Below are positions 1 through 64,000 of a DNA stretch of 64,000 nt, piece by piece. The first letter of the stretch is position 1. Every line of letters begins with the position of its first letter. The notes under the pieces are model-generated. The model did no database searches. It had not been told where the DNA came from and was given only the letters and a program-made list of their open reading frames with translations. The DNA comes from an uncultured SAR92 cluster bacterium (GTDB taxonomy: Bacteria; Pseudomonadota; Gammaproteobacteria; Pseudomonadales; Porticoccaceae): assembly GCA_902527245.1 (NCBI GenBank), contig CABZOI010000004.1:62001-126000 (forward strand), given 5' to 3'. Made by a program: the position numbers and the translations under genes.

Positions 1-1493
1 GTTGAGGATAAACCGTAGGAAATATTATCCTTAATAGATTTCGCAAAAAGTATGTTTTGTTGCAATGCAATTGAAACATTTGCTCTAAGTTCACTTGTCT
101 GAAAATCTTTTAGATCAGTATCATTAATCGCTACCCTTCCTTGATCAGGGTCATAGAGTCTTAGGAGCAGAGAGAGCAATGTTGATTTTCCACTTCCAGT
201 ACCGCCAACAATGGCAGTTATTGTGCCCTTAGATGCATCAAGTGAAACTTTAGATAAAACAGGGATATCGGATTCGTAGGAGAATGCAACATTCTCAAAA
301 GAAACTTTATTAACAATCTGGGGAAAAGGATCCGTATTAAGTTTATCTTCTACCTCGGGCTCACTATCGAGAATATAAAAAGCTCTTCTCAATCCCATAA
401 TCAAGTCTTGTGCCATTGATAACAGATATGAAAGTTCCCATACCTGCAATGCAGCCTGCTCTCCCTGAACCGAAGCGGCTCTGAAGGCTCCAAGATTCCA
501 TACTGCAAATCCAATAAATGCAACGGCACCACCGAGATAAGTAGATTTTTCAATAATTGCCCAAGTTGCCATGAAATATTCAGCAATGATAAAACCGCCA
601 ATGCTCAGAACAATGGAGACTAAAAGATATATAGACATGTATAGCCTCATTTCAAAAGTCGCACTGAGTGCCTGCTTTGAATCGAGGCGAAATCTTCTCA
701 TCATCTCCTCCTCAGCACCGTTTGCTTTGATTACCCTTGAAGCGGCAAGATTTTCTTGTATCCGAGATGTCAATGCACTATTTAACTCTCTGGATAATCT
801 TGCTTTTTCTCGAATTACTGGAACGATTTTTCGACTTACCAAAGTCATACAGAACGCAATAACTAAGATTATCACTCCAAACCAAGGTGAGAAAAATAAA
901 AGAAAGATTGACGCAAAAAGGATCCAGCCTATGACTCTGAGAGGTGTTAAAACCAAAAACTGCAATACCGCTGTTATCGTAGCACTATCTTGATACACCC
1001 GATAAATTAAATCCCCAGTTCGCGATGAACTATGATATTTCAACGATAAATGCTCGGCTCTCGCAAGCATTTCGACTCGTAAATGTTGATTCACTCTCTG
1101 GAAAATCCAGACCGCATAGTAGCCTCCAAAAACAATTAATCCATATACAAAAACAATCCATATCCCACCAGCAATAATAATTCGGCTTCTCAATTGATTT
1201 CTCTGATCTAAACTAAGCGTTTCTTCATTCGCAGAAGCTCCATTTAGATAAGTGTCATCGAGTAATAACATACTAACCTGAAGAGATTGCAGTTTTTGTC
1301 CTTGTAGTAATTTGTTGTATATGAGATCTTCAGAGAGTACGAGCGAGCCGAGCACTAGAGCACCAGCTACCATTGTGAGTGAGACATAGGCCATCAAGTG
1401 TTTCACTTGTGGTTTGTAAAATGGCCAACATTTTTTTAGAAAGCTTATAACTTCTGCAAAAGTTACTGGTTGTGTATCATCATTTGTGATCAA
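1..1493 (-). CDS. ABC exporter, fused permease/ATPase (C-terminus cut by window edge)
   Basis: Partial gene of about 497 codons that runs off the left edge. The N-terminal half reads as a hydrophobic six-helix exporter domain. The C-terminal half enters the nucleotide-binding domain, with a Walker A motif GGTGSGKST at about 181-210 and a Q-loop (LQQNILF) at about 52-75. The signature motif and Walker B lie outside the window. I place the start at TTG 1493-1491: it overlaps the upstream gene's TGA (TTGA) and has a strong GGAGG-type ribosome site about 6 nt upstream, whereas no ATG fits. By family (ABCB/MsbA-like type) it exports lipid, peptide or drug; the substrate cannot be read. It is translationally coupled to the phosphoesterase, which by itself says little about function. 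Confidence 0.9.
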   Translation of the reverse strand, partial: MITNDDTQPVTFAEVISFLKKCWPFYKPQVKHLMAYVSLTMVAGALVLGSLVLSEDLIYNKLLQGQKLQSLQVSMLLLDDTYLNGASANEETLSLDQRNQLRSRIIIAGGIWIVFVYGLIVFGGYYAVWIFQRVNQHLRVEMLARAEHLSLKYHSSSRTGDLIYRVYQDSATITAVLQFLVLTPLRVIGWILFASIFLLFFSPWFGVIILVIAFCMTLVSRKIVPVIREKARLSRELNSALTSRIQENLAASRVIKANGAEEEMMRRFRLDSKQALSATFEMRLYMSIYLLVSIVLSIGGFIIAEYFMATWAIIEKSTYLGGAVAFIGFAVWNLGAFRAASVQGEQAALQVWELSYLLSMAQDLIMGLRRAFYILDSEPEVEDKLNTDPFPQIVNKVSFENVAFSYESDIPVLSKVSLDASKGTITAIVGGTGSGKSTLLSLLLRLYDPDQGRVAINDTDLKDFQTSELRANVSIALQQNILFAKSIKDNISYGLSS

Positions 1494-2260
1494 AAATACC
1501 CCTCCGAGTGATACTTAATCCAAGGCTCTCTTTTCCCGATACCATAACCGGAGATGAAACCCTCTTTCAGCCATGAGAGAAAGTCAGGAAATTGTTTAAG
1601 CTCTTCAATATCCTCAATTGCAGAAATCCAGGGTCGTTGGTCATAACTGACCTGTCTCGGAATATAATTTCCATTTTCAAACACCGCGTAACACGCATGA
1701 GTTCTTCCACACCGCGGTTGGCCAACGCTACCTGGATTGATATAAGTCTTGTCTCCCAATTTATGAGTAAACTGAATATGATTGTGCCCAAATAAGATTA
1801 GATCGCTTTCATTCTCTGGATCTAAAGCCTCAAAACTTGCTGCATCGGCATATGGAAGCGCTGGCGGTATCGATCTATCGAGCTGACCGTGATGCAGAAA
1901 AAACTCGATATCACCGATTTCATAGTTTCCACTAGAAGTATATGTTTTTGTCATCGCAATTATTTCAGATGGTATTTGATTGAATGCCCACTGATTGTAT
2001 GCACGCCAATCTTCTGGCCATTTATCAATCAATCCATGATCCAGCAAAATTTCATCATGATTTCCCATGATGTTAATATCAGGCTTCACATGGAGTAAAA
2101 TTTCTGCCGTCTCTTTAGGTTGTGGTCCGCTTAATACAGAATCCCCAAGAAAAACAAGAAAATCGTAATCTGATTCTTTTTTTAAAACTGCTTTGAGTCC
2201 TTCGGCATTCCCGTGAATGTCACTAATAATTAATATCTTGCTTTGCTTTAAGTTCATCAT
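1490..2260 (-). CDS. Calcineurin-like metallophosphoesterase (YfcE/MJ0936-type)
   Basis: A 256-residue cytoplasmic protein with the full metal-site pattern of the calcineurin-like superfamily: SDIHGN (D14, H16), LGDS (D40), GNHD (N67-D69), a GHNH motif (about residue 158) and NPGSVGQPR near residue 176. The family hydrolyses phosphodiesters or phosphomonoesters with two metal ions; the natural substrate is not predictable from sequence. It has no signal peptide. Its start codon directly abuts the stop of the GH32 gene (2261-2263), and its stop overlaps the ABC transporter start, so the three genes form one minus-strand transcription unit. Two consecutive Met codons begin the ORF, and either could be used. 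Confidence 0.9.
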   Translation of the reverse strand: MMNLKQSKILIISDIHGNAEGLKAVLKKESDYDFLVFLGDSVLSGPQPKETAEILLHVKPDINIMGNHDEILLDHGLIDKWPEDWRAYNQWAFNQIPSEIIAMTKTYTSSGNYEIGDIEFFLHHGQLDRSIPPALPYADAASFEALDPENESDLILFGHNHIQFTHKLGDKTYINPGSVGQPRCGRTHACYAVFENGNYIPRQVSYDQRPWISAIEDIEELKQFPDFLSWLKEGFISGYGIGKREPWIKYHSEGYF

Positions 2261-3607
2261 CTACCCCCAAATTGATTTCAGTTCATGGAGAGCGAAATCA
2301 TAAATAATTGAGGGCTCAGAATACGTCAGAAATATCACTGGATCTGCATATCCGCCCGGAAGAAAACAGAAAGATCCTGAAATCATCCCATCATTTATAA
2401 AGATTTCTATGGATGTTTTATCAATCAACAATCGAACTGATAACTTGTCTTCATCAGGTAGCTTAATACTTTGCCTGTCACCCGTTATTTTATGTTGACC
2501 ACTTGATTCCATACTAAATTCACTTTGCTCCCAATTAAATGATAAATAATGCCCTCTAATCATCAAATAGAGTGCTTTTGAAGATTGCTTCTGAACCATG
2601 AAAGACATATCAAAAATCGTCGCGTTTGTCTTTGGGACAAAAGAGTTACCTTTCGAGACGATGCACTCTTTTTGTTCAATTGTTTTGTGATAAAGAGATT
2701 TGATCTCATTAATCGGCCATCGATGAAGTAAGGTTTGGCCATCTACATTCTTCAGGGATAGATTTACTGGGAATGACATTTGTTGATTAAATGACATTTC
2801 AGGGTAGATGCCACCTGCCATCCATGAAATCTGAATCCGTCGACCATCCTGCGAATTATTCCACGTTTGTGAGGCATAACCATTTTTACCATGTTCAAAC
2901 AAGTTAGCTGAACTCTCTTTTGTAAAAACTTCGCCATTAAATGATCCAACAAAATAAATTCCATTAGCTCCAGAGAAAATCCACTTCTCATTACCTAAAT
3001 TATCCACAAGTGGATAAAAATCGGGACACTCACAATCTGACTCTAATTGAAGCTCTTGTGTTTTAATCCAAGAGAGGAGATTTTTTGATTTGAATAATGC
3101 AAATGTATCTGACTCTAGATACAAAGCCATGATCCAATGCTTTGATGACTCATGCCAAATCACTCTTGGATCACGATTCTGACTGGTTATTACCGGAAGG
3201 ATCGGATTATTTTTATATTTTGTCCATGTAATGCCATTATCCGTACTAAAAGCAATACATTGCGTAAATGATTGTTCAGTATCATTTATATTTGCTGCGG
3301 TATAAAAAAGAACAATCGCATTTTTACCAAATCCTGCGCTATTGTTATGATCCACGATCGCTGAACCAGAAAACATGCTACCCATTTCATCAGGGTGTAG
3401 CGCGTGATCTTTTTGTTTCCAATGAATTAGATCTTTGCTTAGCGCATGACCCCACCACATCGGTCCCCATGTGTTTGACTTTGCGTTGTGTTGAAAAAAT
3501 AAATGCCATGTTCCGTCAAAATAAACTAGTCCATTAGGATCATTAATCCAGTTTTTCATTGCCGAGAAATGAAACTGAGGTCTATGAATTTCTTGATAAT
3601 CTGTCAA
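2261..3607 (-). CDS. Glycoside hydrolase family 32 (levanase/invertase-like)
   Basis: A 448-residue GH32 enzyme that hydrolyses beta-fructosides such as sucrose, sucrose-6-phosphate or fructo-oligosaccharides. The three catalytic signatures are present: WINDPNG with nucleophile D23, RDP with transition-state stabiliser D146, and ECPD with acid/base E193. The five-bladed propeller region is followed by a beta-sandwich region, where FINDGMISGSFCF near the C-terminus is typical. No signal peptide is visible, so it should act in the cytoplasm on an imported sugar or sugar phosphate, yet no fructose PTS or sucrose porin lies beside it. It heads the minus-strand unit with the phosphoesterase and ABC exporter, and is divergent from the SDR gene at 3791. 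Confidence 0.93.
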   Translation of the reverse strand: MTDYQEIHRPQFHFSAMKNWINDPNGLVYFDGTWHLFFQHNAKSNTWGPMWWGHALSKDLIHWKQKDHALHPDEMGSMFSGSAIVDHNNSAGFGKNAIVLFYTAANINDTEQSFTQCIAFSTDNGITWTKYKNNPILPVITSQNRDPRVIWHESSKHWIMALYLESDTFALFKSKNLLSWIKTQELQLESDCECPDFYPLVDNLGNEKWIFSGANGIYFVGSFNGEVFTKESSANLFEHGKNGYASQTWNNSQDGRRIQISWMAGGIYPEMSFNQQMSFPVNLSLKNVDGQTLLHRWPINEIKSLYHKTIEQKECIVSKGNSFVPKTNATIFDMSFMVQKQSSKALYLMIRGHYLSFNWEQSEFSMESSGQHKITGDRQSIKLPDEDKLSVRLLIDKTSIEIFINDGMISGSFCFLPGGYADPVIFLTYSEPSIIYDFALHELKSIWG

Positions 3608-3688
3608 TGGTTGCCCTCAGTTTTTTTGATTTTGATAATTTATTATATTTTCAAAGAACTCATATTAATAACAAAAAAGATCTCCTGC

Positions 3689-3730
3689 CACCCATTTTAA
3701 TCTGGGTGATATTCCAAATTTTTGTATAAT
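3689..3730. promoter_or_regulatory. Palindrome CACCCA-N8-TGGGTG with adjacent -10 TATAAT
   Basis: The 183-bp gap between the divergent GH32 and SDR genes holds a perfect 6+6 inverted repeat, CACCCATTTTAATCTGGGTG, at 3689-3708. A consensus TATAAT at 3725-3730 points toward the SDR gene. The right half-site sits where a -35 hexamer would lie with 17-bp spacing, so a bound regulator would touch RNA polymerase. No U-tract follows on either strand, so it does not look like a terminator. The SDR gene has a good AGGAG ribosome site before 3791. The regulator is unknown. Confidence 0.55.
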
Positions 3731-3790
3731 CATGTGACGTGCTCCATATGCCAATATATTGCATAATGCCAATGTTGAAAGGAGTGTTAG

Positions 3791-4561
3791 ATGTCGAAAT
3801 TTGATCTAAAAGATAAGGTTGCAATTATAACAGGTGCTGCAGGTGGAATAGGCACAGAGCTTAGTCGTGAATTTTTATCAGCTGGTGCGAAAGTTGTTCT
3901 TGCCAGCCGAAATCTTGAGAGTTTGAGTGCGCTGCAAAAAGAGCTTAACAATGAAAACACACTGATTGTAGAAACAGATATCACTGACCCAGACTCTACT
4001 CAATCTATGGTCGAAAAAGTGGTAAATCATTATGACAGGATCGATATTTTGATAAATAACGCAGGTGGTGGAGCCATGCCTAAATTACCGGAGGAAATTC
4101 CGTTTGAGGAATGGAAAAGGTTAATTGACATAAACTTGACCGGCGCTTTCAACACTTGCATGGCTGTAGGCAAGCAGATGATCAAACAGAAATCAGGCAA
4201 GATCATTAATGTGTCCTCAACTGCCGGAACAAAGGGTAACCCCGGGATGCTGCACTACTCTGCTGCAAAAGCTGGGATGCTGAGCTTAACTAATAACCTT
4301 GCATATAGCTGGGCGCAATATAATATTTGCATCAATGCAATAGCACCTGGCCTCATCTCAACTCCTGCAATGATCGAATGGGGCGTGATACCTCCATCGG
4401 TGGATAAAAATGGCAAAGAAGTTCCTCGACTTTCACTCCCTCCTGCACCGATAGATGTTGCCAATATGTGTAGATTTTTAGCCTCCGAGGCATCCGATAT
4501 GATTACTGGAGAGATTATTCCAATAAGAGCTTGGAATCCATCAGAACGATTTTGGACTTAA
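3791..4561 (+). CDS. SDR-family NAD(P)-dependent oxidoreductase
   Basis: A 256-residue classical short-chain dehydrogenase/reductase. The nucleotide-binding motif TGAAGGIG is at residues 14-21, NNAGGG at 89-94, and the catalytic Ser142/Ser143, Tyr156 and Lys160 are present (YSAAK). Length is typical. The C-terminus departs from the usual TG..I.VDGG pattern (TGEIIPIRAWNPSERFW), so the substrate pocket or cofactor-end loop may be unusual. The start is supported by AGGAG 8 nt upstream. Only 6 bp separate it from the dikinase-like gene, so the two are co-transcribed and probably handle the same alcohol or carbonyl compound, which I cannot name. Confidence 0.92.
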   Translation: MSKFDLKDKVAIITGAAGGIGTELSREFLSAGAKVVLASRNLESLSALQKELNNENTLIVETDITDPDSTQSMVEKVVNHYDRIDILINNAGGGAMPKLPEEIPFEEWKRLIDINLTGAFNTCMAVGKQMIKQKSGKIINVSSTAGTKGNPGMLHYSAAKAGMLSLTNNLAYSWAQYNICINAIAPGLISTPAMIEWGVIPPSVDKNGKEVPRLSLPPAPIDVANMCRFLASEASDMITGEIIPIRAWNPSERFWT

Positions 4562-4567
4562 ACTATT

Positions 4568-7369
4568 ATGACTACTATGTTTACAACACCAATAAAAACG
4601 ACCCAGAATGATCTTGATCTAGTTGGTGGAAAAGGAAGATCACTCGCTCGAATGTCTTGCGCCGACTTTGATGTACCAGGTGGATTTCTGGTCACAACAG
4701 ACGCTTATAAAAAATTTATCGCAGACAGCGATTTAAAATCAAAAATTATTGAACTTGCTAAACCAGAACTTCGAGATGGATATCCCAATTTTGAACTTAG
4801 CTCAAAAGAAATTAACAAAATTATCCAAAACGCAAAGATTGATGCGAATATTACTGACCAAATAAAAGTTGCGTACCAACAGCTCGATCAAGCTAATTTG
4901 TCCGTGGCAGTAAGATCCTCCGCAAATGCTGAGGATTTACCTGATTTCTCTTTTGCAGGTCAGCAAGAAACATTTTTAAATGTGAATGGTGAAGATGAGG
5001 TTGTTTCAGCAGTTAAAAAATGTTGGTCCTCATTATGGACTGCTCAAGCTATAAGCTACAGACATCAGAACGGTATAGACCAGTCGAGCGTTGCGATGGG
5101 AGTTGTCGTTCAAGTAATGATTCCCTCCGAGGTCTCCGGCATTCTGTTCACTGCAAATCCAACAAATGGAGAACGATCAGAGATGATTGTAAATTCAAGT
5201 TTTGGACTAGGTGAGGCTGTGGTAGGTGGGCAAGTAACTCCTGATACATTTATTGTTGATCGAACGACATTAACGTCAAAAGAAACTATTTTGGGTCCCA
5301 AAGAGCACCAAATTGTCTATGACGGCAATCAAGGCATCAAAATTGAAAAAGTTTCAGAATCGAATCAAGGGATCTCTTCGCTCTCTGATTCGATGTTAAC
5401 TGAGCTTTGTAATGCCGCACTCAAAGTAGAGGCACTCTATGAAGGAAAACCTCAAGATATTGAATGGGCATTTTGTAATGGAAAACTTCATTTGCTTCAA
5501 TCAAGACCCATTACAAACCTTCCTGTCCAACCAATAGAAGTTGACTGGACACCACCATCACCAGCGAAATATGTTGCTCGGCGACAAATTGTTGAGAATA
5601 TGCCAGATCCTCTATGCCCATTGTTTGAAGAGTTGTATTTACTGCGTGGTTTGGAACTGGTTCGGCCTGAAGGCGCAGGAATGGTGGGAGGTGGTCCTTT
5701 ATTTGTGACAGTTAATGGCTATGGATACATGAGATTTGATCATCAAATTATCCATGATATGAATATTGAGAAAATTAAAGATCTATCTGAGGAAGAAATT
5801 GAGGCTGAAGATTTCAAGATGATGAGAAAGTATTCTGCTGACGCATATGCAAGAGTGAGCACCATGGCCGTATCGGACGTGAAAATCTTCCAAGAAGAAC
5901 TCAAAACCGAAGATAGAAAATTGTTTGACGATTGGTATGAAAAGAGTGGTAGAGAAGAAATTGATGGTATCTTAACAATACCCTATCCAGATTTTCCTAC
6001 GTTTATCGCATTCAACCACACCACATGGAATAACAAGATTTTGAAAAGGTGGTTTGAATATACAAAACCCAGACTAGAGAATGTTGCCAAAAAATGGAAA
6101 GAGATCAACATCAATAATGCGTCCAATCAGACTCTTCTCGACGGTATTACTGAAATGGGTATTGAAGAGGGTAATTATTGGTCAGATGACTCAAGTCATA
6201 CCTTTGGTGTTGCAAAATCAACCGATGATCAATTTAACACATTCCTAAAAACAGTTCTGCCTGACCACAACTTCACAAGTGGGCAATTCTTATCAGGGAT
6301 CGATTCAAAAAGTATGCAGGCAAACGCAGATTTATTCGAAATTGCCAAGTTGATTCGAGGTAATGATGAATTAGAGTATCTAGTGCTGACCGTCCCCGCA
6401 CCATTCTTAATGGAAGCATTGCAAAAAAATGAAAAGGCAAAAGAGGTTAATCGTGCACTTGATAATTTGTTCAGTATTTATGGTCATCAAGGTTACAGCC
6501 TTGACTTTATCGAACCCACTCAGGAAGAGGATCCATCGGGCTTATTTGCATCATTAAAATCGATGGTCCGAGATAAAAGCTATCACCCTGATAATCAAAA
6601 AGCAAAAACAGCAAAGATTAGGAAAGAGAAATATGAAGAGATAAGCAAGCTCTTATCTGGACTTGAATATTGGCAGTTCCGATATAGATGGTGGTTGGCG
6701 CTCAAATTTAACTATATCAGAGAAGAAGTAGCCTTCTATTTCGGTTATACATGGTCGATCTTACGACCGATGGCATTTGAGCTAAATCAGAGACTGGTTG
6801 GCGCTGATATTCTAAAAGGAAATCACGATATCTTCTTCCTAAAAACTGAAGAAATTGCAGATTGCATTTCGTTGCTTGAATCCAACAAGTCAACAGAAAA
6901 ATATATTCCTTTAGTGGAAGAAAGGATAAATTACAGAGAAGCATGTAAGCGGCATCATCCTCCGGGAACACTACCTAGTTATGCAAGCAAGGTAGATGGA
7001 ATATCATTCAAAGAGACTCAAAGGAAGAATGATGACAATAGTAATGAAATGCTGGGTTTCCCGGTAAGCTCTGGAATTATTACAGCAAAGGCGAGCGTGG
7101 TAACAGGTCCATCTGAATTTGATAAGATGGAACCAGGTACCATCTTAGTGAGTCCATTAACAACGCCCGCCTGGACTCAGCTTTTTGCTCATGCAGTTGG
7201 GCTTGTTACAGACATTGGAAGCATCTTAGCTCACGGCTCGATTGTTGCCAGAGAGTATGGCATACCAGCTGTTCTAGGCGTAGGTAATGGAACGGTAAGA
7301 ATAAAGCATGGCCAGACAATTACGATAGATGGTGATGCGGGTACGGTATTAATTCATGAGGATGATTAA
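4568..7369 (+). CDS. PEP-synthase/rifampicin-phosphotransferase-like dikinase
   Basis: A 933-residue three-part phosphotransferase. Residues about 10-320 are the pyruvate-phosphate dikinase ATP-grasp domain (GGKGRSLARM, VRSSANAEDLPDFSFAGQQETF, then DIEWAF and LLQSRPI). Residues about 325-800 form a divergent central domain. Residues about 835-930 are the phosphohistidine swivel domain, with the catalytic His in LAHGSIVARE (about residue 889). The C-terminal PEP/pyruvate TIM barrel of true PEP synthase or PPDK is absent. This order matches rifampicin phosphotransferase and related enzymes, which use ATP to phosphorylate a small organic acceptor and release AMP and phosphate. The acceptor is set by the central domain and is unknown here. 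A true rifampicin kinase is possible, but the catabolic SDR neighbour argues for another substrate. Confidence 0.85.
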   Translation: MTTMFTTPIKTTQNDLDLVGGKGRSLARMSCADFDVPGGFLVTTDAYKKFIADSDLKSKIIELAKPELRDGYPNFELSSKEINKIIQNAKIDANITDQIKVAYQQLDQANLSVAVRSSANAEDLPDFSFAGQQETFLNVNGEDEVVSAVKKCWSSLWTAQAISYRHQNGIDQSSVAMGVVVQVMIPSEVSGILFTANPTNGERSEMIVNSSFGLGEAVVGGQVTPDTFIVDRTTLTSKETILGPKEHQIVYDGNQGIKIEKVSESNQGISSLSDSMLTELCNAALKVEALYEGKPQDIEWAFCNGKLHLLQSRPITNLPVQPIEVDWTPPSPAKYVARRQIVENMPDPLCPLFEELYLLRGLELVRPEGAGMVGGGPLFVTVNGYGYMRFDHQIIHDMNIEKIKDLSEEEIEAEDFKMMRKYSADAYARVSTMAVSDVKIFQEELKTEDRKLFDDWYEKSGREEIDGILTIPYPDFPTFIAFNHTTWNNKILKRWFEYTKPRLENVAKKWKEININNASNQTLLDGITEMGIEEGNYWSDDSSHTFGVAKSTDDQFNTFLKTVLPDHNFTSGQFLSGIDSKSMQANADLFEIAKLIRGNDELEYLVLTVPAPFLMEALQKNEKAKEVNRALDNLFSIYGHQGYSLDFIEPTQEEDPSGLFASLKSMVRDKSYHPDNQKAKTAKIRKEKYEEISKLLSGLEYWQFRYRWWLALKFNYIREEVAFYFGYTWSILRPMAFELNQRLVGADILKGNHDIFFLKTEEIADCISLLESNKSTEKYIPLVEERINYREACKRHHPPGTLPSYASKVDGISFKETQRKNDDNSNEMLGFPVSSGIITAKASVVTGPSEFDKMEPGTILVSPLTTPAWTQLFAHAVGLVTDIGSILAHGSIVAREYGIPAVLGVGNGTVRIKHGQTITIDGDAGTVLIHEDD

Positions 7370-7391
7370 GTAGTTCCTGTAACTAAAATAA

Positions 7392-7418
7392 AAAAGGGCC
7401 GGTAATTCCGGCCCTTTT
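7392..7418. terminator. Bidirectional intrinsic terminator
   Basis: A perfect stem (AAAAGGGCCGG / CCGGCCCTTTT) with a 5-nt TAATT loop lies between the convergent dikinase (+) and TonB receptor (-) genes. The T-tract on one side and the A-tract on the other let it terminate transcription in both directions. Confidence 0.93.
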
Positions 7419-7439
7419 CATTTTCACCCTACTTCCTTT

Positions 7440-9677
7440 TTACATCATGTCATATGTTACTTGGAAGTGAATCGCTCTTGGGAACAATATGTATGTATCG
7501 TTCGGTGAGCTTGGGAATAAGTCAGGAGTAAACTGCCCGTCAAAATTTGCCGCATTAGTAATCGACAAATTAAGATCCCAGTTTTCCTTTCTCATACCCA
7601 TTGCAAGATTCAACAATTTATAGTCTGAATCAGCTGCTATGTACTCATCCGCATAAACAACAGAACTGAATCCCATCATCTTTTCTCTATATGCGTAATC
7701 TACAGAACCGTATGCTTCCCAGCCATTATCCATATCATCACTATAATTTAGAGTGATAGAGTGAGTTGTTGGTGAATATCCATAGAGTTCACCACCAACC
7801 TGGATTGCTGCAGGAAAGTTCACAACTACAGATGGATCAGGAACAGCCGCGACCTCAGTATCTGTAATTCCACCAGCATACATTAAGCTAAGTGTTTCAC
7901 TAAGATCATAATCCAATGTAAGCTCAAAAGAGGTTACATCAGCGTCAGTTCCACCCACTGCCATGCTTAATGGACCATCAGCAGTTCCGTAGCCTGAATA
8001 CATCGGGATATCAGTCCACTCACTAAGTGCATAAACAACTTCCAAATCAAGCGCATCATCCAACAATGACATTTTTGCACCAATTTCCGTGCTTATCAGT
8101 TCAGATGCATCTTCAGAACTTAAGTTAGGAAGACCTTCAGCCTCAAGCAAAGCCAAAGTTGCTTGACTTGTTGGTATTGGCATACGAGCCGCTGATGAAC
8201 GAGATGCATAATATAACGTAGATTCATCAGGTCTCCACTCTACACCCACCCGATAACTAGTATTATCAAAATCATACGTTACACTATCATCAGTAAACAT
8301 ATAACCTGTATATGGCCCCGTTGCTGGATCTCCAGGATTTCTGAGTGCTTCTTGAGTATTTTCAACTCGAGTTTCCTCGTGATTTCTTAACCCGCCAAAC
8401 ACAGTCAATGTATCACTCAAAGCATAAGTTAGCTCACCATACATAGAGTCTTGCTCTTGATGAATCGCACCAATCGATGAATACTCACCATAGATCTGGT
8501 AGTTATAATAAAGATTTTGATCAGTCTTTGCATCTACTGTCATCGCTCCAGCTATCCAGCTAAGAGGACCGTCACCAGAAGATACAAATCGAATCTCATG
8601 AGTATCAGTATCAGAGGGCAGTTTTGTTATCGAAGTCACACCATAGGTGAAATCTTCCGCATTATAGTCACGGTCTGTCGCTGCAACAGATCCACCCGAG
8701 TAAGTCATCTCAGCAAATCCAAGATCATACTTGACAACCAAAGTATCCCACTCAATGTTGTAATTATTTCTTAAGAGTCCATCAGGAAAAACTTCTAGCG
8801 CAAATGCCCAGCTTGAAGCGCCAAGTTCCATTCTTCCATTAGAAACGGCCTTGATGTTTGTACCAGGCATAAATCCATATTGAGTCTTCCACTCAGAGTG
8901 AGTGTATGTAATCTCAGACTTATCTGTAGGCTTGGCTGTTACTTTTACCCTTAAAGTGTCTTTATTCTCTTCCATCGGATTTTCAACTTCAGGTCTATCC
9001 TGGACAATTCCATACCCTGGATCTTCCTCAGTCATGTAAGACACACGAACACCTAACTTATCCGCGATTAATGGAACATTAACAACTGCTCCCATTGTGT
9101 GACCGTAGCCGTTACCTTTTCCGTAGGTCATTGTGCCTAACTTAACCTTGTAGCCAAAATTTTCCATATCAACAGCATTTGTGCGCATTATCACACTACC
9201 CGCTGACGAATCCTGACCATAAGTCGTTCCTTGAGGCCCTCTAATTACCTCAACTCTATCAAGATCAAAGGTACTTAATGGCGGTGGACTTAATGAATTT
9301 ACATCAAGAAATGGTACATCATCAATGTAATAGCCAACTGGCATTGATCCACCACCTGCGTTTGATTGCGTTACACCACTTCCACGCATCTGGATACCTT
9401 CAGCCAATGGTGCTTTTTGACCATTTGTAATCCCGGCTGTAGCGCCTGGCACTCTGTTATAAATATCCCGTATATCATTAAAAGCAGGTTGCGCTAACAC
9501 CTCTTCTGGAATTGCTTGAACGGACTGAGATAGGTCCATTACAGCAACGTCACGACGCGAAACGCTAACAATAACCTCTTCAACTTCCATGCTTTCGTCA
9601 CTCTGACTCATAACTACCGAAGATAGCGGTAGCGTAGCCGCGAGCGCAATCGCACTAGCAATAGCTGTTTTCTTCAT
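7440..9677 (-). CDS. TonB-dependent outer-membrane receptor
   Basis: A 745-residue protein with a Sec signal peptide (residues 1 to about 24, MKKTAIASAIALAATLP...). A TonB-box-like EEVIVSVSRR stretch follows near residue 32, then the plug domain with the typical RGSGVTQ, VIRGPQGTTYGQDSSAG and VIMRTNA segments (to about residue 170), then a 22-strand-type barrel ending in FQVTYDMM. The terminal Met is atypical, since most barrels end in Phe or Trp. Such receptors import siderophores, vitamins, glycans or other large substrates. No metal-binding or glycan-specific signature is visible. The ribosome site GGGGATAAAAATG supports the start. The next genes on the same strand are two cyclase-family hydrolases, 112 bp upstream, which may act on the imported compound. 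Confidence 0.95.
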   Translation of the reverse strand: MKKTAIASAIALAATLPLSSVVMSQSDESMEVEEVIVSVSRRDVAVMDLSQSVQAIPEEVLAQPAFNDIRDIYNRVPGATAGITNGQKAPLAEGIQMRGSGVTQSNAGGGSMPVGYYIDDVPFLDVNSLSPPPLSTFDLDRVEVIRGPQGTTYGQDSSAGSVIMRTNAVDMENFGYKVKLGTMTYGKGNGYGHTMGAVVNVPLIADKLGVRVSYMTEEDPGYGIVQDRPEVENPMEENKDTLRVKVTAKPTDKSEITYTHSEWKTQYGFMPGTNIKAVSNGRMELGASSWAFALEVFPDGLLRNNYNIEWDTLVVKYDLGFAEMTYSGGSVAATDRDYNAEDFTYGVTSITKLPSDTDTHEIRFVSSGDGPLSWIAGAMTVDAKTDQNLYYNYQIYGEYSSIGAIHQEQDSMYGELTYALSDTLTVFGGLRNHEETRVENTQEALRNPGDPATGPYTGYMFTDDSVTYDFDNTSYRVGVEWRPDESTLYYASRSSAARMPIPTSQATLALLEAEGLPNLSSEDASELISTEIGAKMSLLDDALDLEVVYALSEWTDIPMYSGYGTADGPLSMAVGGTDADVTSFELTLDYDLSETLSLMYAGGITDTEVAAVPDPSVVVNFPAAIQVGGELYGYSPTTHSITLNYSDDMDNGWEAYGSVDYAYREKMMGFSSVVYADEYIAADSDYKLLNLAMGMRKENWDLNLSITNAANFDGQFTPDLFPSSPNDTYILFPRAIHFQVTYDMM

Positions 9678-9789
9678 TTTTATCCCCTTCGTATTAAAGA
9701 TTTAACTTACTTATTTGTTAACCGTGCACAATTAATACTTGTGACTTTATAACTAACAAATCCTTCACTTACCTATTAAACAATCATTT

Positions 9790-10515
9790 TCACTCTATAG
9801 CAATAGCTCGAACCCAGGTCCCCTCCATTCTCTCGACATGCAGAGGCAGGCTCATAAAAAATACTCTGTCATTTTTTAAGTTTTCAATATTTGCCAGTGG
9901 GTACACTATCGGAATATTGTTACCCGTCATCGCTCTATGGGTCGGACTATTATCAGGTTCTGGACCATCCCAATTCGTCTCCCATGAGATTCCTGGCCCT
10001 CCAACCGCTAGCATTTTTATTTTTTTGTCCTCAGCCAACCATCTCGCGGTCTCCCCCACCAGAGTTGGCTGGTCATCACCACTCCAACAGCTGTGCAATA
10101 TAACAATATCTCCGTTACGAACATTATCTAAGTGCTCAGGCAAAATATCACCGCCTTTGAGGTGATCTAGTACGCAGACGCAGGCCTCTCCGTAATAGGT
10201 ATTCAAAGGTACATCCCAAATACCTTTCATCCCCTCAGGCAAACAAGTCCAATTATCATTATGTCTCACACCCAACTGAATATGCGATCCCATATGACCG
10301 CTGATCGCTCCGATGGGCCAATCACTGACCGTGCCTTGATTCGCTCCGACAAGTTGCTCCATCGTCCCGTCTTGCTCATTTATGGTTTCTTCACTTGGCC
10401 AACCATGTCCATAATGATCAGTTGTCCCCTCTTCAATTGTTCCATCAAGCCGGGTGACTCTTGCGATAAGTTCAACAGTCAGGTCTACGATCTTTTTGCC
10501 ATTTAAATCTATCAT
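9790..10515 (-). CDS. Cyclase-family hydrolase, copy 1 (PF04199, kynurenine-formamidase-like)
   Basis: A 241-residue member of the cyclase/KynB amidohydrolase family. The family metal motif HxGTHxD appears as HMGSHIQ (H74, G76, H78, Q80), so the usual Asp ligand is replaced by Gln. Family members hydrolyse N-formylkynurenine, isatin or other cyclic amides and lactones; the Gln substitution makes a straightforward assignment unsafe. No signal peptide is present. The gene overlaps its paralogue upstream by 4 bp (ATGA), so the two are translationally coupled. Confidence 0.85.
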   Translation of the reverse strand: MIDLNGKKIVDLTVELIARVTRLDGTIEEGTTDHYGHGWPSEETINEQDGTMEQLVGANQGTVSDWPIGAISGHMGSHIQLGVRHNDNWTCLPEGMKGIWDVPLNTYYGEACVCVLDHLKGGDILPEHLDNVRNGDIVILHSCWSGDDQPTLVGETARWLAEDKKIKMLAVGGPGISWETNWDGPEPDNSPTHRAMTGNNIPIVYPLANIENLKNDRVFFMSLPLHVERMEGTWVRAIAIE

Positions 10516-11372
10516 GATGTTTCAGCTCCTGAAGGCACAAATGCAACTGCTCTTACAAAACTTGCCTCAAGTTTTGGAACATTCAGTGGCATACCGTAAT
10601 AGAAAACCCGATCTGATTTTAACGTTTCGATATTAACAAGAGGGTGGACTATCGGGATGTTTGCACCCAACAGAAGACGTCTAATAGGCGAATTATTTGG
10701 TGCGGCAACTTTCAAATCATACTGCCACTCAATTCCTGGATATCCAAATCCAATCATTTTGATTTTCCGATCTTTGATCAGCCACTCAGTAGTGCGGCTA
10801 GATAACCACGGCTGCTCTAGCCCTTCAAAAGGGCTTGTCATTAATACGATATCTCCTTTTTGAATATGATCAAGATGGTCTGGAAGAATCTCTTTTCCTC
10901 TTACATCTCCAGGCTCTGCTTTTGGTAGCCAAAACTTTTTCTTTGTATATTCCTTAGGATAGCTCGACTCTTCTACGATAGTTTCGGGAGTTAAATGATC
11001 CAAATTACATACCGAGGCCTCTCCAATGAAAGTTTCTATGGGCAGTTCCCACAATCCCTTCATATCAGCCGGGACACCTTTCCAATGACTGATATGACCT
11101 TTGCCACCTTGAATATGAGATCCATTATGCGTCGTCATCCGCTCTTGGCCCAAAATATCATCATGCTGTCTACCATCATAAAGATTGATATTATTGGGCG
11201 CGGCATACATCGTAAAAAGAGAATTATCCATGGGGAAGCGCCCTTCCCACATTACCCAATGCTTGCCATAAGGATCTGGGGCACCCTCCTCTACAGAACC
11301 ATCAAAGCGATTGATTCTAGGTGAAATCCTAGGGCTTAAATCTATGGATGTGTATCCATCTAAAGAAAACAT
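10512..11372 (-). CDS. Cyclase-family hydrolase, copy 2 (PF04199)
   Basis: A 286-residue paralogue of the following gene, with the same variant metal motif HNGSHIQ (H82, H86, Q88) and the same order of conserved blocks: an N-terminal DLSPRISPRINRFDGSVEEG-like block, GEASVC, ILPDHLD, a GDIVL strand and a C-terminal NIPIVHPLVNIE block. An insert of roughly 45 residues explains the length difference. The shared Gln and shared architecture suggest an old duplication, with the two products forming a heteromer or splitting substrates. It lies 94 bp downstream of the DUF1537 kinase with a probable terminator between, so the pair probably has its own promoter. Confidence 0.85.
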   Translation of the reverse strand: MFSLDGYTSIDLSPRISPRINRFDGSVEEGAPDPYGKHWVMWEGRFPMDNSLFTMYAAPNNINLYDGRQHDDILGQERMTTHNGSHIQGGKGHISHWKGVPADMKGLWELPIETFIGEASVCNLDHLTPETIVEESSYPKEYTKKKFWLPKAEPGDVRGKEILPDHLDHIQKGDIVLMTSPFEGLEQPWLSSRTTEWLIKDRKIKMIGFGYPGIEWQYDLKVAAPNNSPIRRLLLGANIPIVHPLVNIETLKSDRVFYYGMPLNVPKLEASFVRAVAFVPSGAETS

Positions 11373-11435
11373 ATTGACGTCTCGATACTTTCCTCAACTT
11401 AAGCATATGGTTTTAATTATTACAACGGAATTTAT

Positions 11436-11460
11436 CTAAAAACCACCCATTTCCCGGGTG
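11436..11460 (-). terminator. Probable intrinsic terminator after the DUF1537 kinase
   Basis: Read on the minus strand just after the TGA at 11469-11467, the sequence forms CACCC-GGGAAAT-GGGTG followed by GTTTTTA. The 5-bp stem is short but GC-rich, and the T-tract is in place. It could also be an operator, because it contains CACCCATTT. Confidence 0.5.
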
Positions 11461-11466
11461 CTTAAA

Positions 11467-12750
11467 TCAGATAATATTTTCTGCCTGGCGCATTCTATCC
11501 ATAGCATCAAAGAAAAAATTATCATTTCCGAGAGCACCAGCTTTCAAAACAAAAGATATTGGATCTGAACCTGACTGGTGACAATAACCACCACCCAATT
11601 CATCAAATGCTGAGACCTCTACTTTCTTGATACCAATAGAATTTATGACCTGTCCTGATGTTTCACCCCCAGCCACAACAAATTTTCTCGCACCAAGCTT
11701 GAATAGCCTATGCGCGACCTCTCCCAGAATTTTATCGGCTAGACTTGCCGCTCCACCTACACCCAGTGATTTCTGCGTTCTCGATAATTCGTCCAAATCT
11801 GCTGATGAAGATACTGCGATGGGGCCCTTATCTATATGCTGTTTTGCCCACATGATTATTTTTGAAACATATTCCGGATCATCATTTGCTGCTACAAGGT
11901 CCACTCGGAACGTTGGATGGTTTTTTTCAAAAGTATCTAACTGTCGCAAAGTAGCTTTCGCACAACTTCCTGCAATAAACACCTCTGCTCCAGGACTAGG
12001 TGAGAGTATACGCTTGGGCTTTGTAACTTTTGAGCTATGATTGTGTTTTTGCCAGGCTCTAGCTAAAAAGATGGGCAGCGCATCAGCACCTGTCGTGAGC
12101 TTCCAATCTAGGGTTAGCTCTGCAAGCCTTCTTAAATCCTCATCATCTGCAGCATCAGCAATAAAGAAAGGCGTAGATGACATCTTATTGATATGACTGC
12201 GAACTGACTCGACTTCTTTTATCAACATGGAGTGAGAAATCAATCCAACATGTTTACTTGTTTGTGATTGTAAAACCTCTACCAAATTCGAATTTGTCAT
12301 AGGAGTAACAGGATCATTCTGTTTAAAAGAGTCTCCTAAAGGAGTAGATCCAATAAACATTCTCCCTTGAAAGATGGTCACAGTGTATTCTGGAAATGCT
12401 GGGCAGAAGACTGTCTTTTTTGTATTCAGTGTTTCAAGCATCGCTTCAGCAATAGGACCAATGTTGCCGTCAGTCGTCGAATCAAAGGTGGCGCAATATT
12501 TATAATAAAATCTTTTACAACCAATAGATTGAAGCGCTTTTACTGTGCTCACTGCTTCAAGTCTGGCATCATCGGGCGCAATCAAACGAATTTTTCTTGC
12601 GACAACAACTGCTTGTGCATCAGAATCAGTAATTGATTCAAGCTCATCGATCGAACTTACCAATGGACAAGAGATACCCTCTCTCTCAAGAAGACTTGCA
12701 ACCATCATTCCACCAGTCAAGTCATCCGCAAGGATTCCCAGTTCAATCAT
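11467..12750 (-). CDS. Four-carbon acid sugar kinase family protein (DUF1537, OtnK-like)
   Basis: A 427-residue protein with both halves of the family. The N-terminal substrate-binding domain starts ADDLTGGMMVASLL (residues 8-21) and includes KYCATFDST near residue 84. The C-terminal nucleotide-binding domain carries VAGGETSGQV (about residue 362), with GSDPISFVLKAGALGNDNFF near the end. Characterised members (OtnK, DtnK) phosphorylate 3-oxo-tetronate or four-carbon sugar acids. The usual partners (aldolase OtnC, isomerase OtnI, dehydrogenase LtnD) are not next to it, so the substrate may differ. A PfkB kinase at 23144 is the only other small-molecule sugar kinase nearby. It is divergent from the carboxylesterase gene across a 160-bp gap. 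Confidence 0.88.
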   Translation of the reverse strand: MIELGILADDLTGGMMVASLLEREGISCPLVSSIDELESITDSDAQAVVVARKIRLIAPDDARLEAVSTVKALQSIGCKRFYYKYCATFDSTTDGNIGPIAEAMLETLNTKKTVFCPAFPEYTVTIFQGRMFIGSTPLGDSFKQNDPVTPMTNSNLVEVLQSQTSKHVGLISHSMLIKEVESVRSHINKMSSTPFFIADAADDEDLRRLAELTLDWKLTTGADALPIFLARAWQKHNHSSKVTKPKRILSPSPGAEVFIAGSCAKATLRQLDTFEKNHPTFRVDLVAANDDPEYVSKIIMWAKQHIDKGPIAVSSSADLDELSRTQKSLGVGGAASLADKILGEVAHRLFKLGARKFVVAGGETSGQVINSIGIKKVEVSAFDELGGGYCHQSGSDPISFVLKAGALGNDNFFFDAMDRMRQAENII

Positions 12751-12910
12751 CGAAAAACTCTCTATCTATTAAAATGGATGTAAACGTAATCATTGTCTTT
12801 TCGATACTAATTTACAACATGTTGAGCAAAATAATCCCCCCACATTTTCACATGTAAGAAAAAATGATTAAATTGGGTAGTAATAATTTTAAATTCTTTG
12901 GTATCTAAAA
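12751..12910. promoter_or_regulatory. Divergent promoter region, DUF1537 kinase / carboxylesterase
   Basis: A 160-bp AT-rich gap between divergent starts, so it must hold promoters for both. It contains a perfect CAACATGTTG palindrome (about 12817-12826) and a run of C residues around 12834. I cannot assign -35/-10 boxes with confidence. Confidence 0.35.
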
Positions 12911-14356
12911 ATGAAAAAAACGACTCGTCTGGGCAAAATCATTGGAATTGATGACAATGAAATCCAAACCTTTTTGGGAATCAGGTATGGAGAGCCACCA
13001 ATCAATGCAAGGCGATTCAAAGCGTCCTTAGCATCAGGCGGCTGGAGTAACACACTTGATGCGACATCTTTTCCAAATAGAGCGATGCAAGATAAAACGC
13101 TAGATGCCGATGGTAGAAAAATACCTGGAAAAGTCAGTGAGGATTGCTTATTTTTAAACATCTACCAACCTAAAAATGCAAATAAACTTGCGCCCGTTCT
13201 TGTCTGGATGCACGGTGGTGCATTCAAGCATGGGTCTGCCAACGAGTTTGATGGATCTGTTCTGGCTGCGCAACAACAAGTGGTAGTTGTTACACTAAAC
13301 TTTAGAGTAGGAGCATTTGGCTTCCTAGATTTTTCAAAGTTCGGATCTGAATATTTGGGATCCGCTTCGAATGGTATACAAGACTGTATCCTTGCACTTC
13401 AATGGATACAAGATAATATTGAAGAATATGGAGGTGATCCAGACAACGTTACTATCTCCGGAGAATCATCTGGTGGAACAATGACTTTAGGCCTGTTAGG
13501 TTGTCCCTCCGCATATTCGCTCTATCATAAAGCAATTGCATGCAGTCCAACATGTCCTTATAAAGAGCTCGAAGATCCCACTGAAAAAGTTCAATCTGCT
13601 TTGAATATTGATTCGGATAATTATCTAAGTCCAATGCTTGAGATGTCTGCGATTGATATCTGTAGGTTAGAGCTTGGATTTCGAGTCTCTATTGATGGAG
13701 AAGTCGTAAAAAGTCCGACAATTCAAGCGATCAAATCGAGAGGTAAAAACGGAGTCCCAATACTTGTTGGCAGTAATTCGAGAGAGGGTACTCTCTACAC
13801 TGAGGGGAAAGATGAAGATCAGCCTCACTATGAACTTTGGAATCATGGGCTCGCAAGGGAAATGCTATTTGGTGAGGATCCAGACTCATATCTAATTTCA
13901 CTTAAAACTGAGTATCCAAATGCTTCATCTGGAAAAATTCATGAAATGATTTGGACTGATATGTTTAGACGAACAGCTTTACAGACTGCTTTAACAAGTT
14001 CTGAATTTGGCAAAGGCGGATGGCTCTATTATTTTGATAATCCCGCAAATCTGCCAAAGTATAAAGATTTTGGAGCAACTCACGCATCTGAAATGGCTTT
14101 CATGTTCAACACTTTTGATAATCCAAATTCGTTGGGAAGGGAATTTCACGATAGGAATGATCAAAAAGTAAGAAGCACTGCAAGAAAATGGTCACAAGGC
14201 ATAGCCAACTTTATGAAATTGGGATATCCAGTAATAGACTCTAATCAAGCCTGGCCAAATTATGAGCAAGAATTAAAAAATTGTTTAGTTATCAGCAATA
14301 ATTTTCAAATTTCTCAGAATATAGATGAGTTGCATGAAGAACTTTGGTCTTCATAA
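12911..14356 (+). CDS. Type-B carboxylesterase
   Basis: A 481-residue alpha/beta-hydrolase of the carboxylesterase/PnbA type. The oxyanion loop HGGAF is at 101-105 and the nucleophile elbow GESSGG puts Ser186 in the active site. Glu292 (SREGTLYTEG) and His391 (GATHASEM) complete the triad. The SEDCLFLNIYQP block (76-87) is a family hallmark. Length matches bacterial type-B enzymes. No signal peptide is seen, so it probably cleaves an ester in the cytoplasm. It stands alone on the plus strand and converges with the DUF3604 gene 10 bp away. Confidence 0.92.
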   Translation: MKKTTRLGKIIGIDDNEIQTFLGIRYGEPPINARRFKASLASGGWSNTLDATSFPNRAMQDKTLDADGRKIPGKVSEDCLFLNIYQPKNANKLAPVLVWMHGGAFKHGSANEFDGSVLAAQQQVVVVTLNFRVGAFGFLDFSKFGSEYLGSASNGIQDCILALQWIQDNIEEYGGDPDNVTISGESSGGTMTLGLLGCPSAYSLYHKAIACSPTCPYKELEDPTEKVQSALNIDSDNYLSPMLEMSAIDICRLELGFRVSIDGEVVKSPTIQAIKSRGKNGVPILVGSNSREGTLYTEGKDEDQPHYELWNHGLAREMLFGEDPDSYLISLKTEYPNASSGKIHEMIWTDMFRRTALQTALTSSEFGKGGWLYYFDNPANLPKYKDFGATHASEMAFMFNTFDNPNSLGREFHDRNDQKVRSTARKWSQGIANFMKLGYPVIDSNQAWPNYEQELKNCLVISNNFQISQNIDELHEELWSS

Positions 14357-14366
14357 TTCCTTTGGC

Positions 14367-16211
14367 TCAAGGGCTATACCAAATGGGTGATGAGTAGGCT
14401 CTCTCCTGTATCGTTCGTGGTTTTAATTCACCCTCCCCATATGTTGCATAATCATAGGTATTCCATCTTGGAGTTGGGACTTGCAGGACTCTCACATAAT
14501 AAAACGAATATTCGTTCTTATTAAAATCAGGATCTTGCCAAAACGCCTGTAGCGCTTCACTACCATCCTGATCTGAGTAACTTCCTGCTGTGTAAGCCGC
14601 CAACGAACAATTAACTTTTATTTTGGCACTACATTTATTCACTTTTGGCGCAACTGCAATATCGTAAACTTTTTCATGTAATAAACCACTCTGGTCCTGC
14701 CAACCTTTGATCACTTGAATTCTATCTAAGTTTGCCTCCATCGGGTCTTTTGATGCCACTACCAAAAATGATGGTGGCCTTTTTTCACTAATTCGATAGA
14801 GATCTCCTCCCATCGGCACTCCTTTTTGATAACCAATTTCAGCAAAATTGGCTTTATCAATATCTGTTTTTGTAAAGCTCCAACCCCCAAAAAATCGTAA
14901 TGAAATTCTCGTGCCTGTGGTTGCATAAACCTCTTTTCTTCTTATAGAGGAAAATATGCTCTCCCGAGTATTGTCTGTTGCCCAGACTGCAGCCAATCCT
15001 GATGCACCCATATTCATCGTCATACCCGTTGCTCTGTATTGACTAGGCTCCTCATATGCCATTTTACCCCAAAAATTATCTTCTTCCGCTGTGGAAAGTC
15101 CTGTATGAGTGTCTGTGGAGCCAATAACACCGAATTTAAATGGGTTCACACCGAATTCTTTTTTTATGGTTAATCCTTTTTTAAGAACTGACCGAGCGTG
15201 CGATCTCTCAGCTTTGTCAATTTTTACACCCAGCGAATCATCTCTTGCTCTATTTAATGTATCAAACCAACCTCTCTCAAAATTAGCGTAGGAATCATCA
15301 GGCGAAATCAAGGGATGCGTCTCACTATCACCTTTGAATTGAGTGACTTCAATGATTGGTTCGAATTCAGTTCTCACTTGTAAATAATCATAAGAAAAAG
15401 GAGTATTTTTGAATGTTTCGTTTTTAAAAAATTGTCCATTGCTCAAATTAGTGTTGTGAGGAATCGTAATAACATCATCACCCGATTCTTCTTTATACTT
15501 CGTTAGAAATTTCCAAAGATCCTCAGGATCTTGGCTTTCAAATGCTGAGAATGGAATAATCGATCCAGTTTGTTTTGGGCTACCTGAAAACATAACATTT
15601 CTGTGAGCCATACCACCCTCAGTAGCACTATATTCATACCCTACAAAGGTAGTAAACTTTCCTGGTTGGTAATGTCGCTCTGCCTCATTTATAACCTCGC
15701 TCCAAATATCTCTTTTGAACTCTTGGCTCAGGTTAAATTTAGTTTGCTTGAGTCCCTTCGATTGAATAAGCTCATTTTGAAGTGATTTAAATTTACTTTT
15801 GTTTTCAGCATTTACGAGTTCAGATGGTTTCGGCATTTTTTTTAGTTGATCAAGCACTTGTTCAGCAACTTCCTGATCTTCAATTATACTTTTTGTATTC
15901 GAAAGAGCAGCAAAGGCACCCAAATCCTCTGCATGATCAGCAATCATTATAAAATCGAGAGGTGTTCGTATTGACGCGTATTGCCCACCATTTGCCTTAA
16001 TCCTTTCGCCTTTCGCAAATCGATAAGCTTGATCTGAGGTTATTGTTGTTCCAGTTGCAAAAGCATCAGATGATAAATAGGTATGTACATGAGTATCACC
16101 CCAAAAGAGATTTACAGGATATGAATCAAGTTCTTGAGATAAAATGCTACAAGTTGCGCTTATATAAAAAACGGAAACAACCCATTTAATGGGAGATCTC
16201 AATTTTAACAT
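14367..16211 (-). CDS. DUF3604 protein (exported, PHP-like)
   Basis: A 614-residue protein with a hydrophobic N-terminal export segment (residues 8-25) and the signature start of the DUF3604 family, NLFWGDTHVHTYLSSDA, at 34-50. Other family blocks include FIMIADHAE (PHP-like metal ligands), FVGYEYSA, ITIPHNTN and GSTDTHTG, which fit a metal-dependent hydrolase fold related to PHP phosphoesterases. I know of no established activity for the family. The conserved His/Asp clusters and export signal point to a periplasmic hydrolase. The gene is 29 bp downstream of the ADP-ribosylglycohydrolase gene and probably co-transcribed with it. Confidence 0.88.
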   Translation of the reverse strand: MLKLRSPIKWVVSVFYISATCSILSQELDSYPVNLFWGDTHVHTYLSSDAFATGTTITSDQAYRFAKGERIKANGGQYASIRTPLDFIMIADHAEDLGAFAALSNTKSIIEDQEVAEQVLDQLKKMPKPSELVNAENKSKFKSLQNELIQSKGLKQTKFNLSQEFKRDIWSEVINEAERHYQPGKFTTFVGYEYSATEGGMAHRNVMFSGSPKQTGSIIPFSAFESQDPEDLWKFLTKYKEESGDDVITIPHNTNLSNGQFFKNETFKNTPFSYDYLQVRTEFEPIIEVTQFKGDSETHPLISPDDSYANFERGWFDTLNRARDDSLGVKIDKAERSHARSVLKKGLTIKKEFGVNPFKFGVIGSTDTHTGLSTAEEDNFWGKMAYEEPSQYRATGMTMNMGASGLAAVWATDNTRESIFSSIRRKEVYATTGTRISLRFFGGWSFTKTDIDKANFAEIGYQKGVPMGGDLYRISEKRPPSFLVVASKDPMEANLDRIQVIKGWQDQSGLLHEKVYDIAVAPKVNKCSAKIKVNCSLAAYTAGSYSDQDGSEALQAFWQDPDFNKNEYSFYYVRVLQVPTPRWNTYDYATYGEGELKPRTIQERAYSSPIWYSP

Positions 16212-16240
16212 CTGATTGATCCCAAGGAGCTTGCTCTATT

Positions 16241-17614
16241 TTATGAGTTTTTGATTGAGCAATGTACATCAAAAGTTCTTTTAGCAAGCTCTTTCATAGT
16301 TATTTCCTGAAACCCTATCACACTTGGTTTAATCGTATCATTCAATGGAGGTATCATCGTTGATTCCATATTGGAAAGGCCATGGACTGCGCCCAAGATT
16401 GAACCACAAGTGGCACCATTACAGTCGGTGTCCCAGCCTCCCTCGACAGCAAAACAAACGGAGCGATGAAAGTCTAATTCGCCATAAAATAAAGCCCCGA
16501 TAACAACAAGTGCGTTATTTACGGTGTGAACTCCATTCAAATCTCCAAAGTCTTCCTCAACCCAATCCATATAACTATAAAAGTCTTTTTTGACTTTCAT
16601 TTTTTCAATCGCCTGCATGCAAGCCTCTGATAACTTACAGTGAGATGGTATTTCAGAGAGCCCTATTTTTATAAGCTCGATCGGATCGGAAACGTTGAAC
16701 GCACCTGCAATAATAGCTGCGAACATCATTTCTCCATAAATACCATTCGCTCGATGCGTCCAACAAGCATCTCTATAAGCGAATTCAGCGGCTAGTTCTG
16801 GATTACCTGCGCAGCCATATCCCCAACCATCGGCTCTGATCTGTGCACCTATCCATTCTCGATAGGGATTTCTATTGAGACTTGTGTACTCGGGGGTTAC
16901 CCAGTCAGACGCTGTGCTTCTGGGACTAGCATTGTTATAGTTAAGAATCGCTTGTGATTCAGCCGTGCATATAACGTTGTAAGGAAGGCAGCTATTCCAA
17001 GTATGCGCTATATGCCGCCAAGTAAACTCAGCACCATATTTCTCCATTATTGCGAGGGCGATCAATGTATAGTGGATGTCATCATCAGGTTCCATAAAAG
17101 CGATATTTTCGCGTTGAGAATTTGGGCAATAAACAACAAAATCGTCTCCAACATCTTCTCCACTAAAATAGTAGTCGAGCGGCCAATGATTCCTATTTTT
17201 GAGATATTCTTTGATCGCCGCCCTTCCTATCAACCCCTTTTGGCCACGAATTCCCATCCCTTCAACCGGTTTACCCAGAGCACAACCAACCGCTCTACCC
17301 GTCCAAGCTCCATGGAATTTATCCAGCAAATCCTTATCCTCTATCGAGTCGAAACGGCGGGGTCCTGATGGCCTAGCTTTCTTAATCTCAGTCAACGTAT
17401 ATGGTTGTTCATAGGGAAATGATAATGAAACTTTTAAATTATTCAGATCACTATAAATCTCGTCGACAAGATCGAAATCCATTTTGTGAGATTCGTCATC
17501 TAAGCATGTCACTCTCTTTGCAATTTCTTTTGGAACTTGAACGCCCTCATATTCCAATTGCACCAGCTCATATTTAAGCAGTGCGAGTGGTGACTCCCAT
17601 CCTGTAAATATCAT
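16241..17614 (-). CDS. ADP-ribosylglycohydrolase (DraG/ARH) family protein
   Basis: A 457-residue protein. After an N-terminal extension of about 95 residues comes the family core: GAWTGRAVGCALGKPVEGMG, then EPDDDIHYTLIAL, corresponding to the first acidic metal cluster (normally TDDT), and GGWDTDCNGATCGSILGAVHG, the second cluster with the DxD metal ligands. Family members cleave ADP-ribose from protein, from ribose or from small molecules using two Mg ions. The enzyme is longer than DraG (about 300 residues), and the first cluster starts with Pro-Asp rather than Thr-Asp, as in uncharacterised environmental members. It lies 14 bp downstream of the enoyl-CoA hydratase and upstream of the DUF3604 gene. 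Confidence 0.88.
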   Translation of the reverse strand: MIFTGWESPLALLKYELVQLEYEGVQVPKEIAKRVTCLDDESHKMDFDLVDEIYSDLNNLKVSLSFPYEQPYTLTEIKKARPSGPRRFDSIEDKDLLDKFHGAWTGRAVGCALGKPVEGMGIRGQKGLIGRAAIKEYLKNRNHWPLDYYFSGEDVGDDFVVYCPNSQRENIAFMEPDDDIHYTLIALAIMEKYGAEFTWRHIAHTWNSCLPYNVICTAESQAILNYNNASPRSTASDWVTPEYTSLNRNPYREWIGAQIRADGWGYGCAGNPELAAEFAYRDACWTHRANGIYGEMMFAAIIAGAFNVSDPIELIKIGLSEIPSHCKLSEACMQAIEKMKVKKDFYSYMDWVEEDFGDLNGVHTVNNALVVIGALFYGELDFHRSVCFAVEGGWDTDCNGATCGSILGAVHGLSNMESTMIPPLNDTIKPSVIGFQEITMKELAKRTFDVHCSIKNS

Positions 17615-17628
17615 GTTTACTCCCCTTT

Positions 17629-18453
17629 TTATTTTATCTTTTTAAAATTTGGTAATCTTTTTTCCAAAAATGAATTAATTCCTTCTTTAAAATCCTCTCT
17701 TTTTAAACTTTCGTCCATCCAGCTTGTAGACTCAATATTTGCAATTCCTAATTCCTTGTTCAAGTGTTGATAGACTTGTCTCTTCATCATCATAAGTGAA
17801 TATGGGGCAACGGTTTTTGAAAAGCTTTTCACGAAATCCTGCGCATCTTTTAATGCCTCACCATTCTTGGAGATTCTATTCGCATAACCAATCCGATATG
17901 CCTCGTTGGCATCTACTCGACGCGAACTCCACATCAAATCAAGAGCATTAGAAGGTCCTATTATTCTCGGAAGCATCCAACTAGTTCCATGCTCAGCAAT
18001 CAATCCTCTTGGCGAAAATGATGTAATTAATTTTGCTTTTTCGTCCATAAATCGCATGTCACAAAATGTGGCATAGCTGAAACCTAATCCAGCACAAGCT
18101 CCATTTATCGCTGCGATCAAAGGCTTTTTAAGTGCTAAAAAATAGGCGGGTGAACCTTCAAAATTTTTATTTTCACTTTCAAAACCAACCTCTAAATGCT
18201 CAAACGTTTCCTCTGTTCTTTTTCCATCATCACTAATTTTACCAAGTGACTTCATATCAACACCGGAACAAAATCCTCTTCCTGATCCAGTAATCACTGT
18301 ACCGACAACCTCTTCAGTTGTATCTGAAATGAACAGTGCATGTCTTATCTCCGCTTGCGTTAAACTTGTTAGCGCATTCAATGTATCAGGGCGATTGATC
18401 GTAATAGTCGCAACGCCATCTGAGGTGCCGTATAAAATTTCTTGATATTCCAT
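17629..18453 (-). CDS. Enoyl-CoA hydratase/isomerase (crotonase family)
   Basis: A crotonase-fold protein of 274 residues from the ATG at 18453; an in-frame TTG at 18459 with an AGGA box 5 nt upstream is the alternative start. The CoA-binding and oxyanion segments are clear (ITGSGRGFCSGVDMKSLG, AAINGACAGLGFS). The canonical first hydratase Glu is not conserved (SFSPRGLIAEHGTSW), but the AEHGTSW variant is common in this family, so the reaction could be hydration, isomerisation or hydrolysis of an acyl-CoA. A short gap links it to the ADP-ribosylglycohydrolase downstream and an 83-bp gap to the GldA-like gene upstream. Confidence 0.88.
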   Translation of the reverse strand: MEYQEILYGTSDGVATITINRPDTLNALTSLTQAEIRHALFISDTTEEVVGTVITGSGRGFCSGVDMKSLGKISDDGKRTEETFEHLEVGFESENKNFEGSPAYFLALKKPLIAAINGACAGLGFSYATFCDMRFMDEKAKLITSFSPRGLIAEHGTSWMLPRIIGPSNALDLMWSSRRVDANEAYRIGYANRISKNGEALKDAQDFVKSFSKTVAPYSLMMMKRQVYQHLNKELGIANIESTSWMDESLKREDFKEGINSFLEKRLPNFKKIK

Positions 18454-18536
18454 ATCCAAAAATATCCTAATGCTAATTTTTATCTCTTTTCAAAAATTTA
18501 CACGCCAAATTTTATTCTTAAGAAAACAACAGACAG

Positions 18537-19721
18537 TTAATCATGGAGCCTTTTATATGCCTCATCGCCATATTGCTTTACAAAAGATGTGCCCAGATCG
18601 TCTGCTTTTTTAATTGATTGCAAAATTAGATCTCTGGTAACCTCAAATTTCATGCGTTGTATGAGAGGATTTTTAAAAGCCGCATCGATAACTTTATCAA
18701 TTTCAAATTGCTCTAGTGGATGCATCGATAATTGTTCCAAATTCACGGGCAGTCCTATATCAATAAAAAATTTAGTAACTTTCTCTAGATCCTCCGAGTT
18801 CTCCATTGCTAATTGAGCAAGAGTACCCATAGCAACCATCTCGCCGTGAAGATATTTTTTGTTTAACCGTGTTATCTCTGTGTAAGAATTCGCCAAAGGA
18901 TGAGCAAGAGCAAGTCCACCACTCTCAAAGCCAATGCCACTTAAAAGCGTATTTGCCTCAACAACTCTTTCAACACTATCACTGTTTTGATTATTTCTAA
19001 CGTTCTCCGCTGCAGAGACTCCATATTCGAACAATGTCTGTGCACATTTTTCACTGATTGCTGACGCCGCGAGCGTAGGTCGACATCCCACCAAATTTGA
19101 ACCAACTGGATTATCTTCGCATACTCGAGCTTCATACCAAGTAGCCATTGCATCACCAATTCCTGCTACTAGGTAACGCTCACTCGCATTAACAATGACC
19201 TCAGTATCTACAATCACAAATGCTGGATTTTGGGGGAAATACTCAACAACATCTTTTACTCCATCGACGGTGTATAACACAGATATGGATGAGCAAGGCG
19301 CATCATTTGATGCGAGAGTTGGAATGATTCCAACTTGACAATTTAGCCTGTAGGCGATGCATTTGCCTGCATCAACAAGTTTTCCTCCACCCACTGCCAA
19401 TATACAGTCTGGTTTTGCACTCGTTAAATCGTTGGTATGTCTCTCTATTTCCTCTTTGGAGCACTCACCCCTAAACTCAGCTTTCGAATATTCAATGCCC
19501 GCCTCACTCAGTGATTGCAGGACATTTGCCGCCTCAGCTGAGAATCCTCTCTTTGATGCAAGAACCCCAACATGCTTTGCATTTATCAAACTAAGATAAA
19601 GACCACAATTTTTGATCACACCTGGACCTTGAATATAACGCTGTGGAGAAAGAAAAACTCTTGAGGAATTTACAACGGGTTGCGCAAATATGTCTCTGGG
19701 AGAAAAAGGCTTAGTTATCAT
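18537..19721 (-). CDS. GldA-like metal-dependent alcohol dehydrogenase
   Basis: A glycerol-dehydrogenase-type member of the iron-containing/Zn alcohol dehydrogenase superfamily, about 394 residues. The dinucleotide motif GGGKLVDAGK is present. Metal ligands can be read as Asp in GIGDAMATW, His in ALAHPLANS and His in YLHGEMVAMG, the GldA pattern. The start is set at ATG 19721 because a GGAG box lies 8 nt upstream; the longer form from GTG 19730 would bury that box. It probably oxidises a secondary alcohol or polyol with NAD. It is divergent from the acyl-CoA synthetase at 19793 across a short 71-bp region that must hold both promoters. Confidence 0.9.
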   Translation of the reverse strand: MITKPFSPRDIFAQPVVNSSRVFLSPQRYIQGPGVIKNCGLYLSLINAKHVGVLASKRGFSAEAANVLQSLSEAGIEYSKAEFRGECSKEEIERHTNDLTSAKPDCILAVGGGKLVDAGKCIAYRLNCQVGIIPTLASNDAPCSSISVLYTVDGVKDVVEYFPQNPAFVIVDTEVIVNASERYLVAGIGDAMATWYEARVCEDNPVGSNLVGCRPTLAASAISEKCAQTLFEYGVSAAENVRNNQNSDSVERVVEANTLLSGIGFESGGLALAHPLANSYTEITRLNKKYLHGEMVAMGTLAQLAMENSEDLEKVTKFFIDIGLPVNLEQLSMHPLEQFEIDKVIDAAFKNPLIQRMKFEVTRDLILQSIKKADDLGTSFVKQYGDEAYKRLHD

Positions 19722-19792
19722 GTTAATCACTCCAATAATCTACTTGTGCCATATAGCGACATTTACCACTTGAATGTTATATTACTAAAACT

Positions 19793-21493
19793 ATGGACAA
19801 TAATTCTAATATGAACAAAGCTACCATAACTAGAAATCAAGCAATAGAAAAACTGTGTGCATCAGGCGAAATATATGAGCTTAATTCCACCCAAATAAAT
19901 GACAGAAATGTAAAAGTTTTTAAGAATGCACCTAAAACACTCAATGAGCTCTATTTTTCCAACTCAAGTGATTTAGATTTTATTGTCTACCAGGACGAGC
20001 GATATACATTTTCACAAATTTTAGACCTAAGTACTCAACTCGCAAACACCATGACCTCAGAGTTGGGTATTAGAAAAGGGGATAGAGTTGGCATCTCTAT
20101 GAGGAATTATCCTGAGTGGAGTATCGCATTCATTGCGACTACTTCAATTGGAGCTATTGCAGTATCGTTAAATGCTTTGTGGGGGCCAAAAGATCTCAAG
20201 TTTGCCATTGATGATTGTGATCCGAAACTATTGTTTGTCGATCAGGAACGACTCACCAATCTCTCGAATGTCATCAATAAAGAGAATGACATGAAAGTCA
20301 TACGGGTGAGAGCTGAGGAAAACAAGGATCTGTTTTCGTATTGTTGGAAAGAACTCTTCAGCCGCCACCCAAATTTTAATGCACTTGAGTCTAATATCAC
20401 GGCTGATGATGATGCAACGATAATCTATACGTCTGGTACGACAGGTTTCCCAAAGGGCGTTGTTTCGACACACCGAAATATAATCCATGCGCTAATGAGC
20501 TGGGAGCTAGAAATAGAAATACGCGCTCTCAGATATGAATTAGACAAACAAGAGTTACCATTTCAAGAAGCAATGTTGCTAGCCGTTCCTTTATTCCATG
20601 TTTCTGGATCACATGTTGTCCTTCTTGCCTCATTCAGAAATCAAAGAAAAATGGTTTGTATGTATAAATGGGATGCTGAAGAAGGACTTAGATTGATTCA
20701 AAAAGAGAAAGTAACAAGTTTTATTGCAGCCCCAGCAATTACAGGTGATTTAGTTAATGCATACGATAAATCTCGCCATGACATATCAACTCTTTTAATT
20801 CTCGGTGGAGGTGGGGCACACAGGGCACCTGAGCAAGTAAAGGAAATTGATAGTTTAAACGAAATTATCATGCCTCAAATTGGTTGGGGAATGACGGAAA
20901 CTAATGCAATTGGTACGAGTGCTATCGGCGATGCCTATGCTGATAGACCATCATCTTGCGGAGAGTGCTCTGCGGTACTTCAAATGCGTATCGTCTCAGA
21001 ATCAGGTGCTGAAATGCCCAATGGAGAGATAGGAGAGTTACAAGTTAAGGGCACTTCAATGTTCCGAGGATATTGGAATAAATTAGATGAAAAATTGGAT
21101 TGTTTTGATGGAGACTGGTTTAAAACGGGCGATGTCGCAAAAATCAACCCTGACGGCTTTATTTACATCATGGATCGAATCAAAGATCTCATAATTAGAG
21201 GTGGAGAAAATGTATCTTGTAGCTCAGTAGAATATGCCTTAATGGAGCATCCAGAAATCGTCGAAGCATGCGTGTACAGCATACCAGACGTCAGGTTGGG
21301 TGAACTCGTAGCAGCTACAATTTATACAAAAAGTAAACTAACTGAACATACAATAAAAAGTTTCCTTAAAGGTAAATTAGCAAATTTTGAAATCCCCGAA
21401 GCAATAAAAATAAGTTCGGTTCCGCTTCAAAGAGGTGCCTCAGGGAAAATTACAAAAAGGTTAGTGCAGAAAGCCGCCTTAACACCTTTATAG
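19793..21493 (+). CDS. Class I adenylate-forming acyl-CoA synthetase (copy 1)
   Basis: A 566-residue AMP-binding CoA ligase. The P-loop-like motif YTSGTTGFPKGV is near residue 211. GWGMTETNA, the FKTGDVAKINPDGFIYIMDRIKDLIIRGGENVS hinge region and the C-terminal GKITKRL lysine (final acyl-transfer/adenylation Lys) are all in place. It activates a carboxylic acid to its CoA thioester. It is a paralogue of the gene at 25114, with the same N-terminal NRNVKVFKNAP-type block and domain lengths. Met7 (19811) is an alternative start. It is the only plus-strand gene between two long minus-strand runs. Confidence 0.93.
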   Translation: MDNNSNMNKATITRNQAIEKLCASGEIYELNSTQINDRNVKVFKNAPKTLNELYFSNSSDLDFIVYQDERYTFSQILDLSTQLANTMTSELGIRKGDRVGISMRNYPEWSIAFIATTSIGAIAVSLNALWGPKDLKFAIDDCDPKLLFVDQERLTNLSNVINKENDMKVIRVRAEENKDLFSYCWKELFSRHPNFNALESNITADDDATIIYTSGTTGFPKGVVSTHRNIIHALMSWELEIEIRALRYELDKQELPFQEAMLLAVPLFHVSGSHVVLLASFRNQRKMVCMYKWDAEEGLRLIQKEKVTSFIAAPAITGDLVNAYDKSRHDISTLLILGGGGAHRAPEQVKEIDSLNEIIMPQIGWGMTETNAIGTSAIGDAYADRPSSCGECSAVLQMRIVSESGAEMPNGEIGELQVKGTSMFRGYWNKLDEKLDCFDGDWFKTGDVAKINPDGFIYIMDRIKDLIIRGGENVSCSSVEYALMEHPEIVEACVYSIPDVRLGELVAATIYTKSKLTEHTIKSFLKGKLANFEIPEAIKISSVPLQRGASGKITKRLVQKAALTPL

Positions 21494-21525
21494 TACCCAT
21501 TTAAAGTAGACACAGTTATTAGGAT

Positions 21526-23157
21526 TTAAGGAAGAACAGTAACTTCAGACAATCTAATCTCTTCTTTCCATTCCTTAAGGCGTTGCTCTCGACGATTTTC
21601 TATTCTTGGTATCAAATTGACCCTTCCCGAATCTAATACTTGTTTTTCAGGATAGTCTGCACCAAACGCACTCTTACTCACCGAGAGACTCCACTTTCTT
21701 TGTTGCTCAATCATTTTTGCAGCAATCTCAGGATACATCTCAATGAGATTATTACTTTCCGTAGGATCACCAATTACGTTATAAAGCTCATAATCAGTAG
21801 TCACAAACTTTTTACCGTCGTAGTCCACATTCCTGACTAACTTCCAATCATTATCTAACCACATTAAGCCACCATTTGCTCTGAAGCCAATGGGCACCTC
21901 TCTCTTGGGCAATTCATAATCAAATAATTCAATAATTGATATCCCATCATGCACGGCATTAATTGAATCTGGAGAGAGGCCGGCCACATCGATCAAAGTT
22001 GGAAACATATCGTATGTACTTGATGGGAAATTTGTAACTCGAGGCTCAATTCCTGCGGGCCACTCTATGACGGTCGGAACACGCAGTCCACCTTCATAAA
22101 AATCTTTTTTAAATCCTCTTAGATATCCAGTGCTATCAGGATCCATTCCCCGAATACAACCATGCAATTCCCTCGCTTGAGTACTCGTCAGATTAAAATC
22201 TATTTCGTTACTACAATTTGAAGGATATTCCATCTCCATTCCCTGACCACCAGCACCACCAAAAGAATCCTTTGATGGCCAAACACGAACATCTAAATTT
22301 GGAGATCCTCCGTTATCGCTTGTAAACCATACCAATGTATTATCGGCAATACCTAGCTCACGTAAGCTTGTTCTAAGATTACCAATTGATCTATCGATAG
22401 CTACAATTTCGCCATGGGCATGCGCAGAGGTCCGATCCACTTTTCCCAAAAATGGCTTAATATCTTCTTCAGACGCATCCCAGGGACCATGGGGAGCTGA
22501 ATACCAAATAACGATAAAAAATGGTTTTCCTCTCTCAAGTTCGTCTGAAATAAATCTCACTGCCTCTTCAACAATGATCTCTGATCCATCTCCCTCAAAC
22601 TTCTCCAGCACCCCATTTCTGCTCAAGTCAAACGAGCGATCAAATCCCGTGGTATGACTCAGCCAATAATCAAAGCCTAATTCTCCAGGATTATGAGGGT
22701 CACTTTTTGGTAACGGGTGATCTAGGTCTGGGCTATCCATATTTAAATGCCACTTACCAAAATGTGCAGTAATATATCCCGCATCTTTAAATGCGGTTGA
22801 AAGCATTTTTTCCTGTTTATTGATATAACTACCAACTCTGAATGCACCAGTACGATCATTTGTCCTTCCAGTCATAACCGACGCGCGTGTCGGAGTGCAA
22901 CTTGGTGCACCCGCATAAAATCGATCCATACGTAATCCATTTTCTGCCATTGCATCAAGATTGGGTGTTTTTAGAATCGGATGACCATAATAGCCAGTCT
23001 GTGCCCAACCCATGTCATCAGCCATTACTAGAATTACATTAGGCTGATCTTTTTGATTCTCCGCACAACCAGCAAAAAAAATAAGTATGGGTAAGAACCA
23101 AAGACTTACCAATTTCTTGAAAAATTGATGATGTGATTTATTACTAACTAGATCCAT
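21526..23157 (-). CDS. Sulfatase, lipoprotein
   Basis: A 543-residue type I sulfatase. The N-terminus carries a lipoprotein signal peptide ending FFAGC, with Cys31 as the lipidation site. VILVMADDMGW (41-51) supplies metal-binding Asp residues. The sulfatase signature CTPTR begins at Cys87, which would be matured to formylglycine by an FGE or anSME enzyme not present here. PFFIVIWYSAPHGPWD and TSDNGGSPN add the remaining active-site residues. It should sit in the periplasm or on the outer membrane and release sulfate from a glycan or other organosulfate. It overlaps the PfkB kinase by 14 bp, at the 3' end of a six-gene minus-strand run. Confidence 0.94.
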   Translation of the reverse strand: MDLVSNKSHHQFFKKLVSLWFLPILIFFAGCAENQKDQPNVILVMADDMGWAQTGYYGHPILKTPNLDAMAENGLRMDRFYAGAPSCTPTRASVMTGRTNDRTGAFRVGSYINKQEKMLSTAFKDAGYITAHFGKWHLNMDSPDLDHPLPKSDPHNPGELGFDYWLSHTTGFDRSFDLSRNGVLEKFEGDGSEIIVEEAVRFISDELERGKPFFIVIWYSAPHGPWDASEEDIKPFLGKVDRTSAHAHGEIVAIDRSIGNLRTSLRELGIADNTLVWFTSDNGGSPNLDVRVWPSKDSFGGAGGQGMEMEYPSNCSNEIDFNLTSTQARELHGCIRGMDPDSTGYLRGFKKDFYEGGLRVPTVIEWPAGIEPRVTNFPSSTYDMFPTLIDVAGLSPDSINAVHDGISIIELFDYELPKREVPIGFRANGGLMWLDNDWKLVRNVDYDGKKFVTTDYELYNVIGDPTESNNLIEMYPEIAAKMIEQQRKWSLSVSKSAFGADYPEKQVLDSGRVNLIPRIENRREQRLKEWKEEIRLSEVTVLP

Positions 23158-24043
23158 TGGATTCCCCTAATTCTAAAACTTCATCTATTGAGGGTATAGA
23201 GTTTGCTGCTCCCTCTCGCGTGATGCATATTGAGGATGCCTTACAACCCTGGCGGAGTGCTGCTTTAACGTCTAAACCCATATTTATCCCAGCTATAAAG
23301 TAAGCGGAAAATGTATCTCCCGCACTGGTTGAATCAATAACCTCTGTTTCAATTGACTCAACCTTTATCTCCTCAACATCGTCTTTGTAGATTACACCAT
23401 CCGCACCTAGCGTTAATACAATTTTTGCCCTTGGGTATTTTTGAGATAGGGTTTCGATAATTTTGCTAGATTCCGATGCTCCTGACAGCATCTTTCCCTC
23501 AGTATAATTAAGAATTAAGTAATCAACTTTTTCCAATGGATAATTACTAACATCCTCAGTCATTGGCGCAGGGTTAAAAACTGTTGTAAGCCCAAGATCT
23601 TTAGCTTTACTAATCAAAAAGGCAACACCGTTCGTTTCATTTTGAGTGAGAAAGATGTCACCATTTTCAGCATTTTGTAACTTTTGTAAAACTTTGTCCT
23701 CGTCATTTTTAACATTAGCGCCACCATGAAGAATGATGCAATTCTCACCATTAGCGTCCACTTGAATAATTGCATGACCTGATGCTGAGGATAAAATCTG
23801 CAATTCTTTAGCATCAACACCGTGTGTATCCAGAAGATCGCGCAAAAAATATCCATCTTCACCAACCGATCCTAGATGAGTCACCTTTATTCCCGCTTTT
23901 GCTAATGCAATTGACTGATTCAGTCCTTTCCCACCGGCAAACTTTGAATATGAAATACTTGGCAGCGTTTCACCTGGTGAAACAAATTTATCCATAGAGT
24001 AAACATGGTCTATGTTTAAGGAACCAAAGTTAAAGACTCGCAT
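23144..24043 (-). CDS. PfkB-family carbohydrate kinase (ribokinase-like)
   Basis: A 299-residue kinase with the family N-terminal GGKGLNQSIALAKAG block (37-51), a NPAP segment, and the C-terminal DSTSAGDTFSAYFIAG motif with catalytic Asp243 and anion-hole AGD. The combination fits ribokinase best: overall length, the GGKGxNQA-like signature and the SIDEVLEL tail. Ribose is therefore the likeliest substrate, though other PfkB sugars cannot be excluded. The start at 24043 abuts the stop of the kinase gene upstream. A nucleoside hydrolase at 31709 could supply ribose. Confidence 0.88.
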   Translation of the reverse strand: MRVFNFGSLNIDHVYSMDKFVSPGETLPSISYSKFAGGKGLNQSIALAKAGIKVTHLGSVGEDGYFLRDLLDTHGVDAKELQILSSASGHAIIQVDANGENCIILHGGANVKNDEDKVLQKLQNAENGDIFLTQNETNGVAFLISKAKDLGLTTVFNPAPMTEDVSNYPLEKVDYLILNYTEGKMLSGASESSKIIETLSQKYPRAKIVLTLGADGVIYKDDVEEIKVESIETEVIDSTSAGDTFSAYFIAGINMGLDVKAALRQGCKASSICITREGAANSIPSIDEVLELGESNGSS

Positions 24044-25111
24044 CTATCTCTCTTTATATCGATTAATATAGAAATCTGCCGCTGCCAGAGATGCATCTAT
24101 TCGACTCTTAATCTCATCTAAATCTATCCCCTCAGTACTTTTCTTTCCTTCTCTGTATCGAGCATAAACTCCATGAATAATTGCTGCAGATTTCCAATGA
24201 TTAAATCCAAAGTAAAAATCAAGCTGATCAACATTTAAACCTGTTTGTTTTTGATAACGATTAATCAGTTCTTTTCTTAGCGGCAATCCATCAATAGAGG
24301 AAGGTAAATCCAAACTACTCGAAGCATCACCGTGTGCCTCAGGCCAACTTTTTAGCGTGTAAGCTAAGTCTGCCAATGGATCTCCCAATGAGGAAATTTC
24401 CCAATCAACTACCGCTGAGACCTTAGCATCATCACCAATTAAACAGTTATGAAATCCGTAATCACCATGAACCACACTTGCGGTCTGCTGGTCAGGTTTT
24501 GAGGAAAGAAAATATTCCTGTAGGTTATGTGCTCTTTTGTCATCATAGTTAGCTGGCTCAATGGATGCCATCCAAGATCGATACCAAGTCTTTACTTGAC
24601 GACCAATGTAATCCCCCTTTCGACCCAACTCTCCAAGACCAATCTCGTCGGGATCCAGGCTATGAAGGGATGCTAAGGTATCAATAAATGAGTATGCAAG
24701 AGTGACTCTATTATCTAATCTTATAGAATCCGATGCTTCCTTAGCGCTATGAAGAGGCTTACCCTCAGAGAATCCCATTACATAAAATAACGCACCTGTT
24801 ATATCTAAATCATCACAAAATCCGAGTGGTTTAGGGACCGGAAATCCAGTCGGTGCTAAATTGGAGATTAGTGCCCATTCTCGCGACATATCATGAGCTT
24901 TTGGGAGCAATTTACCCAATGGGGGTCTTCGTATTACCGCACTTGTTCCCTCAAAATCATTTATCATATAGGTTAGATTTGAATGTCCTCCCTCTAATTT
25001 TTTCCACTTTAAAGGGGGCTTTAAGCCTTTAACATTTTCCTTTATCCAATCTTCCACTTTTTGAATTTCAAATCCCTGAACATTTTGCATTTTATTATTT
25101 GGAACATTCAT
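24044..25111 (-). CDS. APH-fold acyl-CoA kinase, LvaA/ACAD10-11-like
   Basis: A 355-residue phosphotransferase of the aminoglycoside-phosphotransferase fold, in the subgroup fused to acyl-CoA dehydrogenases in animal ACAD10/ACAD11 and stand-alone as bacterial LvaA. The catalytic loop VVHGDYGFHN (D217, N222) and metal-binding DWE (D236) with SLGDPLADLAY are intact. GGHSNLTYMI near residue 41 is the nucleotide-loop block. Known relatives phosphorylate the 4-hydroxyl of 4-hydroxyacyl-CoAs before elimination. An ACAD11-like dehydrogenase is present at 32690. The gene is packed between a CoA ligase (2-bp gap) and the PfkB kinase (0-bp gap), which favours acyl-CoA over drug substrates. Confidence 0.87.
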   Translation of the reverse strand: MNVPNNKMQNVQGFEIQKVEDWIKENVKGLKPPLKWKKLEGGHSNLTYMINDFEGTSAVIRRPPLGKLLPKAHDMSREWALISNLAPTGFPVPKPLGFCDDLDITGALFYVMGFSEGKPLHSAKEASDSIRLDNRVTLAYSFIDTLASLHSLDPDEIGLGELGRKGDYIGRQVKTWYRSWMASIEPANYDDKRAHNLQEYFLSSKPDQQTASVVHGDYGFHNCLIGDDAKVSAVVDWEISSLGDPLADLAYTLKSWPEAHGDASSSLDLPSSIDGLPLRKELINRYQKQTGLNVDQLDFYFGFNHWKSAAIIHGVYARYREGKKSTEGIDLDEIKSRIDASLAAADFYINRYKER

Positions 25112-25113
25112 CT

Positions 25114-26802
25114 TTAGCTGTACTCCTTCTTGAGAGCCTCCACATCAATCTTCTCTGACGCAACTCGAGGTAATGGTTTTTTCTTAAACCATATGTGCTC
25201 TGGTATTTTATATGCTGCTAATGATTTTCTTAAGAACTCTTTCAAAGAATTCTCATCTGCATTTGAAGTTTCACCACAAAAAACACAAGCTCCGACAATC
25301 TCACCCAAACGTTCGTTGGGCAAAGCAAAGATAGCAGCTTCAATCACATCAGGATGTTCAAGAATCACCGTTTGAACCTCTTGAGCTGATATATTTTCAC
25401 CACCTCTGATAATGATATTTTTTTTCCTATCAACGAGCGTGATCAATTCATTTTTATCAATCTTTGCCAGATCACCTGTATAAAGCCATCCATCTTTTAA
25501 AACTTCGGATGTCTCAGCATCTTTATTCAAATAGCATCGCATATTCGCTGCACTTTTTAGCACCAATTCCCCGACGTCTCCAATCTCAACATCATTATCA
25601 AATTCATCCACAATTCTCATCTCTGCAAGCGGTGCAATTAATCTTCCTGTCACCTCAGGATTTTCCAAGTATTCCTTACCTCGAATAGCTATTCCCAGAG
25701 CATTTGTTTCTGTCATGCCATAACTTGTCCCTGTCAAAACATTGGGTATAGATTCTGCCATTTCTCGCGCCTGATCAGCTGGCCGTGCAGCGCCTCCAGT
25801 ATCAATTAATCGAATCGATTCTAACTTTGCGCCAACTTTTTTAGCCTCTCCCAGAATTTCAGCGGCCATTGTAGGGACACCTCCAAACCTGCTCACTTTT
25901 TCTAACTCAATAAGTCTGACGGCCTCAGGAGGATCCCACTTTTTCATTATCACTAACTTTGTGCCACTCCAAAGGGCAAGTAAAAGTCCCCCATGAGTTC
26001 CGGAAACATGGAAAAATGGGACTGAAACTAACTGACATGGTTGATAAGGTTGGTTGTTTTTGTCTACATAAGGCACAGGTCCCAATCCCATTACATCCAA
26101 AACTCTGAGGCCAAAATGCCAAGACATTAATGTGGATATTGCACCCCGATGAGTCATAACGACTCCCTTTGGGTGTCCTGTTGATCCTGAAGTATACATA
26201 ACAGCGAAATCACTATCTTGATCAATCGTAGTTCTGGGTAATTCATTATTTTTACTTGTTAAAAGTGAATTCCAAAACTCATCTGACTTATCAGAATTTT
26301 GATGGCGACATAAAACTGTTTGCACGCCCATCTCTGATACAAATCCTTTTATCTTTGCTAGTCGCTGCTCATCGGTGAATACAAGCTTTACCTTTGAATC
26401 CATAAATCCATATTTAAGTTCATCTGATGTCCACCAGCTATTTAAACAAACTGCAACGGCACCAATTGACGATAAAGCCATAAATATAAGGGGAAATTCT
26501 GGAGAATTTTTCATTAAAATCGCAACTCTATCACCTGGTCTAATGCTATATTCATCCATTAGCAAATGAGCGATTTGACACGTTAATTGATGAAACTCAC
26601 CAAAGGAATATCGCTCTTTGTCAAAAACCAAGAAGTCTTTTTCTTTATGGTTGAGACAAAGGTTTAAAATATCAGGTATGAGCTTGGGGCCATTTTTAAA
26701 AACTTTAAATGATACGCCTCGAATTATTTCATCTGCAATAAAGTAATCTTCATCATTAGATAGAACATAATCTCTCGCATCATCTAGGCTTTGAAATTCC
26801 AT
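25114..26802 (-). CDS. Class I adenylate-forming acyl-CoA synthetase (copy 2)
   Basis: A 562-residue AMP-binding CoA ligase, paralogous to the gene at 19793. Motifs include MYTSGSTGHPKGVVMTHRG, SYGMTETNALG, YTGDLAKIDKN, LVDRKKNIIIRGGENIS and a C-terminal LPRVASEKID block carrying the candidate catalytic Lys. It makes the CoA ester that the downstream kinase and the hydratases nearby could use. It follows the symporter gene by 1 bp and precedes the LvaA-like kinase by 2 bp, so the three are almost certainly one mRNA. Confidence 0.93.
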   Translation of the reverse strand: MEFQSLDDARDYVLSNDEDYFIADEIIRGVSFKVFKNGPKLIPDILNLCLNHKEKDFLVFDKERYSFGEFHQLTCQIAHLLMDEYSIRPGDRVAILMKNSPEFPLIFMALSSIGAVAVCLNSWWTSDELKYGFMDSKVKLVFTDEQRLAKIKGFVSEMGVQTVLCRHQNSDKSDEFWNSLLTSKNNELPRTTIDQDSDFAVMYTSGSTGHPKGVVMTHRGAISTLMSWHFGLRVLDVMGLGPVPYVDKNNQPYQPCQLVSVPFFHVSGTHGGLLLALWSGTKLVIMKKWDPPEAVRLIELEKVSRFGGVPTMAAEILGEAKKVGAKLESIRLIDTGGAARPADQAREMAESIPNVLTGTSYGMTETNALGIAIRGKEYLENPEVTGRLIAPLAEMRIVDEFDNDVEIGDVGELVLKSAANMRCYLNKDAETSEVLKDGWLYTGDLAKIDKNELITLVDRKKNIIIRGGENISAQEVQTVILEHPDVIEAAIFALPNERLGEIVGACVFCGETSNADENSLKEFLRKSLAAYKIPEHIWFKKKPLPRVASEKIDVEALKKEYS

Positions 26803-26803
26803 G

Positions 26804-28333
26804 TCAGGATTGCCTCTGTGCTCTTATCTCCTCAAGCTTCTTAACAGTTGCCTCCTGACTCTCTCGTGTAATAGAAAAAAAGAAATACACTGCTGCCGCC
26901 GCAGCAAACCAAAACATCAGATAAACGTGCCCATTCATAATAAGCAATCCATCAAGCGCTTCCTGAGGCAAGTTTCCCATTTCAGCCTTGTCAGGAAAAT
27001 TTATTACTTCAAGTCCAATCCCTGCGATCAAGCTTCCTACACTTTGAGTAGATTTTTGCGCGAAACTTTTGACGGAAAAAATTACCCCCTCTGATCGATA
27101 TCCTGTCTTTAACTCGTGTTCATCTGCCACGTCAACCAACGCAGAGTTCATCACGATCATTGATAAAGGGAAGATACAGTATGCGATTAATAGAGGTGCA
27201 ATGAGACTTCCCAGTAGAATAGGAGAATCATTATCTGGCCAATATCCAGCATACTTGGCAATGTAAGGTAATGCGACCAAAAGAGCTGGAATAGCGGTGC
27301 AAAAGCTCATAATTTCTTTCTTTCCAAGTTTGAGTTTTGAAGTTACAAAAAATAAAATAGGCATGCACAACAAAATACCGGGCATTTTCGCCATCCCAAT
27401 CCAGACCATCCTTTCAGTTGATAATTCGAACACATAAATATACGCATAGGTACTCACAATACCTATAATTCCGAGGCCTATGTACATTAGCAACATCCAG
27501 GAGCAGAGTGCCAAATAAGACTGATTCGTCAACAGTGCTTTAAGTTCCTTGAAAAAGTCTACAAAATGAAATTTTTTCGATACATCAACTTTGTGCAGGT
27601 AAGGTATTTGATCGAGAGTTCCAAGTGAGCAGATCAGTGCGGAAGACGCAGCGACCAGAGACATAGTAACAGCTAAAATGATATACCTGGCTTGATTTAA
27701 CATGCCATTCGCGTATTCATCACTAGATGGAAATATGACCAAATATACAATGAAAACCAGAATACTAGGAAACAACATTGTTCCGACCTCATTATAACCA
27801 AATAGTGAGGATCTCTCGTCATAATCGTCTGTTAACTCTGCTCCAAGGCCATCATGGGGCACAAGATAGAGAGTTAGCCCGAATTTTGTAACAACCATAA
27901 AAGTGAGTAGCCAGAAAAATAATTGCATCTCACTAAGACCATTGAGAGGCATATAGAGAAAAAAGAGGCCGATCCCTAGCGGTAGGGCCGATAGGAACAT
28001 CAAGGGATGACGACGACCCACCAATGTATTTATTTTATCTGAAAAGGTTCCAACTAAAGGATCCGTGACCGCGTCAGAGATTATGGAAAGGGCTACAGCC
28101 AATCCACAAAGACCCGGAGAGACACCTAGCACCTGATTATAAAATAAGACGGTTGTTATTCCAGCAGCAGTGACCGCACCCTCTGTACCAGCCCCCAATG
28201 AAAATAATATCTTTGTTTTAGCACGTAATTTTCGTTTTCTGTCAAAGTTTTGATCGATTTCCGATTGACTGATGGAATCGGGAGCATATTTTTGCCAGAT
28301 TACATAAATTAAGTTAATAAAACTTTTAATCAA
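26804..28333 (-). CDS. GPH/MelB-type MFS cation symporter
   Basis: A 509-residue integral membrane protein with about twelve hydrophobic segments. Family hallmarks are the early LFSLGAGTEGAVTAAG, SDAVTDPLVGTFSDKI (the MelB-like loop) and GRRHPLMFLSALP blocks. Known members co-transport sugars, glycosides or uronides with H+ or Na+. The start has to be TTG at 28333, because no ATG lies upstream of the first helix; a GGGGGA box stands 7 nt before it. Genes downstream encode an acyl-CoA synthetase and kinases, so the cargo may be an acid or glycoside conjugate and not a plain sugar. Confidence 0.9.
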   Translation of the reverse strand: MIKSFINLIYVIWQKYAPDSISQSEIDQNFDRKRKLRAKTKILFSLGAGTEGAVTAAGITTVLFYNQVLGVSPGLCGLAVALSIISDAVTDPLVGTFSDKINTLVGRRHPLMFLSALPLGIGLFFLYMPLNGLSEMQLFFWLLTFMVVTKFGLTLYLVPHDGLGAELTDDYDERSSLFGYNEVGTMLFPSILVFIVYLVIFPSSDEYANGMLNQARYIILAVTMSLVAASSALICSLGTLDQIPYLHKVDVSKKFHFVDFFKELKALLTNQSYLALCSWMLLMYIGLGIIGIVSTYAYIYVFELSTERMVWIGMAKMPGILLCMPILFFVTSKLKLGKKEIMSFCTAIPALLVALPYIAKYAGYWPDNDSPILLGSLIAPLLIAYCIFPLSMIVMNSALVDVADEHELKTGYRSEGVIFSVKSFAQKSTQSVGSLIAGIGLEVINFPDKAEMGNLPQEALDGLLIMNGHVYLMFWFAAAAAVYFFFSITRESQEATVKKLEEIRAQRQS

Positions 28334-28371
28334 ATGCTAATCCCCCAAGATCACGTTCTTATTTTTTGCTT

Positions 28372-29196
28372 TTATCGACCATTAAAAACTGGTTTTGTTT
28401 TATTTATAAAGGCTTGGACTGCGTTTTTGTGGTCCTCTGTTTTTGCACAGTGAATATGGTGAGTACATTCTAAATCCATGCAGTCCTCAAGATCACCCGA
28501 GGATATCGCTCTGTTCAAATTCTCCTTCATATACTGCATCGCGATCGGCGGCCCACTTGCCAATTGAGAAGCAATCTCTTTTGTTTTATCACCAAGCTCC
28601 TCAGGATCAACTACCCAATTTGTTAAACCGAGGTTCAAAGCTTCATCAGCGCTAATCCTGCTCGAAAGGAAGAACAGTTCTCTTGCTTTCGCAGCTCCCA
28701 CGAGTTGAGTCATAAAAAATGTACCACCGTAATCTCCAGAGAATCCTACATGTCGAAATGCCGTTGTCATAATCGCGGTTGATGCCATTATTCTTAAATC
28801 GCAAGCAAGTGCAATCGAGAGGCCTGCGCCTGCTGCCGCGCCAGGAAGTGATGCTAATGTAGGTTTAGTCATACTATAAAGAGCACCTGATATAGCTCTT
28901 TGCTGGTATCTTTGCCTATTTATTGACTCGTCAATGGTGGGCGGACTTTCACCTGGTCCAGCTCCCATTGCCTTTACATCTCCACCCGCGCAAAACCCTT
29001 TCCCCGCTCCGGTTAAAACAACACATTTCACATCAGAGTTTTCTTGCGCATCTTTCAATTGATCAACCAATGCCAGAACTAGCTCTCTTGACATTGCATT
29101 TCGTGCCTCTGGTCGATTGAGTGTAATGGTTAAAACTCCATCCTCAATGTCGGCCAATAAATGGTCTGTACCTGTATCTATTTTTTTTGCGGTCAT
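28372..29196 (-). CDS. Enoyl-CoA hydratase/isomerase family protein
   Basis: A 274-residue crotonase-fold protein with a very strong ribosome site (AGGAGGAGCTTATG). The LTGAGKGFCAGGDVKAMG and AAAGAGLSIALACDLRI blocks form the oxyanion hole and CoA site. The second active-site Glu is retained (AKARELFF), while the first is replaced in the GFSGDYGGTFF segment, as in a large bacterial subgroup of unclear substrate. It precedes the symporter by 38 bp and follows the VOC gene by 74 bp. Confidence 0.9.
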   Translation of the reverse strand: MTAKKIDTGTDHLLADIEDGVLTITLNRPEARNAMSRELVLALVDQLKDAQENSDVKCVVLTGAGKGFCAGGDVKAMGAGPGESPPTIDESINRQRYQQRAISGALYSMTKPTLASLPGAAAGAGLSIALACDLRIMASTAIMTTAFRHVGFSGDYGGTFFMTQLVGAAKARELFFLSSRISADEALNLGLTNWVVDPEELGDKTKEIASQLASGPPIAMQYMKENLNRAISSGDLEDCMDLECTHHIHCAKTEDHKNAVQAFINKTKPVFNGR

Positions 29197-29270
29197 AAGC
29201 TCCTCCTAATTCAGAAAGTATATAGCTAATTATTATCAGGTTGTCTCCAATAATATGAAATACACCCATT

Positions 29271-30014
29271 TTATTTGAGGTTTACAGTGACTCCACACAC
29301 CTCAATACTATCGTCCACCACTTTTAACTTCATCTGATAAGCATTTTTTAAAATTTGCTTTTTATCTTTGGCAACTACATCGAATGCTCTCAAGCCAATG
29401 CCCCGTGAATCTTTTATTTCAACGAATCTAACCTCACCATCATCAAATAGCAGACGCGGAACGCCTCCTACCATGGAGACAGGCAAGTTATATGCAATTG
29501 CCCACTTTTCTGCGATCTCTGTTGGCGACTCACATTGAATTTCAGATCCAGTAATATTCTCAACTAGCATCGCTTTTCTCTTCATCCAATTACTTCCTGC
29601 CCAATACCAAGCTTCGGGAGGATCCATTTGATCAAGAGAGGCTATTGCTCCAGGCACGTCTTTAGGATGAAGATGAATCGCACTTCCTCTTTCTGTAAAT
29701 GCTGCAAAAACTATTCTTATATCAGCAGATTCTACTCGCTGCTTGTCATGTAATAGGTCGTCCACTTGGACAATAACCATATAGCCACCATCGCCACCGC
29801 GACGTTCAAGCAAGCGGCCAGCAGTAGTGTTATCTGTTATTGGCGAAACAACCTCTAGGAAAGTATCTCCCAGAGTCATCACAATGTTTTGTAAGCCAAA
29901 TTTGCTGATTTTAGGGTCAATATGCGCGTCAGATAACCCAAATAAATTATAAAAATGGGTTTGTACCAAATTCATATCTTTGGCTACCAATGCAATTTGT
30001 CGTAATCTTGTCAT
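29271..30014 (-). CDS. VOC-superfamily (glyoxalase-like) protein
   Basis: A 247-residue protein made of two VOC-like halves. RLRQIALVAKDMNLVQTHFYNLFGL opens the first module, with TFLEVVSP as its glutamate-bearing strand; the second half (residues about 140-247) is more divergent. Family members are metal-dependent isomerases, epimerases, dioxygenases or lyases. A methylmalonyl-CoA-epimerase-like role would suit the acyl-CoA setting, but nothing in the sequence proves it. Its start has an AAAGGA ribosome box. It is the first gene of the minus-strand run and diverges from the TPP enzyme. Confidence 0.78.
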   Translation of the reverse strand: MTRLRQIALVAKDMNLVQTHFYNLFGLSDAHIDPKISKFGLQNIVMTLGDTFLEVVSPITDNTTAGRLLERRGGDGGYMVIVQVDDLLHDKQRVESADIRIVFAAFTERGSAIHLHPKDVPGAIASLDQMDPPEAWYWAGSNWMKRKAMLVENITGSEIQCESPTEIAEKWAIAYNLPVSMVGGVPRLLFDDGEVRFVEIKDSRGIGLRAFDVVAKDKKQILKNAYQMKLKVVDDSIEVCGVTVNLK

Positions 30015-30142
30015 TTATTCCTTTTACTTTTTTTAATTATTAGGATTACATGAGGCATATTTGTAACTACATTGTTGTAGAATTAGGCGACAAGTGTCAA
30101 TAAATCATTAACCACCAAATATAAGTTTCGATTGAGGATAAT
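30015..30142. promoter_or_regulatory. Divergent regulatory region with two inverted repeats
   Basis: The 128-bp gap between the VOC (-) and TPP-enzyme (+) starts holds CTACA-TTGT-TGTAG at 30067-30080 and GACA-AG-TGTC at 30089-30098. A TTGACA hexamer on the minus strand (30100-30095) overlaps the second repeat. Both genes should start here; the factors are unknown. Confidence 0.45.
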
Positions 30143-31690
30143 ATGAACGGAGCAGAAGCGTTGATGCAAACATTGTGCGATGGCGGAGTCGAAGTTTGCT
30201 TTGCGAATCCAGGAACATCTGAAATGCAGCTCGTTGCTGCGATTGATAAACAAAAAAAGATGAGAGCGATCCTCGGGCTTTTTGAGGGTGTTGTCACGGG
30301 CGCAGCGGACGGCTACGGTCGGATGACTGACAAACCCGCTGTAACGCTCCTCCATTTAGGTCCAGGTTTAGCTAATGGTCTGGCAAATTTACATAATGCA
30401 AAAAGAGCAAGAACGCCTCTTATAAATATTGTGGGAGATCATGCAGTTGATCATTTAAAATATAATGCACCGCTCACGTCAGATATCATTGGTGTTGCTT
30501 CCCCAATGTCAGATTGGGTAAGAACGTCAAAATCGCCATCAGATTTAGCAACTGCAGGCGCAGAGGCAATCGCTATTTCTCAATCGTATCCTGGAAGTAT
30601 ATGTACGGTGATTGCACCCGGTGATCATGCATGGGGTAGTAATGCAGTCATCGCTCCTCAAATAAAAGTGAGCACTCCAAAAACAATTTCTGATGAGGAT
30701 ATTAGCGATGCAGCTCAAAAACTCTTAGGAGCAGAATATCCTGCGCTGTTTCTGGGTAGCCGTGCGCTTCGAAAAGACGCTTTGCATCATGCAGGTAGGA
30801 TAGCTGCCAAAATCAATGCACGGATCATATGTGAAACGCTTCCCGCGAGACTGCAGAGAGGAGAGGGGGTAGTTTCTATTGAAAGGTTGCCTTACTTTGC
30901 CGAATCTGCAGTAGAGTTTCTCAAAGGACTAACACATATCACTTTTATAGGTGCTCCACCTCCGGTTGCCTTTTTCGCTTATCCCGATAAACCTGGTTGG
31001 CTCTCGCCAGAAGGTGCAGAGCTCCTAGAACTAGCCTCTCCTGATATTGACGCAGAAGACACACTTAAACGACTAGCCGATGCGATGGATGCACCAAATA
31101 CACTTGAAAAAATACAAACGAAGGAAATTTTTGACTATGAAGAAGGTGAATTAAATCGGGATAATGCTGCGATGATTACAGCTAATTTATTACCTGAGAA
31201 TGCGATCGTAAGTGATGAATCAGGAACAAGCGGCGGCTCTTTTTTTCGCTATACAGCCTCTGCGTCTTTTCATGACTGGCTCATTATTACAGGAGGGTCA
31301 ATCGGGCAAGGTTTACCTGTAGCCGTAGGAGCAGCAGTCGCTCACCCAAGTCGAAAGGTTGTTTCTTTACAAGCCGATGGTAGTGGCATGTATACATTAC
31401 AAGCTCTGTGGACCATGGCGAGAGAGAACCTAGATATAGTGGTTATAATCATGAAAAATAATAGTTATGGCATTTTAAATATTGAGCTCGACCGTGTAGG
31501 AGTAAAAAATCCAGGTGAGAAAGCATTATCGCTTCTCGATTTAAGCAACCCAATTATTGATTGGCTAGCTCTTGCAAAAGGTATGGGAGTGAGAGCCCAT
31601 GCAGCCTCTACCACTGACGAGTTCTCAAACTACTTGCAGGAGGCACTAAATAGTAAAGGGCCATGCCTAATAGAGATTTTATTGCCTTAG
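30143..31690 (+). CDS. TPP-dependent acetolactate-synthase-like enzyme
   Basis: A 515-residue thiamine-diphosphate enzyme of the IlvB/benzoylformate-decarboxylase class. The N-terminal pyrimidine domain has the catalytic Glu48 in LFEGVVTGAADGYGRM. The C-terminal domain carries SIGQGLPVAVGAA and the TPP/Mg motif ADGSGMYT with a downstream KNNSYG. It is about 50 residues shorter than catabolic or biosynthetic acetolactate synthases, and no regulatory subunit is nearby. It therefore looks like a decarboxylase or carboligase of unknown 2-keto acid or acyl-CoA substrate. A GAGGATA ribosome site precedes the ATG. It converges with the nucleoside hydrolase. Confidence 0.88.
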   Translation: MNGAEALMQTLCDGGVEVCFANPGTSEMQLVAAIDKQKKMRAILGLFEGVVTGAADGYGRMTDKPAVTLLHLGPGLANGLANLHNAKRARTPLINIVGDHAVDHLKYNAPLTSDIIGVASPMSDWVRTSKSPSDLATAGAEAIAISQSYPGSICTVIAPGDHAWGSNAVIAPQIKVSTPKTISDEDISDAAQKLLGAEYPALFLGSRALRKDALHHAGRIAAKINARIICETLPARLQRGEGVVSIERLPYFAESAVEFLKGLTHITFIGAPPPVAFFAYPDKPGWLSPEGAELLELASPDIDAEDTLKRLADAMDAPNTLEKIQTKEIFDYEEGELNRDNAAMITANLLPENAIVSDESGTSGGSFFRYTASASFHDWLIITGGSIGQGLPVAVGAAVAHPSRKVVSLQADGSGMYTLQALWTMARENLDIVVIIMKNNSYGILNIELDRVGVKNPGEKALSLLDLSNPIIDWLALAKGMGVRAHAASTTDEFSNYLQEALNSKGPCLIEILLP

Positions 31691-31708
31691 CAACCTAAGC
31701 AGACGATT

Positions 31709-32677
31709 TTATATAACTTCGACCTTCGAATAATTTTTGATACTGTTGTAAAAGTCTTTCAATATTTCATCCTTATTGAAATTCTCTCTTATATACAAAT
31801 TTGTCTGGATGGAATCTGTCTCAGACCAACATCCATTGGAATACAGAACACTGGGTATTTTTTTGATGTCTGCCCATGCAGAATTCTTTAATATTGCAAC
31901 TGCTGCCATATCATAAAGAGGTCTTGATGGAGGATTACCGAATAGGTAACAATTATTGAGAAGATTCAAAGAATAATCACCAAAATTATAAAACTCACCA
32001 CCATTACGACCTACCACTGGTGTTTTGACATCAGGCCCATTACCAACTAGGTTTTCCTCTAAGTCTTTCGGAGTAACAGTGACCATCGCTGTTCCAGTAC
32101 TCTGTTTATATCGAACAACTGCTATTTCAATCAGCGCCCCGCTACTTATAACAAAATTAACGCTTTCAGGATCACTGTCTAGATTGTATTCACCTGCTAT
32201 CGGAAAATTAGTACCTAGCCACAAGATTTTAATCTTAGGAATAATTGTAGGATCTTTTCTTATTGCGAGTGCAACATTCGTGAGTTTACCAATCGCGAGA
32301 ATCACCAATGGGTCCGATGCTTGGCGATGTGCCCTTTTTATCATCAGATCAACCGCATCAACTCCATCAAATTTCTGTTGATCTGCATTTGATTCGATAT
32401 CTAAAAAAGAAGCTGTGGCTCCCAAGCTTACTGAGATCCGGTCATCCATATCACATAATTTTATGACTCTTTCTGCCTCTGCCGCCTGCTCAAAAATATC
32501 ACCGCCATTATTGGTCTTATTTACGGTAATACCCTCGAGTACAAAGCTATCACCACTTAAAAGAAGATATGCAATTGCGTGCTGATCATCAATTTCGTTA
32601 TTGGCATCTGTATCAAGTAATACTCGTACCTTTCTTGATGCAGATGTCGAATCACCTAGACCATTAGATTCCATCAT
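31709..32677 (-). CDS. Nucleoside hydrolase (IUNH family)
   Basis: About 322 residues. The metal-binding signature LLDTDANNEIDDQHA sits near residue 22, followed by GITVNKTNNGG. A C-terminal PLYDMAAVAIL segment supplies the last Asp ligand. The enzyme cleaves the N-glycosidic bond of nucleosides to base and ribose using Ca2+. No signal peptide is present. The first ATG is at 32677; an in-frame TTG lies 6 nt upstream. It is 12 bp downstream of the ACAD11-like gene, an unusual partner. Ribose released here could feed the PfkB kinase at 23144. Confidence 0.92.
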   Translation of the reverse strand: MMESNGLGDSTSASRKVRVLLDTDANNEIDDQHAIAYLLLSGDSFVLEGITVNKTNNGGDIFEQAAEAERVIKLCDMDDRISVSLGATASFLDIESNADQQKFDGVDAVDLMIKRAHRQASDPLVILAIGKLTNVALAIRKDPTIIPKIKILWLGTNFPIAGEYNLDSDPESVNFVISSGALIEIAVVRYKQSTGTAMVTVTPKDLEENLVGNGPDVKTPVVGRNGGEFYNFGDYSLNLLNNCYLFGNPPSRPLYDMAAVAILKNSAWADIKKIPSVLYSNGCWSETDSIQTNLYIRENFNKDEILKDFYNSIKNYSKVEVI

Positions 32678-32689
32678 TTGCAAGGCAGA

Positions 32690-34012
32690 TTACCAGAGAT
32701 CGTACTTACGAACCTCATTTCTTCCAACAACCATGTGATGCACTTCATCTGGACCATCTGCGAAACGGAGTGTTCTTTGATTAGCATACATTCTCGCTAG
32801 TGGCGTCCATTGTGATGTACCTGTCGCACCATGCATTTGAATTGCATCATCAATTATCTTGCAAACTTTCTCTGGAACCATTGCTTTCACGGCACTAACG
32901 TAGATTCTCGCTTCTTTGTTACCTAGGACATCCATGGCTTTGGCTGCCTGAAGTACCATTAATCGACAAGCATCAATCTCAATCCGCGCTCTAGATACTA
33001 CTTCTAAATTTTTACCAAGTTTTATGATAGGTTTTCCAAAAGCTACCCTAGTGCTCGCTCTTTTCACCATCAGCTCTAACGCCACTTCTGCCTGCCCTAT
33101 TGCACGCATACAGTGATGGATTCTTCCGGGACCTAACCGAACTTGAGAGATTTCAAAACCCCTTCCTTCACCCAACAAAATGTTTTCTTTGGGTACTCTC
33201 ACATTGTTAAATTTAATATGCATATGTCCATGGGGAGCCGACTCATCGCCAAATACATGCATTGGACCCATGATCTCGACTCCTTTTGTATCGATTGGAA
33301 TTAAGATCTGAGACTGTTGTCGAAACGTCTCTGCATCTGGACTGGTCTTGACCATTGTGATTAAAATCTTACATCTCGGATCTCCTGCCCCCGAAATGTA
33401 ATACTTTTCACCATTGATAACCCATTCATCACCTTCAAGCTTTGCCACAGTGCTGATATTGGTGGCATCTGATGATGCCATTCCCGGCTCCGTCATCGCA
33501 TATGCCGATCTGATTTCACCAGCCAGCAGTGGTTTTAACCATTTTTCTTTCTGCTCTGGAGTACCCACACGTTCCAACACTTCCATATTGCCAGTATCTG
33601 GCGCACTACAGTTTAAGGTCTGAGATGATAAAGGATTTTTACCCAACTCTACTGCCAAGTATGCATAATCCAAATTGCTCAAGCCCTCACCAGTCTCTGC
33701 ATCTGGCAAAAAGAAATTCCAAAGTCCAGCTGCGCGAGCCTTATCTTTTGCAGATTCGAGTAATTCAAGTTGACGAGGATGGTACTCCCACGGGTTAGCT
33801 TTACCTTCATTTAATTTGTAAAACTCCTCAGAGATCGTATCCACATTCTCCGCTATATGTTTTTTTACTGCTTCCAATAAAGGCTGAGATTCCCGTGACA
33901 TTGTCAAATTGAATAATTCAGGATTCAGACGAGATATTTTTGCTGCCTCAAGGACAGGTTTGTAGTGTGCTCGTCCAGAATCTGGTTTTTCAGAATAATT
34001 TAAGTTTCTCAT
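32690..34012 (-). CDS. ACAD11/LvaC-like acyl-CoA dehydrogenase
   Basis: About 440 residues, close to the dehydrogenase part of ACAD10/ACAD11 and to bacterial LvaC. Shared blocks include SAPDTGNMEVLERVGT, AYAMTEPGMASSDATNI, INGEKYYISGAGDPRCK, EGRGFEISQVRLGPGRIHHCMR, HGATGTSQWTPLA and RFADGPDEVH. Relatives eliminate phosphate from 4-phosphoacyl-CoA to give an enoyl-CoA. I set the start at ATG 34012. The ORF extends to 34162, but those 50 residues are basic and unlike the family, and would occupy the divergent promoter. Its likely kinase partner is at 24044, about 8 kb away. Confidence 0.9.
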   Translation of the reverse strand: MRNLNYSEKPDSGRAHYKPVLEAAKISRLNPELFNLTMSRESQPLLEAVKKHIAENVDTISEEFYKLNEGKANPWEYHPRQLELLESAKDKARAAGLWNFFLPDAETGEGLSNLDYAYLAVELGKNPLSSQTLNCSAPDTGNMEVLERVGTPEQKEKWLKPLLAGEIRSAYAMTEPGMASSDATNISTVAKLEGDEWVINGEKYYISGAGDPRCKILITMVKTSPDAETFRQQSQILIPIDTKGVEIMGPMHVFGDESAPHGHMHIKFNNVRVPKENILLGEGRGFEISQVRLGPGRIHHCMRAIGQAEVALELMVKRASTRVAFGKPIIKLGKNLEVVSRARIEIDACRLMVLQAAKAMDVLGNKEARIYVSAVKAMVPEKVCKIIDDAIQMHGATGTSQWTPLARMYANQRTLRFADGPDEVHHMVVGRNEVRKYDLW

Positions 34013-34106
34013 ATTAACTGGTCCATTGTTCGTTACAGAAATTATACGGTGTTTTTTCCTTTTTGGTATGATGTTTAGCCAAAATAGAGAAGTAAAGTAA
34101 TTTGGG

Positions 34107-34200
34107 GGATTTCTTGACACAAGGTCACCCATTTTGATGACTAACATGGCCTGAATTGGCAAGATGCCTACTAAACCAATAATTTATGGAGACGAGCATG
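34107..34200. promoter_or_regulatory. Promoter/operator region and start choice for the SDR gene
   Basis: A TTGACA hexamer (34114-34119) is followed by CACCCATTTT (34126-34135), part of an imperfect GTCA/TGAC repeat. Two ATGs compete: 34186 has no ribosome site, while 34198 has GGAG (34188-34191) 6 nt upstream. The second is the better start. Confidence 0.5.
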
Positions 34201-34965
34201 GGTGACATTTTTAATTTAAGCGGAAGAGTGGCTATCGTTACGGGTGGATCTAGAGGAATCGGAAAAATGATTGCTACAGAGTTTGTAAAACGAGGAGTTA
34301 AAGTTTACATAACAGCAAGAAAGGCTGAACCCTGTATTGCAACCGCTGAAGAATTGTCAGAGTTTGGTGAATGTATCGCACTCCCTCATAATCTATCAAA
34401 AAATGAAGATTTAGATGCCTTTGTAACTGAGATTAAAGGTCGAGAAAGTAAACTAGATATTCTTGTCAATAATGCGGGTGCCGCATGGACGGCAACATAT
34501 GATGAATTCCCTGAGAGTGGATGGGACAAAGTGATGGACTTAAACTTAAAAGCACTCTTTTTCTTAACGCAAAAACTAACTCCATTACTCCGTAAATCAG
34601 GCAATCCTTCTCAACCAGCCAAGGTAATAAATATCGCGTCGATAGATGGAATTCATAATGCAAGACACGAAGCATACTCATACGCAGCGAGTAAAGCGGG
34701 ATTGATCCATCTAACAAGAAGAATGGCGAAAAGGCTAGTTAGTGAAAACATACATATTAATGCAATTGCTCCAGGTGCGTTCGCAAGTGATATGAATCTT
34801 TGGGCAAGAGACAACCCAGATGAGGTAGCTCAGAGAATACCAGCTCAAAGAATTGGAAAACCTAGTGATATTGCTGGAACTGCAGTTTATATGTGCTCAA
34901 GCGCAGGTGATTATCTTGTGGGAATAACAATTGCTGTAGATGGTGGCATTGCATATGCCTCATAA
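34198..34965 (+). CDS. SDR-family oxidoreductase (beta-hydroxyacyl/RhlG-like)
   Basis: 255 residues from the preferred ATG. The TGGSRGIG cofactor loop, NNAGAAW, catalytic Ser with YSYAASKAG (Tyr and Lys), APGAFASDM and the C-terminal VGITIAVDGGIAYA block make a complete classical SDR, unlike the 3791 gene with its odd tail. The overall pattern resembles 3-oxoacyl reductases such as RhlG and FabG. It begins a plus-strand unit (SDR, FadJ-like enzyme, acyl-CoA dehydrogenase), which suggests hydroxyacyl/oxoacyl-CoA interconversion during acid breakdown. Confidence 0.92.
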   Translation: MGDIFNLSGRVAIVTGGSRGIGKMIATEFVKRGVKVYITARKAEPCIATAEELSEFGECIALPHNLSKNEDLDAFVTEIKGRESKLDILVNNAGAAWTATYDEFPESGWDKVMDLNLKALFFLTQKLTPLLRKSGNPSQPAKVINIASIDGIHNARHEAYSYAASKAGLIHLTRRMAKRLVSENIHINAIAPGAFASDMNLWARDNPDEVAQRIPAQRIGKPSDIAGTAVYMCSSAGDYLVGITIAVDGGIAYAS

Positions 34966-34997
34966 AGATCAACGAAAATTAATTTAGGAAATTCAAA

Positions 34998-37094
34998 ATG
35001 CAAGGAATGATAGAAAAACGCGGCTCGATAGGAATTATTTGGATCGATAACCCACCAGTGAATGCAATATCTCATGCTGTTCGAGAGGGCCTGATCAAAG
35101 CAGTTGAGAATGCATCGAAAGATTCTGAGATAAAGGGGCTCGTACTAGCTTGTCGCGGCCGGACTTTTATGGCTGGTGCAGATATCACTGAATTTGCTTC
35201 TGGTGTCAAACCTCCATGGCTCGGAGAGGTGATTGACACCATGAGCGAAAGTTCAAAAGTTATCGTGGCAGCAATCTTTGGAACCACATTTGGAGGAGGA
35301 TTGGAGGTAGCTCTTGGTTGTAACTACAGAATAGCGGACTCAAACACCAAAATAGGATTACCTGAAGTCAAGCTCGGCATCATTCCTGGTGCACAAGGCA
35401 CACAGCGCCTATCACGAGTCAGTAGTGTTGAATTTGCACTGAAACTTGCAACTCTCGGAAATCCTGTCGGTGCCCAAGAGGCTCTGGAGGCAGGTGCGAT
35501 CGATAAAATCTCAAATGGTGAGCTAATCGATGACGCAGTGTCCTATGCAAAAGAACTACTCAAAAATAATGCTCCCCTCAAGAAATCGCACACCCTTAGT
35601 ATTGATCCTAAAAAATATAATGATTCTTTCTTCAATGATTACAGGAAGACAATTTCAAGGAAAACGAGGGGCATGGCGGCGCCTGAATGTTGTATAAAAG
35701 CAATTCAAGCTTCGGTGAATCTGCCATTCGAAGAGGGTGTCAAATTCGAGAGAGAAATGACGATTGAATGCAGAGATAATCCCCAATCAAAAGCTTTGCA
35801 ACATGTGTTTTTTGCAGAAAGGCAAGCGGCTAAAGTTCCTGGACTCAGTAAAGATACTCCACTTCAGACCATTAAAAAGGTAGGTGTAATCGGTGCAGGA
35901 ACAATGGGAGGCGGTATATCTATGAATTTTGCAAATGTAGGTATTCCCGTAAAAATTTTGGAAATGGATCAAGCAGCGCTTGATAAAGGACTAGGAATTG
36001 TTAAGAAGAATTACGAGGCCTCTGCATGGAAGGGTCGAATTAGTTCAGAAGACGTCGACGTAAGAATGGGGCTTATTGAGGGAACTACCAATTATTCTGA
36101 TTTGAAAGATGTTGATCTCGTAATTGAGGCTGTATTTGAAAATATGGATGTAAAGAAAGAGGTTTTCTCAAAACTAAATGAAACTGTATCTGAAAATACA
36201 ATCCTCGCAAGCAACACCTCTTATCTCGATATCGATGAAATAGCGACTGTTGTAGATAATCCCGAGAGAGTATTAGGCATGCATTTCTTCTCACCTGCAA
36301 ACATAATGCGCTTACTTGAAATAATTAAGGCTGAGAAAACCTCACCAGCAATTCTCGCAACAGTACTCAAACTAGCAAAGAGCATTAAGAAAGTTGGCGC
36401 GGTCGCGGGCGTTTGTCATGGATTCATTGGGAATAGAATGTTAACTGGATATTCGAGAGAGGCGAACTTATTAGTTTTGGAGGGAGCTCCTCCAGAGCAA
36501 GTTGATCGAGTCCTCTATGAGTTTGGAATGCCAATGGGAGTGATCGCCATGGCTGATATGGCGGGAATTGATATAGGGACACGGCTCAGACAACAAATGG
36601 ATGAGAGTGACTATGACGTCATGGCCACATCAGTTGCAGATAAATTAGTTGCGCAAGGAAGATGTGGACAAAAGACTGGTGCTGGCTTTTATGATTATAA
36701 AGCAGGCAACAGAACACCAATACCCTCTGAAGTTACGAAACAAATCATTAGTGAGACTGCTGAAGAATTTGGTGTTGTGCAGCGAGAAATTAGTGACGAT
36801 GAAATCATCGAAAGATGTTTTTATGCAATGTGCAACACTGGTTTTGATATCTTACATGAAAAGATGGCGTTCCGATCATCTGATATCGATACGGTATATA
36901 TCAACGGATACGGTTTCCCTGCATGGCGAGGTGGACCTATGTATTGGGCAGAAAATACGGTTGGTCTAGAGAAAATGTTAAATGGGATACAAAACTTTGC
37001 AAATATACATGGTGATCGTTGGTGGAAACCCTCGCCTCTTCTTGAAAGAATGGTTCAAAATAATCTATCTTTAAAAGAAATCGTAAATCACTAG
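34998..37094 (+). CDS. FadJ-like bifunctional enoyl-CoA hydratase/3-hydroxyacyl-CoA dehydrogenase
   Basis: A 698-residue two-activity beta-oxidation enzyme. Residues 1 to about 190 form the crotonase domain (ACRGRTFMAGADITEF, FGGGLEVALGCNYR, and LPEVKLGIIPGAQGTQRL with its catalytic Glu). Near residue 296 the NAD-binding motif GVIGAGTMGGG begins the dehydrogenase, followed by ASNTSYLDIDEIA, GMHFFSPANIMRLLEII (catalytic His) and GFIGNRM. The C-terminal dimer domain ends at about 690. The length (about 700) fits FadJ/peroxisomal MFE-1 forms. It hydrates enoyl-CoA and oxidises the (S)-3-hydroxyacyl-CoA. It is 32 bp downstream of the SDR and 17 bp upstream of the acyl-CoA dehydrogenase. Confidence 0.95.
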   Translation: MQGMIEKRGSIGIIWIDNPPVNAISHAVREGLIKAVENASKDSEIKGLVLACRGRTFMAGADITEFASGVKPPWLGEVIDTMSESSKVIVAAIFGTTFGGGLEVALGCNYRIADSNTKIGLPEVKLGIIPGAQGTQRLSRVSSVEFALKLATLGNPVGAQEALEAGAIDKISNGELIDDAVSYAKELLKNNAPLKKSHTLSIDPKKYNDSFFNDYRKTISRKTRGMAAPECCIKAIQASVNLPFEEGVKFEREMTIECRDNPQSKALQHVFFAERQAAKVPGLSKDTPLQTIKKVGVIGAGTMGGGISMNFANVGIPVKILEMDQAALDKGLGIVKKNYEASAWKGRISSEDVDVRMGLIEGTTNYSDLKDVDLVIEAVFENMDVKKEVFSKLNETVSENTILASNTSYLDIDEIATVVDNPERVLGMHFFSPANIMRLLEIIKAEKTSPAILATVLKLAKSIKKVGAVAGVCHGFIGNRMLTGYSREANLLVLEGAPPEQVDRVLYEFGMPMGVIAMADMAGIDIGTRLRQQMDESDYDVMATSVADKLVAQGRCGQKTGAGFYDYKAGNRTPIPSEVTKQIISETAEEFGVVQREISDDEIIERCFYAMCNTGFDILHEKMAFRSSDIDTVYINGYGFPAWRGGPMYWAENTVGLEKMLNGIQNFANIHGDRWWKPSPLLERMVQNNLSLKEIVNH

Positions 37095-37111
37095 AATTAT
37101 TGAGATAAACG

Positions 37112-38272
37112 ATGTCATTAGATCAAGATACACTCCACCAATTGCTGGATACCATTAGACGATTTGTCCGAAATCGTTTGATGCCTCTAGAAGAGCAAGT
37201 TGCGTCAACAGATCAAATTCCTGAATCTGTCATTTCAGAAATGCGGGAACTGGGACTTTTTGGCTTAACAATACCCGAAGAATATGGTGGTCTGGGTCTA
37301 AATACCGAAGAAGAATGCAAAGTTGCTATTGAGTTAGGATATACCTCTGCCGCATTTAGGTCTGTTATCGGCACTAATAATGGGATTGGAAGCCAAGGTC
37401 TCGTGATGGATGGGACTGATGACCAAAAAGAGAATTATCTTCCTAGATTAGCATCAGGTGAAATTATTGGTTCATTCGCTTTAACAGAACCAAATGTTGG
37501 ATCAGACTCAGCAAACGTCCAAACCAAAGCAGAGAAAGACGGAGATTCGTATATCTTAAATGGAACAAAGCGGTGGATAACCAATGCCAATATTGCAAAT
37601 CTCTTTACTGTTTTTGCTCGGACTGATCAATCACAAAAAGGTTCATCGGGTGTCAGTGCGTTTTTAGTCGATGCAAATACTCCAGGCATCTCACTTAGTT
37701 CGAAATATAAAAAAATGGGTCAACAAGGCGCTCATGTCTGTGATGTTATTTTCGACAATTGTCGAGTTCCAGAGGTAAATATTATTGGCGGTCCCAACAA
37801 TGTGAATAATGGATTTAAAACGGCCATGAAAACTCTCGATCGTGGAAGAATTCATATCTCTGCATTCGCAGTAGGATGCGCTAAAAGGTTGATCGAGGTA
37901 TCAACACAGTTTTCTCTTGAGCGTGAGCAATTTGGACAATCAATCTCTAACTTTCAAATGATTCAGGCAATGTTAGCTGAGAGCCAAACAGAATGCTACG
38001 CGGCAGAGACCATGGTATTTGATGCTGCACAAAGGAGAGATAGAGGAGAAAAAGTAAATCTTCATGCCTCGTGCTGTAAACTTTATGCGAGCGAGATGGT
38101 GGGCAGAGTTGCAGATAGAGCCGTTCAAATCCATGGTGGCGCGGGATACATGGATGAGTATGCGGTATCGAGATTTTACAGGGACGTAAGGTTATTCCGA
38201 ATCTATGAAGGCACTAGCGAAATTCAAAAAACAATAATCGCAAGAAATCTGCTCAAACAAGCCAGAGATTAA
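37112..38272 (+). CDS. Acyl-CoA dehydrogenase
   Basis: A 386-residue flavoprotein of the short/medium-chain type. The substrate/FAD blocks ALTEPNVGSDSANV and WITNANIANLFTVFART are followed by the RDVRLFRIYEGTSEIQ segment, with catalytic base Glu366. Length and all signatures are standard. It oxidises saturated acyl-CoA to enoyl-CoA, passing electrons to ETF. It closes the SDR-FadJ-ACAD unit and converges with an enoyl-CoA hydratase 6 bp away. Confidence 0.95.
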   Translation: MSLDQDTLHQLLDTIRRFVRNRLMPLEEQVASTDQIPESVISEMRELGLFGLTIPEEYGGLGLNTEEECKVAIELGYTSAAFRSVIGTNNGIGSQGLVMDGTDDQKENYLPRLASGEIIGSFALTEPNVGSDSANVQTKAEKDGDSYILNGTKRWITNANIANLFTVFARTDQSQKGSSGVSAFLVDANTPGISLSSKYKKMGQQGAHVCDVIFDNCRVPEVNIIGGPNNVNNGFKTAMKTLDRGRIHISAFAVGCAKRLIEVSTQFSLEREQFGQSISNFQMIQAMLAESQTECYAAETMVFDAAQRRDRGEKVNLHASCCKLYASEMVGRVADRAVQIHGGAGYMDEYAVSRFYRDVRLFRIYEGTSEIQKTIIARNLLKQARD

Positions 38273-38278
38273 AATTCA

Positions 38279-39019
38279 TTAACTCTTAAATCCCTGCTTA
38301 ACTCTTTCATGCATATCTGATGCAACCGAAGCACTTTGCTCTCTCTCCATTTTTAGGCTTGCATCATGAAAGTGATTTTCATTATCGAGAAATAATTTTT
38401 TATCTGCAAAATTTGTATGCCACGAATTTTTGACGATTGACTCGGCCAAATCGAGCGTTGAAACCTTTAAATGATCATCAGCGACACATTGACTCGAAAG
38501 TCCAATCTCAACTGCTTGCAATCCATTAATTGACATACCTGTAAACATCATCTCTTTTGCTTTTAAAAGACCAACTCGCCTTGGAAGACGCACACTCATT
38601 CCCCATCCAGGAACCATTCCCCATTTTCCATGCGTATCTGCTAAATTTGCTGACTCTGACGTAATCATCAAATCACATGCAATTGCTAGTTCAAGCGCGC
38701 CCGTAAGACAATGCCCATGAACAGAGGCAATTGTCGGTTGAGGCAATTTCTCTATAAGATCGATTGTTTTAGCTTGAAAAAATTTTTCTTTTGCCTTTAC
38801 TCCGCTTCGTACTGCTTTTAAATCATTGCCCGCTGAGAAGCATCTTCCCGCGCCTCTCAATATTACACAACCTACTGAATCAGTTTGTTTTGAAAGTTCT
38901 GTGACGATTTGATTAAGCTCGGAGAACAAAGCAGGACTGAGTGCATTTAGACTCTCCGGACGGTTGAGCGTAATTGCAACAATACCCTCTGATAATTCCT
39001 CACGAAGGACCATACTCAT
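38279..39019 (-). CDS. Enoyl-CoA hydratase/isomerase family protein
   Basis: A 246-residue crotonase-fold protein. LRGAGRCFSAGNDLKAV and VHGHCLTGALELAIACDLMI form the oxyanion and CoA blocks. THGKWGMVPGWGMSVRLPRRVG replaces the standard first Glu with a Trp/Gly-rich segment, as in many family members of unassigned reaction. It is downstream of the thiolase (26-bp gap) in a minus-strand unit with two acyl-CoA dehydrogenases, so it most probably hydrates the product of that pair. Confidence 0.9.
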   Translation of the reverse strand: MSMVLREELSEGIVAITLNRPESLNALSPALFSELNQIVTELSKQTDSVGCVILRGAGRCFSAGNDLKAVRSGVKAKEKFFQAKTIDLIEKLPQPTIASVHGHCLTGALELAIACDLMITSESANLADTHGKWGMVPGWGMSVRLPRRVGLLKAKEMMFTGMSINGLQAVEIGLSSQCVADDHLKVSTLDLAESIVKNSWHTNFADKKLFLDNENHFHDASLKMEREQSASVASDMHERVKQGFKS

Positions 39020-39045
39020 GAAAAGATTCCTTTTTAAAGATCAAT

Positions 39046-40230
39046 TTATTTCGGGATTTCAAATAGTGAAGCCGCTCCCTGACCTCCTCCACAACACATG
39101 GTACAGACCACAAATTTTGCTTTTCTTCTGCGACCTTCAATTAGCGCATGACCAACCATTCGCGCTCCAGACATTCCATAGGGATGGCCTATTGAGATAG
39201 CTCCACCATTCACGTTTAAAAGTTCGTTGGGAATTTTTAATTGATCCCGACAATAAACTACTTGAACAGCAAATGCCTCATTGAGCTCCCAAAGATCAAT
39301 ATCATCGACATTTAATGAAAATTTTTCCAACAATTTTGGAACCGCAAAAATCGGACCTATACCCATCTCACTTGGCTCACATCCAGCGACTGCAGTACCA
39401 AGATAAATTCCCATAACATCAAGACCCAGTTTCTCTGCTCGCTTTTGAGACATCACAACTGATGCAGATGCACCGTCTGATAACTGACTTGCATTTCCAG
39501 CTGTTATCATTCCATTTTCCCGAACTGGTTTCAGGTTTGATAAACCATCCAGTGTTGTGCTCGGTCGATTTCCCTGATCTTTCATCAGGGTCACATCATC
39601 TTTTGTCTGTTTGCCATTATCTTTATTTGTAATAATCATTGTTGACGGCATGGGAACAATCTCATCATCGAAGTACCCCATCTCCTGAGCTCGAGCGGTT
39701 CGCTGTTGACTTTGAAGTGCATACTCATCCTGCTCTTCTCTGCTAATTGAATATTTGTCTGCGACAACCTCAGCAGTGTCAATCATCGGCATGTACATGT
39801 GTTCATGTAAATCAATTACCTTCGGATCCTCTGATCTATACAAGTTGGAATGTTCATTTTGAACTAAACTTACCGACTCTAATCCTCCCGCTACAGCAAT
39901 TTCTATTTCTCTTGTCATGATAGACTTAGCAGCCATGCCGATTGCCATCATTCCTGAAGAGCACTGTCTATCGACCGTCATTGCAGGAGTAGTTACAGGC
40001 AATCCTGCAGCCATGGCACACTGCCGAGCGATATTTTTCCCTTGCGAGCCCTGCGGTCGACTGCATCCCATCAATGTATCATCAACTTCATCAAGACTAA
40101 CCTTTGCTCGAACAAGCGCATGATGAATTGCATGCCCCCCCAATGACGCAGCATCAGTATCATTGAATGCGCCCCGATACGCCTTTCCAATTGGTGTTCT
40201 GGCTGTAGATACAATTACTGCTCTTTCCAT
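39046..40230 (-). CDS. Acetyl-CoA acyltransferase (thiolase)
   Basis: A 394-residue thiolase. The acyl-enzyme Cys is Cys90 in DRQCSSGM. His349 (IGHPYGMSG) and Cys380 (CTMCCGGGQG) complete the active site, and NEAFA is conserved. It cleaves 3-oxoacyl-CoA to acetyl-CoA and a shortened acyl-CoA, or condenses in reverse. The HPYGMSG form instead of HPxGxTG is seen in many degradative thiolases. It follows the tandem acyl-CoA dehydrogenases, completing a beta-oxidation set with the hydratase downstream. Confidence 0.95.
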   Translation of the reverse strand: MERAVIVSTARTPIGKAYRGAFNDTDAASLGGHAIHHALVRAKVSLDEVDDTLMGCSRPQGSQGKNIARQCAMAAGLPVTTPAMTVDRQCSSGMMAIGMAAKSIMTREIEIAVAGGLESVSLVQNEHSNLYRSEDPKVIDLHEHMYMPMIDTAEVVADKYSISREEQDEYALQSQQRTARAQEMGYFDDEIVPMPSTMIITNKDNGKQTKDDVTLMKDQGNRPSTTLDGLSNLKPVRENGMITAGNASQLSDGASASVVMSQKRAEKLGLDVMGIYLGTAVAGCEPSEMGIGPIFAVPKLLEKFSLNVDDIDLWELNEAFAVQVVYCRDQLKIPNELLNVNGGAISIGHPYGMSGARMVGHALIEGRRRKAKFVVCTMCCGGGQGAASLFEIPK

Positions 40231-40256
40231 AAACGGTATCCTCGATCTCCTAAACG

Positions 40257-41399
40257 TTAGTACCCCGATAAAGTTGCTGCTTGATCAGTATGATATTTCC
40301 AGTCTCCAAATAGCATTTGTGCAACACGAGCTCGTTTCAAATAAAATCCCATATAAAATTCATCAGTCATGCCGATACCGCCATGCATTTGAATCCCCTC
40401 ATTCGTTGCAACTTCCGATATTTTTGATGTTTTTGCTTTCGCAAAACTAGATAATTTGGCAATATCATCACTATTTTGATCGAGAGCTCTCAAGGCTTTC
40501 AAAACAATTGATTTACAAAGTTCGATTTCAGCCCATAAGTGAGAAGCACGGTGCTGAAGTGCCTGAAAACTTCCGATTTTTACTCCAAATTGTGTTCTCG
40601 TCTTTAAATATTCAATCGTTAATTCAAAGGCTTTCTGTGAGACGCCCAATAACTCTGCAGACAAATAAATATTTGCGGTGCTGAGTAAATTTTCCAAAAT
40701 TAATTCTGGAGTCTGCTCAAATTTTAAAATCTCATCCTCTAAGATCTCAACATTATTAAATGTGACTATCGATGCCATGCGACTATCAATTAACATGTTA
40801 TTTTTGATCTCTATCCCCGTTTTATTTGCATCCAAAATTAAGAATCCAAGATCGCCTTGGATATGCTCTCCCTTACTAGTATGCCTACAAACCACTATTA
40901 AATAATCGGCTAGCCCCCCATCCAAAACATTTCTCTTATTACCATTAAGTAAATATCCATTGGAGGACGAATCTAACCTAGTATTAATGACCGCAGGCTC
41001 ATATCTTGAGCCTTCCTCTAGCGCAACAGCAATTTTCACTTTACCCTCAGCAATCAAAGGTAATAACTTCTCTTTATTTTTATTGACTTTAGATTTTTTC
41101 AACACCTCTGCTGCGAGTATACCTGTTGAAAAGAGTGGTGTTGTAGCCAAGTGAACGCCTACTTGTTGCATGATCTGCCCCATCGCAGTGTGACTGAAAT
41201 CTAAACCTCCAAATTCCTCGGGTATCAACAGTGAGGGCCACCCAAGGTCAGCCATTTTTTCCCATAAGACTTTCGAATACCCACATGGATCATCCTGATC
41301 TCTTAGCTTACGCAACATGTCTGGGCCTGCATTCTCTGACAAAAAATCATTGGCTGTATCTCTAATCATCGTTTCTTCTTCTGAAAGAACTAGCGACAT
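40257..41399 (-). CDS. Acyl-CoA dehydrogenase-like subunit lacking the catalytic Glu
   Basis: A 380-residue acyl-CoA dehydrogenase fold protein with the family C-terminal helix block (EGIQMHGGIGMTDEFYMGFYLKRAR). Where active enzymes have YEGTSEIQ, it has LFGDWKYH, so the catalytic base at about residue 365 is Gly. The usual TEPNxGSD segment is also absent (ALEEGSRYEP). Its ATG abuts the stop of the active acyl-CoA dehydrogenase upstream. In known actinobacterial pairs (ChsE-type) one inactive and one active subunit form an alpha2beta2 enzyme for bulky acyl-CoAs. The same arrangement is likely here, but it is an inference from sequence. Confidence 0.88.
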   Translation of the reverse strand: MSLVLSEEETMIRDTANDFLSENAGPDMLRKLRDQDDPCGYSKVLWEKMADLGWPSLLIPEEFGGLDFSHTAMGQIMQQVGVHLATTPLFSTGILAAEVLKKSKVNKNKEKLLPLIAEGKVKIAVALEEGSRYEPAVINTRLDSSSNGYLLNGNKRNVLDGGLADYLIVVCRHTSKGEHIQGDLGFLILDANKTGIEIKNNMLIDSRMASIVTFNNVEILEDEILKFEQTPELILENLLSTANIYLSAELLGVSQKAFELTIEYLKTRTQFGVKIGSFQALQHRASHLWAEIELCKSIVLKALRALDQNSDDIAKLSSFAKAKTSKISEVATNEGIQMHGGIGMTDEFYMGFYLKRARVAQMLFGDWKYHTDQAATLSGY

Positions 41400-42554
41400 T
41401 TATCCTAACCCCAGTATTCTTTTTGAAATTATATTTAATTGAATTTCGGAGGTGCCTCCTTCAATCGAGTTACCCTTTGAACGTAGCCATTGTCGCGATA
41501 TTGGATTATTTTCCCAGTGCATTGAATCGCTTCCATGTATTGAGACGAGCAGCTCATGCTTTCTCTTGTTAAGCTCGGTTCCGTAGTATTTAAGCATCGC
41601 TGATGTGTTTCCAACTCCATTTGAAGCGATCTCGGCATTGACTCGCTCCATGGTAAGTTGATGACAGAGATAATCAATCTCCCAATCAATTAGTTCTTTT
41701 CTCATTACCTCATCAGTAAGCCGATCGTTACAAACTCCCAAGCAATCTAACGCGTGTTCTTTAACACTTTTTTCAGTTGGCGCAGTTCCTAATTTCCCAA
41801 GCATCTCTCTTTCATGAGTAAGCAGATATTTAGCAACAGTCCACCCAGCGTCGATATCTCCCACAACTTGCTCTATGTCTACTCTGACATTATCAAGATA
41901 TGTCTCACAGAATACTGATGTACCAGATATTAATTTAATTGGCTTTGTACTCACTCCAGGCGTTTCCATATCAAACAGCACCAAACTTATTCCGGAGTGT
42001 TTTCCAACATCACTATTCGTCCTTACTAAACAAAACATCCAATCTGCATCATCACCATAAGACGTCCACACTTTCTGACCATTGACTATGAGGTGATCAC
42101 CAAAATTTTCAGCTTTTGTTTGCAATCCAGCGAGATCAGATCCTGAGTTTGGCTCGCTGTAACCTTGACACCAGCGAACCTCTCCCTTTGCCATTGCGGG
42201 CAAATGTTGCTGCTTTAATTTTTCAGAACCAAATTCGAGGATAGCGGGACCAATCATACTAATCCCCATTCCACTGATTGGTGGACGCGCATTTATTAAA
42301 CTCAATTCCTCTCTCAATATTTTTGCCTGATCCTTACTGAACCCTGCTCCACCATATTCCACTGGCCAGGTTGGCGCTGTCCAGCCTTTCTCTGACATTC
42401 TCTTTAACCAGATTTGTTGTTCTTCACTTTGAAACACAGGATTCCTCCCCCCACGGCATATATCCTTCTCTAACATTGGAGTTCTCATAGCGTGGGGACA
42501 GTTCTCAGCGAGCCAAGATCTGATGTCTTTTCGAAAACTATTTAAATTATTCAT
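41400..42554 (-). CDS. Acyl-CoA dehydrogenase, catalytically complete subunit
   Basis: A 384-residue acyl-CoA dehydrogenase. WCQGYSEPNSGSDLAGLQTKA is the substrate/FAD segment, VNGQKVWTSYGDDADWMFCLVRT follows, and SIEGGTSEIQLNII near the end supplies the catalytic Glu365. It is translationally adjacent (0-bp gap) to the Glu-less paralogue downstream, which supports an obligate heteromer. It leads the minus-strand run of two dehydrogenases, thiolase and hydratase. A 234-bp region lies between its start and the preferred start of the DUF305 gene. Confidence 0.93.
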   Translation of the reverse strand: MNNLNSFRKDIRSWLAENCPHAMRTPMLEKDICRGGRNPVFQSEEQQIWLKRMSEKGWTAPTWPVEYGGAGFSKDQAKILREELSLINARPPISGMGISMIGPAILEFGSEKLKQQHLPAMAKGEVRWCQGYSEPNSGSDLAGLQTKAENFGDHLIVNGQKVWTSYGDDADWMFCLVRTNSDVGKHSGISLVLFDMETPGVSTKPIKLISGTSVFCETYLDNVRVDIEQVVGDIDAGWTVAKYLLTHEREMLGKLGTAPTEKSVKEHALDCLGVCNDRLTDEVMRKELIDWEIDYLCHQLTMERVNAEIASNGVGNTSAMLKYYGTELNKRKHELLVSIHGSDSMHWENNPISRQWLRSKGNSIEGGTSEIQLNIISKRILGLG

Positions 42555-42788
42555 ATAACGCCCTCAATACAATTGAATAATACGAAAATTCTCATAAAAA
42601 GTCTGACTCTATTCACAGTTGATTATTTGCTTGTATTTTTGATCACCCAAAACTAAATAATCCTAAAAATTTGATCATTTACCATTTTTGTACGTAAGTA
42701 TTTGGCCTTGGAATTTATTATTAATAAATAAACCTTTATGATTGCCGACGGACTCTTCATTGTAAAAAAAATCAAAAATGGACGTACT

Positions 42789-45251
42789 ATGCAAAACAAA
42801 AAATATCCTCAAAATGTAACCATGTCTACATTGCTAAGCATACTTTTAATAAGCTCAAGCTTGATTGCATCTGAGGCACCTATTATTCAGCCTGGTGTGC
42901 CTGGCCAAAAGGGAATACTGATCTCGTCCGAAGATGCATCTCAGATTGCCGACTCGTCCTTCACACAAGCTGACGTTCAATTTATGAAAGCTATGATTCC
43001 TCATCATGAGCAGGCTTTAGTTATGTCTAAAATGGCACCAGAGCGGACGAATAATGAGGAGGTACTTGAAATAGCAGGACGCATCGAAAAATCTCAAGCA
43101 GATGAAATAGAATTCATGAAGAGTTGGTTAACAGAGAGAGGTACTGGCATCACATCAAGTGCACAAGATAAGCACAATCATCATGATCATAAGCACCATA
43201 ATATGGGAGCAATTGATCACAGTAAAATGAAAGGAATGGCGACAAAAAAGCAACTAAGCGAACTTCAAAGCGCGGAGTCCACAAAATTTGACCAATTGTT
43301 TTTGAAGCTGATGATAGCCCATCATGATGGAGCTGTTGAGATGGTTAGAGATCTCCGCAAACAACCAGGGTCAGCCTATGACTCATCTCTTAACGAATTT
43401 GCCTCTGACGTAAGCAACGATCAAACAGTAGAAATCGAGCGAATGAATAAAATTTTAGTCAACTTGTCTGATGATCCAAGAGCTACCTTAGCAGCTGGTT
43501 TGTTCGATGCTGAACAAGCATCAAAGAACATGAGTTTAGTTACCTCTCTCCCAAAGCCTGATGGCTTTTTTGATCCAAGCAATGCAGGCGGTTTGAAAGC
43601 ACCTAAGGCAGACGACGAATTATCTGAAAAAGAAAAGAAAAGAATGAAATCTGTCGCGAGTTCATCAAGATCTGGGAGATACCCCATGTTAAGTTTTGAT
43701 AACACCGATATGGCATTTGATGGGAATACATTGGTAGTAGGAAACTATCACGGTTTTAATATTTACAATATTGAAGATGGTAAAAATCCAACCCTTATTT
43801 CATCGGTAGTGTGTCCAGGTGGCCAGGGAGATGTGTCAATAGTAGAGAATCTACTCATCATGTCAGTTGAGCAGTCAAGAGGGAGGTTAGATTGTGGAAG
43901 AGAGGGAATTACTGAAGATGTTAGTGACGAAAGATTCAGAGGAATAAGAATCTTTGATATTTCCGATCTTGCGTTTCCTGTGCAAGTTGGAGCTGTTCAA
44001 ACATGTCGAGGCTCACATACGCATTCTGTTGTATCAGGCCCTTCCTCAGATGGGAAAATATTAGTATATAACTCTGGGACCTCCCGAATAAGAGATCAAG
44101 AAGAATTGGAAACCTGTTTTGACTCAACTCCGGGGGATACCAGAACATCGTTATTCAGAATAGATGTTATAGAAATACCTTTAGATGACCCCTCTAAAGC
44201 AAGAATAATAGATAGCCCCACCGTCTTTGCGGATTCTGAGACAGGTTCGTTAGCAGGTCTATGGAGAGGTGGAGATCATGGTGATGAAACTCAAAGAACA
44301 TCGAGAACTGATCAATGTCACGATATTACAATTTTCCCTAGCCTTCAAATTGCAGCAGGTGCTTGCTCCGGTAATGGAATCTTGTTTGATATAAGCAATC
44401 CTCGTGAGCCGAAGCGCATTCATGATGTTCAAGATCAGGGATTTGCATATTGGCACTCAGCAACGTTCAACAACTCTGGCACAAAAGTTTTATTCACTGA
44501 TGAGTGGGGCGGTGGTGGAAGAGCCAGATGCCGAGCCTGGGATCCCATTACATGGGGAGCTGATGCGATCTACGATATCGAAAATCAAAAATTAAAGCCT
44601 AAAAGTTACTACAAAATGCCCGCACCTCAGCTCGAGACCGAGAATTGTGTCGCACATAATGGATCAATTATTCCTGTACCTGGTCGTGATATCTTTGTCC
44701 AAGCTTGGTACCAAGGAGGTATATCTATAATGGATTTCACTGACTCCGCTAATCCTTATGAGATAGCATTTTTTGACAGAGGACCAATGCTCGAGGATTC
44801 ACTTTTATCGGGAGGTTTTTGGTCAACCTATTTTTATAAAGGTTTTGTTTATGGAACTGAGATGGTCAGAGGGCTCGATGTCTTGGAGTTACTTCCCAGT
44901 GAATACCTGTCAGTTAATGAAATAGAAGCTGCGAAACTTGCATTTCCAAAACATGGACCAAAAAATATTTTCAATCCTCAGCAACAAACAGAGATGACTT
45001 GGCCAATCAATTCCACACTGGCTCTCGCTTATCTCGATCAAGTTAAAAGAGAAGGAAGCATAGACAGTAATAATGAGAAAATATTGCGATCTAGCTTAAT
45101 TGGGTTAGAGTCAAGAACCAGTGCAGAGAATCATAAAATATTAAGCATTATCAAGGAGTTTAGTGAAATAGGTTCCAGCAAGTTTACACACAGCTCTGAA
45201 AAAACTAGCGTTTTACAAAATGTTTTAAAGGAACTTACCTCAAAGGCTTGA
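42789..45251 (+). CDS. Exported DUF305-DUF305-LVIVD-repeat protein
   Basis: About 820 residues from the preferred ATG, which is followed by a signal peptide (MQNKKYPQ..., hydrophobic to about residue 28). An in-frame ATG at 42738 lacks a ribosome site. Two DUF305 modules come first, each with a metal-site-like pair (MIPHHEQAL and MIAHHDGAV), separated by a His-rich linker (HNHHDHKHHN). The rest is LVIVD-type repeats, which form a beta-propeller in relatives (RIFDISD, DFTDSANPYEIAFFD). DUF305 proteins are often linked to copper in the periplasm. The fusion suggests a secreted metal-binding or redox protein, but its function is unknown. It is a single gene with no obvious partner. Confidence 0.88.
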   Translation: MQNKKYPQNVTMSTLLSILLISSSLIASEAPIIQPGVPGQKGILISSEDASQIADSSFTQADVQFMKAMIPHHEQALVMSKMAPERTNNEEVLEIAGRIEKSQADEIEFMKSWLTERGTGITSSAQDKHNHHDHKHHNMGAIDHSKMKGMATKKQLSELQSAESTKFDQLFLKLMIAHHDGAVEMVRDLRKQPGSAYDSSLNEFASDVSNDQTVEIERMNKILVNLSDDPRATLAAGLFDAEQASKNMSLVTSLPKPDGFFDPSNAGGLKAPKADDELSEKEKKRMKSVASSSRSGRYPMLSFDNTDMAFDGNTLVVGNYHGFNIYNIEDGKNPTLISSVVCPGGQGDVSIVENLLIMSVEQSRGRLDCGREGITEDVSDERFRGIRIFDISDLAFPVQVGAVQTCRGSHTHSVVSGPSSDGKILVYNSGTSRIRDQEELETCFDSTPGDTRTSLFRIDVIEIPLDDPSKARIIDSPTVFADSETGSLAGLWRGGDHGDETQRTSRTDQCHDITIFPSLQIAAGACSGNGILFDISNPREPKRIHDVQDQGFAYWHSATFNNSGTKVLFTDEWGGGGRARCRAWDPITWGADAIYDIENQKLKPKSYYKMPAPQLETENCVAHNGSIIPVPGRDIFVQAWYQGGISIMDFTDSANPYEIAFFDRGPMLEDSLLSGGFWSTYFYKGFVYGTEMVRGLDVLELLPSEYLSVNEIEAAKLAFPKHGPKNIFNPQQQTEMTWPINSTLALAYLDQVKREGSIDSNNEKILRSSLIGLESRTSAENHKILSIIKEFSEIGSSKFTHSSEKTSVLQNVLKELTSKA

Positions 45252-45386
45252 TACAAAAGGTATTTATTGAAACTTTTCCTCAAACGCCATTTGCAAGTAT
45301 CCTCATTTCGATTTTGGACGCTGAAAATCTTTTAAACTAATCAACGCAAGTCTAAACTAATGCAATAAAACGATTAGTATTGTTGC

Positions 45387-47126
45387 ATGAATATTTTTTT
45401 GCTGTTTCTGACATTGAGTATGACCATCTACCTATTAGTTGGATGGTATGTCGGACGCAAGATAAAAAGCCTTGACGACTACTACGTAGCAGGAAGAAAT
45501 TCTCCGACTCTTCTAATTATTGGTACCCTGGTGGCAAGTTTCATGAGCACTAATGCCTACATAGGCGAGTTAGGCATGTCTTACACTGGACATGCGCCAT
45601 TGATAATAATTATGACTGCTGGAAACTGCTTGGGATATCTTGTAGGTGGTTTATTTTTCGGTAGATATCTAAGACGAAGTAAAGCTCTTACAGTACCAGA
45701 ATTTTTCGGTGCTCGCTTTAATAGTCAGCGACTACAGCAATTTGCTGGAATCACTATTCTTGTGGGACTTACCTGCTACTTATTAGCGGTGACATGGGGC
45801 GTTGCCTTAATCGTGTCAGAGGTGGCTCAAATAAACTACTCAACTTCAATTATTTTTGTTTGGTTGGGATACACATTATTCACACTCTATTCAGGCTCTA
45901 AAGGCGTTATCCTCACTGATACCATTATGTTCCTCTTATTCAGTTTGGTCGCACTGATTGGAATAATATTTATTATAAATTCGGCAGGTGGATGGTTCGA
46001 AACAGTTCAACAGCTTGCTGTTTATAAAGAAAAGCCAGATATCATTTCCTGGCATGGTGTCGTTGGTGACGAATATGCATGGAAAACGCCTTTAGAGGGT
46101 TTAATCTGGGCTCTGATATTGGGCCTTGCGTGGGGACTAGTTGTAGCAGTTAGCCCGTGGCAAACAAGCAGATACTTAATGGCAAAAAATGAACAAGTTG
46201 TAATCCGCTCTGCTTGCGGCGCTTGCATAGCCATGTTTTTGCTATATCTCATTAACAATTACAGTGCGGCAGCGGCAAATCTGATCAATCCTGAAATTGA
46301 TCCTCCTGAAAGTGTCATAATTTGGATTTCAATGAATGTAATGCCCACAGTTTTGGGTGTGATTTTAGTCTGTGGGATTCTTGCTGCAGGACTTTCGTCC
46401 GCATCCACCTTTCTGTCGCTGATAGGATTCAGCGCAACCAATGATATTATTGCCCGCGAGGCTTTGACGGAAAAAAGGTTGAGACAAACCAGACTAATAA
46501 TGATCTATGTAAGCGTGTTAGTAGTTATCTTATGCCTCACCTTGCCGAGCAATATATTCTGGATCACTTATTTCGCTGGCCCCGTGTTTGCATCATCTTG
46601 GGGGGCCGTGGCATTTATGAGCATATGGAGCAAAAGTATAACGGAGGCTGGTGCTTTCTGGGGAATGGTCTCCGGGTTTTTCAGTAATATTTTAGCAAGC
46701 TTACTCGACTACCTGACACCCGTAACTTTACCTGTCTATTTGGATCCAATCTTGATAGGAATTCTTGTAAGTCTATTCACAATTATTCTTGTTTCACGGC
46801 GAGGAAACTCAACCAGGGAAGTCTCAAGTTTCATGAAAGGACTGCATCAAAATTCTGATGAAATTAATTCGCAGGAGCTGCCTATAACCCTTATGTGGCC
46901 AAAAATTATGATCACGCTTGGAGTATTTACATCGCTTGCTTTAATTTTTTTCTATGCAATTCCCTATCATCAAACTCTGAATTCAAGCGAAAAACTTTTT
47001 ACCTCTGGAGAATTTATTTTAGCTTTGAGCTATGGCTTAGTTTTAGTTGGTGGTGGTATTTTTGTCACAGCCGTCACCAAATATCAGCATAAGAATGGTC
47101 GCAAATCACAAGAGAACAAACATTAA
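45387..47126 (+). CDS. Sodium:solute symporter (SSS family)
   Basis: A 579-residue membrane protein with about 13 hydrophobic segments. Family hallmarks are DDYYVAGRNSP near residue 31, a GYLVGGLFFGRYLRRSKALTVPEFFGARF block (residues about 76-110), and LAAGLSSASTFLSLIGFSATNDII around residue 335. SSS transporters import sugars, amino acids, carboxylates, choline or proline with sodium. The cargo is not predictable, but the gene leads a tight five-gene run with a molybdenum enzyme, a GcvT/DmdA-family protein, an alcohol dehydrogenase and an aldehyde dehydrogenase, so it probably imports their substrate. The last roughly 35 residues are charged and cytoplasmic. Confidence 0.92.
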   Translation: MNIFLLFLTLSMTIYLLVGWYVGRKIKSLDDYYVAGRNSPTLLIIGTLVASFMSTNAYIGELGMSYTGHAPLIIIMTAGNCLGYLVGGLFFGRYLRRSKALTVPEFFGARFNSQRLQQFAGITILVGLTCYLLAVTWGVALIVSEVAQINYSTSIIFVWLGYTLFTLYSGSKGVILTDTIMFLLFSLVALIGIIFIINSAGGWFETVQQLAVYKEKPDIISWHGVVGDEYAWKTPLEGLIWALILGLAWGLVVAVSPWQTSRYLMAKNEQVVIRSACGACIAMFLLYLINNYSAAAANLINPEIDPPESVIIWISMNVMPTVLGVILVCGILAAGLSSASTFLSLIGFSATNDIIAREALTEKRLRQTRLIMIYVSVLVVILCLTLPSNIFWITYFAGPVFASSWGAVAFMSIWSKSITEAGAFWGMVSGFFSNILASLLDYLTPVTLPVYLDPILIGILVSLFTIILVSRRGNSTREVSSFMKGLHQNSDEINSQELPITLMWPKIMITLGVFTSLALIFFYAIPYHQTLNSSEKLFTSGEFILALSYGLVLVGGGIFVTAVTKYQHKNGRKSQENKH

Positions 47127-47153
47127 TCAATATTTTTAAACACTAAAGATGTA

Positions 47154-49463
47154 ATGACAAAAATATATAAAACTCGATTAACTTCTTCGCATTGGGGTAC
47201 ATATCGCGTTCAAACTGAAAATGGGCGGATTACTGATTTAATTAATTTTGAATGTGATTCTGATCCGTCGCCAATAGGGAAAGGAATCATTGACACCCAT
47301 GATGATAAGTCTCGAATATCCTCACCGATGATTCGAAAAAGCTGGTTAGAAAAAGGGGCAAAATCAGACAAAAATCTTAGAGGGAAAGATCCATTCGTTA
47401 GAGTGGAATGGGATGAAGCTTCAGAAATAGTAGCAAACGAATTAAAAAGAATAATTGAAACATACGGAAATGAAGGAATCTTCGGTGGATCTTATGGCTG
47501 GGCCAGTGCTGGTAGATTTCATCATGCACAAAGTCAACTTCATCGCTTCCTAAATTGTATCGGGGGATATACAAGTTCAAAATATACCTATAGTTTTGCG
47601 GCTGCTGAGGCTGTTGTTCCACATATTTTAGGTAGTTTTCGAGACTTCTTGGATACTTGTACTAGCTGGGAGTCCATCAATAAAAATACTACCTTATTCG
47701 TCTGTTTTGGCGGCATACCACTTAAAAATGGTCAGATATCTCAGGGCGGTACAGGCAACCATTATCAAAAACAACATTTGAATGAAGCAATCAATTCAGG
47801 TATCAAATTTATAAACATAAGTCCGATACGAGAGGATCTAATCTCTGAATCATCATTCGATTGGCATCCCATAAAACCCAATACAGATACAGCTCTCATG
47901 ATTGGCTTAGCACACACACTCTTCAAGACAAATTTATACGACAAAGCATTTATTGATAAATATACAAAGGGATTTGAAAAATTTGTTCCTTATCTACTAG
48001 GTGTTGATGATGGTGTGGTCAAATCGGCACGCTGGGCTTCAAGGATTACTGGTTTAAAAGAAAGCAACATAGTTTCACTTGCAAAAGAAATGGCAAAAAA
48101 CAGAACAATGATTTCTCTGAGCTGGTCGTTAACACGGCAGGAGCATGGGGAGCAACCTATGTGGGCAGGTATTATGCTTGCTTCTTTGTTAGGGCAGATA
48201 GGATTACCTGGAGGTGGGTTTGGATTTGGTTATAGTGCAACCAATTACATTGGTGGCAACTTTACCGTTATCCCCTGCAAATCATTACCCCAAGGCAAGA
48301 ACAAAGTTGGTGCCTTTATTCCTGTCGCAAGAATCACTGACATGCTCTTACATCCGGGCGAAAAATTTAAATTTAATGGTGGTGATTATCATTATCCGAA
48401 TATAAAACTTATGTACTGGGCGGGAGGTAATCCTTTCCATCATCATCAAGATATAAATCGTCTACTCCAAGGATGGAAAAATTTGGATACCATTATTACA
48501 AATGAGTGGTGCTGGAATGCACTCGCTAAATATTCAGATATCGTACTTCCATGCACAATACCTCTAGAGCGAGAAGATATCGCCATGACTCCCCGAGATC
48601 CTTTTCTAATCTCGATGGATAAAGTTCTGATTCCATACAAAGATAGCTTGGATGATTATGAAATTTTCTCAAGAGTAGCCGAAAAAATGGGTATAAAATC
48701 TGAATTTACCAACAACAAGTCATCGAATGAATGGCAGAAGTGGTTGTATGACGAAACAAGAAAAGCAGCATCATCTTCAGGCATTGAAATGCCCTCCTAC
48801 GAAGTGTTCAAATCAAAAGGATGGTTTAAAGTAAAACCACCAAACGAACCTGTCATTATGATGGAGAAATTTAGAAATGATCCTGAGAATTATCCTTTAA
48901 AAACACCGAGCGGCAAGATTGAAATTTTTTCAAAAACAATCGCAGAATTTAAGTATGATGATTGCCCTGGTCATCCTATTTGGTTGGAACCACGAGAATG
49001 GTTAGGAAGCAAAAATCAACAATTTCCTATACATCTAATATCTAACCAACCTAAAACGAAATTGCACTCTCAACTCGATCATGGAAGTCATAGTAGATTG
49101 TACAAAATTAAAGGGCGAGAGCCCGTTCGAATTAATCCCATTGATGCAAAAAAAAGGGGTATTCAAAACGGAGAAATCGTGAGATTATTCAACAAACGCG
49201 GATCGTGTTTAGCAGGTGCCATTATTGACAAAAACATTCGCATTGGTGTCGCTCAAATGAGCACTGGCGCCTGGTATGATCCCTCAAGAAAAACTGGTAA
49301 TGAGTTTATGTGTATACATGGAAATCCTAATGTTTTGACCCCTGATTTTGGGACCTCTAAACTCGGTCAAGGGCCAATCGCACATTCTTGTCTGATTGAA
49401 ATAGAGGTATATAAGGATGTGCCAGAAGAAATAAATGCTTTCCAACCACCAACCATTAATTAA
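47154..49463 (+). CDS. DMSO-reductase-family molybdopterin oxidoreductase (BisC/TorZ-like)
   Basis: A 769-residue molybdo-bis(MGD) enzyme. It has no N-terminal Fe-S cysteine cluster and no twin-arginine signal, so it acts in the cytoplasm, as biotin sulfoxide reductase BisC does. SYGWASAGRFHHAQSQLHRFLN opens the cofactor domain. Ser147 in YTYSFAAAEA is at the family Mo-ligand position. WAGGNPFHHHQDINRL, NEWCWNALAKYSDIVLPCTIPLER and the C-terminal DPSRKTGNEFMCIHGNPNVLTPD are typical of BisC, TorZ and DMSO reductases. Likely reactions are S-oxide or N-oxide reduction, or the reverse. Its position between a symporter (27-bp gap) and a GcvT/DmdA-family protein (11-bp gap) suggests a methylated S or N compound, which I infer. 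Confidence 0.9.
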   Translation: MTKIYKTRLTSSHWGTYRVQTENGRITDLINFECDSDPSPIGKGIIDTHDDKSRISSPMIRKSWLEKGAKSDKNLRGKDPFVRVEWDEASEIVANELKRIIETYGNEGIFGGSYGWASAGRFHHAQSQLHRFLNCIGGYTSSKYTYSFAAAEAVVPHILGSFRDFLDTCTSWESINKNTTLFVCFGGIPLKNGQISQGGTGNHYQKQHLNEAINSGIKFINISPIREDLISESSFDWHPIKPNTDTALMIGLAHTLFKTNLYDKAFIDKYTKGFEKFVPYLLGVDDGVVKSARWASRITGLKESNIVSLAKEMAKNRTMISLSWSLTRQEHGEQPMWAGIMLASLLGQIGLPGGGFGFGYSATNYIGGNFTVIPCKSLPQGKNKVGAFIPVARITDMLLHPGEKFKFNGGDYHYPNIKLMYWAGGNPFHHHQDINRLLQGWKNLDTIITNEWCWNALAKYSDIVLPCTIPLEREDIAMTPRDPFLISMDKVLIPYKDSLDDYEIFSRVAEKMGIKSEFTNNKSSNEWQKWLYDETRKAASSSGIEMPSYEVFKSKGWFKVKPPNEPVIMMEKFRNDPENYPLKTPSGKIEIFSKTIAEFKYDDCPGHPIWLEPREWLGSKNQQFPIHLISNQPKTKLHSQLDHGSHSRLYKIKGREPVRINPIDAKKRGIQNGEIVRLFNKRGSCLAGAIIDKNIRIGVAQMSTGAWYDPSRKTGNEFMCIHGNPNVLTPDFGTSKLGQGPIAHSCLIEIEVYKDVPEEINAFQPPTIN

Positions 49464-49474
49464 GGTAAAAAATC

Positions 49475-50674
49475 TTGGGTAATTTTCAAGAGATCGCTGA
49501 TCTCAATAACACTGTCATGATAAGCGGTAGAAGATTCGAGGAATCTCCTTTTATTGAAAGATTCAATTCAGAAAAAATGGTGAGAGGAATCTATGCAGGC
49601 AGATTTTTCCCCGTCTCCATCGGTGAAGATAGAATTGAGGCCTATTGGAAACTTCGTCAAAAAGCCCTACTTTTTGATGTTCCTGAAAAACCTATTGAGA
49701 TTTCGGGTCCCGATTCGGTGAAATTTCTGAATGAAATTTTTGTTAGAGATGTGACGAGAATGAATGTTGGTCGCGGATACTATGCGATTGCCTGTAATTA
49801 TGATGGTGGAATCATAATGGATGGGGTCTTATTTAAACTTGATGATAATAAATTCTGGTATGTGCAAGCAGATGGTCCTTTTGAGACATGGCTGTCTGCG
49901 CATAGTGGGACTTATGATGTTCAGATATCAGATCCTAAAAGTCGTGTGTTACAAATTCAAGGACCTGCATCAATCGATATAATGAAAGCGGCATCGAATA
50001 ATGTAATCGATGAAACCTTTAAATACTTCTGCTCCGGATTTTATGACATCGGCGATCAATGCTTATATGTATCCAGAACTGGTTTCACAAACGAACTTGG
50101 CTTTGAAATATACTGTAATAAAGACACAGACCATCTTGCCTTATGGGATTTTTTAGTAGAGGTGGGAAACAAGTATGGAATGGAGTTCTCATCAACAAAA
50201 GCAATGACAATGAGACGAATTGAGGGAGGCATTCTTGGAAATCTTACAGATATGACTTCTGACATGACACCTTTTGATGCTGGAATTGGAGGATTTGTTG
50301 ATCTTGGAAAGCACTCCTTCATTGGTAAAGAAGCTCTCATCGAGAGAGAAAAAAGATGTCGTCTTTTCGGCCTAACTTGTAAAACAAAAATACCATCATC
50401 AGGATCTTCGATCTCTTATAATGATAAGGCGGTGGGATACGTGACAGCAGGTGTTCCATCACCGACATTGGATTTGGGTATTGGATACGTAGTTTTTAAT
50501 ACTCATGACGACTGGTTGGGTTTAAAAGTCCAACTAAATCATCCTGATGGAACCAAACATGAGGCTGATGTGGTTGATATTCCATTTTTTGATCCCGCAA
50601 GATTGATAGTTAGAGGGATAGATAAAGAAATTCCTACACAAACAAAGCTTAAAAATTTAAAGAAGCTCATATAA
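49475..50674 (+). CDS. GcvT/DmdA-family folate-dependent methyltransferase-like protein
   Basis: A 399-residue aminomethyltransferase-fold protein. Blocks seen are DVPEKPIEISGPDSVKFLNEIF, QIQGPASIDIM, RTGFTNELGFEIYC and RRIEGGILGNLTDM. The catalytic Asp of glycine-cleavage T protein falls at Met115 (NYDGGIIMDG), so it should not act as a standard GcvT; DMSP demethylase DmdA likewise lacks that Asp. Demethylation or formaldehyde capture with tetrahydrofolate is the family theme. It starts with TTG at 49475, about 10 nt after an AGG box; the next ATG (49517) would lose an N-terminal stretch. It is part of the symporter/Mo-enzyme operon. DmdA itself is one possibility, not shown. Confidence 0.82.
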   Translation: MGNFQEIADLNNTVMISGRRFEESPFIERFNSEKMVRGIYAGRFFPVSIGEDRIEAYWKLRQKALLFDVPEKPIEISGPDSVKFLNEIFVRDVTRMNVGRGYYAIACNYDGGIIMDGVLFKLDDNKFWYVQADGPFETWLSAHSGTYDVQISDPKSRVLQIQGPASIDIMKAASNNVIDETFKYFCSGFYDIGDQCLYVSRTGFTNELGFEIYCNKDTDHLALWDFLVEVGNKYGMEFSSTKAMTMRRIEGGILGNLTDMTSDMTPFDAGIGGFVDLGKHSFIGKEALIEREKRCRLFGLTCKTKIPSSGSSISYNDKAVGYVTAGVPSPTLDLGIGYVVFNTHDDWLGLKVQLNHPDGTKHEADVVDIPFFDPARLIVRGIDKEIPTQTKLKNLKKLI

Positions 50675-50693
50675 ATATTTAATTGGTATAATT

Positions 50694-51875
50694 TTGAGTA
50701 AAGAAGAAAGTTTTTTCACAACGCATCAAGATTGGTCTTTTCCAGTTCCTATTGCATATGGACCTGGTCGTATAAATGAAATTGCTGATCACTGTTTAAA
50801 ATTAGGTATTAAACACCCATTAATAGTCACGGATAAAGGCAGTTCTGATCTTCCATTTCTAGAAACATTGGGAACTTCCCTATCAAAATCAAAAATTCCG
50901 TACAATTTTTTTAAAGAAATTTCGCCAAATCCCTTAGATTCTGACATCTCTGCTGGATTGAAGATGTACAGGGAGGGAAATCATGATGCAATTATTGCCA
51001 TTGGTGGCGGAAGTGCCATGGATGGTGGTAAGAGTATTTGCTTGTTAGCAAATAATGAATATGACCTTTGGGATTTTGAATTTGAGAACGATGCTCCAAT
51101 CATTGGTCCAAATGAAAAATTCCCTAAATTAATAACAATTCCAACAACAGCAGGGACGGGTGCAGAAACCGAAAGCACCGCCATGGTAACCGATACAACG
51201 AAGGGAATGAAGTTTTGTATCTGGCATAATGATCTAAAACCATCAGTGGCAATACTTGATCCGGAGCTTACGATTGGTTTACCTGAAAATTTAACTGCAT
51301 GGACAGGTATAGATGCAATGACACATGCGATCGAAGCATATTTGGTGCCCGATTTTCATCCTCTATGCGATGGAGCAGCGATTCAAGGTTTATCTTTAGT
51401 CAATAAATGGCTGCCTGTAGCAGTTCAAGAACCTAAAAATATCTCTGCGAGAGGAGGCATGTTGGTTGGATCTTGTCTTGCAGGAATTGCATTTCTCAAA
51501 GGCTTAGGGCTAGTTCACGCAATTTCTCATATGATAGGTGCAGAGTTCGACACGCAGCACGGTTTAACAAACGCAATCATTCTTCCAAAAATACTGGAAT
51601 ACAACCTTCCGCATACCCCCGAGGGGACAAGGACAATGGCCAGCGCGATTCACCTTAAAGATACAGGTCAACAAGGTTTTATCAATCACATAAATACTTT
51701 ATTGGATAATTTTAATATACCAAAATCACTCTCTAAAATTGGTGTGCCAACAGATTGTGTGGCTAGAATAGCAACAAAGGCCATGCAAGATAGCGCAGCA
51801 AAAACAAATCCTGTGATCGCATCAATAGAGGATCTTGAAGAATTGGTCAGATCCGTTATTCTCAAGGCAAGATAA
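50694..51875 (+). CDS. Iron-containing alcohol dehydrogenase (class III)
   Basis: A 393-residue group III alcohol dehydrogenase. The NAD motif GGGSAMDGGKSICL and the PTTAGTGAETESTAMVTD block are followed by the Fe-ligand segments DAMTHAIEAYLVPDFHPLCDGAA and GLVHAISHMIGAEFDTQHGLTNAIILP, with the expected His residues. It oxidises a primary alcohol or reduces an aldehyde with NAD. The start is TTG at 50694. The product would pass straight to the aldehyde dehydrogenase encoded next, whose ATG is directly adjacent. Together they would convert an alcohol to an acid. Confidence 0.92.
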   Translation: MSKEESFFTTHQDWSFPVPIAYGPGRINEIADHCLKLGIKHPLIVTDKGSSDLPFLETLGTSLSKSKIPYNFFKEISPNPLDSDISAGLKMYREGNHDAIIAIGGGSAMDGGKSICLLANNEYDLWDFEFENDAPIIGPNEKFPKLITIPTTAGTGAETESTAMVTDTTKGMKFCIWHNDLKPSVAILDPELTIGLPENLTAWTGIDAMTHAIEAYLVPDFHPLCDGAAIQGLSLVNKWLPVAVQEPKNISARGGMLVGSCLAGIAFLKGLGLVHAISHMIGAEFDTQHGLTNAIILPKILEYNLPHTPEGTRTMASAIHLKDTGQQGFINHINTLLDNFNIPKSLSKIGVPTDCVARIATKAMQDSAAKTNPVIASIEDLEELVRSVILKAR

Positions 51876-53318
51876 ATGAAAATTAATTTAGATTATACAA
51901 ATCTCACTAAACATTATGTGAATGGTGATTGGGTAAAGCCAATATCATCAAAAAAATTTGAAGTCCTAAATCCTGCAACTGAAGAATTGGTTGGACATAT
52001 TATCTTAGGAAATACAGAAGATGTTGATAGGGCTGTAGATTTTGCAAACAAAGCTTTTCATGACTTTTCATCAACCTCAAAATCTAAACGACTTTCACTT
52101 CTTAAAAAATTACGAGAAATTACTGAAAAGCGTTTTGATGAGTTGGCATATGCAATGACAGTTGAGATGGGGGCACCAATTACGATGGCTAAAGATGCAC
52201 AAGCAGATGCAGCACTCGGACATTTAGATGGATTCATTCATGCACTTGAGGATCTAAAAGAGCATGAGATACTGAAAAATGGAGATGAAATTGTCCGTGA
52301 ACCGATAGGAGTTTGTGGACTGATTACGCCTTGGAATTGGCCAATAAATCAAATTGCACTTAAAGTAATTCCTGCTCTGGCGACTGGGTGTACTTGCATT
52401 CTTAAACCTTCGGAGCATACCCCCATCTCGGCAATGATATACGCGGAAATAATCCACGAAGCAGGTTACCCAAGTGGTGTCTTCAATTTAGTTCAAGGGG
52501 ATGGACCAGAGGTTGGCTCTGGATTATCAAAACATCCAGATATACAAATGATGTCATTCACAGGTTCAACACGAGCAGGCAGAGAGGTTACTTGTGACTC
52601 TGCGGAAACTGTAAAGCGTGTAACGCTAGAGCTTGGTGGAAAATCACCAAACATCGTATTCTCTGATAGTAACCTCGTCACAAGAATTACTGAGTCAGTT
52701 GAGGAATGTATGTTCAATACTGGACAATCATGTGATGCCCCCACTCGAATGCTAATTGAAAGTAATTGTTATGATGAAGCTTTGGAAATTGCAAAAAATG
52801 CCGCTGAAAATATTTCTGTTGGTGATCCGCAAACAGACGGGACTCACATTGGTCCACTTTTTGACAAAATTCAGTATGACAGGGTCCAAAAAATGATTCA
52901 GGTTGGCCTGGATGAGGGTGCAACACTGCTGACTGGGGGGCTTGGTAGACCCAGAAATTTCGAGAAGGGTTGGTTCGTAAAACCCACAGTTTTCTCAAAT
53001 GTTTCAAATAACATGCAAATAGCACAACAAGAAATTTTTGGCCCGGTATTAGTGTTAATACCTTTTGATACAGAAGAAGAAGCGATTGAAATTGCAAATG
53101 ACTCACCCTATGGCCTCGCCGCATATATACAAACAAATGATAAGGAAAAATCTAGACGCGTTGCTTCCCGTCTCAGAGCCGGGGCGGTCCATATAAATGG
53201 CGGTGCTTATAACTATGGTTCTCCATTTGGTGGTTACAAGCAGTCAGGTAACGGAAGAGAGGGTGGTGATATGGGATTGGAAGATTATCTAGAGACAAAA
53301 ACTATTCATATTGGTTAA
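51876..53318 (+). CDS. NAD(P)-dependent aldehyde dehydrogenase
   Basis: A 480-residue aldehyde dehydrogenase. Conserved residues are Asn154 (TPWNWP), Glu252 (LELGGKSP) and nucleophile Cys286 (GQSCDAP), with the C-terminal SPFGGYKQSGNGREGG block. It oxidises an aldehyde to a carboxylic acid. It starts immediately after the alcohol dehydrogenase and ends the operon. Its stop overlaps the convergent alpha/beta-hydrolase gene by 4 bp. No CoA-acylating variant motif is seen, so a free acid product is likely. Confidence 0.94.
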   Translation: MKINLDYTNLTKHYVNGDWVKPISSKKFEVLNPATEELVGHIILGNTEDVDRAVDFANKAFHDFSSTSKSKRLSLLKKLREITEKRFDELAYAMTVEMGAPITMAKDAQADAALGHLDGFIHALEDLKEHEILKNGDEIVREPIGVCGLITPWNWPINQIALKVIPALATGCTCILKPSEHTPISAMIYAEIIHEAGYPSGVFNLVQGDGPEVGSGLSKHPDIQMMSFTGSTRAGREVTCDSAETVKRVTLELGGKSPNIVFSDSNLVTRITESVEECMFNTGQSCDAPTRMLIESNCYDEALEIAKNAAENISVGDPQTDGTHIGPLFDKIQYDRVQKMIQVGLDEGATLLTGGLGRPRNFEKGWFVKPTVFSNVSNNMQIAQQEIFGPVLVLIPFDTEEEAIEIANDSPYGLAAYIQTNDKEKSRRVASRLRAGAVHINGGAYNYGSPFGGYKQSGNGREGGDMGLEDYLETKTIHIG

Positions 53319-54232
53319 TACTTCCTGTCATTTTTGTTAAGAGCCCAAACCCTCTCAAAGAATTTAGAGATCAAGTCTAGAGAATCTTTTGATTCTGGAA
53401 GGTCTGGTAACCATTCAAAAACATGCCACATTCCCTCCCACACTTTCAAATGAACATCAATATTTGCTTGATTTAAAATTTTCTTTAATTCAAGAGACTG
53501 ACTCAGTAAAAGATCTTTTTCCCCCGTGCTTATAAATATTGGGGGAAAACTATCATTGTACTCACCGTTGATTGGAGAAACTAAGGGATTTGAAAATGTC
53601 TCTTCAGACGAATAATTTAAAGCTGCAAAGTCAACATGCTGTTTTGATAGCATTGGATCAATCCCATCATTATCATGCAAGCTCGTCCCGTTATTAGATA
53701 AGTCGACCCAAGGCGAAATCAAGGCTACTGATAATGGAAATTTCAGCTCATCTTTGTGTGCCTTTTGAAGCAAGGCAAGCACTAAATTACCTCCCGCCGA
53801 CTCACCCATCATCATAAACGGTTTAACACATACTGACTTATAGACCTCATATGTCTCATTTAAGGCACGAGGCCATTTAAATTCAGGTGATAGACTATAA
53901 TTTGGGATTATAACGCTCGCTCCCAGTGCTTTGGATATGGGTACTGCAATTGTCAAATCCTCGTAAGCGCTCCCAGATACAAATCCTCCGCCAAAACCAT
54001 ATAAAATTGGGGTCGTTATTAAGATTTTCTCTGGATTTATACAAGTGCAATTGACTCCTGAAATCTTTTTTTCGGTAATACTTACTGAATACTCCGCTAG
54101 CACTGACTCTACCGAAGGCTCTATTTTTTTTCTCGTTTGAATTCTTAGATCACTAAGTAAATTACAAGATCTAGGTTTAAGAGGGAATTGAGCTAGATCA
54201 TATACACTTTGTGCTTCTTTACTTATTGCCAT
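53315..54232 (-). CDS. Alpha/beta hydrolase (hormone-sensitive-lipase-like)
   Basis: A 305-residue esterase fold protein. The nucleophile elbow MMGESAGGNLVLALL, the Asp segment ISTGEKDLLLSQS and the His segment EGMWHVFEW give a full catalytic triad. The HSL oxyanion motif HGGG is altered to YGFGGGFVSGSAYED, with Gly-Phe where His is expected, so oxyanion stabilisation may be different. It has no signal peptide. It lies 36 bp downstream of ileS in the same direction and may be transcribed with it. The substrate is unknown. Confidence 0.88.
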   Translation of the reverse strand: MAISKEAQSVYDLAQFPLKPRSCNLLSDLRIQTRKKIEPSVESVLAEYSVSITEKKISGVNCTCINPEKILITTPILYGFGGGFVSGSAYEDLTIAVPISKALGASVIIPNYSLSPEFKWPRALNETYEVYKSVCVKPFMMMGESAGGNLVLALLQKAHKDELKFPLSVALISPWVDLSNNGTSLHDNDGIDPMLSKQHVDFAALNYSSEETFSNPLVSPINGEYNDSFPPIFISTGEKDLLLSQSLELKKILNQANIDVHLKVWEGMWHVFEWLPDLPESKDSLDLISKFFERVWALNKNDRKY

Positions 54233-54268
54233 CAGCTGTTGTTTTTATAAAAACTTTTGTTTATACGT

Positions 54269-57200
54269 TCAGTTTGATAACTTTTTAATATTAAAATCGA
54301 CTGAGATACCATCAATTTCTGCGTTAGCGCCAGATAATGTCTCATTAAAACTAACATTAATACTGAGTGTCTCATTTTTAATGTAATCAATATGTTCCTC
54401 AATAGCTGATTTAAGCGAGTCTTCAGTATTATAGTGAAGCTCGATTCGATCACTTACCGAAAGATCAAGATCTTTACGCAATCTCTGGATTCGATTCACA
54501 AATTCGCGAGCATACCCAGCTCGCTTTAACTCTGGAGTGACAGTGCAATCTAAATCTATACTAATTTTACTGTTAGAAATCGTGTTAGAACCCTCTCTTC
54601 CCTCTTGGAGTACTTCTATTTCGTTTATTGAGAACAACTCTTTTCCACCATCAACACTTATCTCTAACTCATGATTTTCGAGTAAATAACCTATTTCATC
54701 TGTAGTCAATTTAGAGATTCGAGGTGCAAAAATTTTCATTCGTTTACCCAACCTTTTTCCAAGAAGGGGAAAATTGGGTTTTGCTCTCAGTCGGATAAAT
54801 TTTTCTTCATCACTTCGATATTCTATTTCATAAATATTCAATTCGTCCTTCAGATACCCCTCTAAACTTCTCATATCATTGAGCAACTCTTTATCCTTAT
54901 TTATTATCGTCATTTTATTGAGAGGGGTTCGTAACCCAATTTTAGACTCTTCTCGCTTCTGGCGCCCAAGCAAAATAACTTGCTGCATTCGATCCACGGC
55001 TAGTTCAAGGCGTTCGTCAATACACGTAGCATCGGGTTCAGGATATCCACACAAATGGACAGACGAGAGTTCATTATCCTTGCTAAATTCTGAAAGCCTC
55101 TGATATAAATAATCAGAGAGGAAAGGTGCAAATGGAGCCATTAATTTCGAAAGATCCATTAAAACAATATACAAAGTACTGAATGCTGAAACTTTGTCTT
55201 CTCCTAATCCTTTTCCCCAATACCGAGTTCTATTCAAACGAATATACCAGTTCGTTAAATCTTCAATGAACGAAAAGAGCTGAGGCACTACATTGAATAA
55301 ACGATATTTCTCCATCTCCTTTGCCACATTATTTTTAAGTGTTTGAATGCGCGAAATTAACCATCTATCCAAAATGTTTTGGCTATCATGAGTCAGATTT
55401 TCCAAGGTCCATTTGTCAATGACTGCATAGGTATTAAAAAAAGAATACGCGTTATACCACGGTAACAGTGCGCGTCTCACCATATCTCTGACACCAAGGT
55501 CAGAGAATCTTTGCTCCTCACCTTTAACCAAACCCGAATTAATTGAATAAATTCTCAGAGCATCCGCACCATATTTTTCCATTAATTCATCAGGCGGCGT
55601 GTAGTTTCTGAGGCTTTTGGACATTTTTTTTCCGTCCTTTGCCATCACCATTCCGTTAACAATTACGTTTCGAAATGCAGGCTTTTCAAAAAGACCCGCT
55701 GCCAAAACAGTCAATGTATAAAACCAACCACGCGTTTGATCCAATCCTTCGGCAATGAATTCTGCTGGAAATCCATCCTCAAAAAGTTGCTCATTTTCAA
55801 ATGGATAATGAAGCTGAGCATATGGCATAGAACCTGATTCGAACCAACAATCTAAAACTTCTTCAATTCTCCTGTAAACACCCTTTTCCCCATCAATACT
55901 AAATGTTAGATCGTCAACGAATTCGCGATGGAGATCGCTGACTTTGCTACCTGTATATACCTCTAGCTCCTGAATGGAACCTATACAAATTACATTCTCT
56001 GTGACATCGTTTATCCAAATAGGAAGGGGTGTTCCCCAAACTCGATTACGAGAAATTGCCCAATCTATCGCACCTTCAATCCAATTCCCAAAACGACCTT
56101 CTTTAATATGGTCAGGAACCCAATTAATTTGTTCATTTGCATCGATGAGTTTGTGCTTAAAGTCAGTAACTCGAACGTACCAAGATGGAATCGCTCGATA
56201 TATAAGAGGCGTATTAGATCTATAACAATAAGGATAACTATGTTGAATTACCTCTTGTCGTAAAAGACTATTGTTAGCTTTCAAGTACTCTATAATCTTT
56301 TTATCCGCATCCTTGACATACATTCCCGAAAAATCTGAAACTTCATCAGTAAATTTTCCATGCAGATCCACAGGACATACCATTGCAGAAATGCCATAGG
56401 ACTTGATAACTCGCAAATCATCCTCACCAAAAGCTGGAGCTTGATGCACCAGTCCGGTGCCGCTATCTGTTGTAACGTAATCATCGCTTAAAACAACAAA
56501 TGCACCATCCTTAACTTGATCTGAAAAATAGGGAAAAACCGGCTTATATCTCTGTTGAACAAGGTCTGAGCCTTTAATGGTTTTAATAACTTCAATGTCA
56601 TCGAAATAATGCGATACCCTCTCCTTCGCCATGTATATTTTTTTATTGGACTCTTTGTCTTCCACAAGGACATACTCAATATCAATACCTACACAAATCG
56701 CAAGATTGGAAGGCAGTGTCCATGGTGTCGTTGTCCAAACTGCTAAATAGGCATCTGAATCTTCCAATTCAAACAACACAGTAACTGCTGGATCTTGAAC
56801 ATCTTGGTAATTCGAAGTCGCTTCAAAATTAGCAAGAGGCGTTCCGAGTGATGTGGACAACGGCATCACTTTGACACCTTGATAGATTAGTCCTTTATCC
56901 CAAAGCTGCTTAAATACCCACCAAACAGACTCCATGTACCAGGGATCCATGGTCTTGTAATCATTGTCGAAGTCTACCCAACGCCCTATTCGACTGATCG
57001 TGTGGCGCCATTCCTTTACGTATCTTTGAACTATAGAGCGGCACTCATTATTATATCCCGCTACGCCAAGCTCAGTTACAGCCTCTTGCGCTGACATCCC
57101 AAGCTGTTTGTCAATCTCATGTTCGATAGGCAATCCGTGACAATCCCAACCAAATCTTCGGATTACATGAAACCCTTTCATGGTCCAATATCTTGGCACT

Positions 57201-57403
57201 ATATCTTTAATGGTGCTTGCAACTAGGTGTCCATGATGTGGTAATCCAGTTGCAAAAGGCGGACCATCATAAAAAATAAATGGCTTTTTAGATTTATTTT
57301 TCTTTACAGACTCTTCGAATGCATCGGTTCTTGACCAGAAATCTAAAATTTCATGCTCCATATCTACAAAAGAAAATGGAGCTTTGCTAGGCGAATCTGT
57401 CAT
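54269..57403 (-). CDS. ileS: Isoleucyl-tRNA synthetase, eukaryote-like type 2
   Basis: About 1044 residues from ATG 57403; the in-frame TTG at 57418 would add five residues. It charges tRNA-Ile with isoleucine. The class I signatures are GLPHHGHL (the HIGH box) near the N-terminus and KKMSKSLRN in the second half. TTTPWTLPSNLAICVG lies at the start of the CP1 editing domain. Overall length, the PHxGHL form of the HIGH box and the extended C-terminal region match the IleRS2 (eukaryote-like) class and not the bacterial type 1 of about 930 residues. This class is associated with natural mupirocin tolerance. No second ileS is in the window, so whether it is the only copy cannot be seen. Confidence 0.95.
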   Translation of the reverse strand: MTDSPSKAPFSFVDMEHEILDFWSRTDAFEESVKKNKSKKPFIFYDGPPFATGLPHHGHLVASTIKDIVPRYWTMKGFHVIRRFGWDCHGLPIEHEIDKQLGMSAQEAVTELGVAGYNNECRSIVQRYVKEWRHTISRIGRWVDFDNDYKTMDPWYMESVWWVFKQLWDKGLIYQGVKVMPLSTSLGTPLANFEATSNYQDVQDPAVTVLFELEDSDAYLAVWTTTPWTLPSNLAICVGIDIEYVLVEDKESNKKIYMAKERVSHYFDDIEVIKTIKGSDLVQQRYKPVFPYFSDQVKDGAFVVLSDDYVTTDSGTGLVHQAPAFGEDDLRVIKSYGISAMVCPVDLHGKFTDEVSDFSGMYVKDADKKIIEYLKANNSLLRQEVIQHSYPYCYRSNTPLIYRAIPSWYVRVTDFKHKLIDANEQINWVPDHIKEGRFGNWIEGAIDWAISRNRVWGTPLPIWINDVTENVICIGSIQELEVYTGSKVSDLHREFVDDLTFSIDGEKGVYRRIEEVLDCWFESGSMPYAQLHYPFENEQLFEDGFPAEFIAEGLDQTRGWFYTLTVLAAGLFEKPAFRNVIVNGMVMAKDGKKMSKSLRNYTPPDELMEKYGADALRIYSINSGLVKGEEQRFSDLGVRDMVRRALLPWYNAYSFFNTYAVIDKWTLENLTHDSQNILDRWLISRIQTLKNNVAKEMEKYRLFNVVPQLFSFIEDLTNWYIRLNRTRYWGKGLGEDKVSAFSTLYIVLMDLSKLMAPFAPFLSDYLYQRLSEFSKDNELSSVHLCGYPEPDATCIDERLELAVDRMQQVILLGRQKREESKIGLRTPLNKMTIINKDKELLNDMRSLEGYLKDELNIYEIEYRSDEEKFIRLRAKPNFPLLGKRLGKRMKIFAPRISKLTTDEIGYLLENHELEISVDGGKELFSINEIEVLQEGREGSNTISNSKISIDLDCTVTPELKRAGYAREFVNRIQRLRKDLDLSVSDRIELHYNTEDSLKSAIEEHIDYIKNETLSINVSFNETLSGANAEIDGISVDFNIKKLSN

Positions 57404-57512
57404 GGTTTTTATTTGCAAGAAATCGTTGGAGTATTTTTACATATTTTTTTGTTTATGTTATCACTTTTATCTATTATTTTTTGCGACGGGAAGGCTTTTT
57501 AAATTTTGCAAC

Positions 57513-57581
57513 AAAAAAGGGACTGGGTATTAGCCAGTCCCTTAATTTATGATTTAACTCGTTAAGGTTATTGAGTTAAAT
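57513..57581 (-). terminator. Two tandem hairpins downstream of the His-rich TonB receptor
   Basis: Read on the minus strand after the stop at 57599, a 9-bp stem (ATTTAACTC / GAGTTAAAT, 57552-57581, 12-nt loop) is followed by a GC-rich stem AAGGGACTGG / CCAGTCCCTT with TTTTTT after it (57513-57543). The second is a clear intrinsic terminator. The first is AT-rich and may stabilise the mRNA end. Confidence 0.88.
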
Positions 57582-57598
57582 TATTAGATAACAATCGG

Positions 57599-59986
57599 TT
57601 AGTTATATTGAAAATTTACTCTCAAACCGATATTTCTTCCAGGTAGTGGAACCTCATCTTTAACAAACGACGCATGATTTCTTGCTATCTCATCCAAGAG
57701 GTTTTTAGCAAAAACAGTTACTGACAATCTCTCAGTATCTGAGAAAACAAAACTCTTTGTCATGTTTAGGTTCAACATCTGATATCCATCAGTAACCATC
57801 TCACCGACACCAGTATCCTTTTGGCTCTCAACATCTTTAAATGACATCTTGAGATCTAGCGTATCTTGAGTGTATCTAGCTGCAAAGATATTTCTAGGTG
57901 GTGTTATTCTTGGAAGATACCCACCTGAGGCAAACTCCGCCTTGAGCGCGTCGCGAGCAAATGATAACTCAAGCTCACCCGAACCCAATGCAAAAGATCT
58001 ACCAATCTCAAGTTCATAACCTTCAAGTAATGCATCGCCCTGAAGATAATCAGCTCTTATCAAGCCTCCATGATCATGCTCATCTTCATGTTCTTCGTGC
58101 TCTTCTTCAGTTTCATCTTGAAGGTATATGTAATTATCAACGTCGTTTCGGAAGAATGATAAATTACCAAAATATCCGTCTCGCTCATAAATAAAATTCA
58201 AATCAATATTTCTTGAGGTTTCAGATTTAAGATTTACATCACCAACCTCATATCGACCTGTTGCCATGTGGGCTCCATTCATAAACAACTCTATCGAAGA
58301 AGGAGTTCGCTCAACATTGGAAATTCCAAGCGTGAATGACAAGGAGTCAGTGATTTCATTGCTCAATGACATTGACAGACTCGTATTATTGTCTGATCTA
58401 CTGTAATACTCCATTTCATGTTCTTCATCATGATGCTCATCGCCATGATCTTCATCGCCATGATCTTCATCATCGTGATGCTCTTCCTCATGAGATAAAG
58501 AACCCTCTCGGTCTATGAAATCAAATCGTGCTCCAAAATCTACTGTGAACTGACCAATCTCGGTAGAGGCATAATAACCCAAGGTTACCTCATCACTCTC
58601 ACTTGGATTCATGAATGCTTCAGACCCAATAATAGAAACTTCTTCACTCAGAACATTGACAGCTACTTTTTGAGCTAAAGCGTCTGTACTTAGATCGAAG
58701 GTGGCACCAAACTCATCTGACTCACTTGAGAAAACAGTGGACTCACCATGCCCGTGACCATCATGCTCATCCTCATGATGCTCATCACCATGGTCCTCAT
58801 CTGAATGATCCTCGTCCGCGTGATCTTCATCCGCGTGATCTTCATCCGCGTGATCTTCATCATGACCCATTTCCTCATGTCCCTCGGTCAAAATATAATC
58901 ACTTTTTCTGTAGAAGTAATCTACCGAATTCACGAGATTACTCGCAAGATTAAACGAACCTCGCAAGTTATACGCATCAGAGGTAGTGACAGCGAAGATT
59001 CTTTCCTCACCGTGCCCTTCATGCCCGCCATGCTCATCACCATGATCTTCATCACCATGGTCCTCATCACCATGATCCTCATCACCATGGTCCTCATCAC
59101 CATGGTCCTCATCCATATGATCATCATGGCCACCATGCTCATCACCATGGTCATCACCATGAAAAGGAATACCATAAGTACTACGCGAGTTGCTTTGAGA
59201 TACTCCAATGTATCCCCAATCACCTGTCTTGGATATACCGAAACGTCTCGATGAATTCATGTAATCAGAATTGGCTAAACCAGACTCATCATGATGCTCT
59301 TCCTCGTCGTGATGCTCTTCCTCGTCGTGATGCTCTTCCTCGTCGTGATGCTCTTCCTCATGGTGCTCTATCGCACCTTCGGGAACTTCATAGTTTCCAA
59401 GCTCTACATTTTTATATGCACCTGTGATATTGAATCCACCAAAATTGGTTTTTAATGAAACATATCGGGAATCACCATCATTAACACTTTGGTTCTCAAC
59501 GCCCATTTTCAATTGAGTTGTTTCGATATCACTTTTCATAATGGTGTCATCGACGATATTAATTAAGCCACCAATCGCACCATTAGAATACAACAGAGAA
59601 GATGGTCCTTTAATAACCTCAATTTGCTGAACTGCGTTCATATCCACATCATTGGGGTGGTCAGCGCCCAGGCCACTTACGTCTCTGACTGAAACACCAT
59701 TATTGAGTATTTTTACTCGACTACCTAACATGCCCCTAATGATGGGCTGACCTACTCCCTGCCCATAATCAGCAATTGAGACTCCACTGAGATCTCCGAG
59801 TGTTTCACCCAAACTTCCACTGGGTGATGTTGAGATATCCTCACCCGACAAAACATGCAAAGGCTTTTCTATGTTCGTTGACGTCAACGCTGATGTTACT
59901 ACGACTTCGTCAATTGTTTCTGAACTTACGAGCCCCGATATACTTGAACTAACTAAAAAATAAAATAAAACACGAAACTTATTCAT
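57599..59986 (-). CDS. His-rich TonB-dependent receptor (ZnuD-like metal uptake)
   Basis: A 795-residue outer-membrane receptor. A signal peptide (1 to about 22) precedes the TonB-box-like IDEVVVTSA, the plug domain (QPIIRGMLGSRVKILNNGV, EVIKGPSSLLYSNGAIGGLINIVDD, to about residue 135) and the barrel, which ends NIGLRVNFQYN. At least four loops are packed with His/Asp/Glu repeats: about residues 205-232 (six-residue EEHHDE), 278-319 and 373-415 (five-residue EDHGD and EDHAD), 498-522, and a shorter one near 626-637. Zn-scavenging receptors such as ZnuD have comparable His-rich loops, so zinc or another divalent metal is the likely cargo. A small exported protein gene sits 43 bp upstream in the same direction, with a Fur-family-like palindrome above it. 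Confidence 0.92.
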   Translation of the reverse strand: MNKFRVLFYFLVSSSISGLVSSETIDEVVVTSALTSTNIEKPLHVLSGEDISTSPSGSLGETLGDLSGVSIADYGQGVGQPIIRGMLGSRVKILNNGVSVRDVSGLGADHPNDVDMNAVQQIEVIKGPSSLLYSNGAIGGLINIVDDTIMKSDIETTQLKMGVENQSVNDGDSRYVSLKTNFGGFNITGAYKNVELGNYEVPEGAIEHHEEEHHDEEEHHDEEEHHDEEEHHDESGLANSDYMNSSRRFGISKTGDWGYIGVSQSNSRSTYGIPFHGDDHGDEHGGHDDHMDEDHGDEDHGDEDHGDEDHGDEDHGDEHGGHEGHGEERIFAVTTSDAYNLRGSFNLASNLVNSVDYFYRKSDYILTEGHEEMGHDEDHADEDHADEDHADEDHSDEDHGDEHHEDEHDGHGHGESTVFSSESDEFGATFDLSTDALAQKVAVNVLSEEVSIIGSEAFMNPSESDEVTLGYYASTEIGQFTVDFGARFDFIDREGSLSHEEEHHDDEDHGDEDHGDEHHDEEHEMEYYSRSDNNTSLSMSLSNEITDSLSFTLGISNVERTPSSIELFMNGAHMATGRYEVGDVNLKSETSRNIDLNFIYERDGYFGNLSFFRNDVDNYIYLQDETEEEHEEHEDEHDHGGLIRADYLQGDALLEGYELEIGRSFALGSGELELSFARDALKAEFASGGYLPRITPPRNIFAARYTQDTLDLKMSFKDVESQKDTGVGEMVTDGYQMLNLNMTKSFVFSDTERLSVTVFAKNLLDEIARNHASFVKDEVPLPGRNIGLRVNFQYN
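58433..59365 (-). repeat. In-frame tandem repeats encoding metal-binding loops
   Basis: Four clusters of near-identical units inside the receptor gene. At about 59290-59360 the 18-bp unit is repeated about four times (EEHHDE). At about 59032-59120 and 58805-58865 the unit is 15 bp (EDHGD, EDHAD). A shorter cluster lies at 58433-58480. All unit lengths are multiples of three, so gain or loss of units keeps the reading frame. Confidence 0.9.
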
Positions 59987-60029
59987 GTTACCTCCAAAAT
60001 CTAAAAATTATTATTAACAACTGATATTT

Positions 60030-60302
60030 CTAGATATTTTGAGGCGGTCCTCTTGCAAAAAAAGAGTTTCGTGTTTTGGAAAAATAGTGAACGTCTTTAT
60101 AAAGGTTATTGAAGACCTTTAACAGGATAATATTTACAAAGATTGGAGAATCATCGGTATTGGATGTTTGACAATTAGAAAACTGACATTCTTGTGATTC
60201 AAGTTCAAAGTCAGACAAATCGTGATGAAAGACATCCACGCTCGCAGAAAAGGAAACAACAAAAACGAAGGTAAATATTAAAAGCCGATCAAAAAATCTC
60301 AT
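60030..60302 (-). CDS. Small exported Cys/His protein with C-terminal RGPP motif
   Basis: A 90-residue protein. Residues 6-20 are a hydrophobic export segment. FHHDLSD (His26-His27) and two Cys (C39, C44) follow, then a second hydrophobic stretch (residues about 55-63), and the C-terminus is FFARGPPQNI. DUF2946-type small proteins that accompany metal and TonB transport genes often end in a similar R-(A/G)-P-P motif, but I cannot assign this protein to that family for certain. It lies 43 bp upstream of the His-rich receptor and is probably co-transcribed, so a periplasmic metal-handling role is a reasonable guess. Confidence 0.7.
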   Translation of the reverse strand: MRFFDRLLIFTFVFVVSFSASVDVFHHDLSDFELESQECQFSNCQTSNTDDSPIFVNIILLKVFNNLYKDVHYFSKTRNSFFARGPPQNI

Positions 60303-60361
60303 ATCGCGAGTTCTGCTTTATCCTTGATTCCAAAGTCAACACAAATTAAGCCCGATAAAAG

Positions 60362-60425
60362 TTGTAACTTTTTACAAATCTGATATTTGGCCGATTTTTT
60401 AATAATGATACAGTATATCATTATT
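60362..60425 (-). promoter_or_regulatory. Operators upstream of the metal-receptor operon (Fur-family-like palindrome and a second repeat)
   Basis: About 100 bp upstream of the 90-residue gene lies a perfect 10+10 inverted repeat, AATAATGATA-N5-TATCATTATT (60401-60425). It shares the AATGATA/TATCATT half-site character of Fur and Zur boxes. A second perfect repeat, TTGTAA-CTTT-TTACAA, is at 60362-60377. On the minus strand a good -10 (TATACT) falls inside the first palindrome, the arrangement expected for a repressor. Confidence 0.65.
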
Positions 60426-60471
60426 CGAAAGATTTTGGATCAATTTTCAAACAAATCCTCAATTATTTATA

Positions 60472-61767
60472 CTAACCTTTTAATGCTTTCACAGCAGCGA
60501 CGTCTTCAGCGAGATCTTTTCTCAATGCTGCAAATACACTCATGCTCAAATCAGGATCTTCATTTAGAGAGATTCTTTTAATCTGCTGATAAAACCATGC
60601 TTGTGCTCCAAAGCCATTAATAGCTTGAATTAAGCGAAATGGACTTGATGGTGAAAATATCCATGGGCCGAAAGATAAAGATTTCTCATAGCGTGAAAGC
60701 TGTCCAATCTCTCCGTTCAACAATTTTTTAATTGATAAAGGATCAGCGCATAAAGGTCTGCCAACACCAATCATCTCGCAAGCGTTGTTCCCAATCGCAC
60801 TTTCCATTGCACTCCTCGTTCTGAATCCACCAGTGACAATGACTGGAATCGAAATTGTTTTTTTTATATTTGCAGCATAGTCTAAAAAATACGCTTCTCG
60901 AGCAATCGTGCTATTTCTTCTTTTCTCAGATCGATCAGGGTTTATACTCAAATTATCTAAGCCAAGTAGTCTTGGTTGCTCATATGTACCACCAGAAATC
61001 TCTAAAATATCCAAACCTGCTGCCTCAATAATTTGTGCTGATGCAACCGCATCCTCAGCTGAAAAACCTCCCTTTTGAAAATCTGCAGAATTCAATTTCA
61101 AAGAAATTGGAAAATCATCGCCCAACTCTTTCCTGATACCTTTGATAATTTCAACATGAATGCGTGTGCGGTTTTCAATCGTTCCTCCCCACTCATCTGT
61201 TCGTAAATTAAGATCAGGTGATAGGAATTCAGATAGAAGATACCCGTGCGCAGAGTGAATTTGGATTCCTGTAAAACCAGTCTCCCGCGCTATTTTGGCA
61301 ACAAAAATAAACTTTTTTATTACTGAATCTATATCATGCTGAAACATACTTCTGGGATTACCGAACTTTCTTCCTGGTATTTTTAGTTGAACTGATGAGG
61401 GTGCCAGAGGCGCGGAATTTATCTCTCCTGGAGTTTGTCTACCCGCATGTGATATCTGCATCCATAGGTGAGTATTTTCTTTTGTGCCCGCTCGAGCCCA
61501 TTTTTTTAAATATGGTAATTGACTCTTGTAAGTTGACTCCTCAATGCAAATATTGGCAGGACCCTCCATGTGTTGACGATCGATTTGAACATTCCCCGTA
61601 AGCAACAATCCAATATTACCACTTGCCCATTTTTCATAGAGGCGAATGTGTCGCTCATTACAGAAATTATCAGCCGATGCAATTCTCTCAGTCATGGCAG
61701 CTTTACAGATTCTATTCTTAATAACTTTTCCAGATGAAAGATGTAATTCATTCTCTAAAATTGACAT
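60472..61767 (-). CDS. Old-yellow-enzyme-family NADH:flavin oxidoreductase
   Basis: About 431 residues from ATG 61767, which has a TAAGG box 9 nt upstream; a longer ORF to 61830 adds 21 residues rich in hydrophobics that are absent from the family. The TIM-barrel FMN enzyme starts NRICKAAMTERIA. It has the substrate HxxH pair in IHSAHGYLLSEFLSP, then LNLRTDEWGGTIENRTR, a VIVTGGFRT phosphate-binding strand and MIGVGRPL. Relatives reduce enones, nitro compounds, or 2,4-dienoyl-CoA when fused to further domains. This one is stand-alone. It is divergent from the copper-type operon at 61896 and may share its promoter gap. Confidence 0.9.
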   Translation of the reverse strand: MSILENELHLSSGKVIKNRICKAAMTERIASADNFCNERHIRLYEKWASGNIGLLLTGNVQIDRQHMEGPANICIEESTYKSQLPYLKKWARAGTKENTHLWMQISHAGRQTPGEINSAPLAPSSVQLKIPGRKFGNPRSMFQHDIDSVIKKFIFVAKIARETGFTGIQIHSAHGYLLSEFLSPDLNLRTDEWGGTIENRTRIHVEIIKGIRKELGDDFPISLKLNSADFQKGGFSAEDAVASAQIIEAAGLDILEISGGTYEQPRLLGLDNLSINPDRSEKRRNSTIAREAYFLDYAANIKKTISIPVIVTGGFRTRSAMESAIGNNACEMIGVGRPLCADPLSIKKLLNGEIGQLSRYEKSLSFGPWIFSPSSPFRLIQAINGFGAQAWFYQQIKRISLNEDPDLSMSVFAALRKDLAEDVAAVKALKG

Positions 61768-61860
61768 ATTTTTAGCCTTAATAATTAACCACAAAATTAA
61801 GAATACTTTATTTCCAAATTTAGAGTCCAATTTAAAGCAAGCCTAACTGGAAATACTTGA

Positions 61861-61905
61861 TTGACATAAATTTAATCTAAATTAATATACCCCCCATGGG
61901 TATTA
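61861..61905 (+). promoter_or_regulatory. Promoter with CsoR-type GC-tract operator over the start codon
   Basis: TTGACA at 61861-61866 and TAATAT at 61883-61888 (16-bp spacing) form a promoter aimed at the operon. The predicted transcription start falls at about 61895, the base before or at the ATG (61896), so the message would be essentially leaderless. The tract ATACCC-CCCAT-GGGTAT (61887-61903) has the AT-flanked C/G run of CsoR/RcnR operators. It overlaps the -10 box and the start codon. Confidence 0.7.
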
Positions 61906-62501
61906 AGTATTTAGTTCCGTTTATCGTAGGTTTACTTTCATCAATCATAGATGCAAGGCCTGTCTCATATCCAGGCGGAATAACAGTAATGGGGTTTTCA
62001 GACAACATGAAAGACTCCATTTACGTTCATTATTCACCAACCCATTATTATTCTCTGGGTCTGGAAACTAAAAAAGATAAGTATTCAGATTCTGATTATT
62101 CCTACCTGAGATTTACTTATCTACTAGATCGTAAAAATACACAACACTCTCAGAGAAACTTTTATTTTCAATCTGGAGTCAGTCCTGACAAGGCTAGTAA
62201 TCACTTCATAGGCTTTCATGGTGACTGGGAAACTAGACGGTTATATGCTGGTTTTTCGTATAAAAATTCAAAAGTAAGCAGTCAAAGTTATTCGGATCGG
62301 TTTGTTCAATTAGGTATTGCTCCATACCTCGGTGAATATGGTGATATCCACACATGGATTATGATGAAAGCAAAAAAGAACACTCTTGATAATAACTGGT
62401 CTGTTTATCCCATGTTAAAGCTGTTTAAAGGAGATTTTCTATTAGAAGTAGGATATAACAACAAAACAAGACTTGACGCACATTTAATGTATCGTTTTTA
62501 G
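61896..62501 (+). CDS. Putative outer-membrane beta-barrel protein, metal operon
   Basis: A 201-residue protein with a Sec-type signal peptide (cleavage plausible near residue 20, before ARPVSYPGG). The mature part alternates polar and aromatic residues in strand-like stretches (SIYVHYSPTHYYSLGLETK, YLRFTYLLDR, RLYAGFSYKN) and ends HLMYRF, as integral outer-membrane barrels do. I do not recognise a named family. It is the first gene of the HMA/MerT-like/CsoR operon, with 10 bp to the next gene, so it may form a pore or metal exit route. The start coincides with the operator and an apparently leaderless promoter. Confidence 0.75.
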   Translation: MGIKYLVPFIVGLLSSIIDARPVSYPGGITVMGFSDNMKDSIYVHYSPTHYYSLGLETKKDKYSDSDYSYLRFTYLLDRKNTQHSQRNFYFQSGVSPDKASNHFIGFHGDWETRRLYAGFSYKNSKVSSQSYSDRFVQLGIAPYLGEYGDIHTWIMMKAKKNTLDNNWSVYPMLKLFKGDFLLEVGYNNKTRLDAHLMYRF

Positions 62502-62511
62502 GAGGAAAATT

Positions 62512-63021
62512 ATGAAAAATTACTTATTTTTGTTGTGTTTATTGATGGTAAACCTTGGCGCAGTGAGCGATGAGCCAAAAATGCAAGCTACGGAACATAA
62601 GCATGAAGGACACATGAATCATGAGGAACATGCGGGACACATGAATCACGAGGGACATATGGATCATGAGGGACACATGGATCATCAGCATCACTCTCAT
62701 AAAGATCATGCTAATGAAACAATGATAGACGGGAAAGATCTCCAAGTTGATCCAGACCGATTTAATAAATTTACGAAAAATCTTTCATCATGCAATGTCG
62801 CGGTGGTGAGTGTCACGGGGATGGTTTGTGATTTTTGTGCGAGAGGTATCGAGAAGACATTTAAGAAAGATAAAAGCGTCCTAGCAATTGATGTTGATTT
62901 AGCAAAAGGAAAAGTTTTAGTTGCTTATGAAAAATCAAGAGCAATCGACTTCGATGAAATAAAAAATAAAATTTTAATTAACGGTCAAAATGCAACTGAC
63001 TTAGAGATTCTGGAGATTTGA
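62512..63021 (+). CDS. Exported His/Met-rich protein with C-terminal HMA domain
   Basis: A 169-residue protein. A signal peptide (1 to about 19) is followed by a His/Met-rich stretch (residues 29-66) built from GHMNHE and GHMDHE repeats, ideal for copper or silver. Residues about 95-165 form a heavy-metal-associated domain with the metal motif GMVCDFC (Cys106, Cys109). The strong ribosome site AGGAGG precedes the ATG. As a periplasmic metal carrier it could pass ions to the MerT-like protein encoded next (15-bp gap). The combination of a low-complexity metal sponge and an HMA domain is uncommon. Confidence 0.88.
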   Translation: MKNYLFLLCLLMVNLGAVSDEPKMQATEHKHEGHMNHEEHAGHMNHEGHMDHEGHMDHQHHSHKDHANETMIDGKDLQVDPDRFNKFTKNLSSCNVAVVSVTGMVCDFCARGIEKTFKKDKSVLAIDVDLAKGKVLVAYEKSRAIDFDEIKNKILINGQNATDLEILEI

Positions 63022-63036
63022 GGACGATTCACTGAC

Positions 63037-63402
63037 ATGAACGACAAATCCGCAAACATCATCTCTTTATTTGCTTCCTCATCAACATTAATCTGTTGTG
63101 CCTTACCCTCATTGTTTGTTTTGGTTGGCGCAGGAGCAAGCTTTGCTAGCTTAATAACGATATTTCCTTTTCTTGTAACTTTATCAAAATATAAAATTTA
63201 TATTACCTTGTTTGCACTATTCGCTCTCATTATTGCAGGCGTAATTAATTACAGAACTTATCATCTTCCATGCCCAGTAGATCCTGCTCTTGGAGCCACT
63301 TGTATGGCTCAAAGAAAGAGATCACGATATCTTTATTATGCCTCAACAGCAGTGTTTTTATTTGCAACTATTTTTACCTACATTATCCCGAGGATTATTT
63401 AA
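63037..63402 (+). CDS. MerT-like small metal-transport membrane protein
   Basis: A 121-residue protein with three predicted membrane helices. Helix 1 carries the vicinal pair Cys20-Cys21 in LICCALPSL, as MerT has CC in helix 1. A loop pair, Cys79 and Cys89 (HLPCPVDPALGATC), corresponds to the MerT loop cysteines. MerT moves Hg(II) across the inner membrane. With a CsoR-like regulator and a His/Met-rich protein here, copper(I) is also possible, and no MerA reductase is visible. It ends at the base before the regulator gene starts (0-bp gap). Confidence 0.85.
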   Translation: MNDKSANIISLFASSSTLICCALPSLFVLVGAGASFASLITIFPFLVTLSKYKIYITLFALFALIIAGVINYRTYHLPCPVDPALGATCMAQRKRSRYLYYASTAVFLFATIFTYIIPRII

Positions 63403-63663
63403 ATGACACATCCATGCCACAAAGATCAACTTGCTAGTATCAATCGAATAGAAGGACAGATAAGAGGCATCTCTCGCATGATCGATGATGGGAAATATTG
63501 CATTGATATTCTTGATCAATTGAAGGCTGCCAAAAATTCAATACAGAGCGTAGAGGCAAAGATATTAAAAACTCATCTGAAAGAATGCGTCAAAGAAACG
63601 CTTGCTGAAAAAAGCGACTTCGATACTAAAGTAGAAGAAATTCTAAAAGTTTTGAAAAGATAA
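63403..63663 (+). CDS. CsoR/RcnR-family metal-sensing repressor
   Basis: An 86-residue all-helical repressor of the CsoR/RcnR/FrmR family (RIEGQIRGISRMIDDGKYCIDILDQLKAAKNSIQ). The Cu(I) ligand set of CsoR is conserved: Cys33, His58 and Cys62 (KTHLKECV). The N-terminal MTHPCH adds His3, Cys5 and His6, which RcnR- and CsoR-type relatives can also use. It should repress the operon it ends by binding the GC tract at 61887-61903, and release on metal binding. It is 7 bp from the convergent HAD gene. Confidence 0.92.
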   Translation: MTHPCHKDQLASINRIEGQIRGISRMIDDGKYCIDILDQLKAAKNSIQSVEAKILKTHLKECVKETLAEKSDFDTKVEEILKVLKR

Positions 63664-63670
63664 ACCGAAG

Positions 63671-64000
63671 CTAGTTTTCAAGTACTCTCCAACCTTTTAA
63701 ATTAGATACTGACATGAGCTTTTCATCTGGATTTATAGCAATTGGATAACCTACTGCGCTAAGCAGAGGGAGATCATTAATTGAATCAGAGTAGAAAAAA
63801 GAATTCTGAAATTCATAACCAGCCATTTCTACAAATTTTTTAACCAAAACTAGTTTTCCCTCTCCCAATGCATGAGGTTTTTTAATAAAGCCTGTGCACA
63901 ATTCCGATCTAAACAATACTTCTGATGATATAAATTTATCAACACCGAGCATTTTAGATATAAAAGAGACGATTAGACTATTTGTTGCACTCGCTATGAG
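63671..64000 (-). CDS. HAD-superfamily phosphatase (HAD-IB, SerB-like), N-terminus cut by window edge
   Basis: The last 109 codons of a minus-strand gene. LIASATNSLIVSFISKMLGVDKFIS matches motif II and the following helix of HAD-IB enzymes, and SDSINDLPLLSAVGYPIAINPD is motif IV (the SDSxNDxPLL pattern) with its acidic metal ligands. The catalytic DxD motif I lies outside the window. Family members dephosphorylate phosphoserine or related small phosphoesters. The substrate is uncertain from this portion. The gene converges with the CsoR-like gene. Confidence 0.88.
   Translation of the reverse strand, partial: LIASATNSLIVSFISKMLGVDKFISSEVLFRSELCTGFIKKPHALGEGKLVLVKKFVEMAGYEFQNSFFYSDSINDLPLLSAVGYPIAINPDEKLMSVSNLKGWRVLEN

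Follow-up and report, generated by a model that had tools for sequence, protein, structure and literature searches.

The operon described here is, judging from comparison with its relatives, very probably a metal-derepressed leaderless operon in which a CsoR-type operator is fused to the starts of both transcription and translation. It lies in the window (the whole stretch of 64,000 nucleotides from an uncultured SAR92 cluster bacterium that was analysed) and represents an uncharacterised four-gene metal module of SAR86 and Porticoccaceae, consisting of a beta-barrel, a His-rich HMA protein, a MerT-like protein and CsoR (Table 1). We observed directly the position of the element, its conservation, the geometry of the promoter, the lack of a Shine-Dalgarno sequence and the association with CsoR.

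Table 1. Features of the operon and its start region (positions are those of the window)
Feature	Position	Strand	Basis
-35 element TTGACA	61861..61866	+	direct reading of sequence; comparison with homologues
-10 element TAATAT	61883..61888	+	-13..-8 relative to ATG; 16 nt downstream of TTGACA
Predicted CsoR-type operator ATACCC-CCCAT-GGGTAT (ATACCCCCCATGGGTAT)	61887..61903	.	core TAC-N9-GTA, 61888-61902
Predicted transcription start, leaderless mRNA	61895..61896	+	last -10 base (61888) plus ~7 nt; Shine-Dalgarno absence
First gene, signal peptide and predicted outer-membrane beta-barrel, 201 aa	61896..62501	+	AlphaFold model, fold comparison
Second gene, exported-looking His-rich protein with heavy-metal-associated (HMA) domain	62512..63021	+	PF00403, E=2.5e-7
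Third gene, small membrane protein, weakly MerT-like	63037..63402	+	PF02411, E=0.0099 (sub-threshold)
Fourth gene, CsoR-family repressor with C33-H58-C62	63403..63663	+	PF02583, E=1.9e-26

Direct reading bore out the promoter layout proposed in an earlier sequence-only reading (TTGACA and TAATAT separated by 16 nt, 61861-61888) and its placement of the palindrome around the start codon, with ATG 61896-61898 inside 61887-61903. The palindrome spans the final two -10 bases, the predicted start point, the ATG and codons 2 and 3. The further proposal that this one 17-bp element holds promoter, operator and translation start stands for the operator and the ATG but not for the whole promoter, of which only two -10 bases (61887-61888) are included. 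The core reads TAC-CCCCCATGG-GTA, in agreement with the TAC-N9-GTA inverted repeat and its inner C/G tracts. ATACCC-N3..6-GGGTAT matches once in the window, against 0.00 expected from shuffles, and the exact form ATACCC-N5-GGGTAT is unique in the 1.9-Mb genome. An in-frame TAA (61878-61880) lies just 5' of the ATG, and from this TAA up to where the signal peptide ends no other ATG, GTG or TTG was found at which the first gene could start. The promoter matches the consensus at 10 of 12 positions; promoter-like sites in the region showed no excess (12 found, 11.8 expected in shuffles), and the consensus match, not being significant against shuffles, was dropped as proof in its own right. Because this match is no better than chance for the region, the claim of a promoter is based on comparison.

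First-gene homologues were found in 31 of 112 genomes of the window's own family, and scanning GTDB contigs yielded 119 stretches encoding the gene, of which 80 were kept (from SAR86, Porticoccaceae, OM182, K189A, and PS1-clade and IMCC14465 Alphaproteobacteria). After 12 repeats were dropped 98 distinct loci remained, two of which were unreadable (assembly gap, contig end). A TAC-N9-GTA operator-type element covers or abuts the start codon in all 96 readable loci (N8 in three), from both Gamma- and Alphaproteobacteria, several of the relatives being assemblies from metagenomes and the loci not being independent. With repeats counted, 90 of 111 loci preserve the gene order OMP-HMA-MerT-CsoR.

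The element occurs in two registers. In type A (82 loci including that of the window, mostly TACCCCCYATGGGTA) the ATG lies within the operator; in three of these loci the spacer is shorter by 1 nt, and in one (L137) GTG takes the place of ATG. In L026 the ATG starts directly after the operator. In type B (14 Porticoccaceae loci, TACCCTANGGGGGTATG-like, which stand together or nearly so in the tree) the ATG is found at the 3' end of the operator. Between the two, the operator is shifted by 6 bp relative to the ATG and the inner tract is inverted, from C-rich in type A to G-rich in type B. Unlike that of the window, the type B -10 lies wholly inside the operator (TACCCT at -14..-9 in 13/14 loci, with TTGA at -36 in 7/14). 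The distance from promoter to ATG nevertheless stays the same within 1 nt while the operator slides, a constancy that a leaderless start predicts. As a separate observation, a very divergent homologue (L214, in G355) retains a type A element while its nearest relatives in the tree are without one, by retention, convergence or promoter capture.

The comparison also points to a leaderless start in type A. TAnnnT stands at exactly -13..-8 in 69 of the 79 scored homologues, against counts of mostly 0-12 and at most 20 (at -18) for other positions; TTGA is found in 26/79 at -35 or -36, counted from the ATG, and many relatives match the -35 consensus only weakly. A Shine-Dalgarno tetramer precedes only 2 of 91 first genes, compared with 60 of 98 second genes (AGGAGG in the window) and 37 of 85 csoR genes. 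The score of the third gene is also low (4/86), perhaps owing to a crude choice of starts or to translational coupling. Leaderless mRNAs are expected to have a -10 box 6-8 nt ahead of the start codon and to lack a Shine-Dalgarno sequence. Both features are seen here (the -10 at -13..-8 in 69/79, no Shine-Dalgarno sequence in 89/91), and the first-gene mRNA is probably leaderless, as had been proposed from the window alone.

Another consequence of the overlap concerns the protein, as the type A operator dictates the first residues, Met-Gly-Ile (in the window) or Met-Gly-Met. In 78 of 78 type A first genes the second codon is GGT, whereas GGT makes up 36% of the other Gly codons in those genes. 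Five SAR86 loci (L109, L112, L113, L125 and L127) carry a run of nine T in codons 7-9, just past the operator ATG, whose frame differs by one base from that of the mature protein, a point against the proposed fusion; the frame of the relatives would require one extra base in the run. A similar case was seen in Porticoccaceae (L019). The frame offset may reflect transcript slippage, phase variation or error.

A protein-blind scan for the DNA pattern in 369 class-level genomes gave 29 hits, of which eight, including that of the window, fell on the exact start of the first-gene family, the others being apparently chance or another gene family. The pattern TACCC-N3-ATGGGTAT was rejected as a genome-wide finder: its hits outside the family were mostly chance-like and about as numerous as those of a reversed control. 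We also noted an unrelated gene pair (a MarR-like HTH protein and a nucleotidyltransferase domain; L176 in G422, 885-1508, minus strand, and L194 in G151, 1509-2135, plus strand) with TACCCAA(T/A)ATGGGTAT spanning the start and another palindrome of this kind immediately 5' of it; this may be a second family in which an operator-like palindrome overlies the ATG.

A pattern-blind protein search retrieved more distant first-gene homologues and gave a set of 13 genomes, in which operator and CsoR are both present in eight, both absent in four, and the operator alone is present in one (Fisher p ~0.007, calculated by hand and uncorrected for relatedness). The exception is G114, where the contig ends ~0.1 kb past the first gene; in the seven other type A genomes of the set, the window's included, CsoR is present, and in G840 the operator lies between the homologue and a divergent csoR. 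In the four genomes in which CsoR went undetected (G155, G241, G398 and G815) the operator is absent at the homologue, and a Shine-Dalgarno-like sequence precedes its start in G155, G398 and G815. In G241 (L212, ~1480-1500, read on the minus strand) the homologue begins about a dozen bases after a tRNA-like sequence. Outside this pattern, G106 has the operator with csoR undetected in a 96%-complete assembly. Where csoR is located elsewhere (G104, G107, G101, G102 and G017) a similar operator is found upstream of it, followed in G104 and G107 by a leader of ~31-33 nt, and in G082, with csoR first in the operon, a leader and a Shine-Dalgarno-like sequence come after the operator. Overlap with a start codon is therefore no requirement of the operator but a property of the first gene. 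Taken over all genomes, we consider it likely that the fused element is widespread, in two registers 6 bp apart with an inverted inner tract, that CsoR binding shapes the N-terminus, and that genomes lacking CsoR tend to lack the operator and usually have a conventional ribosome site instead.

The AlphaFold model of the first gene product is a barrel of twelve strands (pLDDT 82), with the KdgM porin and a designed 12-stranded barrel as nearest PDB folds (TM ~0.5); nothing scored above cut-off among Pfam and NCBIfam models. That a CsoR-family gene ends the operon, as first read from the sequence, was confirmed: Trns_repr_metal (PF02583) covers the whole protein (92.7 bits, cut-off 22.8), the best PDB match is CsoR 4adz (E=4e-17), and no second CsoR was found in the 1.9-Mb genome. 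The Cys-His-Cys fingerprint of CsoR (C-x24-H-x3-C) is present in 86 of 87 csoR hits of the homologous loci, including that of the window. At the RLxR position of helix 1 (R54/R57 in S. lividans) the window has SINR, in which the second Arg is kept and the first is Ser; SLKR or SIKR is typical of its group. Further upstream but close to the operon, on the minus strand (57599-59986), the window encodes a ZnuD-like TonB receptor carrying extended His/Asp/Glu repeats (HHDEEE, DHGDE), possibly a metal receptor.

We infer binding, transcription start, metal and derepression to be connected as follows. Apo-CsoR, the product of the last gene, would bind TAC-N9-GTA across about -9 to +8 and, once bound, block RNA polymerase at the core promoter. 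Binding of a metal, most likely Cu(I), by C33/H58/C62 would release CsoR, after which transcription would begin at the A of ATG 61896 or one base earlier. Translation of the first gene would begin with the AUG at the very 5' end of the mRNA, while ordinary ribosome sites often precede the second gene and csoR, and the start codon and first residues would be dictated by the operator.

Alternatively, the CsoR operator could be real but act as a roadblock at the start codon, with transcription starting upstream and a conventional leader on the mRNA. The frequent weakness of the -35 among homologues, the other, weaker TAnnnT positions (e.g. -18 in 20/79) and the separate csoR genes of the same family, where a leader follows the operator, would agree with this, yet the -10 is fixed at -13 in 69/79, the TA outside the operator is conserved, a Shine-Dalgarno sequence is absent in 89/91 and the register switch preserves the spacing from promoter to ATG, which makes an upstream start unlikely. 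An action of the palindrome as RNA, either as a start-codon hairpin controlling translation or as a minus-strand terminator, is very improbable. Its inverted arms could pair if transcribed (UACCC/GGGUA) and scoring picked out a terminator-like site on the minus strand, but the left arm would be missing from a leaderless transcript and a similar motif occurs near csoR; we rejected hairpin and terminator on the invariance of the arms, which show no covariation, on the presence of the inner tract in both orientations (C-rich in type A, G-rich in type B) and on a terminator count not clearly above that of shuffles.

We also regard it as very unlikely that the element serves another regulator as its operator, csoR being merely linked. 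Binding of CsoR is predicted from sequence, and G106 and G114 have the operator with no csoR detected; against this, the TAC-N9-GTA match extends to studied CsoR sites (PMC3902906, PMC5947656, PMC5057107), the element is found near separate csoR genes and its presence follows that of CsoR in 12 of the 13 genomes (eight with both, four with neither, one with the operator only). A CsoR-type operator, as read at the outset, is thus supported by the match, the 96 loci and the association with csoR. More room is left for doubt about the metal. The C-H-C site suggests Cu(I), in line with the best family matches for the operon (copper CsoR/RicR and CopZ-type HMA), but does not fix it, because NreA of Mesorhizobium, with the same residues (C38/H63/C67), senses Ni (PMC12724321). 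The MerT-like and MerP-like neighbours and the response of the Bradyrhizobium liaoningense CsoR to Zn and Cd as well (PMC5057107) likewise make Hg(II), Ni(II) or Zn(II), with the anatomy as proposed, a possibility of some weight, if not the one that we would favour.

The metal-derepressed leaderless operon that we prefer would have one short sequence serve as operator, start point and start codon, conserved in distantly related, abundant marine lineages. With such a fused element, the constraint that a DNA-binding site puts on coding sequence becomes testable, as does the question why stress operons tend to be leaderless. Its parts are known elsewhere; the fusion of a CsoR operator with a start codon and its strong conservation look new, and in the open-licence literature, which is incomplete, we found no published CsoR operator over a start codon and no description of the operon in SAR86.

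Repressor-controlled leaderless mRNAs as such occur in Gram-negative hosts, for instance those of lambda cI and Tn1721 tetR (as cited in PMC3017554) and of cI and cro of phage PY54 (PMC4488713), with unrelated repressors and operators. The acuR-acuI-dddL operon of Rhodobacter sphaeroides (PMC3017554) is similarly leaderless and controlled by its own repressor through an operator over the promoter, with Shine-Dalgarno sequences at downstream genes, but its repressor is of the TetR family and encoded by the first gene, and the operator is not described as covering the ATG. Among CsoR systems, TAC-N9-GTA was shown to be essential in Streptomyces, and the operators of csoR, copZA1 and copZA2 of S. 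lividans share it, with inner C/G tracts and a length of 16-19 bp (PMC3902906); overlap with a start codon is not stated there, though an ATG does stand a short way downstream in the flanking sequences of its Table 1. The window operator also resembles the site proposed in the S. aureus copA promoter, which was gel-shifted with CsoR (PMC5947656). The nreAXY operon of Mesorhizobium (PMC12724321) is alike in having a CsoR/RcnR-family repressor, a type 1 operator, a role in metal resistance and a leaderless mRNA, the 5'-RACE end being the A of the ATG, but its operator (TATCC-N9-GGATA) lies in the -35/-10 spacer with the start codon outside and its repressor gene comes first, a layout not found in the window, where the operator covers -9..+8 and csoR is last. 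In the csoR-cueA divergon of B. liaoningense (PMC5057107), the csoR mRNA is leaderless by RACE, the cueA leader measures 42 nt and the CsoR box, TATACCC-N5-GGGTATA, is nearly the element of the window, but lies over the -10 elements that two divergent promoters share by overlap, instead of over an ATG.
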